Source: Styela clava (Eukaryota > Chordata > Ascidiacea > Stolidobranchia > Styelidae). From it: 64,000 bases of DNA. The notes below the pieces were generated by a model, which worked only from the letters and a program-made list of their open reading frames with translations, was not told where the DNA came from and searched no databases. Location of the stretch: NCBI RefSeq assembly GCF_964204865.1, contig NC_135251.1, positions 7,874,001 to 7,938,000 on the forward strand, read 5' to 3'. Of the stretch, positions 1 through 64,000 are shown in pieces; the stretch's first letter is position 1, and each line of letters begins with the position of its first letter. The translations under genes were made by a program, and so were the position numbers.

Positions 1-2340
1 CCATAAAAATATAATTTACTATTCACAATGTTTCATCTTGAGCCACGGCACTGCGATGGAACAGCTCAAATTTAACAAATTCGCAAAAATTCGAATCAAA
101 CCTGTATAAAATCGGGCAGTATACCACGCATTTACACGTTCTATGTGGTATTTTATAGTAGTTGTGTTTAGTTGTATATACAACAAATTTTGTTAACATT
201 TTACTCGGATTGTCGGGGTATTTTATACTAGTAATTTTTGTCGTAGTCTGTACAACCGGAGGTTACGTGGAACACAATTAAATCATTACAGCATGACATT
301 TGAATACGCTCGTACGGGCTGTGAAATGAATACTTGCACAACAGAAACAACACCATACGAAGCTGTTTCGTGGGACTATCGAGTCGATAAATAAATATTT
401 TGACCCCACTCTCCTTTTGAAAACCCTGGACGCGCCTGAATCGATATAGCTCGTTTTGCTACGTTGTTGGTTCACCTCCGTTTACGACTCACCCGCCAGT
501 AAAGTCCGTACGTACTACGGGATGACTCGGATACCCAAACGTAGTACTTTATTAAAAATATTCCTACTACGACACGAGTTCGGGAATTAGTCAAGTGACA
601 CACTTCTTGAGCGCCCATTCTTCTTCTATGCATCGGATATGGGAATGATTCCTATAAAAGATATTTGTACCTAAAATCATGACGTAACCTGGTTCACATC
701 TACGCTCCTGTGGCGGTAACCGCCATCTTGGTACGCAAACTCCAGGATCGCCGTTGGCTCTACCACGGAATGAAATAAGAGCATCAATCCTTAGAAGCAG
801 CACGTCCACGGTTATGTGCGTGCTTTTCTTCGTTTCACGCAGTGTATTTATTGGATAATTGGAATGACGCCTATTAAACTTCAAAAAAAGGTCAAATTCA
901 CTTCTCAGCGGTCGGCAAATATCAATGTTTTAATTTATTATCAAGTTTGCACATTCAAATTGATCTAAATAACATATAAAATTGAAGATTGACCGCGAGT
1001 TGACTGATCAATTGTCGAGGTTACTTACACAGCATATATCATAAAATGGACTTGTTTTATGTAGAATGTTGAAAACATCTTGTTTACATATTGTTCAGTG
1101 GTTACGTTGTTACGTTAGAAGTATTACAATCTACATTTTGTTACTCAAAATTAGATATAGGGATGGTTACAGGTTCCCAACATTTATCTGAACGGCCTCC
1201 TTAGTAGAAGACATATTAGACTGCCCTTCAGAACGTCAGGTTTGATTTTTTTTTAGGCGACTACACTGCCATTCAAGCTCAACGACCTCCAAATACATGC
1301 CATACTAATTGCGTGATATTCGCAGTGGTTAAAAGTATAAAAACCTATTGTAGAAAGCCATGTTCAGGTAATGCTTCACCACACTAGCTAGATTAGGTGT
1401 GTGTAGTAATATGGTCCAAATCGCTATATGATGGCCTCCTCCTAGCGCACTGCCAATATAGTGCAATGTTCACGTCAAGACTTGTTTTATATACTATAGT
1501 AAAAAAATTACCACAATGGAAAAATACAAAAACAAAACTTTGCCCTCTGTGCCACTGAAAAATATAGGACTTTCATATTCGGTCAAGAGTGTAAGAAGTA
1601 AGCATAATCATACCACAAACCACTGCCAAAAAAAATCAATCGAAAAAAAATATACACCTATTCTCAGGTTGTTTAAAGATCTGTGAAATACAGTTAAATG
1701 ATATTAATGATGAATGATGTTGCGGCATGTCAGAGCAGTTTTTCTGGATCTATTTATTCGTACAACAATCTTGATGAGGACGTTGTCATTTTCGACTGGT
1801 GTCCAACTGCCCATCTTCATAGCAGATGAGAGAAATGCTTTCTCACTGAAAAATAAAAATAAAAGGATATGAAAATAGGGAATCGATCAAACTAAACTTG
1901 ACTACAGTTAAAAATGATGAATTGAATATTTTCTGCAGCAATCAGCAATGAGTATTCGGTTTTAGAAAGCTGCCTTACAATGACATGCCTGTGAACAGGA
2001 TTATGACTAAATGTGAGTGACTAAAAAGAATGTTTAGGCCTGCGAATGCATTACCTAAAACAATATTAAGTTCATTTGTATCAAATTTTAAAAATAATTT
2101 ATATATTCCATATTATAAAGAATGTAACACAAAAGTAGATTATTAGGCATTGACCATCCTTCGTCTGGCAGCGGTTAAGCGCAGTATTTTCTATGACAGT
2201 GCATATTATCATGCAAATCATCTAAATAGATCTGCAACGCTTGAATGGAAAATGTCAATAACACATATACTAATTTTGTCCTTGTACCATAATGGTAAAT
2301 ATATCAATGTCATAGGATCCTAGTTTCTCAGACACAAACA
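1..2340. other. AT-rich stretch, no gene or named repeat recognised
   Basis: Only short open frames without domain-like sequence are present on either strand. I see no splice-bounded exon, tRNA or terminal repeat that I can defend. Confidence 0.5.
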
Positions 2341-2341
2341 A

Positions 2342-2640
2342 GGCAGTCAGTCAGTCAGTAGTTTATTTTATCACAAACCGAATGTAAACATTGACGAACA
2401 AAATTGAAAAAAAGTGAAAAATTACATTTCAGTGTGAAGGGAGACGCGATAAACCAGAGAAGGTTATCGAGCAGCGTCACCTTTGAGGCAGTAAGTCTAA
2501 TATTAAATCATAATGAGAAAGAAGTCAAACATAAAATACTAACAAAAGCCGGACTTGAGACGCCATTAAGCGACCCGGTGACCCGGATAATAACGAAAGC
2601 AAGCAACTCCAGACACGACAGGCCGCGGTCGCCATGGTGA
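2342..2640 (+). repeat. SINE-like repeat, second family, copy 1
   Basis: A block beginning with a short CAGT tandem and the word AGTAGTTTATTTTATCAC, then GTGAAGGGAGACGCGA, GGTTATCGAGCAGCG and CACCTTTGAG. The same ordered words recur at 8919-9075 and, degraded, at 33262-33330. Recurrence in one orientation without terminal inverted repeats suggests a retroposed short element. A 78-aa open frame inside it is not a recognisable protein. Confidence 0.5.
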
Positions 2641-3012
2641 CCGCATATCATTGAACAACCAACCAAGAGAGCCGGACTGCCGTGGTTATTCTGTGGCTGC
2701 GCTAAAGACTTTTGTCCTCTTGGCGCAGTACCGGTATCGCATTTGAGAGGGACATCACCGGATAGTTTTAATTTATTTACAAGCTAAGCAATGTTTTAAA
2801 TACACACTCGTGGGGCTATGCAGAGGCTGTGTGTTGGAGGTAAATAATATATATACGATAACAAGAAAAAGAGTTAGAAATGGGAAAAAATAAATAAATA
2901 AGAGGTAAGTTAAACATTATTCTGATGTATGCTAAGTGGTTGTTAGACCGAAACGTTGTTAGCATAAAACATTACATGATACAAAAGATGCAATGCATGC
3001 AAACAAGCTATC

Positions 3013-3455
3013 GAGGACTTGCACGGGTGACGGGTCATGTGACTTTGTTTACTGGACGGCAAAAAAACAAAAACGTCCAACTGGCTCCTGTCAGTTGCAA
3101 GTCGGATTATACGTTTCCGTTTTGTTTGGCTGTTGAAAATAGTTATTTCGTATCATCTATTGGCAGGACTGCTTGGTGTCAAGTCCAGAAGTCATCTTTC
3201 TTGTGTTTCACTGTTTGCGGACAGCACTTCCTTGATGGTGAGTGATAATGTGCTGTTATCAATTTCTTTAAATATTCATAAGCTCTCTCATTTCAATGGA
3301 AAGCAGATGACAAACTACTGTTGTTGGTAGGCCTAGCCGTAGGCCTACTTGCTTGTCTACTTGTAGACTTGACTTATGTAGGGAATTAATCATCAATTGC
3401 TATAAGGTATTGTTCCTCTAGTTAACTGGTAATCTATTACTAAGTGTGAAAAGTT
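3013..3455 (+). repeat. Left arm of a large imperfect inverted repeat
   Basis: The arm reads outward from GAGGACTTGCAC to CTAAGTGTGAAAAGTT. It is repeated in reverse complement at 3804-4244, including GCAAGTCGGATTATACGTTT and CTGTTTGCGGACAGCAC. The open frames in the arm (for example 2925-3245) have no recognisable domain. Confidence 0.75.
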
Positions 3456-3513
3456 GGATAGATAACTAAAGTTTAACGCCAGTCCTCATGCAAAAAATAT
3501 AACCTGAATTCAA

Positions 3514-3790
3514 TTGAATTCGCCATCTAGGAATACGCTCGCCTCCGCATCTCTGATCACCATAGGATTTATCTGGAGAAGGATTGCAGCTACAACATCG
3601 TACGATTACCATTCTATGTCGGGATTAGTTAGCCAGTTATTTGTTTTCAGGAATATGGACTTGATTGTGGGGGATGTCGTAAGTGGCCAGCGGTCGTGCG
3701 AACCACCCTCAGTGGGAGGAGAGCTGCAATCCTCTCGCACATAACTATCCCCGCATGGGATTGGAACCGGAACATGTGACACTACCAGGA
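3514..3790 (-). repeat. tRNA-headed SINE-like repeat (family 1) in the loop of the inverted repeat
   Basis: Carries the family words GTTAGCCAGTTATTTGTTTTC, GACTTGAT, GAACCACCCT, CCTCTCGCACATAACTA and CCCCGCATGGGATT. Read on the minus strand, the last word followed by GGAACC resembles a pol III B box (GGTTCGAATCCC in better copies) at the 5' head. At least ten further copies or fragments occur in the window. Confidence 0.6.
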
Positions 3791-3803
3791 TGATCAGAGA
3801 TGC

Positions 3804-4244
3804 AACTTTTCACACTTAGTAATAGATTACCAGTTAACCAGGGAAACAATACCCTATTGTCAATATAGTTTGTCATCTGCTTTCCATTGAAATGAGGGAG
3901 CTTGTGAATATTTTAAAAAATTGATAGCGGCACATTATCACTCACCATCAACGAAGTGCTGTCCGCAAACAGTGAAACACAAGCGAGATGACTTCTGGAC
4001 TTGACACCAAGTAGTCCTGCCAATAGATGATATCCACATTGCACGACGTTCCGAATCTTTTGAAAACAGTGGAATATAACTGAAGATCCATTTCGTTGTC
4101 TATACTACAAGTACAGCCAGCGGAACCATACAAAATAACCATTTTCAACAGTCAAACAAAACGGAAACGTATAATCCGACTTGCAACTGACAGGAGCCAG
4201 CTGGACGTTTAGTAAACAAAGTCACGTGACCTGTGCAAGTCCTC
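3804..4244 (-). repeat. Right arm of the large inverted repeat
   Basis: Reverse complement of 3013-3455, from AACTTTTCACACTTAG to GTGCAAGTCCTC. This arm has about 90 extra bases (near 4030-4130) between TAGATGATA and the sequence matching ATTTTCAACAG. The two arms are therefore visibly diverged. Confidence 0.75.
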
Positions 4245-4249
4245 TATAT

Positions 4250-5070
4250 ATATCATGGCATGACATTGCTCTCATATGAAGTAAAAACCATATGAAATAA
4301 ATTTGGCAAAATTAACATTAGTCATACGAAACGGACTGATGTGTGTGATAGGTAATCATATCTTGTGGCTGCTGCCTTCAACTGCTGTATTAATAAAAAT
4401 TGCGACCAAGCAAAACAACTACTCAATTCTAAATCTTATGACCCTTATTTATCCTGCATTAGTCAAAACATATAATGCCCATGCTCACCTGTAATTAGTT
4501 GCTTTCAGTAATTCTGTTCTGATACAGCTCTGTAAGTTCGTTCTTATCATAATAGTAGGTTCCTTTTCGAGTTTAAAGATATCAAGTAGATTACCATTCA
4601 ACTCAATTGAATTAGAATTGAGAATGAATTTCTTCTAATTCTGAACTTAGCCATCTAACTTCCATATTTAAAACTTTACTTTATCTGACAATCATTTTAA
4701 TTGAATACTAATACACGATAACACAGCTTTTGGTAGCCTATTTATACTACATTTAAAATATTATGTTAGAATCTCAATCTACAACTAGAATAGGAGCTTA
4801 TTACTTATTCTCAATACTGCTAGCACTTACCCAGTCAGCTGTGAGCCTTGACTTTCCCCAAAGCATCGAATACTTATAACTTAATGATTTTTAACTAAAC
4901 TTAAAACTTCAAACGCTGAATCAATCTTAACCTTTTTTGAAATTTTTTTACTATTTTGTAATTTTATGTTTTTATCGGCTATAATCTTAACACCTAACTA
5001 TACCTTTATAAACATATATTCAATACATATACCTATATTTCGCTAAATATAATATTCCTTACTAAATGGG
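4250..5070. other. AT-rich intergenic sequence, nothing recognised
   Basis: No exon-like segment, repeat end or RNA gene was seen. One 63-aa open frame at 4303-4494 has no family features. Confidence 0.5.
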
Positions 5071-5075
5071 TAACT

Positions 5076-5245
5076 CATCAAGGCTGACGAACAACTCGAC
5101 TACAGGGACAACTCGTCACAGAGCTATTGCTTCGCAATTTCCATAGACCTAAAACACCGCCGTAGAAAATGCGAAAAGACGGACAACTCACCAGGCCTCT
5201 CTGCAGTCGAGTTGTCTCTGGTGATGGTGAGTTGTCCGCCTCCCC
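5076..5245. repeat. Cluster of ACAACTCG / CGAGTTGT words in both orientations
   Basis: The word ACAACTC or its inverse occurs about six times within 170 bases (ACAACTCGACTAC, ACAACTCGTCAC, GGACAACTCACC, GTCGAGTTGTCTC, GGTGAGTTGTCC). The halves can pair across a central GC-richer segment, as in a small fold-back element. Confidence 0.45.
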
Positions 5246-5249
5246 TCAT

Positions 5250-6560
5250 CAATACTGTTTGTCTGTTACTAATTCTGTTAGCATTGCTCAAGTTTCACTA
5301 GTCAATATTTCCATATACCGTTAGTTTATCAGTTGATTGATAAAGAGAAGCCTTCAAACCTATAATAATACTACGTTTTGTTACACAACTTTTCATATCA
5401 AAAATCTGGCAAATGTCTGAATAACCCTCCCTATTCTTTGAATAGTAACTTAATTAGTATTTAATTATGTATCATAAAAGCATAGGTTACTGTTTTACAG
5501 AATATATTAAAAAAATTACTTTGTTAGTGAAATGTTTTTGCCTATGGATCTTGAAATTAATAAAAAACTTACTTACAATTTCCTGTATGAAGGTCCTTCT
5601 CTTGCTAGGTCTGTATAGGCCTCAGATGAGTAAATCCTAGTATTGCAGTCCATGAGATTTAGTAGTACAGGACTATATTCCAATGGTATATGAATTTATA
5701 AATATATTCCTTTCATCCTGCCCCCACTAACGATACTGGTACAGACACGGAACACATTACCATAATCATGATAACAAATAACAATGTCAGTTATTTTTGT
5801 ATCGATATTATTGCTTCAGTATGCAAATTTTCCGAATTTTTCTGGTCTCAACTTTCAGGACTCCAGTCAGAGTGCGGATTGTGAAAGTTACCAGTCAGGT
5901 ATTTTCTCCATTTCAATCAATCATTTATTTTGATTCTCTGACATAAACAATACAAGGTTCCTAGGTTTATAACTTTGCAAACTTTATTTCTGTTTCTGCA
6001 AAAATATCAATTTTCAGCAACTTCTTATAAAGATAAGTTCAAATATTGGATAATTCTTTAACAGCCAATATGTGCTGGTACCAGTACAGTATCAGTTGTC
6101 ATTATTTTAGTATTTAATCTGTGTTAGTTGTGTAGTCTGACTTGTCCAATTTATTTATAATTTCTGTGTTTGTACAAATTAGGAAAAATTATTAGTTTTA
6201 TTGGTAAATATAATTTTATCACATAGCGCAAGATTGCCACCAGGCAGCCAGCTATATTCATATCGATGATAAATAAAGCATAACTCAGTACCGGTAACTG
6301 GTGTTAGCAAAACGATTCAATTTGCCGATGTTTCGAATTTCTATTCAGAAAAACTTCATCAGGCATGATATGGCAAGCACATTTATACAATATTGTGCTT
6401 GTCACATGTTATGCTGATTTTTTCACATGCTATGCTTACTATGGAGTCGAAATAATCTTTCAATTATACTACGGTGCGGTAACCAATGCATTGCCGGTAC
6501 GGTTCACACACTGACACAGCACAGGACGACATAAAATAAATTCTGGTGAGGTGACATTTG
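5250..6560. other. AT-rich intergenic sequence, nothing recognised
   Basis: No gene, RNA or bounded repeat could be supported here. Confidence 0.45.
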
Positions 6561-6770
6561 ACCCTAACTAACGGTTGCCATATATTACTGGTAAATATAT
6601 TTCAGTCTGCATAAAACCTGACCTTAATCAACTTCGGGGAACCTACTTTTGTGCGGTTTTACAGACTTCCAATAATAGTTTGGATCGGCCTCTACGTCTA
6701 GGACAATTATGTAACCAGGATGTCATGCTGAGCATAGTTGGAATGTGTGAGGATCTAAATATTTATCCCG

Positions 6771-6995
6771 GGAGATAGCAAAGGGATAATAGGGCTTAGT
6801 TATGTGCGAGAGGATAGCTGGACTCCTCGCAGTCGTAGGGTGGTTCACGTTACCGCTGGTTCGATAACTAAAACTAATCCTATACCCGACATGGACTGGT
6901 AACCGGACGAGAGGCCGTGGTTCGCCATATGGTTAAGCCGTCTTATCGGCTTTCCCCTCCACCGGGATAAATATGTAAATCCTATCCAAACCTTA
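6771..6995 (+). repeat. SINE-like repeat family 1
   Basis: Reads TTATGTGCGAGAGGATAGC, GTAGGGTGGTTCACG, CCCGACATGGACTGGTAACC, GAGGCCGTGGTTCGCC and GGGATAAATATGTAAATCC in the family order. It abuts an inverted partial copy at 6996-7140. Confidence 0.6.
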
Positions 6996-7140
6996 TGACG
7001 AACCACGGCCTCCCGTCTGTTACCATTCCATGTCGGATATGGGATTAGTTAAATATTTGTTTTCTGGAGCATAAGCTTCATAGTGGAGGAAGCCATAACC
7101 GACCAGCGGTGACGCGAACCACCCTAACATAACTGCCGGT
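6996..7140 (-). repeat. SINE-like repeat family 1, inverted partial copy
   Basis: Continues tail to tail from the preceding copy with GAACCACGGCCTCCCGTC, CCATGTCGG, GTGGAGGAAGCCATAACC and GAACCACCCTA. Confidence 0.55.
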
Positions 7141-7271
7141 ACATCCCACCTCGATCCTAACTTGCGATTCAAGCTTGCGAACTGTGGGTATTCATACGGA
7201 GGTGCAATGCCAGGCTTGTTTCCTAACCCTAATAAACCAGCCGTCTAGTTCTTATTTTTAACTATCTAATC

Positions 7272-8207
7272 CAGGAGTGGGCTAGTTCCAGATGATAGAT
7301 TGCTTACTGGGCCGGATGCTCGATATGAAAAGCCCATGAATAGAAACAGTTTATTTGCAAAAAAATATCGTAACAGCTTATGTACAACAAATATATATTG
7401 CGGTGCTTCCTAACCTTTTCCACTTCGTGACCCACTTGTATCGCCATTTTTTCTTTGTCACTCACAATGGGGTGTTAATATATTAGAAAAGATACAAGGT
7501 ATCCAAATGCAATATATTATTGATGCAAAATTTAAGCTTGTATATTTGATATTAGCAGATCAAGTGGATGATTGATAGGGGCTCATTGCCAACGTAGCAT
7601 TGACACTCAACATATTGTGATTTTGAAGTCATTTCCTGCCTCAATAAAACCACATTTGACGTAATCCGAATCAAAGTTTTTCACTGTAATCTATTGAGAT
7701 TTTTTACTTCGTTACCTTTTCTGTTTAAAAATTACCCATTTTGTTTCTTACAAAAATTAAACAAAGTTAGGGTGTTTTGATAAAGTATATTAACCCTGAT
7801 CTACTCAGTATTCAAAATGGAACTCATTGGACATAAAATTAACGACTACATAAACCGGTTTACTGGCTACTGTTTACCCGAATTCAACAACTGGTAAATT
7901 GCGTCATAAGGGTTATTGTTATGTGATAATAATGCCACAATTTCTTGATCTTGTTGAAAATTGTATGTAACATTTGGAAATGCTTCGCGACCCGCCAGGG
8001 CGAAGATTTGTAAATTACATCAATGACATTAAACAACATTGTTTAATGTCATTGATTACATCCAGGTTTGGATTTTGCGTGAGATATTATTTATTTTGCG
8101 GTACGCTATATATTTATTTATATTTCCAAAAACTATAGTCGTATAACTTCAGCGGGCACAAGTGGGCCGGATGAAACACTCCACGTGCCGTAATTTGCTC
8201 AACCCTG
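7272..8207. mobile_element. Non-autonomous hAT-type element with 8-bp target duplication
   Basis: The element starts CAGGAGTGGG and ends TTTGCTCAACCCTG. It is flanked on both sides by ATCTAATC (7264-7271 and 8208-8215), an exact 8-bp duplication typical of hAT insertions. GGGCCGGATG occurs near both ends in the style of other hAT MITEs. No transposase frame is present. A 17-bp perfect hairpin (8020-8055) lies inside. Confidence 0.75.
8020..8055. repeat. Perfect 17-bp hairpin
   Basis: TCAATGACATTAAACAA is followed after two bases by its exact reverse complement. It lies within the hAT-type element and could be the scar of a smaller palindromic insertion. Confidence 0.7.
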
Positions 8208-8209
8208 AT

Positions 8210-8918
8210 CTAATCCCACTGTTTGCAAATCAGACAATTAGACTAAGATTTTGACCAGTTTTGTCATTAAAAAAAGCAATAAAACAAACAATTGATATCC
8301 CCATTGGGAGATTGCAGATATGTTATGGAATTTTAAGGTATTGAGGTAAAGCCGTTTGTATTTTAATAAATTATAGCTAAACGTCCTCAGAACATTTCGT
8401 ACTCGCTACTAGTAGGTTACGGTCTTCCAACATGCGCGTATATACATCTGTAATCCGGTAACCTTGTTCACGAACTGCTAAACACAATATAGTCGTTTTT
8501 GCTTAATAATCAGCATAATAGACGATAAAGAAAATTGATGAGAACAAAATAAATAAAACTGATTATAGAATCGGGAAAGCAAACGAAACCTCAAGTAAAG
8601 TATAAAGCGTACAGATTTTAGGTGGGAAGTTATAGATAAAGGAAGTAGTACGTGTTCGCTCTCCCAAAAGTGTTAAAACTAATTAAGGCATGCACGCACA
8701 CATACACACACACCTACAATCACCGAGACATGATAAGATCGGAAGCGAAAAAGCGAGACATAAATTCAATTACTTAGTAAAAAGAAAAATATACAAACGA
8801 GTAAAAAATGACTAAATTTATTCGCCACACCGATTTAATGATTTTATGAGGATTGCCAAATTGGATACCGATTTAGTCAACAAGAGGGATATGCTGTGCA
8901 GAGAAAAATATTCCTCAA
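8210..8918. other. AT-rich sequence, nothing recognised
   Basis: A short CA-rich run (ACACACATACACACACACC near 8700) is the only local feature. Confidence 0.4.
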
Positions 8919-9210
8919 TCAGTAGTTTATTCCTCACCATACTTAAAACAGGCACAAACATACAAATTGCAATAAATTAAATTATAAATAGGCCATATTT
9001 CAGGGTGAAGGAGACGCGAGTAACCAATACTGGTTATCGATCAGCGGCACCTTTAAAAGGAGATATTACCAAGCTGATTGAAAAATACCTAGTTACTTAT
9101 TTCTATAATTGATTCGAACTGATAGCCGGACGAAATTCCATGGTTTGCCATATAATTATTCAGGTTTATCGACTTCCCTACGATCTCCCGAATAAATATG
9201 ATGTGAAACC
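8919..9210 (+). repeat. SINE family 2 copy followed by a family 1 fragment
   Basis: 8919-9075 repeats the words of the 2342-2640 repeat (TCAGTAGTTTATT, GTGAAGGAGACGCGAG, GGTTATCGATCAGCG). 9118-9210 matches the family 1 body (GATAGCCGGACGA, ATGGTTTGCCATAT, GAATAAATATG). The two are chimeric or nested. Confidence 0.5.
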
Positions 9211-9792
9211 TTACGCAGAATTGCCACGAGGCGACGCAAGAGTTCGATACGCCTGGATGCATCCACGCCTGTTTCTGGATTTTTCTGCAAAAGAAACGCG
9301 TGCTCGTGTGATCGCCGGTTGTGCAATCGATCGACCTTCCGTCGTGTCTGTCTCGCGCGCAGTCACACAGTCGGTTGTTTTCAGAAAGCGTTTCTTTTAT
9401 TGCTGCTGCGATTTGTGATCGAGAATATCTTGATGTCGGAATGAGGTATTTGGTTAGAAAGCTATTTAACGTTATTACTGTAAGATATTTGTAGTTACGT
9501 TTGCTCAAAGCAAACCAATGTATAAAACGTTTAGAATAGTGAAAGCAGCAAATTATTCCTTTGTATTTTGTTTGTCCGTTCGTTGTTGTTTTGTGTTTTG
9601 TTTCTATCAGAGTGGCCAGATAAAATTGATTGATTGAAGTATGGTATCGGTAACTCTTCACTGAGTTCTGGAGTTAAGTGTTCATACTGCTGTACTGTGG
9701 AGAGGAGTCTTGATCGCAGGATTGTTTCTGTGGTTTCTGCAAAGTCTGAAAGTGCTGAAGCCAAATATTTTTATTTCTCAAGGAATTGACTA

Positions 9793-10826
9793 CTGCAGCC
9801 AGTCTGGATTTCATGGCCTTTTTGAACGAGAAATCGGGCGTGCAATCAGAAATTCCCGCGTGCAAAATAAGAATTCCTGGCGTGCAATTATAGCTCACGA
9901 CGTGCAAAACAACTGCACTCGCGTGCAACTGACTTTGACATCAGATACCTCTCAATACATCCGCGTAAAATTACCGGTATCGGATAAAAAATACGTTGAA
10001 TCAGAGAAAAAATGGACGTTTGACCTTTGACCCCAAACATTATTTCTACAGTTTGTCGCTAATTTTGAGAGTGTTTGTGCGACTTTGGATACCGGTACTG
10101 TTCAGTACATCCGCGTAAAATTATTGGATACGTTGAACCAGAGCAAAATGGACATACTTTGTCATTAATTTTGGTAGTGTTTTTACGTAGAATTAATGGA
10201 TAAAAAATACGTCAAATTAGAGCAAAATGGACGTTTGACCTTTGACCCCAAACATTATTTTCATACTTTGTCACTAATTTTGGGAGTGTTTGAGCAACTT
10301 TAGATACCGGTACTGTTCAGTACATTCGAGTAAAATTATTGTATGAAAAATACGCTGAATCAGAGCCGTACTTGGCCATTGGTGCGAAGGCGATCTTTTC
10401 GTCCATAACTATTCTCACGGGATACCTATTTCCTATCATTCAACACGATATGGACCTTTCCCCGAGCATCGACTTCCTTGTTTACTTCGTGACATTGGCC
10501 AATCAGCAAGATGCAAAAAAGGACGTAACAATGAGAGGAATTTTTCGCGGGTCAAATGTTGGGAAAAGGTCCATGGTCTTTTTGCTTCGCAATATTTCGA
10601 TCAGACCAAATCTTGCAGGCTGGTATTTGTCGACAATTGTGGAGTTATAATATTTTGGCATCTTTATATTACTGGATTATTGATTTTAAAACCATTTAAA
10701 CCGATTTACATTGGTGAGCAATTGCAAATTTTCGACGTGCAAAATTGATTTCGCTCGCGTGCATTTTTGCGGAGCGCTAGCGCCCTCGGGCGTGCACCTG
10801 CCATGGAATCCAGTCTGGTACTGCAG
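9793..10826. repeat. Repeat bounded by inverted ends, with internal ~215-bp tandem units
   Basis: CTGCAGCCAGTCTGGATTTC at the left is matched in inverse by CCATGGAATCCAGTCTGG and CTGCAG at the right (about 10802-10826). CGTGCAA words recur at both ends. Inside, TTTGACCTTTGACCCCAAAC occurs at about 10018 and 10234, and TACCGGTACTGTTCAGTACA at about 10092 and 10304, giving a tandem period near 215 bases. Open frames at 9710-10030 and 10339-10650 cross this repeat and are not recognisable proteins. Confidence 0.5.
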
Positions 10827-10829
10827 TAC

Positions 10830-11315
10830 TGCCCTTACGATACCGTACTGTCTGTATTCAAAAATAATTTGATGCTAGAAATTCTGAAATAATGCAGAGT
10901 CTGTGTGTGATGAATGTCTTATTGAAGTAAATTGAAACCAAAAACATTGATTATTAAATGTTACAAATGCAGAAAAAATAATTTGATTGTAACTCATTGT
11001 GTATTTTTAACATTTTTGTCTTGTGTCACCAATTTAAGAATTTAAGGTGCTTAAAGAAATTATCTTATGTTAATAAATCATTAATAAACCACCTTTCTGT
11101 ATCAAATGATTAGTAACAATTTTTTTGCAGTTTTATTGCTGCCTTAACATCAATAGTTTTTTGTTCTAATTATTGGTTTGTCACAATTTTCCAATTTATT
11201 TGTTTATTCACCACAACTCACCTCATTTAAAGTGTCTTTTAGCCTGCAAAAATATCTGAATCATACCCTAAAATTTTTCAACCTAATGAGGTGCTGTAAA
11301 TATAATAGAATTTGC
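10830..11315. other. AT-rich sequence, nothing recognised
   Basis: No exon, repeat end or RNA signal was found. Confidence 0.4.
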
Positions 11316-11318
11316 TGA

Positions 11319-12147
11319 TAGGGTGGTGTAGCCAGTCTGCGGACGATTTCATTCAAACCGATATAAAACTGAAAAACCAATATTTTTAACCTGTTAATTT
11401 TTGCATCGTAGGTGCATTGGCATTTAATCTACACGCTAAACCTCGAATTACCTTTTTAAGACCAGGGGTTAAAGCTATACAAACCACAAAAGTACGACAC
11501 TCTGAAGACATATTTGCGACCGAACGACCAGTGTGCGACCACGGATTTCAAGCCTTGAACATCGTTTCTGCTGCGTCGAGACTAGGGCATACGCAGCCAT
11601 GTGTGAAAAAAGTGGCCTTCTAATTGCATTTTTGACCGTCATATATTTTAAGAACACGGTTATTTCGAACAAAACTCGTCAAATTATAAACAAAGCACCG
11701 CATCACAGCAATCAAAAAAAAAAAACATGGTGGTCACAAATTGGTCGACAAAGATATTATCGACGTATTGGAAATGCGCACCCTCCAATTCCCCCTCCTT
11801 TAAATGTAGAAACGCGAAACTTTAAAGATGGTTAAAAGAAACACAACTCTACCCACTTGCCAAGTTTCATCTTTTTATCTCTTTTATTTGTATGGTTTTT
11901 CAAGCTTTTTTCAGGGACAATGGGTAGTTGGCGACATAGAAAAATGGTCCGTTTTTTTTTTCGGTCGCTACTTTTTTGTTTGTGGCCGCATTTTAGTGTA
12001 ATTTCGCAGAGCTACAGGGGATAAGTGGACGATGACGTGTGAGAAATATCGTTGCGGTTCGTTAGTTTTTTTGGCATTAATTTAATTGATGAAGTTGATG
12101 GTCGCAAATAGGTCGTGGTTGCAAAGTGGGTAAGCCACCCTATTTAT
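11319..12147. repeat. Possible non-autonomous DNA element
   Basis: TAGGGTGGTGTAGCCA near 11319 is partly mirrored by GTAAGCCACCCTAT near 12140. The interior repeats GTCGC, GACCAC and TGGCCGC words on both strands. The ends are short and no convincing target duplication was found, so this is tentative. Confidence 0.3.
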
Positions 12148-12524
12148 TATCTCAATTTTCGGTACTCAGATACTTTTTTCAAATTCGAATAGTCGATATA
12201 TAATAAATAAAATAAAAGGTAATAAATAAATAAAAGTTTCCCATTAGCTGCCTATGTGATTTTGAACTTAATTATTCCGGTTCAGGTTTTATTGATTTAA
12301 ATTGTAATAAACTAAAGTCCTGAAATGCATCAGATTGCATATGACACGATTTTAGCTGCCTCGACCCTGCAGTTTTTGGGATTTATGGTATGCTAGATCG
12401 TACATCTGTTCAATTTAAGACCATTGATACCTCAGATTTTATAATATTTTATGAAAATTGTTTGCAAACCGCCTGAAGTGAAATCAAGCAGAAATAGCAT
12501 TTATATATTTGCTCATTAGGATGA

Positions 12525-12532
12525 GAATATTC
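12525..12532 (+). promoter_or_regulatory. Possible heat-shock element half-pair upstream of HSP60
   Basis: GAATATTC has the GAAnnTTC arrangement of two heat-shock-factor units about 240 bases before the HSP60 start. Functional elements usually have three or more units. I see only two here, so the call is weak. Confidence 0.25.
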
Positions 12533-12709
12533 TGGCAACTACATATAAGTAATTCTGATTGTGAATGATGTTACGCTGAAAAAAACGACCTTGATCAAAT
12601 TTTTTTACAAGCGAGATTTATCATATTTTTGTCCAACAGTTGTTATTTAATGATTAAACTTTCAGTATTTACTTATTATTTATTACAGTTGTAGTTTTGA
12701 CCAGGTTAA

Positions 12710-14494
<1,785 letters not shown>

Positions 14495-14669
14495 ATCTTC
14501 CACACTGAATTATTAAGATTCAGAGACCGTCCCTCAACTGAGATAGTTCAATTAACTGCCTATGAACTTGATTCAAAACACTGCAGACAGAGTTCAACAT
14601 TCAGATTTCAACGCATTTTAAAATGATGGCTACCCAGAGCCAGATAAATCAGGCATTTTTAATTTATTT

Positions 14670-14675
14670 AATAAA
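14670..14675 (+). terminator. Probable HSP60 polyadenylation signal
   Basis: AATAAA, 176 bases after the HSP60 stop codon. The corresponding site in the duplicated copy near 42830 has lost the hexamer. Confidence 0.5.
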
Positions 14676-15303
14676 ATTGGACCACTGGACGTCTCATTCT
14701 GCTATTTTATAGTCTTGAACATTCACCCAGGTCCATATTCCATCACATGGATCTGATGCTTCAAGTTTTAATTTGGTTGTTAGGGCAGGGGGTTTAAAAA
14801 TAAATAATTACAATTCTAAATACATTTTGAAATGATATATAACAAATTGGGTCATGTTTGCAAAGAAATTTGCAGAAATTCTTGATGGAACTTGAAAATT
14901 CAGTGATGCAACCCCTAATAAACATTGCTCTGACCGATTTCATGTTATTTGAGAGTGTCGTAAATTACTTGGAAGTTTTTTTTCTGTCTGACCATCAGCC
15001 AAATACTAATAATTTTAGATAATGTGAAATTATCTTTTTTTTAATAGGAAATCACAAAGCGTGTTACAATTATCGTCCATTTTGCAATTGATTTATTCAG
15101 CCTGTAAGATTATGGAACATACCTGAAAGGGTCATCACGATTTTCAATTACCTTGCCAATGTTTGAACTCTGACCTTTGAACTTAATAATTCCATTTTTT
15201 ATTGATTTGCATTTTTACTTGTAATTGTGTCATTGCTGTCCTGTGAGCCAGTGCAAAAGTAATTTTGGAAATTTTGATGTTAAACTTCAAGATATGGATT
15301 ATA

Positions 15304-15575
15304 CCAGGGGGGGTTAATGTTGGTTGCATGGGCTGCATTCGGAAAATATTTTAGCGAAGGGGTGTTTATTTTTTATCATATAGTTACCATATCTTAATAA
15401 GTTAAAATTTAGTATGTAAAATATCCCCAATTGAAGATTTTTGTTGTATGGCAAAGTAAAAATATCAAATGATACAAATTAATTGCCAAATCGAAGTTAA
15501 TTTTCATTTTCACAACTTCTCGCAGGCAAGGGGTCGCACAGAATGCTTTGATGTGCCGCAGTTTGCTCATCCCTG
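15304..15575. mobile_element. Short non-autonomous hAT-like element in the HSP60 3' flank
   Basis: Begins CCAGGGGGGG and ends TTTGCTCATCCCTGG, like the ends of the 7272-8207 element. The same insertion is present in the duplicated flank at about 43440-43732, so it predates the duplication. The flanking duplication is degraded. Confidence 0.45.
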
Positions 15576-16099
15576 GTTTATATCCTCTAGCTAGCTACAT
15601 GCCCGCTGCTATCACAGTTTTTAATTTCATTTTTCATCGACTCTCTCGTGCACCATTGTTGCAAGTCTGTTACACGTTCAACAATAATTTCTTGTGATTG
15701 ATTTGAGAAAATCATGCCATTAAATTACTGCCAAGCTGTGAGGTAACTATTTTTTATTTTGAGGCTTTGTGAGGAACCGAGGCAAGGGAGGTATAGATCT
15801 TTCCAAACCGGAGGTCGCAGGGAGTACAGCAATTTCACATAAAGTACTATATCTATTGTACTTTTTTAGACTTTTGACTCTAACACAATCATTAAAACTA
15901 GTGCGAAACAAAAACTCTCTTTTTCAACACATAGGATTAGAGAGACTGCGCCCTTGTATAACAATGTCGACCTTGATTGTGAGGTCTGATTAGGGGCCCG
16001 CTACTGGGAACAGGGGTTCCCGGAAAATTTGAATTTATTAGAGGGGTTCGCGAGCCTGAAAGTCTGGGAAGCCATAATGTAGAGAAATGGTCTGGTAAA

Positions 16100-16530
16100 A
16101 GACTGAAATATATAATAAACTTGTAACTGTCAAACCCCCCTGCATAGTGGTGTGTGACTAACATTAAAGGGGCCAAATCTCATCGACCAAGATTATGTCA
16201 GGCTTGCTAATACAAATAGTGTATTTCAGTACCTATAAAAATACTTCCTAGAAATTTATATGTTTGGGATACATCGTCCATTTAATGTGTGAATAACATT
16301 CCAAATAGCGCGATATTGAGTGACATTCCAGCGTCAGTGTCGTGCATTTCTCGGCGTTTTTTAAAATCCCCGCCCTAACAAAGCCATATACATGCAGGCA
16401 CTTGTTTTTGTAAGGGCCGGTCCACATTTTAAATAACTAACAGTTGGGGTCACGTGAAACTAACTACTTTTTCTTGCTCTATCTATGCCTTTGTACAGCT
16501 GGATCCGTATGCGTATAACACAAGGGTGCT
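16100..16530. other. Intergenic sequence, nothing recognised
   Basis: No gene or bounded repeat was identified. Confidence 0.4.
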
Positions 16531-16536
16531 GTAGCA

Positions 16537-16931
16537 AAAGTCAAAATGACTATTCTCTTTAATTCAAGAGTTTTGCTACACACACAAATATATTTTTGCA
16601 ATGCTTTGTCTGACCGAGGTCAGACTTCTTCAGACAAGCATTTTACAGCTATGACAAGATACGCAATGGCATGCACATAAATAATGGTATCAAATGTTGG
16701 GTCTGTTTCCGATAGAAAGAAATAACTAGGATTGGGACAATGCCAGAACAACAGGGAAGCAATGCTTCTCGGCATTTGATACCATTATGTGCATGCGATT
16801 GCGATTCTTGTCACAAGTGTAAAATGCTTGTCTGAAGAAGTCTGACTTCGTTCAGACAAAGCGTTACAGAAATATATTTGTGTAAGTGTCTAGCAAGACT
16901 CTTGAATTAAATAGAATAGTCACTTTAAATA
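16537..16931. mobile_element. Fold-back element with ~160-bp arms
   Basis: 16537-16697 and 16773-16931 are inverted copies of each other, sharing GACTATTCTCTTTAATTCAA, GACAAGCATTTTACA and CATTTGATACCATTAT. A spacer of about 75 bases separates them. There is no coding capacity, which fits a MITE-type fold-back element. Confidence 0.7.
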
Positions 16932-17409
16932 TGAAAAGAATTATCCCTGAGCAGAGCTACAGGCGACAGCTAAAATGCCAAAAGCCATTGGCTGAAGAAA
17001 TACAGTGAGAAGTAAAGCTGTTAAAAAAAAGTTTAAAGTATTAAAAAACACTGAAAACGAGAACGACTTCTGTTACAAAATATTCATTATTATTGGTAAA
17101 ATATTTATTCGCTGTTTGGTTAGGTTCCACATTTATATCAAACCTAAAACTAGCTGAATAGTGTAGGACTTGACTGTCAGGCTCAATCACGGGTATCGCT
17201 TTTCATTAGTTCACGCGCCTCCCTTGGCCCAGAAATGCCATTTTTACTTCTTTTTGCATAATTAATCCACAAAGTGCCTTCTATGTATAGTGGGAAAATA
17301 AACAACTGATTTTTGTTACATCAGCGTACTGATAAGTAGAGGGAGGTGGGCCACATGGGACACAGTGAAAAATCAGCTTTCGCACTCATAATATACCCGG
17401 AATCATGTC

Positions 17410-17625
17410 TGCGGTTCAATGTTTAAATCCACTTTTCGATCAGTTACCACGTCCCCGCAAACGGATAGCGGCCGTGCAGGGCGACGCAAGCTACGAGCAG
17501 GGGGGTTCCACATAGGATTTGAACCCGTGATGCGTAATTGTGTGAATCTACACAATGTGTATTCTGCGACTCCAACACAGTTAATTGAGTCAAACACTTT
17601 AAACCACCAGACCATCGCGTCGCAC
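17410..17625 (-). repeat. tRNA-related SINE head with A- and B-box-like words
   Basis: On the minus strand it reads GCGCGATGGTCTGGTGGTT near 17610 and later ATCACGGGTTCAAATCC near 17519. The second matches a pol III B box. The boxes are about 85 bases apart, too far for a functional tRNA gene, so a tRNA-derived SINE is more likely. The open frames on both strands here are shadows of the repeat. Confidence 0.4.
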
Positions 17626-17699
17626 AAAACACTACTAAACCTGAGTAATCTATCGGAGAATAAACTATAGAAAATAATAAACATACGTTAACTGATCCA

Positions 17700-19830
17700 G
17701 GGATTTGTTCAAAAAAAATGTTCAAAATCATTTTTTGTGCATGTTTTGTTTAAAATGCCTGTAATATTCGAGTATTAAATGTGTTAGGGCTAAAAAAAAA
17801 TAATGGAGTTAAAAACTTGCCAATCGTATCTTATTCGCAATAAACTCTCCGAAGCCTGGGTCCTAGGGGCTTCAACCCATATTTCGTAATTTATGCAATT
17901 TAGAAATGTAATTGCAATGTACATTTGATGATACGCAATACATAAACTTGATGTTCCTATTACGACATCACATAAAAGTTGAGCCGTTATTGAAATCCGA
18001 TCCCTAGTGTGTCTCATCGTCTAAATAAATTCGCCTTGATTCGTTCCAACTTACGTACGGTAGGTTGCCGCAGATCAAAGTATATTCTCCATTATCGTAT
18101 TAACGCACTTATTTTGCGGAATTTAGGCGACGAGCGGGCCCCTGATCCAACTGTTTTTAGATTGTATTTGGCCCGTGAGCTATGCTATGATTTTTCTTGC
18201 TTTTTTCACGCAAAGCATCTCCCTGATATCTCGGATAAACATTCATGTTAAAATCTTATGACTTCGGTGTAGGTACTAAATTGGCAATATAGTGACCCAA
18301 TGAAAGTTAAAGTCAAAGCAAGAATTTTTCTTACATATTTGAAATTTTTATTCCGGTAGCTGTAGCTGCAAAACTCACCATCTTGGCATAGTTTCACTGC
18401 GATGCAAGAGGTATTTCATTAAAAAATACAAAAGATACAGAAAAAATATGATTTGAAATAACCTCTACTTTATCGGTCGAATCATAGTTTCAATCGCGAT
18501 AAAATATTCGGCAAGTGTCATTCCGCACACTGGATTTCTTCTGTATACCGATATTATATTCAAAACAGGGGCGCAGCCAGGATTTTTCCAACAGGGGGGT
18601 TACGGTGAAATTGAAACATTGCACCAAAAGTGCAATTCACGAGGACGTAAGGCGTTTAATAAATTGAAAAGTATGCGTCGTTCATAATGAAATTCTTCAG
18701 TTACGTGTGGACCGCCTGGCTCTCTTTGCCTGGCGTAAAAAAATAATTTTAGAGAAAACTATAACTCGCTGATGTCAGTAGTGGTATAATAGTTTATATG
18801 TACAAAAAACAACCTCGCGTGTAGCGCCGATCAAATGCATGAAATGTGAAACTATTACTCGGAATTTATTGTTAATCAAGTCGATTTTTTATTTCTATTC
18901 AATGAATATTTACGTGCGCCGTGATTAGTGGTCGGCCCATTTTTTAAATCGAATTATTCGAATATATTTAACGAACAGTTTTAATGAGTATTGTCATTTT
19001 TATAAACATTAATTGGGATGTCGGTCGCCGAAACGATCGCCGTGCGCCGTTTTTTTTTAAAAAACTTTTCAGAAATTTTTTGTAAACGCGATGTTGGTAA
19101 ATCTGCTGTGTAACATTCATTTCACTGTTTGTAAATTACGGTCCCAATTTTAATTAAGCGAGCAATATTATCATTACTGAACGGGGATGCGATACAGTAG
19201 AAACTCTACCTACGAAATGCTCTAGATAAGAAAAATCCAACTTAAGAAAATTTTTTACCCAAAAATATTTCTTTGACTGACGTACAGCCGACATGAAAGG
19301 ATTTCAAGAAGCGCCGACTTGAAGTGCTTTATGTATAAGACGTCGAGGATGTTTTTGATGGAAATTTATTTACGATTATTATCGTAAATTTCAATTTAGT
19401 CGAGATAGGTTGTGTGTTCTTGGCAATAAATCCAAAAGCAAATTGTGACCTAATTAATTGTTTTCATCCTCAGTTTCGATAGTGACCGAACATAACGGGA
19501 ATTTGTTTTATTTCTTGCAATTTACAGCGTATAAAATATCTCTTAGACATTACTTTGTATCTATCGCGTGGATTTTATCGTTATCCCCGTTCAAAATATG
19601 AACTCAGTATGTAAGTTTTGAGTTGTTTTTCATCTCTAATCTCAAAGTATTGAGCTAGTATCTATATTTAACTACTTGTAAGTGAAAATTGGATTCTTCA
19701 TCCATCATTAGACGTTTAATATTAGGTAGATATATGGGGGGTTAATATACTCCACAAGCTTCCACTAAGTTCAAGTATATGCTTATCTGGGGCCTTGCTC
19801 TATGAGTAAATGTAAATGACTTGGAACAAA
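17700..19830. other. Intergenic AT-rich sequence, no gene recognised
   Basis: Only short uninformative open frames are present. GGGGCGCAGCCAGGATTTTT near 18570 resembles the worn end of a DNA transposon, but no partner end was found. Confidence 0.4.
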
Positions 19831-19845
19831 ATAAAATATATGATA

Positions 19846-19898
19846 CTATTCTTAATCAGATTAAGAATAGTCTAGTTCTTAATCAGATTAAGAATAGT
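19846..19898. repeat. Two adjacent copies of a hairpin
   Basis: CTATTCTTAATC pairs with GATTAAGAATAG, and the hairpin TTCTTAATCAGATTAAGAA occurs twice in a row. The second copy abuts the left end of the hAT-like element at 19895. Confidence 0.65.
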
Positions 19899-20213
19899 GG
19901 TTCCCAACTTTTTTTTATATCGCGGCACACTATTGTGCACGTTAAATTTTCGCAGCACACCCATCCCAAATCGTGAATATTTTGTATGCATTTTTATAAA
20001 CGTTGTTACCATGTTTGACATTTTCAATTTTACGAAACGGTGTTGGCACGTTTTATGCAAAACTTATAATTAAAAGAATACTCAAATAGGCATCCACACA
20101 CTTGCCGTTTCTGTTTGTTAGCATAAGCCCAGAGTTATTGGATATTGGAATAAATTCAAAAATGAAATATTTTCACACCGAAATCATTTCGCGGCGGCGG
20201 TTGGGAACCACTG
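19895..20213. mobile_element. Short non-autonomous hAT element
   Basis: The ends are inverted repeats: TAGTGGTTCCCAACTTTTTT at the left, CGGCGGTTGGGAACCACTG at the right. Both end regions contain GCGGC words. No coding region is present. Confidence 0.65.
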
Positions 20214-20309
20214 CTTTATCCGAACCAAACTAAGTAGTATGTATATTTATGTATAGTATTACAGTCCAACTAACATTAAGCCCAATTTGGAAGATATATG
20301 TTTTTGTCT

Positions 20310-20920
20310 AGCGCAGTGGTTTTCAAACTTTTTTTGCTCGCGGCGTACTCAGAAAATACAAAAAATTCGCGGCATACCTGTGATAAATTGAAGTTAGCTT
20401 CAAATAAAATTATTCTGCAAATGGTAATGTGATGTGTGTGCCTGTTTTGAGAAACAATTGAGATTCCGACGCTCTCTTTTTATGCTTTTGATTCCAGTCA
20501 GATCTAACTTCATTTCAGCATATCCCAATTGCAGAAAAATAAAGAAATAGTTCGATTAATACGATGATGCACAAGCGCATATGCTTCTTCCATTGTAAGA
20601 GCAGAAAATATATGCTCACAGAGCCAAGGCAAATGACTAGGTTATTTTGGTTGCTTTCGCACCGATGATTGAAAAGAATTTGCAACCAGACAGCCAAAAC
20701 TCATTCTGACTGAGCGGAATGTGCACGTCTTGTTTACAAATATATTATGACAATGTAAGTATAACGTGGCAATCACCCTTAATACAACAAAACAAATGCA
20801 ATAATATTATCAATCTAATAATGGTTAGTGCGTACTCAAGCTTATCCTTTGCATTCATGCCTTTGTGTAATAGGAATAGTTTATTTTTCTGAAATTTCAA
20901 AAAACTCCGTGGCACACCAA
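20310..20920. mobile_element. Degraded hAT-like element
   Basis: The left end GCAGTGGTTTTCAAACTTTT with CTCGCGGCGTACTC is of the hAT MITE type. The right side has CCGTGGCACACC near 20905 but no clear terminal repeat. Open frames inside are not recognisable. Confidence 0.4.
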
Positions 20921-20997
20921 ATATCCAAATTGATTTATGTATCAGTAGAGGAAAATTGATACAAAAATCAATGTCAAACATTGAACACACATAAAAA

Positions 20998-21105
20998 GGC
21001 TCCGGAAGTATGTGTACTAAGATGACGTACAACCTGAACCGTAACCAGTTACACATACTATGTTCAGGTTGTGCGCCATCTTGGTACACATACTTCAGGA
21101 GCACC
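20998..21105. mobile_element. Palindromic hAT MITE, short 108-bp copy with exact 8-bp duplication
   Basis: Starts GGCTCCGGAAGTATGTG and ends CACATACTTCAGGAGCACC. It is flanked on both sides by CATAAAAA (20990-20997 and 21106-21113). This copy is almost only the two terminal arms. The family recurs at 21215, 26805, 32882, 37751, 41431, 44124, 48878 and 60977. Confidence 0.8.
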
Positions 21106-21214
21106 CATAAAAATACCAAGAACGGAAAACATTGAATCTAGCATTTGAGGATGGATCGTGAAAGACTGGGCAAGATCCCCCAAGCTGCAATAGCATACTG
21201 AATATAGTATTATA

Positions 21215-21365
21215 GTTAGCCAATTTTAATACTACAGGAGTCACTTGGCTAATCCCCGAACTCGTAATAGATCTAAAATTAAAATAAAATTATGACCCAA
21301 CTTTAGCCTGGTGCACATACTACGTTCCGGTGTCTGCCATCTTTGTTCACATACCTCGGGAGCAC
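21215..21365. mobile_element. Palindromic hAT MITE, right part
   Basis: Carries the family interior GAGTCACTTGGCTAATCCCC and the right arm CACATACTACGTTCCGGTGT with CCTCGGGAGCAC. The left arm is missing. Confidence 0.6.
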
Positions 21366-21369
21366 ATTT

Positions 21370-22250
21370 ATTTCTACAATTAACCAAATTTAGCTACGAT
21401 TGAGAACATCACGGGATAAAAACATTAGAGTTGCATGAAACATAACAAAACAATGAAATTCAAATTAAATCTTCCATGTTTAATGAAGTTGGCTTATTAC
21501 AAACGCTGGAAACAAACACCAAAATTAAAAAGTCAATAAAATTGCAGTTCAAAATAAAAACCGTAAACTGTACTTGTCATCCCAATTACAGTTAATCATA
21601 GTCGATGAGAAGTTCAAAACATTGAGTGATACTTCTTAATATATGATGGTATTATCTCTCAAACACAAATTTATTATTTAGTCATTTTATAAAAAGTTAG
21701 ATTACTAGTGAATAACCGAGCAATCAAAATTATGCATTAGCTATAATATTCATCGGGCAAATAATGAGACGAATCGGGAAATCCTAAACATGTGTTTTAT
21801 TTACAATGTCATACCCAAATGTCCCAATCAATGGGGAACAGAAATGAAAAAGTAGCCAAACACTAATCTAAGCTTTTAAATAATAAACAGCCGAAAACAA
21901 GAATAGCCAAAGACTGTCACCACAATTAGCACATTGCGTTTCATGAAACAAGAGGGAATATAAATGAATGCCAAAAATTCCTACATGTGTTTTTCCTATT
22001 ATTTTGTGAATGAGTATCTGTATATGTTTAAAATTTGACATTGGTGAATATCAGCAACCTAATGAATATTGTATGATAACAATGTAACTCAATAAAAGAG
22101 GTTATTTTTTACAATAAAATCTAATATTCTATGAGATTCTACTTCGACTACCCCTGAATGAAGAAATTGAAATAACAGTGATAAAGGGACCATGCAAAAC
22201 GACGAAAGATATAACACAGCGACAATAACAAAATAATTCATGTATTTTTA
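21370..22250. other. AT-rich sequence, nothing recognised
   Basis: No exon or bounded repeat was identified. A hAT-like right end (GCGGGCCGCC with TTGCACACCCC) occurs just beyond, at about 22370-22393, without a partner. Confidence 0.4.
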
Positions 22251-22499
22251 CCTGTATAAGCATTTTTTTAAACATACGCTGTTGGATTAGGACTTTATGC
22301 TTTCATAGGAAAAAATTTGAGTGTTGACAAGGGTCACGCTTAATGGCTTGGCGGGTCGGAATGTAGCCCGCGGGCCGCCTGTTGCACACCCCAGTTCTAC
22401 ACTATAATCCTTTATAGTCTCGGGAGATTTTGTCTCTTCAGTGATCACTAATACAGTGAGTAAAATTTGATGAAACTCAGAAATTTTTTTTTTATATAT

Positions 22500-23401
22500 A
22501 TTTTTAAGTTTTTTTTTCTAAATTCAAGTAAATACACAAGTTGCAAAGAAAATTATATACAGCAAGAAGGATTAAGGGCGATACAAATACAGCAAGATTA
22601 TGTACAGTGGTTGCAGTATGTGCTGTAAATAATGAAACTTGACATGCCATAAAAATTACAATTTCATAAAAAATTCTAAATCTAGTCGATATAAAAACAA
22701 TAGACATAACATTTTGTGAAAGCTTAAAGTGAGTTTGTTGTGGCTCCCTAAAAATAGTACATAAAAAGCTAAAGCATGCAGCACTCAGTCTAATTTTCAA
22801 ATTTATCAGATGACAAGAACTTGTATGAAACAATGAAAAAACGTGCAAATCAGAATTGGGTGCAGAATTTTATAAAATGCTCTTAAATTATTAGGCAGGA
22901 CATTCTATTAACAAATTGTAGTGGCTGCCCCAAACACTCATTCCACGAAGATTGTCGCTGTGGGTTGATGGGTCAAATCCTGTGAGGACTCATTGTAACC
23001 GAGGGAATTTCTGATATCTTCACTCTTACAGGGTGGTACATATCACAAAGAGTCAGTTTCTACGTCACCGCAATACAAGCCCATGAACCTACAATGATGA
23101 ACTGATTTGCTACTCTCAACATTTCACATGAAAAAAATTTATAAAATTTTTGCCCAAATTAAGTTAGAGTTAATTTTTTCAATATTTAATCCCTTCACTA
23201 CATGAGCATGTCCATAATATGATGCAGGATAAGAGGTATGAACTGCGGTGCGGGATCATTAGGCATTCAGTCCAAGGTTGTTGGAGTAATTGAAAGTCGA
23301 ATATGACTTTTTAGTTTAACGTTATGCGACATGCCCAAGCGATCTTTGTCCCTTAGCAATGTCGTTCGAATGTGTTCAGTCTAGGAAACTTCTCATTTTT
23401 T
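22500..23401 (-). other. 3' flank / probable 3' UTR of family copy A
   Basis: Downstream (minus sense) of the copy A stop codon. Words such as GTCGATATAAAAACA, AAAAGCTAA and AATACAGCAAGAT recur in the same order at 50230-51163 downstream of copy C. Conservation of about 0.9 kb past both stop codons suggests a shared 3' UTR or a duplication unit that includes it. Confidence 0.55.
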
Positions 23402-25520
23402 TCAGCAAAGATCATCGGAATCTAAAAAAAATTATTATTCAGCTGGAGTTGAAAACTTAATAATTTGATTGCAAAAATGGTGCTCAGTAGAGAAATATTA
23501 CATCAATTTTCTATGTGTTGTTTGTATAAGGCATTAGAAAGGCAACTATCACAAATATTGTTTATCACAAATGAAATTGAGGGAAAACCTGGCTAATTTC
23601 CTGCAAACATATTACAATTTTAGGGGTCATTGATCGTCCACAAATATATAACGTCGCCTTGGCACACTGGGCGTTTCACAAGTTCCTATTCATTCTAACT
23701 CCCCAGAAGCCCCCCAAAGAATAACCTGGGAAGTACACTTCTCACAGTACAGTACACAAATCAAAAAAAAATTTCAGAAAATATAAATCATGCAGACAAA
23801 ATGTGTCATTGTTTCATCTAAAATGACTTCAATACTTATTCCAGCACATCAGAGACTTTTGGTTTAGTATGATTTGACAAAATACTAATTTGGGAAGGCT
23901 GAAAAAATGCTTATTGCGGTGGCATTTCACCTACCGTTATCGCTTTCATGTTGTAGTGGTTCATTCATTTGTGGTTCTCTTGCTTGGTTTCCACCAACTG
24001 CACCAGGTTGTCTTTGTTCGTTTTGACCCTTAAAACAAATATTTCCTTTTAACTACCGGTCACATAAACTGCTTATTATTGACAGAATTATAAAGTGCAG
24101 AATAATATCAATTAACTTCAAGGTCAGAATACTCCATAGGAAATAGTGGTCTCGATATCCCATGGTTCCTATGCGGGTTTGCTGTCAGCATGAAATATGA
24201 GTGTCTATTAACATTTCAATCCATGTTAAACATTCTCAAAGTCACCAAGTATAAATTGACAAGAGGTTTGATTTCTGCTACTTATATGATAAGCCACATA
24301 TTTCCCCCAAACAAGGCGCTATTTAGGGAGATGCCAAGAGAATCTAATTATAAATTGACATTGAGTTTTTGTCAGGTTGACCTGCCCAACCTACTTATTA
24401 CATCTTGTGTGAGGAGGTTGAAAATACAATTAAAAAAATAATAATAATCAAATCTCACCATTTGCTGATTGTTATGATTTCCCGGTAGATTCACATTTCC
24501 GATATTCGCTCCAGCAAAGTTGACAGGTGGAGGTCCTCTGCGTTCTATGAATATAAAAATAAAAAGTATTGGATTGATAATTCACACAAAATTTATTTTT
24601 TTAATGTCGTTTCTTTAATGTCACTATTTCATTTTTGTCCTGAATGATGTCTTCAGAGAAAACTCATGTGTGCCATCTTTCATATTAGTATATTATACTG
24701 TGTGAGGCGAGAGCAAGAGCCTTGATCTACCCACCTTCTACTGGGAAAACAAAATTCCGATTGCAAATTTCCGGTTCATCACCATCTTTATCCATCTCGT
24801 ATCTGATGTTACGATGGGGATATTCATCGAGGACAGGGAAAAGATGAACCGTGTATTCATTTCTTTGCTTTCTCAAGAATTTTTTATCTACCAGAAAAGT
24901 ATGGCCATCAGGAAAATCGAAATGCAAATTTTCTGGTCCACGGTCAATTTGGAGTTTCATGTGAACTCTGTCTCTAATTTTTAACTGAATCTGAGGGAGA
25001 TGAAAAGGAGCAAGTTGTGCACCCAGGTCTTCATAATAATGTCTGACAGTGTTCTGAACAGTCTCACCACATGTGAAAAATGCAAAATGAAATTGGTTTT
25101 TGTTTAAAATATAAAGACGATGTTCCATAAGAAGCTCCACTGTTCCAAATAGCAACCACTTGATGAAGGCTATAACTGGGCTGAACTCTCTGCATCAAAA
25201 TTCTATGCTGTTATCCTCTGTGATTCGATCAGGATTAATGATATTCCAATCAGTTTTACTTGAGAAATGTAATATGTCAATTTTGTCTTTCTCTAGACCG
25301 ACGCACCATGATTGGATTTGCACGATCGCATCTTTGAGAAATTTGGAATCTGCACTGATATCGAAAACTGGTGTGATACCAATGTATTCTTCTGGACATA
25401 GTGAATTGTCAATTCCAACTGACATCCAGACCTTTGTTTGTTTGTTGAAAGTTCCACTAGGAAATGTGACTTTGCATTCGTTCAGTCTCATGGAGCCGCC
25501 AGCGACTTCAACGTTTACCA
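23402..25520 (-). pseudogene. Family copy A: FIIND (ZU5-UPA) exon plus three tail exons, broken by one nonsense codon
   Basis: Minus-strand exons are 25520-24735 (786 nt, ZU5 plus UPA), 24544-24459, 24028-23935 and 23421-23402. All are bounded by AG and GT and agree in phase. The large exon is the same length as in copy C. It keeps the DILHF histidine and the EFSPV cleavage-site motif. A TGA at 25197-25195 replaces an Arg codon (CGT in copy B, AGA or CGN elsewhere) four codons before the Phe-Ser pair. The change is the classic CGA to TGA transition. The tail encodes NHNNQQM, GQNEQRQPGAVGGNQ and finally DSDDLC before a TGA stop. With no upstream intact FN3 exon (only relics near 27.7 and 28.8 kb), copy A is probably a recent pseudogene. 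A functional truncated product ending before UPA cannot be excluded. Confidence 0.72.
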
Positions 25521-25611
25521 CTAAAAAATAGATTTGTTTTATAATGCGACATAAAATAAATTTTGACCATTTGTTCCAAAGTTATCTAAAGAACCCTTCC
25601 GATGTCATTAG

Positions 25612-25745
25612 GATGTCCATATTTATCCCGGTGAAAGGAAAGTAGAAAAGACGTTTCAATTGTATGGCAAACCACGGCCCTTGTTCGATTACCAGTCAAT
25701 GTCAGTTATGGGACGAGTTAACCAGTAATTTGTTTCAGATGTATA
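25612..25745 (-). repeat. SINE-like family 1 fragment in copy A intron
   Basis: Contains TTATCCCGG, GGCAAACCACGGCC, GATTACCAGTCAATGTC and GAGTTAACCAGTAATTTGTTTC. The same insertion is at 37245-37385 in copy B, so it predates the A/B split. Confidence 0.6.
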
Positions 25746-25845
25746 AAGCCCATTAGGGAAAAGGGGTTATTAGCTAAAAATGAGAAGATTGCTAATTACT
25801 GAAATAAAATGCAAAAAGTAGCTTGAGCAGGGAATGGGTACTTGG

Positions 25846-26533
25846 TAGGGCTGGGAATTTTAGGGAAAACACTTTGATCGTGAACCGGGTAAAATTAACC
25901 GGTTAACCGCCACGTGACGTTTGACGTAATAATTATAATTTCAGCTTATTACGTCACAATGGTTATAAAGCAATTTCGCGTGTTCTTATCCCGGTATCGC
26001 TCAAAATTATTCACGAATCGAGATAGTTTCATGATTCCTCTGCTGCAAAAGATAGTTAGCGTGGTTCGGGCATGTAAAAATATTTTAGAAAACCCAATTC
26101 TAATGTTAAATGTCATCTATGTGACAAATTATCAGTGTTCGATGTGCAAATTCTACTTCGAGATATATATCATAAAGGAAGACGGCATCAACTGCACACT
26201 TGTTGTATGGTATTGAATATCTGATTTTGCAATGAAATCGTGAACAATATATCTCGAAGTCGACCGAAAACTGATTCTGAATTTATCATTGTCAATTTTC
26301 ATTATCAGCAACCTTGGTGCTTCCAATATTTTTCACATTTATTGATTCCTTACCCACACAGTTAGTAATATTTTTTTTGAATTAAACGCTGCAAGAGATA
26401 AATTTGCGATGACGTAATCATATTTGACGAAATTGTACGGTATAAAGATGATTTGTACCTGAGATGTCAGTTAACGGTTAAAATAAATCATAACCGTTAA
26501 CCATATGAAATCGGTTAACCATTCCCAGCCCTA
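25846..26533. mobile_element. Non-autonomous hAT element, 688 bp, with exact target duplication
   Basis: The ends are TAGGGCTGGGAATTTTAG and ATTCCCAGCCCTA. It is flanked by GTACTTGG on both sides (25838-25845 and 26534-26541). Copy B has the uninterrupted site GTACTTGGACATAA at 37441. AACCGGTTAACC and AACGGTTA words occur near both ends. A fragment of the family is at about 35990-36175. The 100-aa frame inside (25914-26216) is not recognisable. Confidence 0.85.
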
Positions 26534-26804
26534 GTACTTGGACATAATCAAATCAGGCTCAGCTCTAATTCTCACTATCATTTGAACATTTGGCGCAAAT
26601 AAAGCAAAATATAGAAAGGGCTTTTTTTTCCCAGTTCAATCTGGTATTGAATAACTTATCCACATTTGGGAATAGAAATATGATTTGGTTCCATAAATCT
26701 AGATTGCTTGTATGACCAGAGCACAATATATTTTTATGTATTGCATTTAAAAGGGGGGTGGTGTTTAGGAGCCACTAAAGTAGTGGTTTCTGCATAATTT
26801 TTTT

Positions 26805-27108
26805 GGTACTTCTGAAGTATGTGAACCAAGATGGCGGACACCGCAACGTAGTATGTGTACCAGGTTAGGATTAGGCCATAGTTGCAGGTACCAATACTGC
26901 GGGAGTCACTTGGTTAGTCCCCAAACTCAGTATGTGTGGCAAGTTAGGATTAGGCTATAACTCCAGGTACAAATACTGCAGAAGTCACTTGGCTAGTCCC
27001 CAAACTCATAATAGAATTGAAATATAGAAAATTGGAATAAAATTATGGCCTAACCTGGTACACATACTACGTTCCGGTGTATCTTGGTTCACATACATCG
27101 GGAGCGCC
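26805..27108. mobile_element. Palindromic hAT MITE with internal duplication
   Basis: Left arm TTCTGAAGTATGTGAACCAA, right arm CATCGGGAGCGCC. The interior segment with GTCACTTGG and CCCCAAACTC is present twice in tandem (about 26905 and 26985). The same insertion site is occupied in copy B (37751-37967). Confidence 0.75.
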
Positions 27109-27635
27109 ATTATTTTACATAACAGTTTGACATAATACAGTCGAATGTCAGTGACAAAATCTTCAACTACCACAAATGGTAGAATAAAAACACTGCGCCT
27201 TGGTCAACGGATGTAAACCATTTTTATTTCAAAAAAAAAAATGTGAGGCAATTTGGAACCACCGTTTTTATGCTAATAAGCTGTCTTCGCATAAAACATT
27301 ACACAACATTGATATGTATGGCAAATCGAATTCAATTGGTTTTTCGCTATTCCAAAGACTTGCCTAAAAATTTTTTCGGGGGTTCTAAGTAAAGTTGCTA
27401 TGGCTGTTATTTGAGTTCGAATGAGTGAGTTACTCGAGTTCCCCCAACATTGCTACCAAGACCCACAGATTAATATGTTATAGGAACAACATTGAATGAA
27501 AATGCTTGATATTTTTGTAACAATGATGATGGCCGCCATCATGCAGATACACTCACTGACTATTTATTAGAACAACAAACAAGTTGAATTATAAGGTTGC
27601 TACATTACATAATGATTAATGGCCATAACTTACAT

Positions 27636-27790
27636 TTGATAACATTCTTTGACTTCTATTTGATGTTTTTTCTTGCCCTTCACTCTGAACTTGGCTCTGT
27701 ATAAGCTTTCACCAATATTCAATATTTGAAGTCTAAAATCTTTCCTATTTACAAGTGTGAATGATTTAAACCCGACAATTTTAACCTGCA
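27636..27790 (-). pseudogene. Possible relic FN3 exon of copy A
   Basis: On the minus strand, GTTGGCATTGCAG precedes an open segment encoding GESLYRAKFRVKGKKK. A TATCAAAT followed by GTAAGTTATGGCC ends it, the same donor context as the FN3 exon of copy B. The YRAKFRVKG stretch resembles the F/G strands of an FN3 fold, but the usual start LPQIENVSSQ is absent. A worse copy lies at 28736-28860. Confidence 0.35.
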
Positions 27791-28159
27791 ATGCCAACAT
27801 AGGTAGAGCTTAGTAATTGTAAACAGAAATGATTGATTTCAATTTCAGTAAGTTTTAAGTACGACATAAAATAAAATATACATATTCAAATTAGCACAAG
27901 GATTATCAGTGCATGCTCGATAGAACTTATATGAATAGACTGATTGAATACGATTTTTGACCAAAATCCTGATTCCAATAGAAAGTAAAAGTTTTTGTTT
28001 ATAGGAGTGAATACATTTTACTATTAACAATGCTCCTGACAAGTATCAAGCTAGTAGTTTCAGAATCTCAACAGGAAGCAACAAAAATCAGAACTGCAAG
28101 AGTTTAAAATCTCTTTCCTGCCCTTACTTCTTGCCAAAGCTCAAAACATTCTCTTATAG

Positions 28160-28692
28160 CAGTGGTCGTCAAACATTTTTCAAAAAATTATGACGTATGA
28201 TAAGCATTCCTGAAAAAAATATTTTTTAAAATTGTTCGAACCACTAAAGATCACAATAAAATCTCTTTCTAGGCACTTGCAAAATAGCGTTTTCAAAGTG
28301 TGACTTGCCATATTTTCCGACATCTAAATAGAATGCCCTCATATGTTTAACGAGTATTTTGTTGATGACTATTCATTGTTATGTCACCCTTGTGTCTGTT
28401 ATGCTCAATTACCTTATTTCTCTATGCCAGCGCAGGCCTGAGTCACATTTCGAAAATTGTATCACATGCTCTAGATTTTGTGTTACAATTTAAATAATTT
28501 TCATTACACAATAGCCTTATTAAAAAAAGATATCACTCTAATTCAGATATCCAAATATGCTATGTAGTGCTAGTCAGCTTGTTGTAGAATGCACGCAATT
28601 GAATAACGAAAAATAAAACAAGAATACAACGTCGGACACTAGACGAACCCCACAATATTTCAGGGTCCCACGCTTTGGTGACCCCTGTGTTA
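28160..28692. mobile_element. Degraded hAT-like element between the FN3-like relics
   Basis: AGCAGTGGTCGTCAAACATT at the left and CCCACGCTTTGGTGACCCCTG at the right have the shape of diverged hAT terminal repeats. No transposase is present. Confidence 0.4.
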
Positions 28693-28735
28693 TAGCACCT
28701 AAAACTTTTCCTACCAATAACAAGAACATCCATTT

Positions 28736-28860
28736 GATGTTTTTTTCCTGCATTTTACTCTAAGCTTCCACTTATATACAATATTCGAAGACTAAAATTT
28801 TTCCAGTTTAAACATGTGAATGGTTTAAACCCAACATTTTTAAACTGCAATGCCAACATA
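28736..28860 (-). pseudogene. Second decayed copy of the FN3-like relic
   Basis: Repeats the 27655-27805 segment about 1.08 kb away (TTTGATGTTTTTTCCTGC, TGGTTTAAACCCAACA, CTGCAATGCCAACATA). The open frame is lost. Confidence 0.35.
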
Positions 28861-28987
28861 AGTGGCGCTTAGCCATATGGCTTGGAAAGACGTTTACAAG
28901 AAGTCAAATAACTATCAAAATTTTTACTGTGGCTTGGGAAATTTTATATTTTTAATCTGAAATTATAATAATATTAAATTTTACTTA

Positions 28988-29628
28988 TCTCTTTCTGTGC
29001 GGTGGGCACGTATACGTACCAACGACAAAAGCCGCTAGATTGCGGCGGGTACGTTGATGTACTCCATTGTTTTATTTAGCAATCGGTCGCCAACTGTTGG
29101 TCTAGTTTTTCCGAGTTTTAGTTTATTGATAAGAAGTCTTCTTCGAGATTAACATAAGCGACGGTAAATCTCGCTTTCGTTTACGACGGGAATTTTAATT
29201 GCGGCGAAAGGAGGGAGTGTTTTTGAAATTTATGCAAATTTCGGTGTTTTTTTGGGTGGTTATAGAAGACATATCATCCCTTCCATCTACCAAAGTATTT
29301 TGAGTTCGATCACAAAATTGCAATACAGCAATATTATGCTATTGTTTGCCAACCACGAAGCGGTAACAGTAAAGGATTTAGAGAATATTTCTATTTTTTA
29401 TCACGATTTGAAGTTTCAACTCCCAAAAAAAAAAAATGCCTTTCCTCCTTCCAGTTTGTGACTCAGACCACCACTTTTGAAAAAAATAAGCTTTCCAACG
29501 AGCCGTCAGTAGGCAGCAGAAGATCATTAGTTTTTCGTCAGTCGATCGATTAGTTGTGGGGGTACAAATGCATAAAATCGGCGTAGCAAATACGATGATT
29601 TGATAAAAAATAAAAATCGCATCGAAAG
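28988..29628. mobile_element. Possible piggyBac-type non-autonomous element
   Basis: The right end, read inward from TTAA, is CCCTTTCGATGCG. The left end reads TCTCTTTCTGTGCG after CTTA. The similarity of the first dozen bases and the TTAA at the right fit a piggyBac-like element with a damaged left site. The interior is GC-richer than its surroundings, and neither open frame is recognisable. Confidence 0.3.
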
Positions 29629-29708
29629 GGTTAAACTCATACTTTAACAGTAAAATTTTGCGTACATAATGAATTTGTTGCAATTATGATGATTTAGAAT
29701 AAATTAAA

Positions 29709-29845
29709 CCATGAAAAGACCCGACATGAACTGGTGAATAGACGATAGGCCGTGATTCGCCATATAATTAAGCAGTGTTATTGGCTTTCCTCTACCTCAG
29801 GTCGCTCAGGATATGTAAATTCTCTCCTATCTTACCGTATCCTAA
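29709..29845 (+). repeat. SINE-like family 1 fragment
   Basis: Contains CCCGACATGAACTGGTGAA, GATAGGCCGTGATTCGCCAT, TTATTGGCTTTCC and GGATATGTAAATTC. Confidence 0.55.
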
Positions 29846-29849
29846 TAAT

Positions 29850-30553
29850 AACCTTCCTTTTTAAAATAAAATAAAGTTGTTGTATATCAAAGGCCTCAAA
29901 TAATAGTAAATTAGAGCTTATATCTCTAACGTTAAGAATCCCAAAGTTTTGTCTATTTTTTTAATACTCTGCCTTCGTGATACCTAAAAATATTTAGGCC
30001 GGAAGTTACAATTTAGTCACTATGGATACCTAAATAGATATTGCTCATTGCTGTCACATAGTGGCTGCTGTTGAAGTTCAACAAAATACCAAATTGTATG
30101 GGAGACGGGTTGTTGGTTGTATAATATTATTTGAAGTACTACTAAAAAAGGTGGTAGTCGTGTTGAGTTTGCTTAATAGCATTTGATGTATTGGAAGGAA
30201 AAGTCAGAATTGTGTTGAAATTATATAAAATGTCCTGATCATCAGATGTCAATCATCGAGACCAAATTGATGAATTTTGTTGTTCTATACTGCCACCTAG
30301 CGGATACTTTTTCAAATGTTTGCTCATGTCAGTCATGACCATTTATCCCATTTCTCCAGATAAACATTTTTTTGCCTCGAAACGAAAGCACTTAAATAAT
30401 AATAACGATATAATGGAAACAAGTGGAACACGTGGTATAGGTGTGGGACTGAAACGTCTTCTGTTGTAATTGCTAATTAAACTAGTTGGAGTCAATATAT
30501 AATAGGTTACTTGTTCCAGTTGAGATGTCTGTTAATTTGATATAACAGCAAGG
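29850..30553. other. AT-rich sequence, nothing recognised
   Basis: No gene or repeat boundary was identified. Confidence 0.4.
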
Positions 30554-30561
30554 ATCTACCC

Positions 30562-32125
30562 CAGGGGTGTCAAACTCATGAGTTCTCGAGGGCCGCATTG
30601 CATTTTGGGAATTGTGCAAAGGGCCGCAAACAGCTTTTGATAATGTATACTTGAAGCATATTTTAGATGGGTGTAGTTTGTGACATATATTGTAATTTGT
30701 GATGTAAATAAACAGTCGAAGGAAGTTTTGTTCTTTTCTTAAATTTCAAATGCCATTTACACATTAATTTTTGTATTTCACTATTATTGCAATTTATTGC
30801 AAAAAATCAGTTTTCATGTACACTACTATCCATTTTTACTATCACAATTTTTAACAAAGTTTTGATAGGGTAAGAATAATACATACACCGAAAATGACTT
30901 AATCTAAATATATAAACCTAAAATTTTCAAAAATACCACAGAATAAACTCAATGTTTTTTCATTACATATAATCTGACGTTTGGCATCTCCTGTGTGCCA
31001 CCAGCTTACTAATACCAGGCTGAAATGATTTTACAGTACCAACTCTAATTAACGAAGTCACATGAGAATTTTCGATTAATTTCAGTAATGAAAAAAAAAA
31101 TTACGTTTCTCATTTCTTTTATGGATCAGTAAACAAACAAATGACTGACTTTTCGGACCATAAATTTTGCGACATTTCCTTCCATTACGTGGAATAGGAC
31201 TGCTTGAGTTGTGATTGATATTGATTTTTAGTAACTATTGTATAATTATAACAAGAGAGCTGTGCTCAAATATATGGACACGTTAACCAGAGCGAAGCAG
31301 TATTTACCTTTGACGCCACCGGTACCCACAAAAAATTCGGAGTTTCGCGTAGAAATAATTTACAGAATCGAACCGGACAGCCAGTGTTCCCATGGATAAA
31401 ATAATACAGCGAAATTTTGGACGAAATATCAGATTTCATGCGAAATTTAGAAATAAATAAAAGTAATAGCCTTCTGGCAAAAAAATCAATCTTTACTCAT
31501 TGAATATTTCAAAGCAATTGGTCCGGTAGTCAAAGAGAAAAGCGATTTAAAAAAAATGATGGAGACAAATAATAATAATAATACCAATAACAACAAAATT
31601 TTGAAACTATCGTTATGTCCACTACGTGTCCAATAATATACAAACACATAAAAAATTTCTGTAAGAAGTTGATTCTCAAATTTGTCATAATTGACTGCTG
31701 AGCTCATTTTGATAATGTCTACTTATATTGTATCTTTCATTGTACTGATGGAAATGTGACAAATTAAACGATGTGCTTCAGAATTTTGAGAAATGCAGAA
31801 ATATTGCAACTCCCATTTTTTTTCAAAAATGCCACCTTCTTCATGTACTTTGCGTTTCATTTAATCCCTAAAGTGTTTTTTGCTAGCTTCTCAAGTGTAT
31901 CCAGAATTGGGCCAAATTGAAAACAAAAAAATTTAATTTTCTAAAAATATTTTCAATAAATTGTCGTTTTCTGTGTGAATAAGCAATTTCACTTTAAAAG
32001 GTTTGAAAAATGTATTCCACTCAGATAGGAAAAAACTTTTTACAATTATTGTTAGGCGTTCGAGGGCCGCATTGGAAGTTCTATTGGGCCGCATGCGGCC
32101 CGCGGGCGCAAGTTTGACACCCCTG
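30562..32125. mobile_element. hAT-type element (GTGTCAAACTC ends), 1.56 kb, non-autonomous here
   Basis: The ends are CAGGGGTGTCAAACTC and its inverse GTTTGACACCCCTG, followed inward by CGAGGGCCGCATTG and, at the right, GGGCCGCATGCGGCCCGCGG. The flanks ATCTACCC and ATCTAGAC are a worn 8-bp duplication. It has no transposase and is interrupted near 31250-31637 by another repeat. The sister copy is 44185-48047. Confidence 0.75.
31250..31637 (+). repeat. ACAAGAGAGCT repeat, nested in the hAT element
   Basis: Starts AACAAGAGAGCTGTGCTCAA and ends CACTACGTGTCCAATAAT. The core words are AAGTAATAGCCTTCTGGCAA, TTTCAAAGCAATTGGTCCGG and CGTTATGTCCACTACGTGTC. Other copies are at 32640-32830 (truncated), 58205-58500 (inverted) and 62306-62545. 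It has no terminal inverted repeats and no A-tail. Confidence 0.6.
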
Positions 32126-32639
32126 ATCTAGACAATTGCCTGTATAGATTTTATTTCCTTCAATAAATATATTACAATAAATTAAATCAAATAAACCAAC
32201 TTACAATTCCAAGTTATTATTATTAACAGTTGATTGGTAGAGATCATCTGGTTATTAATGTTTGACGATAATGATGATCTCCTTGTATGTTTGAGAACGT
32301 ATTTAAAGGGGTACAACAATTTATTTTATCCTTCTCGATTGTTCGAGACCGTTCTTACACAGATTATTCATGTAAAACAAGGTCATTTGACATATCACAC
32401 GGGAATTATTCGCTATTTCGCATGTTATGTTGAAATATCATATTGGAATCTTCTAGAATATTCTCCAATATTTATGACTTAAGAATTATATTTAGTCCTG
32501 ATGTCATTATTTCAAAATTATTGGTTAATTTGTTACAGGATAAGCTGAGTTATTTGGGGTCGTGTTTACTTATTGACTTGTTAATGGTCAATATTACATT
32601 TTTCAGTGCAATGCATAAAAAATTCCCAGTACAATTATA

Positions 32640-32830
32640 AACAAGAGAGTTTTGCTCAAATATATGGACACGTAGCGCCACATAGTAGCAAATTTGGATG
32701 ACGTCATAGCACAAAAAAAAACGAATCCTATTCAGCTCACCGATATATTTGAAATAAATAAAAGTAATAGCCTTTCAGCAAAAAATTTAAACTTTAAGCA
32801 CTGGCAAGAGAAACTTTGATTCCAGACCTT
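32640..32830 (+). repeat. ACAAGAGAG repeat, 3'-truncated copy
   Basis: Begins AACAAGAGAGTTTTGCTCAA, contains GATGACGTCATAGCA and AAGTAATAGCCTTTCAGC, and stops before the usual right end. Confidence 0.55.
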
Positions 32831-32881
32831 TTTGCAACATTTCCCCTGTAATTCCCAGTTATGATTCCACGTTCAATCACA

Positions 32882-33117
32882 GGTGCTCCCGAAGTATGCG
32901 AACCAAGATGGCGGACATCGGAACGTAACATGGGTAACAGGTTAGGGTTAGGCGATAATTTTTTTCCAATTTTCCTTCTTTTAGTCCTATTATCAGTTCG
33001 AAGACTAGCCAAGAGCCTCCCGTAGTATTTATACCTAAAATTATGGCCTAACCCTAACCTAGTACACGTATTACATTCCGATGTCCGCCATCTTGGTTCG
33101 CATACTTCGGGAGCCCC
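32882..33117. mobile_element. Palindromic hAT MITE, complete 236-bp copy
   Basis: Starts GGTGCTCCCGAAGTATG and ends CATACTTCGGGAGCCCC, with exact 8-bp duplications CAATCACA (32874-32881 and 33118-33125). The inner arms read GATGGCGGACATCGGAACGT and its inverse. This copy best defines the family ends. Confidence 0.85.
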
Positions 33118-33159
33118 CAATCACATCTGCTCTATTCTGCATTTGAAACCAATAACTGG

Positions 33160-33660
33160 TTGACAATTTCCATACCTGACATGGATTCGCCATATGTTAA
33201 TAGACAAGTTTATGTTTCCATCCAGTAAAAAAATGATATACAATGTTTAAACGAATAATATTGAATACACGTTTCACTGGGGAAGGGAAGTCGCGGAGTC
33301 AAATCTGGTTATCAAGCGGCGACACCCAAGGTTTGAATATCTGATTAAACATTAGTACGGTAAGTTATGGCAACTTGATTGTCAAGTTGTCTCTTCCCCA
33401 GGATAATTATTAAAATCCAGGATATGAATGAAAAATTGTGTGAAAAAGTGTTGACCTGTCACAGGTCCATGCGCTTTGTACAAATAACTGGCTTACTAAT
33501 CTCATACCCATCATAGACTGGTAAGTGTACGAGACACCGTGGATGAGCATATGAAAAAGTTGTCTTATCAGCTTTCGTCTACCCTGGGATAAATATGTAA
33601 ATCCCATAACCATCAAGTGCATGCATCTGAAATAAAACAACTGGTCATCAACCTCGTACA
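33160..33660 (+). repeat. Mosaic of SINE family 1 and 2 fragments
   Basis: CATACCTGACATGGATTCGCC (family 1, 33170), CACTGGGGAAGGGAAGTCGC and CTGGTTATCAAGCGGCGAC (family 2, 33275-33330), then CCCATCATAGACTGGTAAG and GGGATAAATATGTAAATCC (family 1, 33505-33605). Confidence 0.5.
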
Positions 33661-33689
33661 TATAAATGAAAAAGGTAAATGTTGACCTA

Positions 33690-35130
33690 TGAGATGTTCT
33701 ACGTTAAGTCAATTTGAAAGTCATGTAAAACGAGGAAACCTTATGCTTGTGCAATATGTGGGAAAAGTTGTTCTACATTAGGTAATTTGAAAAATGACAT
33801 ACAAATCCATCTCGAAAAGAAACCTTATGTTAGTGAAATATGTGGGAAAAATTGTTCTACATTGAGTAACTCAAAAAAAAGTCACATACAAATTTATATT
33901 CGAAAGAAACCTTATGTTTGTGGAATTTGTGGGAAAAGTTGTGCTACAATAAATGATTTAAAAAGTCACGTACACATCCATACAGGAGAGAAACTTTATG
34001 GTTGTGGAATATGTGGGAAAAGTTGTTCTACATTAGGTAACTCGAAAAGTCACATACAAATCCATATTGAAGAGAAACCTTGTGTTTGTGGAATATGTGG
34101 GAAAAGTTGTTATACATTAAGTAACTCGTAAGGTCACATACAAATTTATATCGAAGCGAAACTCTATGTTTGTGGAATATGTGGGAAAAGTTGTTCTACA
34201 TTAAGTAACTCGTAAGGTCACATACAAATTTATATCGAAGCGAAACTCTATGTTTGTGGCATATGTGAGAAAAGTTGTTCTACAAGAAGTAACTCGAAAA
34301 GTCACATACAAATTTATATTGAAGAGAAACCTTATGTTTGTGGAATATGTGGGGAAAGTTGTTCTGAATTAAGTAACTCGAAAAGTCACATACAAATCCA
34401 TACCGAAGGGAAACCTTAGGTTTGTGGAATATGTGGGAAAAGTTGTTCTGAATTAGGTAACTCGAAAAGTCACATACAAATCCATCTCGAAAAGAAACCT
34501 TATGTTTGTGAAATATGTGGGAAAAGTTGTTCTACATCGAGTAACTCAAAAAAAGTCACATACAAATTTATATTCAAGAGCAACCTTATGTTTGTGGAAT
34601 TTGTGGGAAAAGTTGTGCTACAATAAATGATTTAAAAAGTCACGTACACATCCATACAGGAGAGAAACCTTATGGTTGTGGAATATGTGGGAAAAGTTGT
34701 TCTACATCAGGTAACTCGAAAAGTCACATACAAATCCATATCGAAGAGAAACCTTGTGTTTGTGGAATAAGTTGTTATACATTAAGTAACTCGTAAGGTC
34801 ACATACAAATTTATATCGAAGCGAAACTCTATGTTTGTGGAATATGTGGGAAAAGTTGTTCAACATTAAGTAACTCGTAAGGTCACATACAAATTTATAT
34901 CGAAGCGAAACTCTATGTTTGTCGCATATGTGAGAAAAGTTGTTCTACAATAAGTAACTCGAAAAGTCACATACAAATTTATATTGAAGAGAAACCTTAG
35001 GTTTGTGGAATATGTGGGAAAAGTTGTTCTGAATTAGTTAACTCGAAAAGTCACATACAAATCCATACCGAAGAGAAACCTTAGGTTTGTGGAGTATGTG
35101 GTAAAAGTTGTTCTACATTAAGTATAAACT
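33690..35130 (+). pseudogene. Decayed C2H2 zinc-finger array, about 17 units of 84 bp
   Basis: Each 84-bp unit encodes one finger of the form CGICGKSC-x7-SHIQIH with a linker from TGEK to IEEK or IEAK. The longest open part, 33787-34131, has four fingers. One of them (CGICGKSCATINDLKSHVHIHTGEK in total) keeps both Cys, both His and the Leu. Most units have Cys in place of the core Phe and Ser in place of the core Leu, and several carry TAA or TAG stops (AACTCGTAAGG) or one-base shifts. No KRAB or other N-terminal domain is visible. The block from about 33806 repeats at 34481, giving a 675-bp higher-order repeat that includes the stops. It is a dead zinc-finger gene now behaving like a minisatellite. 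Confidence 0.8.
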
Positions 35131-35307
35131 TATTAACTCGAAATAAACTGGGTTGACATTGAGCAGCTTTTCAAAATTGGTCAAATTGTCTAACTTCAGA
35201 CTCTCAAGGGTCAAAACTTTGCGTTTCGGCTTTTGTGTCTATATATTAATTATATGTATATATATTTAAAATTTCATCAAGTTCGCAGTATTGAATCACG
35301 TGGGGGA

Positions 35308-35525
35308 TAACTATTTGCGAGAGATTTGCTGGACTCTTCGTCGCTGTAGGGTGGTTCATGTAACCGCTGGTCGGTTACGGCTTTCGCAGAATAATTGGCT
35401 TACTAATCCCATACCTGACATGGACTGGAAAACGAATGATAGAACGTAGTTATAATTAAGTCGGTTTATCGACTTTCCTTACCTTACCCCTTGCATAAAT
35501 ATGTAAATCCTATCTTATCCCAAGT
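35308..35525 (+). repeat. SINE-like family 1 copy
   Basis: Contains TTTGCGAGAGATTTGCTGG, GTAGGGTGGTTCATGTAACC, CATACCTGACATGGACTGG and CATAAATATGTAAATCC. Confidence 0.6.
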
Positions 35526-35570
35526 ATTTTAACTATTCTCGTATACAGACACAATGATCTAGTTCAGGGT

Positions 35571-36175
35571 GGTTCAAGGTTGACGGCCTCGCAGGCCACA
35601 CTATTATTTTTGTATTAGCCGCGGGCCACAATAGTGCCATGAATAGGTAAACATTGCAATACAAAACAAACACTTTCATTGTCCAAACACATTGATCATT
35701 ATTTGTCACTTATTAAGCTAAAACATGCCAAAACCACCAAAAAACTCACTAAAAAGTGCAAAAATATTATTATATCTACATTTGGTGTAAGATTTCAAAC
35801 TCTTCATAACGGAGAAAATGTCGTTTTAGATTGTCACCGACACAACTTGCAGACATATTGAGCAAGCATTGTGGTATTTTCCCTCCCATATCCAGTCAAA
35901 CATCTGTTTGAATTGGTCATCTGTACGTTTCCTTGGCCAATTATGTGCAATTGTTCTGAATCCCCATAAAAGTTATAAGTTGGAGGTGGTGGTGGTTGAT
36001 GATCTGCACGAAAAGAACAATGTTGGATGGACCAGGATGAAATCGTACGAAATTGCTTTTAATTAAACCATTGTGATGTAACAAGCTAAATTAAACTTTG
36101 CTCGTGTCAAACGTCACGCTGAGGTTAAACGGTCAATTATACCCAGTTAACGGTTAAAATGAAATTTCCAGCCTC
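35571..36175. mobile_element. hAT end fragment plus a fragment of the GGGCTGGGAA family
   Basis: CAGGGTGGTTCAAGG and GCCGCGGGCCACAATAG at 35571-35640 look like the left end of a hAT element with no right end. 35990-36175 shares AAATTGCTTT, GTCAAACGTCACG and CAGTTAACGGTTAAAAT with the 25846-26533 element. Open frames at 35679 and 35869 are not recognisable. Confidence 0.4.
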
Positions 36176-37244
36176 AATTGTCAGGCATTTAATGTTTCAT
36201 TAATCATTTGTGAAATAATGAAAAGTAAGCAACATGATATGGGTTACCCCTGGGCTACCATATAATGCTGGGCTTTTTTCGAAGGCATTTCGCAATTAGC
36301 AAAAATCGTCACATGGCACTGAGATATAGACATAAAATATATAACCAAATTTTCCAGTAGTGCCGTCAATTACTCACCTACTGGTTCTAATGAAAAATCA
36401 AATCACGGTCGCATATCTCCTGTTCATCACCATATTTCACCATCTCATATCTATTGTTTCTTCTGGGATATTCTTCTAATTCAGGGAGAAGACGGAACTT
36501 GTAATCATTTCCTTGCTTTCCTAAAAATGTTTTGTCTACTAGGAAAGTATGGCCATCAGGAAAATCAAAATGCAAATTTTCTGGTTCACGTTCAATTTGG
36601 AGTTTCATGCTAACTCTGTCTCCAATTCGTAACAAGATCTGAGGGAGATGAAAAGGAGCAAGTTGTGCACCCAGGTCTTTATAATAATGTCTGACATTGC
36701 TCTGAACAGTCTCACCACATGTGAAAAATGCAAAATAAAATTGGTTTTTGTTTAAAATATAAAGACGATGTTCCATAAGAAGCTCCACTGTTTTAAATAG
36801 CAACCACCTGATTACAGCCATAATCGGGCTAAACTTTCTGCAACGAAATTCTATGTTGTTATCCTCTGTTATTCGATTAGGATTAATAATGTCCCAATCA
36901 GTTTCACTTGAAAAATGTAATATGTCAATTTTGTCTTTCTCTAGACCGACACACCATGACTGGATTTGCACGATCGCATCTTTGAGAAATTCAGAATCTG
37001 CGCTAATATCGAAAAATGGTGTGATACCAATGTATTTATTCTTCTGGGCATAGTGAATTGTCAATTCCAACCGACATCCAGACCATTGTTTGTTTGTTGA
37101 AAGTTCCACTAAGAAACGTGACTTTGCATTCGTTCAGTTTCATGGAGCCGCCAGCAACTTCAACGTTTACCACTAAAAAATTAGATTTGTTTAATCATAA
37201 CAGGTGGTTCCAAAGTTATCTAAAGACCCTTCCAATGTCATTAG

Positions 37245-37385
37245 GTTTTCCATAGTGATGCCAGGTAAAAGGAAGTAGACATGATGCTTCAATCGTATAG
37301 CAAACTACACACAGCCTTTGTTCGATTACCAGTCCATGTCAGGTATTGGAATAGTTAACCAGTAATTTGTTTCAGATGTAGGAAG
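37245..37385 (-). repeat. SINE-like family 1 fragment in copy B intron
   Basis: Matches the 25612-25745 insertion at the same intron position in copy A. Confidence 0.6.
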
Positions 37386-37750
37386 CCCATTAGAGAAATT
37401 ACTGAAATAAAACGCAAGAAGTAGCGTGAGCAGGAAATGGGTACTTGGACATAAATCAAATCAGGCTCAGCTCCAATTTCACTATCATTTGAACATTTGG
37501 CGCAAAGAAAGCAAAATATAGAAATGGCTTGCTAGCACTGGGGATACGACCAAATATTTGTTACCATAAGTTGCTCGAGTAATTCCCTTTGTATTGAGTT
37601 AGAATTTTCAATTATTTTTTTTCCCAGTTCAATCTGGTATTCCAAAACTTAGCCATGTTTAGAAGTAGAAATATGATTTGGCTTCATAAATCTAGATTGC
37701 TTGTATGACCAGAGCCCAATATATCTTCGTGTATTGTATAAAGGGAATCA

Positions 37751-37967
37751 AGATGGCGGACACCGGAACGTGGTATGTGTACCAGGTTAGGGTTAGGCCA
37801 TAATTCCAGGTCCAAATATTACGAGAGTCACTTGGCTAGTCCCCGAACTCGTAATAGAACTAAAATGTAGAAAATTGGAATAAAATTACGGTATGTCCTA
37901 ACCTTAACCTGGTACACATACTACGTTCCGGTGTACGCCATCTTGGTTCACAAACTTCGGGAGCACC
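37751..37967. mobile_element. Palindromic hAT MITE in copy B intron
   Basis: Retains AATCAAGATGGCGGACACC, the interior GAGTCACTTGGCTAGTCCCC and the right arm CTTCGGGAGCACC. The left tip is lost. It is the same insertion as 26805-27108 in copy A, without the internal duplication. Confidence 0.75.
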
Positions 37968-38518
37968 ATTATTTTACATAACAGTTTGACATAGTACAGT
38001 CTAACGTCAGTAATCAAATCTTGAACTACCACAAATGGTGGAATAAATTGATTGTGCCTTGGTCAACAGATATTCATTTAACAAAAAGATTTGAGGCCAT
38101 TTGGAATCACTGATTTTTTGCCAATATGCCGTCTTTACATGAAAATTTACACAACATTGATATGCATGGTAAATCGTATTCAATTGATTTTTGCTATTCG
38201 AAAGACTTGCTTAAAAATTTTTGGGGTTCTAAGTAAAGTTGCTATGGCTGTTATTCGGGTTCGAATAAGTGAGTCACTCAAGTCCCCCAAATATTGTTAC
38301 CAAGGCCCACAGAAGACAGATTAATATGTTATTGAAACAACATTGTCGGACGCAAATTGCACCAATACGTGAATTTTAAAATGCAAATGCTTGATATTTT
38401 TATAATAATGATGATGAGAGCCACCATGTAGATGCATTCATTGACCATTTATTAAAACAACAAACAAGTTGAATTATAAAGTTGCTACTCCACCTAATGA
38501 TTAATGGCCATAACTTAC

Positions 38519-38780
38519 GTTTGATAACATTCTTTGACTGTGTTTTGATGCCAGAGTTTTTTCCAATTCATCTTTGGCCCAAACTTGGAAACGATATTTT
38601 TTACCAAGTGTAGGTGACTTCATTCTATACTGAGGAACCTCTGTAGTGTCTCTTTGAGTTTCACATCATCACAGAAAATTTCTATGTTGTATAGAACGTT
38701 TCTGTCAGGTACTTGATTCGAAGTCAAAAGAATGTCGGATCCACATTTTTGGGATGAAACATTTTCAATTTGCGGCAAAG
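38519..38780 (-). pseudogene. FN3 exon of copy B (frameshifted)
   Basis: Encodes LPQIENVSSQKCGSDILL as in copy C, then shifts frame where CACATTGCAGAGATTCC of copy C is shortened by four bases. The splice sites (TTTAG acceptor, GTAAGT donor) are intact. Confidence 0.8.
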
Positions 38781-39524
38781 CTAAATACAAATATTTCATT
38801 TTTAATAAAAGCTTTGACCTTAAAATTATTGGTTGGCAATTTACATAAATATTCAAAAACCAAATAAAATATAAAATAGCAGTCAGTAGCAATTCAATGA
38901 TATTCAAACCAAGAAAGCAGGTTTATCATAAAACAACTGTGGGTGGCTTCTTCAAGCAAAAGCCAAATACAAAGATTCATGTGCATCTATTAGGAAATTA
39001 AAGATTCAGTTAGCAATGTCTGCTAAAAGCGGGGTTAAGGTGTTTTCATTGGAATCGGAGCTGAAGTTGTATTTTCAAACTCAAAAGCAGAACTAGAAAT
39101 TTAAATTTAAAATCACCTGGGTCATAATTGTAGACTCTCATGGTGATAATTAAGTCAAGTCGATTTTTTTACGGCTACGGTTCGCCAAACATTACAATTT
39201 TTGTGAGAGTTTGCAATTTGTTTTAAAAAAAGTTTTTTTTTATTATTGTAGAGGTGTGTAACAAGGCCGGTGCGACAAGCCATTTAGTGTGACCCTTGTA
39301 AATATTCAGATTGTTCCCCGTCAAGCATGAAATCCTAATCCGACAATTTATGTTGGCTGATCATAACAAACTATGCAAGAACCTAAAGTTTCAAGTGTCC
39401 CACCGAAATGTTACATAAATAGGATTTTTGCATTGTGTGAATTTTTCAATTCTTTGTTTGAGGAAAAACTAATTTTTTTTGCTTACCCATTTAGATGTCT
39501 GAAGTTGGTTATATGGCTCACTGA

Positions 39525-40777
39525 TAGGGCCCGACCGATATTGTCTTTTTAAACCGATGCCGATAGTTTTCTGAAAGTAGGCCGATAAGCCGATACCGAC
39601 ACTGATGTTTCCTTACCCAAAAAGATGGCTACAAGTAACAAGCAACACTCTGGGAGAATTTTGTGTTTTTCTTGCAGAAGAAATTAAACCTATAACAAAA
39701 TGTGGAACTCATGCAATGATGACAAATAATTGCATAAAAAGTAAATTTACTCCTTTCTTTGTGAATCTAATTTTAGCAATTTTCGAAGACTTATGTTAAA
39801 AATGATTATTAGTGTAAAGCCACAGTGCCGAAGTAAACTGTGTGCGTGGCAAGAAAAAACACTTATTATAAGGGCAGGAAGCTTATGAATCTCAATTGCT
39901 CCAGTTCAACATTCTTAGATGTAACTGAGCAGAGTTTTTCTGCATTGGCTCCAATGCTTTTCTGCATTTGCTCCAATCATACTTGCTCTTGTGTTTTGCT
40001 TTGAGATGGCTCTACAAATTACTGGTGTTTTTTATTAAATCAGCGGAACTTTTTGACTTAATAATGATAAGCATATTTTACAAATTACGCCATCATTATG
40101 GCATACGAAGTATTCCCATACTTTGCTCTTACCGCTAGAATCAGCCATTTAAAACATATCAATACAAGAAGTTAAATCGCGCCTTGAATGACGAAAGCGC
40201 AAGGGAAAATCCATGGCCATGGAAAGTGGAAACGGCGAGAATTCTTTATTATTCAACGTATATTATTTGACACAAATAAGTCGTTCACATGTTACTCTTG
40301 CTTCAATTTGCAAGCCACCACGCTCGCAAGTCGCTTACGAAGAGTTGAATCCCGTGCCATATGTCCGTTGTGCATAAGAGAGACATAGTCAAAAGAATTT
40401 TCTTATTAATCAACGTGTATTATTCGACACAAAAAAGTGGTTTGCGCGTTTCTCTCGCTTCAATTTGCAATCCACCACGCTCGCAAACTCGCGTACAAAG
40501 TGTTAAATTCCGTGTCATACGTCCGTATTAGATAAGTGAGACATAGTCAAAAGCTGCTTTTTGATAAGAGAGAATTAGAAGTAACGTAATTAGAGTATTG
40601 GGCAGAATCGCTCTCAATTAAACAAGCAATAAAACTGCTTTCCCGGCTCAAATTTGACATTTTGGCAGTCACGTGATTGGCCGATATATATCGGTAAAAT
40701 TAGCCGATACCGATAGTTCGAAATTTGTGGAAAACATGGCCGATATGTCGGTCGGCCGATTTATAGGTCGGGCCCTA
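39525..40777. mobile_element. hAT-type element with GGGCCCGACCGAT ends and exact target duplication
   Basis: The left end TAGGGCCCGACCGATA is the inverse of the right end TATAGGTCGGGCCCTA. CTCACTGA flanks both sides (39517-39524 and 40778-40785). CCGATACCGATAG words lie near both ends. It has no transposase frame. The paralogous intron of copy C near 60375 lacks the element. Two similar internal blocks (CAATTTGCAA, CACCACGCTCGCAA at about 40305 and 40465) form a tandem repeat of about 165 bases. Confidence 0.85.
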
Positions 40778-41430
40778 CTCACTGAAAAAATTTTTTTTAC
40801 ACCCCTGGATTATTCCGACATCTTAATGATTCAGTACTTCCTCATAATTACAAGCATTTAACTCAACCCAACGCTACCAGATTCTAGTGAGATAGCTGAA
40901 TTACTATGCTGAGTTGGCTTTGTAAGTTGTTCAGTTACTTCTTTATTTGATTGTTCTGCTTCTTCTTCAGACAGCAGGAGTTCACTTTTGAAAACAAAAT
41001 TGCAGCATTCGAATATATTAATTTTGATTCATTTTCTGATTGATTAAAATAATGGCTCCCATTACTCAATTTCAAAACCCTTCTCCTTAGCCAGGGTGTT
41101 GAAGATTTTGTGCGCCAGGTAAGGTGGTGAGCTTTAAACCAAAAAATTCCAATCTGTGATAGATAATAAGTTCAATACTTTAACCTCAAGGCTAGTGGTT
41201 CCTACTAGTGAGCCGCTGCAATTTGCTAAGTGTGCCCTTGAAAATTAACAGAACTGTGTTAAACATAGCTAACATAAGATTGAATATTTTACATATTGTA
41301 ATTATTATAAATATTTTATTGTTCTTCATATTAAATGTGTATATGAATATATATGCTTATCAACAAGTAAAGATGAGCAATTCGTCAACTTGATTCAGAT
41401 TTTAATGACCTTATAGAATATAGAATTTTG

Positions 41431-41518
41431 GGCGCTCCTTCCATATGTGAACCAAGATAACCCTAAACTGGTACACATAGTGTGTCTGCCATCTTAATTT
41501 ACATACTACGAGAGTACC
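41431..41518. mobile_element. Short palindromic hAT MITE copy
   Basis: GCGCTCCTTCCATATGTGAA at the left and ACATACTACGAGAGTACC at the right. The same insertion is in copy C at 60977-61072. Confidence 0.6.
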
Positions 41519-41823
41519 AAAGTTTGTGCAAACACCCGTTTGCAATAGCCACAAGTGCATTAGATGAACATTCCTCTTTCTCTAGACCCACAACTTTAAA
41601 GACATAAAACAGCAATTTTTCATTTGGGTGCGCTGTTGAATTGGGAACCGTTGCAGTACTCACTCCCCTTGACAATTGAAATACAGGTGAACATTATAAA
41701 TCATACAAAGTTAAAGTACTGTCATATCTAACCTGGGGCTTCCTACTTCTTGTGAAGTCTCCACTTTTTCTTCAGTATTCTCAAAACTGTCATCTGGTGA
41801 TCCTTAAAAAGAAAAAAGAAATA

Positions 41824-42675
41824 ATGAAAGTTGGTTTACAAATTGATGCTGTAAAAGGGCTTCGGCGATAACCGTAAAAATATGCTCAAAGATAGGAAAT
41901 ATTTTCGGAGATGAAGCTATGGAATTAAAATTAGAAGATGTTCAAGTCCATGATTTAGGAAAAGTTGGCGAAGTTATAATTACCAAGGATGATACTTTGT
42001 TTCTACGTGGAGCAGGGAAGCAGGAGGATATCGACCGCAGGATCGCTCCAATCCAAGAACAACTCGAAGACACATCAAGCGATTATGAACGTGGAAAATT
42101 GAACGAACGTCTTGCTAAACCTGCCAGTGGTGTCGCTGTTTTAAAAGTAGGCGGCTCAAGCGAAGTTGAAGTTTATGAAAAGAAAGATCGTGTCACAGAT
42201 GCTCTCAACGCAACACGAGCAGCTGTCGAAGAAAGTATTGTTCCCGGAGGGGAAATCGCTCTCCTCCGCTGTTCGTCTTCACTTGAAAATATCGAAGTTG
42301 AAAATAAAGATGAACAAACTGGGGTCGACATTGTAAAAAAATTCTCAGAATTCCTACGTCAACTATCTGCTCCAATGGTGGATTAAAAGGTTAACTTATC
42401 GCGGAAAAATTGCTCCAGGCTGAAGGGGATTATGGTTACAACGCACGCGAAGACCGGTATTGTAATATGATGGAAGCTGGTATCATTGACCCGACAAAAG
42501 TAGTCAAGCAAGCTCTTGTCGACGCTTCAGGAGTAGCATCGTTATTGACAACTGCGTAGTCGTCGTCATCACTTTGGTCGTCACAGAAGAGCCGAAAGAT
42601 GAATCAGCTGGGCCACCTATGGGTGGTATGGAAGGCGGAATGGGGGGCATGGGAAGAATGGGTGGGATGATGTAA
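41824..42675 (+). pseudogene. Truncated, broken HSP60 duplicate
   Basis: Corresponds to HSP60 residues from about 289 (KVGLQI) to the stop. Most of the KAPGFG to ATGGI stretch is deleted or frameshifted. The 41919-42386 frame is near-identical to the parent from MELKLEDV, then a one-base loss near 42335 shifts it. Later an in-frame TAG (42557-42559 region) and extra bases follow. The Gly-Met tail is still recognisable to the TAA at 42673. The 5' two-thirds and promoter are missing. Confidence 0.9.
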
Positions 42676-44123
42676 ATCTTCCACACTGAATTAAGGTTCA
42701 GAGATCGTCCCACAACTGAGATAGTTCAACTAACTGCCTATGAACTCGACACCGCGGACAGAGTTTAACATTCATATTTCAAAATGATGTCTAACTAGAG
42801 CTCAATAGATCCGACGTTTTTAATTTATTTGCTAGAATTGTACCACTGGACATCTTGTACTATTTTGAAATGATATATTCTAAATTGGTTATGTTTAACA
42901 GAGAAATTTGCAGAAATGATAGTAAATTGGCAAGGTATCATTTTAACTAATCAATATTTAATTTTACAGAATCTGAAGTTAACTGCAGTCCGTTATATGT
43001 TAATGCTAATAATTATGAATTTTTAAACAAGAAAGTTAAACTCATTAATGAATATTTATCATATATTCAAATGTGTTTGAATATTTGATTTGTTTTTGAT
43101 CTCTGGAAACATATGATTTTTATCTTCAACAAAATATATGGTCCCGAAACGCTAGCATATCTTTTCTGAATAGTACATTAAAAGAAAATATGTTACGATA
43201 ACTGTCCATTTTGCAATTGATTTATTTAGCCTGTAACATTATGGAAACATACCTGAAAGGGGTCATACAGGTTTTCAATAACCTTGCCAATGTTTGAACT
43301 CTGACCTTTGAACCTGATAATTACATTTTTTTATTGATTTGAATTTTTACTTGTAATTGTGTTATTTCTGTCCTGTGATCCAATGTAGTCAAAATAATCT
43401 TGGAAGTTTTTGACATTGAATTATTCAGATAGGGATTATACCAGGGGTGAGCAATATTACAAGGGCTTCATTCAAAAATTATTTTTCCAAGGGCGGCACT
43501 GAGAACATAATTTTCTCGTAAGACTATATCATATAGTTCCATTTACTTGAAATTTGATATGTAAAATACCCCAAAATAATTTTTTTAAGGAAATGAATTA
43601 GATGACAAAGTGATAACATTTGATTTAACAAATCAAAATAACATCATTCCAGTTAATTTGCATTTTCACAATTCCTCGGCGGGCAAGAGGGCCTCACAAA
43701 ATGCTTTGAAAAGTTGCATTTTGTCCATCCCTAGTTTATATCCTTTTGCAACATACCCGCTGCTATTACATTTCTTAATTTAATTTTTCATTGACTCTGC
43801 CGTGCACCGTTGTTGCAAGTCTGTTACACGTTTAACAATAATTCCTTGTGATTGATTTGAAAAAATCATGCCAATAAATTACTGCCAAGCTGTGAAGTTA
43901 ATCCTTTTTATTTTGTGAGAATTATTTTTAGGCTTTGTGAAAATGTTAAGAAGGCGAGGTGGGATAAAAAAATACGGATTCAAAAACAAGATGTGAATTA
44001 AGCCATCTTGTTTTTGAATCTTGAATGTTTGTCGCAAGGAGTTCACCTATTTCACATGTACTACAAGTACTATATTTCGTGTACTTATTTAGACTTGCCT
44101 CGAAACACAATTATTAAAACTAG
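42676..44123 (+). repeat. Duplicated HSP60 3' flank
   Basis: Collinear with 14495-15901, including the small hAT-like insertion. It ends at AAAACTAG, where the palindromic MITE inserted. The homology resumes at about 48238-48440 beyond the nested transposons (GAACAGGGG, GGGGTTTGCGAGCCT, TTGGGAAGCCGT). Confidence 0.85.
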
Positions 44124-44713
44124 GGAGCTCCTGTAGTATGTGAACATAGATGGTGGACAACGGAACGTCGTGCGTGTTCTAGGTCAGGGGTGTCAAACTC
44201 GTGGGTTTTCGAGGGCCACATTGCATTTTGGGAATTGTGCAAAGGGTCGCAAATAGTTTTTGATATATTTTGACAATGTATACTTAAAGCCTATTTTTAG
44301 ATAAGTATAGTTTGTGACATATATTGTAATGCAATTAAACAGCCGAATGAAGTTTTGGTATCTTCTCGAATTTCAAATGCCATTTACATATTAATTTTTG
44401 CATAGTAATATTGCAATTTTCTGTATTTATTACAAAAAATAATAAATTTTTATGTACAACTATCCAAAACATTTTTGAACAAAGTTTTGATAAGAAAAGA
44501 ATAATACATACATTAAAAAATACTTGATCCAAATATATAAGCCAAGAATTTACAAAAATACTACAGAAAAAACTGTTTGTACGTTTGGCATCTCTTTTGT
44601 GCCACAAGCTTACTAATATCAGGCTGAAATGATTTTACAAAACCAACTCTAATTGAAGAGGCGACATGATCATCGGTTATTCTGGATTGTTGAGAATTTT
44701 TGATTCATTTCAG

Positions 44714-47541
44714 CAGTGGCAGCGCGTGGTCATTTTGACAACCGGGGCAAGCTACTGCGGGACCAAGTCACCCCCATCTACGGGGACAGGATGAGCGCTG
44801 TAAGTTCTCCCATCATTTTATGAGTATAAAAACCATTCCATCGGTAACAACCAATCGGCAAAAGCGACAATTTTTAACGATAAGAAAGTGTCTTTAAAAC
44901 CGGTCCAAGTCAAGGGATTAATAAATATAGACATAGTTTATTTTGAAACCTCTTTCAAAAGGAAAGGCAATATTTACCCAGATAAATACAAGGACATATT
45001 AACAGAAACTTCGGGAAAGCAGACAAAACCTAAAATAAGGTTTAAAATGTTACTATGAAGAAAGGAAAGAAATGCAAAGATAAGGACATGCGTCGCTCAC
45101 TCATAGATATATATGCTGCTAGACTTCTACTGCTTGAACATATATGCAACACGCCGCGGTTTCTTGGAAGCAAAATGCTCAATAACGCGCTGATTAAAGT
45201 CATGCATCCCAGAAATAACGTCTCTGTGAATGGATAAAACAGCCAAGGAATTTAATCTATCTTGCTTCATTATGTTTCTGAGATATGTTTTAATACGCTT
45301 CAGCGTGCTGAATGTTCGCTCTGCGTCGGCGGAAGAAATAGGCGTCGTCAAAATGATGTCCAGAAATTTTGCAGACGCCGCAAAGGTAGTTACTAGAGTG
45401 TTATCTATGAGGAACCCATAGAGCGCGCAAGTTGATGTGATGTTCAAAAAAGTTTGATTGGTGTATATACATCGCAATTCATTTTCCAATTTACCCACGT
45501 TTATCATGGGGTAAAATTTGGAGACAGTAGCCAACAAATGGATGGGAAATTGACGTGCAAATTTGGAAAAAATTTTGAGGTTAATCAAAGAGAACGCGGC
45601 AAGGTGTTCAGTGCGCAGACGATTGCCTATTTGATTCACCAGAATGTCACAGCATTCCTTTGCAGACAAAATCAAACGCTGCGTTGTTTGCCCGCGGCGT
45701 AAAGAAGCACTCCATGTGTCGTCGTATTTTATTGTTTCCCGGATACGAGATACAGCATCGCAGAAGTCTGAAATACACGACTGCACAGACGCTCCATCCA
45801 TTAGCCTTGACTGCAATACGCCGTATAATACATCCACGTGATAGAATATTGTGGAGAAAAAAGCGAGAAAAAATGAAAACTCACCATCTTCTAGCAGACG
45901 CTTTAGACCTGCCGCCTCCCTCACAGAGCGTTCGTCCCAAACCGGAGAGCTCTGAATGTCATTGAAACACTCAATGAGCTCAGACCTAATTTCGGACACG
46001 CCCTGCACCACGCGTGATTGGAAGTTCCAACGTGTTGGTGCACTAGCTGGGAAACGGCGGCTACATATCTGGCGAAGGAGGTCAGAGCGCTTCGGCGAAA
46101 CGAAAAAAAATGAAGAAAACCCCGAAACATTTGCAAAAAATATACGGACGAGAGGGGTATCAAGACACATATTTTTAATAACGAGGTTAAATTGATGTGC
46201 ATAACAATGTAAAAAATGCGCATGAGGAAAATCTTCTTTTATATAAACTTGAACACCATGTTTCGACCCACTCATGACTGCCGCGCCGTCATAAGTTTGA
46301 GCTATCAATTTTGACTTCGCGTTGTAAGGCTGTAACACTTCTTTCAGTACAGCCGATATCCCGCAAGCCGTGCGATCAACGATTGGTACAAAGCTGTGAA
46401 ATCTCTCGGTATGTTTACCATCTTTCACAAACCGAAAAATCACAGCCAGTTGGGAAACGCACGTGATGTCAGTTGTCTCGTCAGACTGAATCGAAAGGAA
46501 CTGGCAATTCTCAATTTCCAGAGCCAAATGTTGTAAATAAATTTTATACATTGAGTCGAGCAAATCATTTTGGATATCCTTAGATGTCCCTTTCGAAACA
46601 GTTGCGGCATCAAGATGATCTCTCAATACTGTATCTAGGGATGCGATGTATTCCACCATATCCAAAAATACCCCTCTATTTGAAGAGCCAGCCCGTTCAT
46701 CGTGCCCAAGGAGGGACAGCTCGTGACAACCAATAAACTTCAAAACATCTATCAATCGACCGAGAACATGGTGGTTTTTCTCGACGTTTTGGTTGTGCCG
46801 ACGAATAGAAACTGCGCGTCCTTCATCCAACTGTGCTGCAATATTAACATTTCCGAATGTTCGATATTTTACTGCATTGTTCAGATGCTCCATAGAAGAT
46901 TGATGATCCCTGGCACGCTCGGAAAGATGTTTAAATCTCTAAAACCAAATTTACACCAACGTGAGTCACGGGCGGTAGCAAAAAGTAGGCAATATAAACA
47001 AAAAAGTGCATTTTTGTCCTCGCTGTAACACAACCATTCGTGTTTTTTATACCAAGTTTCTGCGCAGAATGTACGCCGACGCTTTCCTCCCTCATGGGAT
47101 TGTTCCAGTGAACAATTTTTTGGTTGATAAGGCCCAAGACGTTGTACCTCTAATTTTTGTTCCAGCGGCAGCTGCGAAAACGGAGTGCGAGGTAGTGCAT
47201 CAACCTTATTCATTATGAGGTCTAAGGCTAAGAAATGCGAAGCCGGAAAGAAGTGAGGAGCTCAAAAGGAATGTGGAAAATCGAAAGCAAATGGACTAAA
47301 GGTCTCTAACTGATTCAAATAGCGAAACAACGACAAAAACGAAGGCGAGGAAACTATCAACTCTCCAAGCAACCAACGAACGAGAAGGAATGCGTGAATA
47401 TGTCAACACCATGTCGGGAGAATATGGCTAGTGTAGAAAGTCTGTGCAACCGATATTGAGGTATTTTTCGAATATTTTTTATTATACCGAAAAAACAACC
47501 GGGGCATTGCCCCGGTTGGCCCTATCGACGCGCCGCCACTG
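44714..47541 (-). mobile_element. hAT transposon of the ZMYM / TTF zinc-finger type, 2.83 kb
   Basis: The ends are CAGTGGCAGCGCG and, inverted, CAGTGGCGGCGCG, followed inward by CAACCGGGGCAA on both sides. Exact 8-bp duplications CATTTCAG lie at 44706-44713 and 47542-47549. The uninterrupted target is visible in the sister element near 31080. It carries the transposase described below. Confidence 0.93.
45127..47213 (-). pseudogene. hAT transposase with N-terminal TTF-type zinc finger, one frameshift
   Basis: Two overlapping minus-strand frames make one protein. The first, from the ATG at 47213, holds a TTF-like finger (WYKKHEWLCYSEDK then LFCLYCLLF). The second, to 45127, gives 588 residues with TYDGAAVMSG (about 200-210), HFLHCYAHQFNLVIK (about 229-243) and the C-terminal dimerisation region ISSADAERTFSTLKRIK. 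These are hallmarks of ZMYM1-like hAT transposases. The frames should join at GFRDL to FKHLSERARDHQSS near 46940, where one base is gained or lost. Everything else is open, so the element moved recently. It has no role in the neighbouring genes. Confidence 0.9.
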
Positions 47542-48877
47542 CATTTCAGTAATACAAAAATATTACGTTTATCATTGCATGTATAGATCAGTAAACAAAC
47601 AAATGACTGACTGTTCGGACTAGACATTTCCTACCATTATGTGGCATACGTGGACCGCTTGAGTTATGATTGATATTGTATATTTTGTACAAGTTGATCT
47701 TTAAAATTGTCCTATTGACTGCTGTTTTCTTTCATTGTACTGATGGAAATGTGACAAATTAAACAATGTGCTATAGAATTTTGAGAAATGTAGAAATTTT
47801 GCCATTCTCCCATTTTTTATCAAAAATGCCACCTTCTTCATGTACTTTGCGTTTTATTTAATCCTTGAAGTGTTTTTTTAAGTTATCATTTGCTAGCTTG
47901 AGGTGTATCCAATTGGGTCCAATTGCAAACAAAAAATTTTAATTTTTTAAAACTACTTTCAGCAAATTTTGGTTTATATTACAAATATTGTTAAGCGTTC
48001 GAGGGTCGCATGGGAAGTGCTCTGGGGCGGCATGTTTGACACCCCTGTTCTAGGATACGGTTAGGACATACTTTTATTCCAATTTTCCTTATTTCAGTCC
48101 TGTTAAAAATAGGGCGACTAGTCAAGTGACACCCATAGTATTTGTACCTGAAATTATGACCTAACCTGGTACATATATTCCTACACATTACTACGTTCCA
48201 CTGTCTGTCATCATGGTTCACATACTACATGAGCACCAAAACCAATATGCAAAGCATAAATCTCTCAATTTCAATGGAGTACTGTACATATGATCAGGGA
48301 AGCTACATGCTTTCATACCAATGCGATTAGTTGCCACTACTCAGAACAGGGGATCCTGAAAAATTTCTAATTTATTCGAGGGGTTTGCGAGCCTAGAAGT
48401 TTGGGAAGCCGTGATATAGATAGATGGTCGTGTATTCGTCCATCTTATATAGGGTAGGGTCTTTTTTTGAACTTAGATTGGTTAAGTATGAAAAATACAG
48501 CGGGACAAGAAAAGTCAGACGGGTCAAATGAAGAGTCTAAAAATAAAAGTTCTTGCAGAACAAACTTGATCGAAAAGTTTGAAACCCATTATAAGGGATT
48601 CACGGAGGTGGGAATAAAAGCTAGTGAATCAAGGGCTTCATATTTATATTTTGTTGACTTTCTCGTCCTTTTTTATTTGCCATTGCGCACCCCTTCTTGA
48701 TGGCAAGTTGTGTTCGAATTCAAACTAATTATGTATAATACTTTTATTTTTAAATGCGCAGCGAGTACGTAAACGAAAAGTACTTTACGCATTTGGGCTA
48801 TTGATATTGGGTGTTCCGCTGGACAGGGGTCGAAGTTGCAACTAGATGCCAGTCTGGAACGCTTGGCATTTTTGTCT

Positions 48878-49597
48878 GTGCTCCCGAAGTATGTGAATCA
48901 AGATGGCGGACACCGGAAAGTATTATGTCAGTATGTGTATCAGGTTATGATTAGGCTATAATTTCTGGTACAAATACTCCGGGATTCACTTGGCTAGACC
49001 CGAACTCGTAATAAGACTGAAATAAGAAAAATTGTAATAAAATCATGGCCTAACCTTAGGGTTACCATATTTTTGTGACCTCAAAGCGGGACGCCTTCAA
49101 AGACCATAGCTGGATTTTTGCACCTGTAAATTTTACATTGAGGGCCTACATTTAAAACCTTCCCGACCGTGTTCATCGACCATATTGTAATCGAAAGTTC
49201 ATGCGCTGTCTGTGTAAATATCGGTTCCAGTTCGAAAAATAGAAATAAATTCACGTTATTGTTGTGCACCCTTTCGGCGCACGGGGCTTACACGTAACAA
49301 AATGTAGCAATTATCCGCTAAAGAAACAAACAAAACAACGCACCCACCTTCAGTAAGAAGGCTAACGGTACGCTGCACAGCAACAACAGTATCAAGAACA
49401 TTCTAATTGGTATTGTTGATGTATTATACTGATTGGCTGAACGCCAAAGCGGGACATTTGGCTGACATGTCGAGACACCGGGACCAGACGTTGAAAAGCG
49501 GGACTGTCCCGCCTAAAGCGGGACGTATGGTAAGCCTACCTAACCTGGTACACATACTACGTTTGGTGTCCGCCATCGTGGTTCACATACTCCGGGA
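48878..49597. mobile_element. Palindromic hAT MITE interrupted by another element
   Basis: Left arm GTGCTCCCGAAGTATGTGAA, right arm GTTCACATACTCCGGGAGTA. A 482-bp insertion splits it at CCTAACCT. Confidence 0.7.
49057..49538. mobile_element. hAT element nested in the MITE, exact 8-bp duplication
   Basis: The ends TAGGGTTACCATAT and ACGTATGGTAAGCCTA are inverted. Multiple AAGCGGGAC words lie near the ends. CCTAACCT flanks both sides (49049-49056 and 49539-49546). No transposase is present. Confidence 0.85.
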
Positions 49598-49599
49598 GT

Positions 49600-50157
49600 A
49601 GGCTACCTTTTTGTCAACTGTTCAGTATCCCTATACGTCGGCCTAATTTTTAAATTGTCAAGTTTACATTTCACCATAAATAGGCTGTTTCCATGTGTTC
49701 TCTTCTCAATGAATTTTTAGCTCTTAAATGGGAGCCTCGAAAGATATTGTAATAGCCTGTTGTGCACGTTGATGCACAAAGTAAGTCCATTACCCATTTT
49801 TTATTATCAATTCTACCTTCTTATAGGACACGTAGCGGACATAACAAAATTCATTACTCAGTCCAATGGTTATTATAGCAGTCATGAAAAATACATATCT
49901 TGCATTAATGCATTTCACAACAAAAATTATTAAAAATTCGAACAATAGCTATTTAATAAGAGTTACTATTGTATGTATGTATAAATGTAACAATATCTGC
50001 ATAATAATTAAACAGTAGAACAGAGACGGGGTACATGTTCAAGACCTTACTGGCCTAAGACACAGATGTGCTACATGCACACATACTAACAATTATTACA
50101 GCAGTTTAGGACTGCTGCTTTATAATATGACAACAGACATAAAATAGACTATACAAA
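49600..50157. other. AT-rich sequence with a fragment of the ACAAGAGAG repeat
   Basis: TAGGACACGTAGCGGACATAAC at about 49825 matches the right end of that family in inverse. Nothing else was recognised. Confidence 0.4.
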
Positions 50158-50217
50158 TAAAACTCTTGTAAAATACACACTCTAGTAAAATGTGTGTATT
50201 GTACAAGAGTTTTGGGC
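50158..50217. repeat. 22-bp stem hairpin
   Basis: AAAACTCTTGTAAAATACAC and its inverse GTGTATTGTACAAGAGTTTT are separated by about 15 bases, with one mismatch. Confidence 0.65.
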
Positions 50218-50229
50218 TATTAGGCTAAT

Positions 50230-51163
50230 GCATTGGAATTTTTTTTTATTTATAGTTTTTTATTGATTTTTTAGCTTTTGGTTATTTTTACATTTTTTTT
50301 ATATTTCATAATTTAAGCAAATGTGAGGTTTTAAAAAAAACTTATATACAACAAGAATTCAAATACAGCAAGATGATGTACAGTAGTTGTCAAACATAAA
50401 AAACTAAAAAAATCGAAAAATCTAAAGTAACTAATGGAACTTGACATACCATACAAAAATTGACATAACACGGTACATAAAAAAAATTGAAACTGGTCGA
50501 CATAAAAACATAATGTTCTGGAAAAACTTCAAGTGTGTTTGTTGTGTCTCACTAAAAATAGTATACACAAAAAGCTAAAACATTAATGCAACACTCAGCC
50601 GAATTTTCAAAAATAATAGGGAAAAATAATCATAAACTTGGAATGACAAGGATTTGTATGAAAAAACATGCAAATCAGGATTGGGTGCATATCTACCAAG
50701 ATTACCCCTGTCAGTTCAAGAGGTCAAATCTTGCGAGGGACGGATATTAATTCTTGAAATCTTTGCTGAAGAGTGATGGATATGAACAAGATTCAGTTTT
50801 ACTATGCTTCTACAATCTAAGACTGTGCAAAGTCAGCATTTCACAAAAAAAAGATTATAAAATTTTTGCTTAAATTCTAATATTACTGAAAAATTTGACT
50901 AGTTAGGGAACAGTCTTTGAAGGTTAATTTTTTTAATATTTAATTCATGTGCTACATGTGCATGTCCATAATGTGTTTATATGGATAAAAGTTATGAACC
51001 TCAGTATTATTCGGCATTCAGTTTGAGAATATTGGAGAAATTTAATGTTGAATATACGACAGTCGACAGTAACATTATAGGGCATGTTGATGAAACATTT
51101 TATCTAATCATTGTCTTTAGAATGTATTCAGTTTGCGATACTTCTCATCTGTATATGAAGTTT
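50230..51163 (-). other. 3' flank / probable 3' UTR of copy C
   Basis: Collinear with 22500-23401 downstream of copy A. No open frame is conserved, consistent with untranslated sequence. Confidence 0.5.
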
Positions 51164-51183
51164 TTAGCAAAGATCATCGGAAT
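51164..51183 (-). CDS. Terminal tail exon of copy C (DSDDLC)
   Basis: Acceptor TTTTTTTCAG, then ATTCCGATGATCTTTGCTAA, giving NSDDLC or DSDDLC and a stop. Copy A has the same 20 bases with TGA (23421-23402), so the ending is conserved. In copy C it is reached only if the upstream stops in 51583-51676 are avoided. Confidence 0.5.
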
Positions 51184-54100
51184 CTGAAAAAAAAAAATTT
51201 GTTCATTCAGATGACGCTGAAAACTGTCCTCAGTAGAAAAATATCATAACAACTTTCTAATTAATTTTGGAATAAGGCATTAGATTAGAAAATATTACAA
51301 ATCTTGAATATTGTTTGTTTAAAATGAACTTGGTAGAATTCCTGCAAATATAATAATATTTCTAGGGTAATTGATCGTTCGCAGATATGTAAAGACTACG
51401 TTCAAAAACGAAGGCAATTATATAGTACAGTACACATAGCAAAAATAGAAATTCTGAAAACATAAATTATGCAGACAAAATAAGTTATTGTTTCATGTAA
51501 TCTGGCTCCAAGAACTATTTCGGGAACATAAAGAAAGAGATCAAGTTTGCGAAGCTATTTTTGTCAATGGTGTTTCACGTACTGTCATCACCTTCATGTT
51601 GTATTGGTTTATTCTATTGTGGTCATATTGCTTGGTTTCCACCTACTGCTCCACCATTTCCTTGATCATTTTGTCCCTTGAAAAAATTTCATTTTTACTA
51701 TCTAGCATATGTTTTATCTTTATTACCTGCTATAAAAATGCAGCCAAATATCATTCAAATTTAGGAATTAAATATTTCATATGGTTTATTGGTTGAATAT
51801 TACACAGGTCTGGTCTCTTGGTATAGCAAAGTTCCATATGTATGGTAACATCACATTTTGTGGCTTGGTATCAACCTGAAATAGGATAGGCTCAACATAT
51901 TTTTCCCAGGGAAGGAAAAGCCTATAACACGGTTTAACTTGGGGCATGGCGTTAGTTAGCCAATCATTCCAAATGCATAAACTTGATGATGGAGGAAGCA
52001 ATAACAGACCAGCGATTAGGTGAATTAACCTACAATGGCAAGGAGTCAAGAAATCCTCCCCATGTGATGCGACCCCACGCAGGGTAATCAGAGGTGTGGT
52101 GGCCAGTGTATAACATGACATACGATGCACCACACCGCCAAGACTGTAACTGTCTATTACATCTTGTAAGAGGTGGTTGAGGTGATACATGTGAATACAA
52201 ATAATTATAGGAAGTTGAGAATAAATATTAATCAAATTTTACCATTTGCTGATTGTTCTGATTTTCTCTCTCCGGTAAATGCACATTCTCAATATTTGCA
52301 CCAGCAAAGTTGATATTTGGAGGTCCTCTGCGTTCTATAAATATAAGTTTAAAAAGATGTTTAATGCAGAAAAGATTTATGATCGCCTTTGGCTTAGTTT
52401 CAAACTAAAGATTTATTCTCTTATAAAAATATATATCAATGGAAGTGTGATGTACCAAAATCTACGTCCAAGTAAATAAACTTAGTGGTGAGTAGGTTCT
52501 CAAGACAATGCGCAGTTAACATAAGACATTCTTTACAACTTCAATATGCAAAAAGTCGGGTAATAAAATTCAACTTTACATATTCCAATGATGGGATTTT
52601 CAAAACTGGCCAATCATGTAATGTACATTCTGTTCAATCTAGATTTTAACCAACATACAAAACTATTTGACATTTATCTTTCATTTTGGAATGAAGCAAA
52701 CTTGCTCGGGGCAATAGTTACATTCCTCCTCACCTGGAGGTTTTAGTGGAAAAGTAAATTTTATAACTTTTCTATCATTTTCATCTTCATTTTTCACCAT
52801 TACACATTTGATGATTATTTTAGGATATGGTTGTAAGTCAGGGAGAATTTCAAATTCAAAGTCATGTCTTGATGCCATTAAGAAGTCATCATCTACGGAA
52901 AATATGTGACCATTAGGTTCATTGAACTGCAAGTCTCCAGGCCCTCCTTCGATTCGTAGTTGGAGATGAATTTTGTCTCCGTGCCTTAAAATCAATTGGT
53001 TGAATCTTGTTGGTACCGGGTGTGCACCACGGCTCTCGTAATATGTAATTATGTTTCTTTCAACAAGTTCACTTAGACTAAAAAATGTGATGCAGATTTG
53101 GTTGTGACCCATGATATACAGAAAGTTTTCTTTGAGAACTGGGGGATACCACCATCGTTTGATAGTGGCAATTACTCGACTGAACTCTTGACAGCGGAAT
53201 TCTATAGTTCTGTCATGCGTGACTAGATCAGGTTTAATAACGTTCCAGTCAGTGTCATTGGTAAAGTGAAGTATGTCAACGTCCTCTTTCTTCAGCTCAA
53301 GACGCCATGACTTCATTTGTACTACTGCGCTTTTGTGTAATGTTGATTCTGCACTGATGTCAAGAGCTGGTGTGATTGCATAGTATTGTGCTGGGCATAT
53401 TGAATTGTCCAATCCAAGTGACATCCAAACTTTTGTTTGTTCATTGAATGTTCCATCCGGAAAAAAAACTTTGCATTCGTTAATATTTGTTATACCTCCT
53501 CCCACTGCAATGTTTTCAACTAAAAACAATTTGATTTTACTGTTAACAACTAAGCAAAAAAAGAGTTATGTTTTTATTTTATAAATAAACAGGTTCATAA
53601 AACTGCATATGCGGTAACTCAAATCTGAAAGCTTGCTACTGGATTATATTCTTCTTGATAATTCCATGTCATGATGTTGTCATTCAAAACCAAATACAGA
53701 ATTTTTTTTTTTCAAACTATAGCTATGATATCATTGAATACTTATATAGTTCTAACTACGTGACATCGCAGATCACACGTATTGGATTCAAATTTCATTC
53801 TCCTCACTCTGGGTATTGAATATGCATATAACTGCACACACACATAAAAACTTCCACCGCTGCCAATAGGCTCGGCACATTTTCAATAAAATGGACGCAA
53901 AATTTGTATTTTCTATATTCCATCTAAGTTGTAAATTTGATTATGTAATTGTATCTAAAGTAAATGTTTCATCATTTATTTTAGATATTATTCATATCAT
54001 CAAACTGCAGTAGCTATGCAATTTCCTCCAAAAGTAATTCCTTGTTTGCTTGGAATTAAAAAAAATTAGACATCCTGATGCCACTTGCAAATAAAATTCT

Positions 54101-57100
54101 TCACACTACTTTTAAAATAAGACAATAACATTTGCATACTCCAGAAGTTATTGTAGTATCGTTTGTCAGCAAGACACACAATATTCGGAGCGTCATTTTC
54201 AAACCTTGGCAATGGTAAAACTTATTTTTGTTATGTAAATATATGTTTTAGAGGGCTTGCCCAGACTCAAATACTGTATGTGTATGTCGTATTTTTTGTG
54301 GTATGTTGTTAAATTCACCAATATCAGACGTGATCGACCACTTGGGACATGGCGATCAGCGAGTTGGATATCTTTGCTATAGAGTATAATGCGATTGCTG
54401 GAAATCCCAATAGTCTCAATTTAGCGCATACGGTAATTATTTACTTGCTTTGCTGATATTTTATTATCATGCTGTATGTCCAGGGGTGTGCAACCTATAT
54501 TACAGGAGGGCCAGATACAAGTAACTGGGTACGGCAGCGGGTCGCGCCTTTCCTATGTTTTCTTAGCAACAGGATTTTGCTAGCCAGCGTTGCTAATATG
54601 GCAGCGGCACCCAGGTACTAATACAGTATAGGCTTTGCGATGTAAACAGGTTGGAATTGCTCACACGTACCAGATTAAATGAACGAAAGCTCATTTCGCG
54701 GGCCCACCATTTAAATTTGGTACCATACTTATCCGCGGGCTGCACAATTTTATCTCGCGGGCCACAGTTTGCACACCACTGCTGTAGTCGATCAAAATAT
54801 GAACCATGGCAAAAACTGGAATAAATTGTTACAATGAGTTGGAAAGTCTACCGTCACTACAATATGATTCTGACTGCCAGTGGTTGCTCTCTTGTATATG
54901 TGTGTTATTCACAGAAGTAAACGACATAAAAAATTGAAATCTACTTAATCCTGAAAATATACCTTTTATAACATTATTTGACTGTGTCTTGACTCCAATG
55001 TTCCCCAATTCATCTTTAGCCCAGACTTGGAAACGATATTTTTTACCGAGTGTAGGTGACTTCATTCTATACTGAGGAATCTCTGCAATGTGAGTCTTCC
55101 TAAGTTTAACATCATCACAGAAGATTTCTATGTTGTATAGAACATTGCTGTCAGGTACTTCATTCCAAGTCAAAAGAATGTCGGATCCACTTCTTTGAGA
55201 TGAAACATTTTCAATTTGCGGCAAAGCTTAAAACAAATATTTCAACTCAACGCAGATATTAAAACAGATGTGAGAGCGTGTGACACCTCATTTGTAGCAA
55301 CAGGACTTTTTGAAAACCTCTTGCACATGACAAAGAGAACACACGTACAAAAGAATCAGATTCGGATTTAAGATTTAGCCCGTCAATCCATTTAGTTTGA
55401 CCCTTTTTAACACTCAGGTTGTTCCCCATCAACCATGAAATCCTAATCCAACAGTTTATGTTGACAGTTCTGACAAAGCTGATCTAAACAAACTATGAGA
55501 GAATGATACATATCACGTTAAAAAATTAACTTTGTTTACATTTATGCTTGTACAAAACATCAAACTACTTTCGATTTTGTACTTCAAGCTGCAAGTTGGA
55601 GGCCCGCAATTTTAAAGAGGCCTTGTGGGTAGCAGTCGGAGAAAATCCAGGATTGATGGAAATACTGTGAGTTTACTTATAATAAATATATTAAAAAATA
55701 ATAATTTACCATTCTAATTAGTTTATTGTTATGTTGCATGGGTCGTTTTTTTTATATCAAGAAAGATATATAAAGCGTTTAGTGTTTAGTTCTTTCAAAA
55801 TTACTTCCCCAGAAGTACAGTTATATTATCTGTATCTTTTCTCATATTCAATTCTGTAATGTCGCTTAAAATTATAGTCTTTTGTAATAGATATTACTTG
55901 GGAGCAGACCAGTGACTGTAGTCTACAATTGTTGTGAGCAAGGAAACCAGTTTCCTCCCAGTTTTCCTCTGTAACCTTTCTTCTGACACTGATATTATGA
56001 TGAATTGTTAAGTTTGACTAGTTTATAACTTGCAGTGTGAGTAGACCTAGCGCTATTGCCAAAGAACAACCAAGTACATTTGAGATGGATTTCAGGACCT
56101 ACCAAAAAAAAAACTGACTGCGCGCCACAAAAACAGCTCTGCGTTTTCCTGCTGCTATTACATGGCTCACTAAAATAAAGGCACAAAACGTTTCTTAACT
56201 TAAGCGATTGTTTCTCTAAATAAGGAGTTTGAGATGAAAAGGCCAAATCCAGTCATATAATCTGCCGGACACTGTCTGCACAAGACAATTCATTTCTCGT
56301 GCCCTCCGCCACCCTCTCCCCCATCCCGTACCAGTAACATGTGACAGTACCGATCACAGAACGTCCATAATGACACTGTCTTGATGTTTATAGATTCAAA
56401 TATCAATCCCAGGTCGAATACCTCAAAAACGTTCTGCTAATGAATACGAACATCTGCTGATGTTTTAGTCACTGGATTTGTTCTGGGCGCCGCAGCACAA
56501 AACGTGTCATAACAGGGTTTGGACCAACCTGGTATACTTGATTAAACGCAATCACAAACATAATACAAGTACTATACTGCTCATAATATTTAAGTTGTTT
56601 AACATGTGTCAGAATTACCATATAGACTTATTTCATCTTCTTGTTGAATTTCCTCTACTTCAGTTGTAGGGATTTTGCTTCTGAAAACAAAGTTTATGTA
56701 CATAAGGAAACAAATTAAAATTTCTTGACTGGATTTTATTTGGTTGGCAAAGTTTGCCTCGTTTGTCACTTAAAATCACTCAAAATTAGATAATCTTTAG
56801 ACATTGGTTGGAAAGTCGGATTTGTCCATCATGCTAAACAGTGGTTCTCAACCTTTTACTGACCGCGTACCACTTTACTGTTTTTTACTATAGCCACGTA
56901 CCACCGATAAAGCCCCCTTTTAGGCGTGAGGGAAAAGACACAAGAAACGTGCTATGGGGGTATTTGATAATGTGGCACTACATCCCTTGTGGCATGAAAA
57001 ACGGACCAAGACTTGCCCACATCGCTTCATTTATGGTGGGCAATATCGGGCGAAGGCGATCTCTAATGACAAGGACTGGTAGCGCACCAGGGCTATGAAC

Positions 57101-60100
57101 GTTTCCCCGACTATTGACCCCGGAAAAAATTATCCCTACACTTTACTATTGCAAACTTTATGCTTATTCTGAGAGTGGTTTGATGTGTTGGCGCATATGA
57201 ACTGGCTTATGTGTTCGAAACTATCATTTTTATTAAAATTAATCAACCATGTGCCGCGTTTGCAGGTACTGATATAGCTAGTTTAGCCTTGTCCATTGCA
57301 GCATTTGCGAGATTCGTTTGATTACTGCAACTAAAGTAAAGCTCCGCGGAAGACATAATGACAATTAAGTTAATTGATTTACAATTCTTTTCTTGAAACA
57401 CAACTGAAAACTGAAAAATATCACTCAAACTACAAAAGCGAGGCAATGTTTGCAACCATGCTTGAATATCTGTTTGACAGATGTGTCTGAGCGGCTGGGG
57501 TGCAGAAATTGCAATTGTTACGTGTCATTATTGACTCATTGCTGATTGGTTATGGTTACGGAAATGAACAGAAAAACTGATGCTTTGGGAAACATCCATA
57601 AACGCTGTTCAGCGAATACATACAGTATGGAAGATAAAGCGTTGTCGACATAAATTTAGTCAACTGAAAGAGTAATTGTTGCAATAATTCAAATCTGCTC
57701 GCGTACCACTTGAAAAGCTCCCGCGTACCACTAGTGGTACGCGTACCACAGGTTGAGAACCACTGTGCTAAGACATTGAAATCCACTAGGAGTTTATGAG
57801 TAGATTAACCGAGCAGTGCCTCGAAAACAAGTTACTTATACAGCCATAGGGAGGTTCGGGATATAACCTTAGTTGAAGAATCTCAGATCCTAGTCTTTGT
57901 ATGTGCTGAAAATTCGATTCTAATTATCATTTCAATTTGGGTGACATGAAAATTATGAGCAAAATTATTTTCAAGATGCCTTTTGTGCAACTGCTTTAAA
58001 CTTTTCTGGTCAATTTCTCATAACAATAAGATCTTAAAAGGGAATTGTATTCAAACCATGACGAATGTACATTTAGACTTTAGTCTAAACAAGATTATGA
58101 ACAAATCTATGCTCTGTCGAAGTAAAACTTGTTCCATAGATAATTTCAGTCCGACAAAGAACAGATATCGATGGTAAAGATATAGCAATCACAATTAAGA
58201 CTCAAGTATGAAACAATTATTGGACACGTAGTGGACATAACGATCGTTTCAATATTATGTTGGTCTTGTTGTTGTTCTTTGACACTTTTTGGACATCTAG
58301 TGGAAAATCTAAAAAACGCTTTACTCTTTCATTACTGGACCGATTGCTTCGAAATTTTTACCGGTTAAAGATGACATTTTTCTCCAGAAGGCTATTACTT
58401 TTATTTATTTCAAATATTTCTGTTAGCTCTGTGAGATTTGTTTTTGTTTGCTATGACGTCACCGAACGTTCTGCGGACGCATAGCCGACACTCCTCTTCT
58501 TTTTGATCACGTGACATCTAACGTCGATGGTTCGTAACGAAGTCCTTACGGTACTTTGCTGCGATTTTTTCCTTACGCTGATCGACGGTACGGTAAACTG
58601 TACAGTACTGCGAACAGACGTGTCCATATATTTGGGCGTAGCTCTCTTGTTTCGAGGATCATTATTTTTTAACTATGTTAATAATTTATCTGACCTTGGA
58701 CCTCCATCTCCGTCTGAAGTTTTTCTCCTCTTCTCACATGTAGTTCTAGATGAGGTATCGCCTACAGAAAAAAAAAATTTAATTACCACTTTGCGTAAGA
58801 AAAGCAATTTTTATGAAGGATAAAAATAAAGTTCTATATCCTACTTAATGTTGTTCAGATTTTTTAAATTTATATTAATTTATTTCAGTTTTAAATCAAA
58901 ATCATTATATTTTATATTACATGTTAGGCCACTAACACTTGTCATCCGGTCTACAATTTTTTTCATATTTAGAAACTTCAATTAGCTGTTTAAACATAAA
59001 GACTATATATACAACCACTGAAGTAATGACTTAACTATGCTTAAATATTAAAAAGGTAATCAAAATGGCAAAAAAGGAAAAGATGGTCAAAATAAATACT
59101 TTTATTAGTTTGATTACTAATGTTAACAACCAATTAATTATTTTGAATTTACAATAATATATATAGTTAGTTCAAATAATTCATTCAAAGAATTCTAATA
59201 TTAGCTAACCCAAAATATGAGTGGAGGCTTCAATCCACCTCACTCACAAACTTTATTATTGTCTCAATTTGAATGCATTCTCTTATTTGTTCAGAGGCAT
59301 GATATTCTCATTTATGTAGATAGATTAAATCGTACAAATTTCATTGAAAGCATAGCCTATCTTGAAGAACTTATGGCTCCGATAATGTTATCGCCACATG
59401 CTAAAGATCTATATTGTAGTCATAATCAATACAAGAAAACCGCTTGCAGGAGTAAGGAAATGTGTAGAATGTGTCAAACCAAGATGCCTATTGTTTTTCC
59501 AAGTTTGTTGCTTTTAACGATCAGTTCAATGCTTTGTTTTCAGTGAGTGTGGAAACAATGGTTTGTTTTCAGTGATCGTGGAAATTATGTAAAAAGTAAG
59601 CTGCATAAGTAAAATATCATTTAGACACCGTATTTATCTCGGGGGAGAGGAAAGTCGATCAGACAGCGCAAGCATATGGCATACCGCGGCCTGTGATCCA
59701 TGTAGGTATGAGACTTGTAAGCAATTAGTTAGTTATTTGTTATCAAATGCATGGACTTGATGATAGACGAAGCTGTAACCAGCCAGTGGTTAATTGGACA
59801 ACACTACAACAATGTCCCACAATCCTATTAAAATAATTATCCCTGACAAGATTCCAACTTGCAAACTCTCGGGGGGGTAATCATAGGTGCGATGGGAGGA
59901 AGCATATTTCTAACAATTGGAACCATGCGCCACATTGCCTGAGTTTGGATTCCCTGGATTGTTGAAAAAATCCAGAACTGCTGGAATCCTATGTGAGAAG
60001 GTGTGGCGCCAGTTTTTTCAAGTTATAGTCATTATATCATTGAATAATTATATAGTTCTAGCTAAGTTGTTATCAGGTGGCGTAGTGGCCTTTTTTAAAT

Positions 60101-63100
60101 CAGGCTCAAAACTGCTTGACTGGATGAAACTGTAATGTTTCATTCCCTCTTTAAGATCAGCACAAAACATTTACATTGCCTTTTTTGCAGTAGTGGTTTA
60201 TATTCAACATTCACAGCTGATCCTAACAAACTATGAGAGAACTTGAAGTTTCAAGTGTCCCACTAAAATGTTACATAAATAGGATTTTTTCATTGTGGGA
60301 AATTTTTAATTCTTTATGTTAACAGCAAAACTAAATTTTTTGTGTGGCCCAGTCAGATGTCTGAAATTGGTTATATGGTCAGTACTTCCTCATAATTACA
60401 AGCATTTAGCTCAGCCCAACTCTACCTGATTCTATTAGTATGGCTGACTTACTATGCTGAGTTGGCTTTGCAAGTTGTTTAGTTACTTCTTCATCTGATT
60501 GTTTTGCTTCTACTCCAGACAGCAGGAGTTCACTTCTGAAAAAAAATTAGAGCATTCGAATATATCAATGGCTTGGTTATATATCAATATCATTGGTTAA
60601 AATAATGGCTCCTATTACTCGATTTCAAAACCCTTCTCCTTACCCAGGGTGTTAAAGATTGTGCGCCAGGTGTGGGCATGGACTTTAAACGAAAGATTTC
60701 CATCCTGTGATAGATAATATATAACACTTTAACCTCTAGACCACCGGTTCCCACTAGTGCAACGTGGCAATTTGCTAAGAGTGCCCCGAAAATTAACAGA
60801 ATTGTGGTAAACATAACTAATATATGATTAAATATTTTACATATTGTAATTAATATAAATTTATAGTTTTTCATTTTAAATGTGTATATGAACATATATA
60901 ATTATCAACCAGCAAAGATGAGCAATTCGTCAACTTGACTTCAGATTTTAATGACCTTATAGAATATAGAATTTTGGGCGCTCCTTCCATATGTGAACCA
61001 AGATAACCCTAAACTGGTACACATAGTATGTTCAGGTGTCTGCCATCTCGATTTACATACTACGAGAGTACCAAAGTTTGTGCAAACACCCGTTTGCAAT
61101 AGCCACAAGTGCATTAGATGAATATTCCTCTTCCTTTAGACGCACAACTTTAAAAACATAAAACAGCAATTTTTTATTTGGGTGCGCTGTTGTTATGTAA
61201 ACCGCTGCAGTAGGCCATCACTCAATCCCCTTGACAATTGAAATACAGGTGAACATTATAAATCATACAAAGTTAAAGTACTGTCATATCTAACCTGGGA
61301 CTTCCTACTTCTTGTGAAGTCCCCACTTTTTCTTCAGTATTCCGAAAACTGTCATCTGGTGATCCTTAAAAAGAAAAATAAATCATGATCAAGAAATGAT
61401 AGTATTTAAGAATCAGACAACTCTTTTGAGCTATTCAATATCGTTTATCACAAACTATGATAGAATTTCCTATTTAACCCGGAAAAGAATAATTGATAAT
61501 ACTGCTTATTCATACGAGAAACCGCGGCCTCTCTTTCATCATCCGGTTACCAGTGCATGTTGGCCGAGTATAGGATTAGTTAACCAGTTACTATTCCAAA
61601 TGCATGGACTTGATGAACTCAGCAATCCTCTCACACTACTCAATTTAAAAATATATTTATAACTTACCAAATTCAGCTTTTGAAGTTGTGGTCTGAAGTT
61701 GTTTAGAAAAGACAACATTGGTTGTAGCATCCGCTGACTTTCTTTGACTTTTGAGTATTATGCCTCCATCCAAGTAAATTTCTAGTTTCTGTAATAAATA
61801 AATTTTTTATAATAAATTAGTACTGAAAGGTTTTAAGAATAATTTTTAAACTGTCAATGGTCTGTAATATTTTCCGTGTTGGAATTCAATGCATTTTATC
61901 ACTCCATACTATATAGACGGGATGCTTATTCATAAAATTTTTCCATTATTGGAAACCTTTTCGATAAAATTCATTGATAATTGCTTTAAAGTATTGGTAC
62001 ATTTACTTGAAATTAGAATATTTCTTATTCAAACAGAAACACGAATGAAATCTTGACGATGTAAAATTTTTATTCTCAATTTCATTTGATGAAAAAATTG
62101 AAATAAATTCTCAATGCAGTAGAGCAAGATGAATGATAAATTTTGGGAACTAAAAAATGTACTATGCAAATTGTTCTTTTTATAAAAACACAAATAAACA
62201 TGATTAAAATATAGCAAATATTGATTATGTGCAACACAATCAAATTGACCGAATCGATTTTAATTATAAGAATTGCTTTAAAGAATTGAAATGACACCAA
62301 TGGAAACAAGAGAGCTATGCTCAAATTTATGGACATAGCTTTGACACATATTTTTGATGACGTCATAGCAAAAAATAAAAGTAATAGCCCTCTGGCAAAA
62401 AATATAATCTTCACTCACTGAAAATTTCAAAGCGATTGGTCCAGTAATCAAAGAGAAAAGCGATTTCTTCAAAACGTGTCAAAGAACAAGAACAACAAGA
62501 ACATCATAATATCAAAACGATCGTTATGTCCACTACGTGTCTAATAACACTCTAATATGTGAAACTCTAATATGTTCAGTCCAGCGTGAACAATTTAGAT
62601 TTTCAGTTAATTTCAGTTTTTATGCAAATCATTGATTTTATGTCTGAACCATATTTTACAAATTGTTGATCCCAAAAGGAATTTCAAACCTCAGATTCAA
62701 TTTCATACAATTGATTCTGCAATATTTCTTTATCTTCATCAGCTATTTTCCATCTCTGCAATGATAACTTATATGTAACATTAGGAAGCAGATTTGCAAC
62801 TGCAACAATATCTTCATGGTTTGCAATACGATCTTCATCATATTCCAACACACCAATCTGTTGAAATAAACAAATACAAAGAACAATCCGACGTGAATGA
62901 AATACATAACAGTCATACTCTGCCCAAGCCACATTGTTCATATTACGCAGAAATGCATTGTAACATTAAAATAGAGCCTTGTGTCGGAAGTTGTGAGTTT
63001 TCATCAAATGAGGAAGAATAATTATCAAAATTCAATGTTTTACTTGTGTGACATTTTTTGTGGTCAAATCAATTGTATTTCACAAATTGGTAGCATTTAA

Positions 63101-63801
63101 AATCAATTAACAAAATATTTGTTGTTAACTCTGAGCAACATGGACAAACTTGAAATTTCAGACAAACAGACAAGCTCTTGTAATATAAAAAAAAAATATC
63201 AGAGTTTCAAAAGTTCAAGGTTGCTTTGAATGGTAATTTATAAATTCTGAACAAAAATTAAGAGTTAAAGTTTGTCTCAAGGTTTGCAGTGAAAAAGCAA
63301 TGTCTCAAAAAGGTCTCATCTGTGTCATTGAGATTTACTAAATTTAGGCAATTTTAGGTATTTTACACAACCACACAGGACAAGACTCAACAGAACTAAA
63401 TTGGTCATAAGAATTGGTTATTATGTATTTCAAACACATTTTTAAATAAAGGAAGGTCTGAAAACTATTATCAAAAAGATAAAATTAAAATTGTAGAAGT
63501 TTTTCATAAATTTCACCGTGTACTCCAATTTTGGGCTATGAAGGTATAAAACTTAACTTACAGTATTACAAATTCAAATTTTCCTCTAACTCTTTTAAAA
63601 CAATTCAATTATGTGATTATTATTGTGTTATACCTCTGTGTTGCCCAAGGATGATTTGAAAGCTTGTAGTTGATCTGAGGACAGGTTACAGTTTTCAAGG
63701 CTCAACTGTTCAACATAGGATTGATTAGAGAGTATTTGTCCAACTGATGATAAACCTTCAACTCCCATGTTTGTGTTTTCTTGCAGGTAAAACTTCATGA
63801 T
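51164..63801 (-). CDS. Family copy C: NLRP1-like LRR - FN3 - FIIND (ZU5-UPA) gene, 5' end beyond the window
   Basis: Twelve minus-strand exons can be placed: 63801-63634, 62857-62690, 61790-61668 (LRR); 61364-61295, 60535-60453, 58761-58695, 56680-56619 (acidic linkers); 55226-54963 (FN3); 53519-52734 (ZU5 plus UPA); 52334-52243, 51676-51583 and 51183-51164 (tail). From 61364 down to 52243 every AG/GT boundary agrees in phase. The tail frame meets TGA at 51625-51623, so the last exon may be untranslated. The FIIND of NLRP1 and CARD8 cuts itself to leave a non-covalent N- and C-terminal pair. The His and Phe-Ser needed are present here. By analogy the protein would be a cytosolic sensor with LRRs upstream, but no NACHT or CARD is seen in the window. 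The LRR-to-linker join is out of phase, so LRR exons could belong to a separate gene or isoform. Confidence 0.7.
51583..51676 (-). CDS. Penultimate tail exon of copy C, with in-frame stops
   Basis: It is 94 nt, the same length as 24028-23935 in copy A. It encodes GQNDQGNGGAVGGNQAI and then TGA (51625-51623), with a TAG three codons further on. Copy A reads through here. Copy C therefore ends about 20 residues earlier, in low-complexity sequence that may be dispensable. Confidence 0.55.
51786..52180 (-). repeat. SINE-like family 1 copy in a copy C intron
   Basis: Contains GTTAGCCAATCATTCCAAATGC, GATGATGGAGGAAGCAATAA, GACCCCACGCAGGGTAATCA and GAGGTGTGGTGGCCAG. The 149-aa minus-strand frame across it is a shadow. 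Confidence 0.55.
52243..52334 (-). CDS. First tail exon of copy C
   Basis: Acceptor TTTATAG, 92 nt, donor ATG|GTAAAA. It encodes RRGPPNINFAGANIENVH and then PERENQNNQQM. The copy A exon (24544-24459) is two codons shorter and otherwise alike. The Pro/Asn/Gln composition suggests a disordered tail following UPA, in the place where NLRP1 and CARD8 have a CARD. Confidence 0.7.
52734..53519 (-). CDS. FIIND-like ZU5-UPA exon of copy C (intact)
   Basis: 786 nt, 261 codons, phase 1 at both ends. Residues 14-110 fit ZU5 (NECKVFFPDGTF, TKVWMSLG, PALDISAES). Residues from about 115 fit UPA (FLYIMGHNQICITFF, KIHLQLRIEG). His85 in DILHF and Phe113-Ser114 in CQEFS lie 29 residues apart. In human NLRP1 the catalytic His and the cleaved Phe|Ser are 27 apart, in AHF and SFSPL. 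Cleavage would leave a C-terminal fragment of UPA plus tail. Unlike copies A and B, the residue after Ser is Arg and not Pro. The donor is CCAG|GTGAGG; reading through it stops at 52681. UNC5, ankyrin and PIDD also have ZU5-UPA, but the single HF...FS pattern fits NLRP1/CARD8 best. Confidence 0.85.
53540..54470. other. Intron of copy C, nothing further recognised
   Basis: AT-rich, with no exon-like or repeat-end sequence that I can defend. Confidence 0.45.
54481..54781. mobile_element. Short hAT MITE (GGGGTGTGCAA ends) in a copy C intron
   Basis: The ends CAGGGGTGTGCAACC and TTTGCACACCACTG are near-perfect inverses. Interior words are GAGGGCCAGAT and CTCGCGGGCCACAG. The flanks TGTATGTC and CTGTAGTC suggest a worn duplication. 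Confidence 0.7.
54963..55226 (-). CDS. Fibronectin type III exon of copy C
   Basis: 264 nt, phase 1 at both ends. LPQIENVSSQRSGSDILL, TWNEVPDSNVLYNIEIF and KYRFQVWAKDELGN give the Pro/Trp/Tyr pattern of an FN3 sandwich of about 87 residues. A phase-1 symmetric exon can be duplicated or skipped without shifting the frame. Its position directly before ZU5 is shared with copy B. Confidence 0.85.
55240..56610. other. Intron of copy C
   Basis: 55380-55530 (GTTCCCCATCAACCATGAAA, CTGATCTAAACAAACTATG) is shared with 39300-39390 in copy B. The CTGATC-TAACAAACTATG word also occurs at 60215. Otherwise nothing recognised. Confidence 0.5.
56619..56680 (-). CDS. Linker exon 4 of copy C
   Basis: 62 nt between TTTGTTTTCAG and GTAATT, encoding SKIPTTEVEEIQQEDEISLY. 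Very acidic. Starts in phase 2 and ends in phase 1, matching linker exon 2 at 60535-60453. Confidence 0.7.
56839..57765. mobile_element. Non-autonomous hAT element (GTGGTTCTCAACC ends) in a copy C intron
   Basis: CAGTGGTTCTCAACCTTTTA at the left, GGTTGAGAACCACTG at the right. Repeated GCGTACCAC words occur inside both ends. TGCTAA on both flanks is a partial target duplication. No transposase is present. Confidence 0.8.
58205..58500 (-). repeat. ACAAGAGAG repeat, inverted copy in a copy C intron
   Basis: Begins at TTATTGGACACGTAGTGGAC and contains TTACTGGACCGATTGCTTCG, AGAAGGCTATTACTTTTA and TATGACGTCA. The far end is degraded. A 75-aa frame across it is a shadow. Confidence 0.6.
58695..58761 (-). 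CDS. Linker exon 3 of copy C
   Basis: 67 nt between TTTCTGTAG and GTCAGA, encoding DTSSRTTCEKRRKTSDGDGG. Phase 1 to phase 2, the same as linker exon 1 at 61364-61295. Exons 3 and 4 thus look like a duplicate of exons 1 and 2. Confidence 0.65.
58770..60450. other. Intron of copy C with a SINE-like repeat at 59627-59915
   Basis: The SINE-like copy has TTATCTCGGGGGAGAGG, GCATACCGCGGCC and CATAGGTGCGATGGG. The 109-aa plus-strand frame at 59217-59546 has a signal-like C-terminus but no recognisable domain. I do not call it a gene. Confidence 0.5.
60453..60535 (-). CDS. Linker exon 2 of copy C
   Basis: 83 nt between TTTTTTCAG and GTAAGT, encoding SELLLSGVEAKQSDEEVTKQ and then LAKPTQH. In copy B (40987-40905) the coding part is preserved but the acceptor G is mutated to A. 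Confidence 0.75.
60977..61072. mobile_element. Short palindromic hAT MITE in a copy C intron
   Basis: Same insertion as 41431-41518 in copy B, so it predates the B/C split. Confidence 0.6.
61295..61364 (-). CDS. Linker exon 1 of copy C
   Basis: 70 nt between TTTTTAAG and GTTAGA. In phase 1 it encodes SPDDSFRNTEEKVGTSQEVG. In phase 0, the phase left by the preceding LRR exon, it would stop at a TAG after 19 residues, and the same stop exists in copy B. The acidic reading connects in phase to every exon downstream, so I prefer it. Confidence 0.65.
61500..61625 (-). repeat. SINE-like family 1 fragment between LRR and linker exons
   Basis: GAGAAACCGCGGCCTCTC, GGTTACCAGTGCATGTTGGCC and GATTAGTTAACCAGTTACT. 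It lies in the very intron where the phase fails, and may have removed or displaced an exon. Confidence 0.55.
61668..61790 (-). CDS. LRR exon 3 upstream of copy C
   Basis: 123 nt between TTTATTACAG and GTAAGT, in phase 0 at both ends. It encodes KLEIYLDGGIILKSQ at the start and FLNNFRPQLQKLNL at the end, the latter a clear LRR strand. It is 15 codons shorter than the two preceding LRR exons. Confidence 0.7.
62306..62545 (+). repeat. ACAAGAGAG repeat copy in an intron
   Basis: From AACAAGAGAGCTATGCTCAA to CCACTACGTGTCTAATAA, with TTTCAAAGCGATTGGTCCAG in the middle. It is the cleanest short copy (about 240 bases). Confidence 0.65.
62690..62857 (-). CDS. LRR exon 2 upstream of copy C
   Basis: Exactly 168 nt (56 codons), phase 0 to phase 0, between ATTTCAACAG and GTTTGA. 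It encodes IGVLEYDED at the start and LPNVTYKLSLQRWKIADED in the middle: two LRR units of 28 residues. NLR genes of vertebrates use near-identical 171-bp phase-symmetric exons for LRR pairs. Confidence 0.75.
63634..63801 (-). CDS. LRR exon 1 visible in the window
   Basis: 168 nt, phase 0 to phase 0, between TCTTTATAG and GTATAA. It encodes IMKFYLQENTNMGVEGLS and SYVEQLSLENCNLSSDQL, a canonical LxxLxLxxC/N pattern. Further LRR exons, and perhaps a NACHT or N-terminal signalling domain, are expected beyond position 64000. Confidence 0.8.
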
Positions 63802-64000
63802 CTATAAAGAGACAAGAATAATTGATAAACCATGAAATCTATAATTGGATCTTTACTGAGTGAGAAATGAAAATTACGTTGGACTTGGATTTTTATGGTA
63901 TTGCTAGTTATTGATTCAAGATATGCTGGTAATATTCCAAAGACCTCAACATTGAACCACAAAAGTAAACATATCAGAATTGAAATATATTGGGTGAGCT

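Follow-up and report, generated by a model that had tools for sequence, protein, structure and literature searches.

The catalytic histidine of NLRP1 is H1186 and the glutamate of its triad is E1195 (H270 and E279 in CARD8), and Ser1213 of NLRP1 is directly followed by proline. PIDD is not known to have a NACHT domain and signals to a caspase. In the accessible portions of the published accounts, ZU5-UPA is the site of an SF/S cut in both CARD8 and NLRP1 and the two CARD8 fragments are pulled down together (PMC3210808), UPA aids assembly of the freed UPA-CARD fragment (PMC7794386), and in PIDD, where LRRs precede ZU5-UPA, the cut falls at HF/S (PMC3210808). Invertebrate carriers of ZU5 or FIIND among immune-type proteins also appear in available text: cnidarian NLRs combine NACHT with ZU5 (PMC8260672), and TRADD-N proteins in animals carry FIIND or ZU5-UPA with predicted self-cleavage (PMC8195603). 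By these publications the arrangement, which an earlier note on this DNA knew only from NLRP1-type proteins, is not unique to NLRP1. Catalytic residues and effector fusions like those reported here are not described in the same portions of the two papers. A survey of metazoan NLRs, in its accessible part, reports FIIND-CARD in fish NLRPs and names none for ascidians (PMC11508797). In a literature search that most subscription papers lie outside, neither a tunicate ZU5-UPA NLR family nor any NLR-ZU5-UPA-caspase or ZU5-UPA-kinase-RNase fusion was found.

The locus considered here lies in a window of 64,000 nucleotides (the whole stretch of DNA analysed) from contig C2 of Styela clava, and encodes a ZU5-UPA module in which His84 is presumably the counterpart of NLRP1 His1186. 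The receptor resembles NLRP1 in having NACHT, LRRs and then ZU5-UPA with a His and a Phe-Ser at matching places. It differs in adding an FN3-like domain before the module, in having no detectable CARD after it, in a His-Ser spacing of 29 rather than 27 residues, in the absence of a FIIND profile match, and in lacking a clear counterpart of Glu1195: no Glu stands nine residues past His84, and a nearby acid, Asp97, is Asp in 33 of 50 aligned sequences. Pro follows the Ser in 23 of the 50 sequences; the window copy has Arg there. CARD8, to our knowledge without NACHT and LRRs, ends in a CARD and differs from the Styela receptor in these respects, the window gene ending in two tail exons instead. 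UNC5b and ankyrin-B have the ZU5-UPA fold, a pair of beta-sandwich domains, in common with the Styela module, but they are not NLRs and we know of no self-cleavage in either. GAIN domains of adhesion GPCRs differ in their extracellular site and in their cleavage motif. The likeness to PIDD consists of LRRs followed by ZU5-UPA with Phe-Ser, as far as the available text goes (PMC3210808). PIDD ends in a Death domain, for which there is no match after the module in the 13 Styela proteins scanned for it, and is cut at HF/S, whereas close Styela members read [CS][QRK][EKR]F[SG] with the His upstream (CxxFS), and the PIDD-like HF[ST] occurs in only four distant Styela copies.

The ZU5-UPA exon and its gene

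The minus strand of the window holds exons of P0008, the NCBI-predicted protein of LOC144419943, from the last two LRR-type exons through the stop codon. In order of transcription the features are:

71070-70900 on joined coordinates, 7 kb past the window end: additional LRR exon, by P0008 match
63631..63801, minus strand: LRR exon, by matches to P0008 and a relative
62690..62860, minus strand: last LRR-type exon, edges approximate, by P0008 match
61666..61791, minus strand: linker exon, edges approximate, by P0008 match
60439..60537, minus strand: linker exon, edges approximate, by match to the relative P0004
58691..58759, minus strand: linker exon, edges approximate, by P0008 match
56620..56682, minus strand: linker exon, edges approximate, by P0008 match
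54964..55227, minus strand: FN3-like exon ahead of the ZU5-UPA exon, 100% match to P0008 1084-1171
52735..53520, minus strand: ZU5-UPA exon of LOC144419943, open frame, 262 residues (P0008 1172-1433)
53266..53268, minus strand: codon of His84, the proposed catalytic His, from the sequence (His in 43/50 sequences)
53179..53184, minus strand: codons of Phe112-Ser113, the proposed self-cleavage site, from the sequence (F/Y-S in 48/50)
52243..52335, minus strand: tail exon, PPNINFAGANIENVHLPERENQNNQQM, by protein match and tail comparison
51626..51676, minus strand: last coding exon, ending NQAI and then stop, by protein matches

P0008 (1481 aa) comprises a NACHT domain (residues 96-259, E 2.4e-17), LRRs, a linker, an FN3-like domain, the ZU5-UPA exon and a short tail. 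Its LRRs were read by eye, and the LRR_1 and LRR_6 Pfam matches in relatives are weak and below cut-off. The LRR exons in the DNA match NCBI proteins, and the earlier note was right both in placing LRRs upstream of the exon and in placing the module after them, P0008 being a NACHT-LRR receptor of this order. Residues 1-781, including the NACHT, gave no match in the window or in the 9.9 kb fetched beyond it, and the NACHT of LOC144419943 therefore rests on the NCBI gene model. The same note drew the exon at 52734..53519; its open frame stands, the spacing of 29 residues from His to Ser given there is confirmed, and the NCBI protein match shifts its edges by one base (53520-52735). The exon product used below (P0001, 52738-53517) is identical to P0008 residues 1173-1432, and its Phe112/Ser113 are Phe1284/Ser1285 of the full-length protein. 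The fn3 match in a relative (P0005) is weak, at E 0.017 and under the cut-off in a Pfam scan. The exon likely encodes the ZU5-UPA part of a tunicate NLR whose order is NACHT-LRR-FN3-ZU5-UPA-tail.

The AlphaFold2 model of the exon, built from a 51-row alignment, has a pLDDT of 92.3 and a pTM of 0.82. It was compared by VIA-align against Foldseek's top 1000 PDB chains. The best match is UNC5b (18.0, 249 aligned residues, 3.0 A), followed by rat NLRP1 (17.0, 234, 3.5 A), ankyrin-B (16.7, 240, 4.0 A) and CARD8 (16.3, 234, 3.5 A); these four cover 234-249 of the 260 model residues. Lower matches are further ankyrin entries, UPA halves of NLRP1 and, near 10, GAIN domains. UNC5b is ahead by 1.0, with NLRP1, ankyrin-B and CARD8 level with one another in second place. 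A ZU5-like half followed by a UPA-like half, as had been proposed from the letters, is thus borne out by the confident model and the PDB matches. In the model His84 lies within strand 80-85, and Phe112-Ser113 lie in the turn preceding strand 114-120. The alignment with the UPA half of human NLRP1 (6x6a) begins at model residue 114, equivalent to residue 1214, and that with 7crv chain D begins at 113. Because NLRP1 is cut before Ser1213 and 114 aligns with 1214, Ser113 is in register with Ser1213. Structure prediction therefore upholds the ZU5-UPA assignment and the NLRP1 register of the serine, but not a fold closer to NLRP1 or CARD8 than to UNC5b.

Profile searches gave a similarly divided answer. 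At E up to 1, seven Pfam families in total were found across the 51 alignment members; ZU5 was matched in six of them (best E 1.1e-5), among which L053 and L058 are distant and below the curated cut-off, while UPA (PF17217) and FIIND (PF13553) were matched in none of the 51. The FIIND likeness suggested earlier accordingly fails by profile. PDB sequence searches gave no meaningful match, whether the query was the window exon, the profile of all 51 members, a profile of 13 distant members or one distant member alone. The module is filed as ZU5-UPA and not as FIIND because the FIIND profile fails in all 51 members, no CARD was found, and UNC5 is no more distant in fold than NLRP1 or CARD8. Two features of FIIND type are nonetheless present: in the sequence, a candidate catalytic His 29 residues before the Ser, and, by register and by its F/Y-S conservation, a Phe-Ser at the ZU5/UPA border.

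The exon family in the genome

Two further copies of the exon lie in the window on the same strand:

24736..25521, minus strand: ZU5-UPA exon, copy 1, interrupted at 25197-25195 by an in-frame TGA
24459..24545, minus strand: tail exon of copy 1, by protein match and tail comparison
38567..38781, minus strand: FN3-like exon of copy 2, two matched pieces in different frames
36393..37173, minus strand: ZU5-UPA exon, copy 2, interrupted near 37035 by a frameshift
35924..36007, minus strand: tail exon belonging to copy 2 and of the second tail type (PPPPPTYNFYGDSEQLHIIGQGNV), by protein match and tail comparison

The TGA of copy 1 falls between its His and its Phe-Ser, four codons ahead of the Phe, and the frameshift of copy 2 precedes its His. 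The His and Phe-Ser ascribed to all three copies can be read in the letters of each, but with the stop in copy 1 and the frameshift in copy 2 only the third copy is able to make protein.

A six-frame search of the Styela clava genome gave at least 80 matches to the window exon. At least 62 of these, counting the window exon, are close and near full length (43-100% identity), and at least 59 of the 62 have no internal stop, three having stops; frameshifted copies appear as fragments and so fall outside the 62. The remainder are two fragments of window copy 2 and at least 16 distant matches. Protein searches returned no relative from outside Styela clava among their matches. The alignment consists of the window exon and 49 further distinct copies, in all 37 close and 13 distant sequences. 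The close set represents 37 of the 62, a non-random choice, with 23 others unfetched and L006 and window copy 1 dropped for their stops; the distant set represents 13 of at least 16.

Across the 50 sequences the His is conserved in 43, Phe-Ser in 46 and Phe/Tyr-Ser in 48, and 42 have the His together with Phe/Tyr-Ser. The close set has the His in 36 of 37 and Phe-Ser in 36, and 35 have both; L034 departs from this with Arg in place of His, and L016 with Gly in place of Ser. In the distant set the His is present in seven of 13, and in four of the other six the Phe is immediately preceded by a His (HF[ST]). The serine is encoded by both AGY and TCN codons (AGT 29, AGC 14, TCT 2, TCG 2, TCA 1). 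Ranked among all 260 positions, with ties sharing a rank, His84 stands at 38 in the close set and 39 overall, Ser113 at 38 and 10, and Phe112 at 1 and 8; His84 is thus well conserved, yet not exceptional. Judged from the aligned sequences, the putative cleavage motif is more than chance, given its conservation across the 50 copies. In the 14 pairs chosen, whole-exon dN/dS ranges from 0.18 to 0.64, always below 1. The half-exon maxima are 0.83 for the ZU5 half (P0001-L017) and 0.81 for the UPA half (the caspase-fused pair L008-L017), two of the UPA-half values being saturated. The exon family is under purifying selection.

A genome-wide ZU5 search gave seven matches, one of which is a distant copy of the family (C13:14.98 Mb). 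The motif was read by eye in three non-family ZU5 domains, the partial L065-L067 being left out. Both the His and the Phe-Ser are missing from two kelch-type ZU5 proteins at C3:21.2 Mb (HFC), and the ZU5 domain at C5:12.6 Mb reads HFS without an upstream His.

Architecture and C-terminal ends of the relatives

The NCBI relatives consist of 16 predicted proteins (P0002-P0017), all from Styela clava, of which 14 were scanned for domains; P0013 and P0015 are listed without a precomputed domain. NACHT is above the cut-off in six of the 16 (P0008, P0009, P0011, P0012, P0016 and P0017). No CARD was found after the UPA in P0003-P0007 (Pfam, E up to 1) or in eight further proteins (E up to 0.01), nor any Death domain downstream of the module in these 13 proteins. 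Sub-threshold PYRIN matches fall inside LRRs and were given no weight. P0004 (LOC120334961) carries a tandem pair of FN3-ZU5-UPA modules, both with His and Phe-Ser.

Fusions of the module in cis to a caspase and to a kinase-RNase are observed among these predicted proteins. A caspase is present in P0003, P0005 and P0009, the last being a single chain of 1607 aa with the order NACHT-LRR-FN3-ZU5-UPA-caspase; a single open frame in the genome spans module and caspase in P0003 and likewise in P0005. By eye, all three retain SHG or THG together with QFCRG as caspase residues. A genome-wide caspase search gave 54 matches, and at C2:5.94, C6:18.83 and C18:14.55 Mb, the loci of these same three proteins, a caspase directly follows the module. 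P0014 (LOC144427274) combines the module with a protein kinase (2.9e-32) and with a Ribonuc_2-5A domain (4.4e-15), a pairing as in RNase L or IRE1. The N-terminus of P0014 appears Death-fold-like by eye, with no Pfam match at E up to 0.01.

The relatives' proteins contain 17 modules, 16 with the His and 16 with the Phe-Ser. In the NLR-caspase P0009 Gly replaces Ser, and in the kinase-RNase P0014 Arg replaces His; the cleavage residues are complete in two of the enzyme-fused proteins, with one missing from each of the other two. Motif loss affects two of the four modules fused to enzymes and none of the other 13; with the modules not all independent, this is suggestive only.

Most of the loci read in wider context have a short, motif-bearing N/Q-rich tail. 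Of 20 loci with ~10 kb of context, 11 have tail type 1, three have tail type 2, three have a caspase, and in three neither was found; one of the caspase loci has a weak tail match ahead of the caspase. The tails (window 52243-52335, 24459-24545 and 35924-36007, and relatives) read INFAGANIGNLHLP...NQNNQQ or NFYGDxxxxVHIxGxGN. N/Q-rich receptor tails of this kind are reminiscent of RHIM or other amyloid signalling motifs. Three tails tried against Pfam gave no credible family (best E 0.094). In shuffles, types 1 and 2 are alike at p <0.05 in 10 of 15 pairs, uncorrected. By eye, a hydrophobic C-terminus comes after some of the tails, and P0004, P0012 and P0015 end in a hydrophobic stretch.

A cluster of Death-domain caspases (C6:18783605-18846758, L060-L064; such a caspase in each of the five frames scanned) lies near a ZU5-UPA-caspase gene. 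Two of its caspases have a INLKGKNATGIENNF-like pro-region motif, which the ZU5-UPA-caspase P0005 also carries, at its N-terminus. A single homotypic motif shared by the NLR tails and the caspase pro-region (GKNxxGIxxN) received no support from shuffles: against five caspase-side pieces, p ran from 0.074 to 0.946 for tail type 1 and from 0.012 to 0.944 for type 2, uncorrected.

Proposed mechanism and alternative readings

The reading we consider likely is that of a tunicate ZU5-UPA NLR which cuts itself at Phe112/Ser113, keeps its halves bound, and gives its output through the tail once UPA and tail are freed. The module would fold and cut itself between Phe112 and Ser113, with His84 assisting. 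By analogy with CARD8 and NLRP1, the two halves would then remain bound, with the UPA and the tail or enzyme held, and removal or rearrangement of the receptor part would release them. The freed UPA and tail may cluster through the UPA and trigger the output that the tail carries, cell death. The Styela ZU5-UPA NLR thus probably works like NLRP1. If the cut is real, NLRP1-style self-cleavage control is not confined to vertebrates and has been greatly expanded in a tunicate, near the vertebrate line.

A wider proposal, in which our doubt somewhat outweighs our confidence, is that ~60 self-cleaving NLR-type genes share one FIIND-like release module with interchangeable C-terminal outputs: N/Q-rich tails that are maybe self-assembling, a membrane-anchored related tail, caspases, and a kinase with an RNase-L-type ribonuclease. 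The released fragment would then possibly be the executioner itself, so that the sensor would need no adaptor or recruited caspase. If true, the NLR-caspase fusions are a very direct case of a sensor freeing its own death enzyme, and offer a simple system for asking what self-cleavage adds.

The same fold could belong to a non-cleaving scaffold of UNC5 or ankyrin type that closes the receptor or binds partners, its His and Phe-Ser being kept for packing. UNC5b as the top fold match and ankyrin-B level with NLRP1 are consistent with this, as are the many other positions that equal the His and Ser in conservation and the two enzyme-fused modules that lack the His or Ser and are still open. The scaffold seems unlikely, however, when the His and F/Y-S are kept jointly in 42 of 50 sequences, the three non-family Styela ZU5 domains differ, and the serine is preserved across AGY and TCN codons. 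Still less credible, and in our judgement very improbable, is a decaying repeat family of little function in which the motif is inherited and not maintained; only one of the three window copies is unbroken and three of 62 near-full-length copies have stops (frameshifted copies lying outside that 62), but 59 of the 62 are open and the whole-exon dN/dS values stay below 1 in every chosen pair.

Two further readings are compatible with the self-cleaving NLR proposed above. The module may cleave itself and yet be switched by its NACHT and LRRs, or in the manner of PIDD, and not by N-terminal degradation; this differs in the trigger, and we regard it as nearly balanced, leaning slightly against. 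The receptor has both NACHT and LRRs, PIDD is itself an LRR-ZU5-UPA protein cut at HF/S in the available account (PMC3210808), and four of the six distant copies without the upstream His read HF[ST], whereas the sequence holds nothing that separates such a switch from functional degradation. The other, towards which we incline slightly, is that tunicate NLRs acquired a ZU5-UPA of PIDD or UNC5 type independently and that the likeness to NLRP1 is convergent. The extra FN3-like domain, the lack of a detectable CARD or FIIND profile match, the lead of UNC5b in the fold comparison and effectors different from those of NLRP1 point in this direction; the shared order NACHT-LRR-ZU5-UPA and the closeness of tunicates to vertebrates point away from it.

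The window also contains features apart from the receptor genes. A single-exon HSP60-like open frame of 594 aa lies at 12710-14491 on the plus strand, with a second, partial piece at 41847-42383 (plus strand), both probably retrocopies. A hAT-type transposase-like frame of 603 aa (DUF4371, Dimer_Tnp_hAT) occupies 45130-46938 on the minus strand, and a C2H2 zinc-finger array in several frames extends from 33718-34131 (plus strand) up to ~34900.
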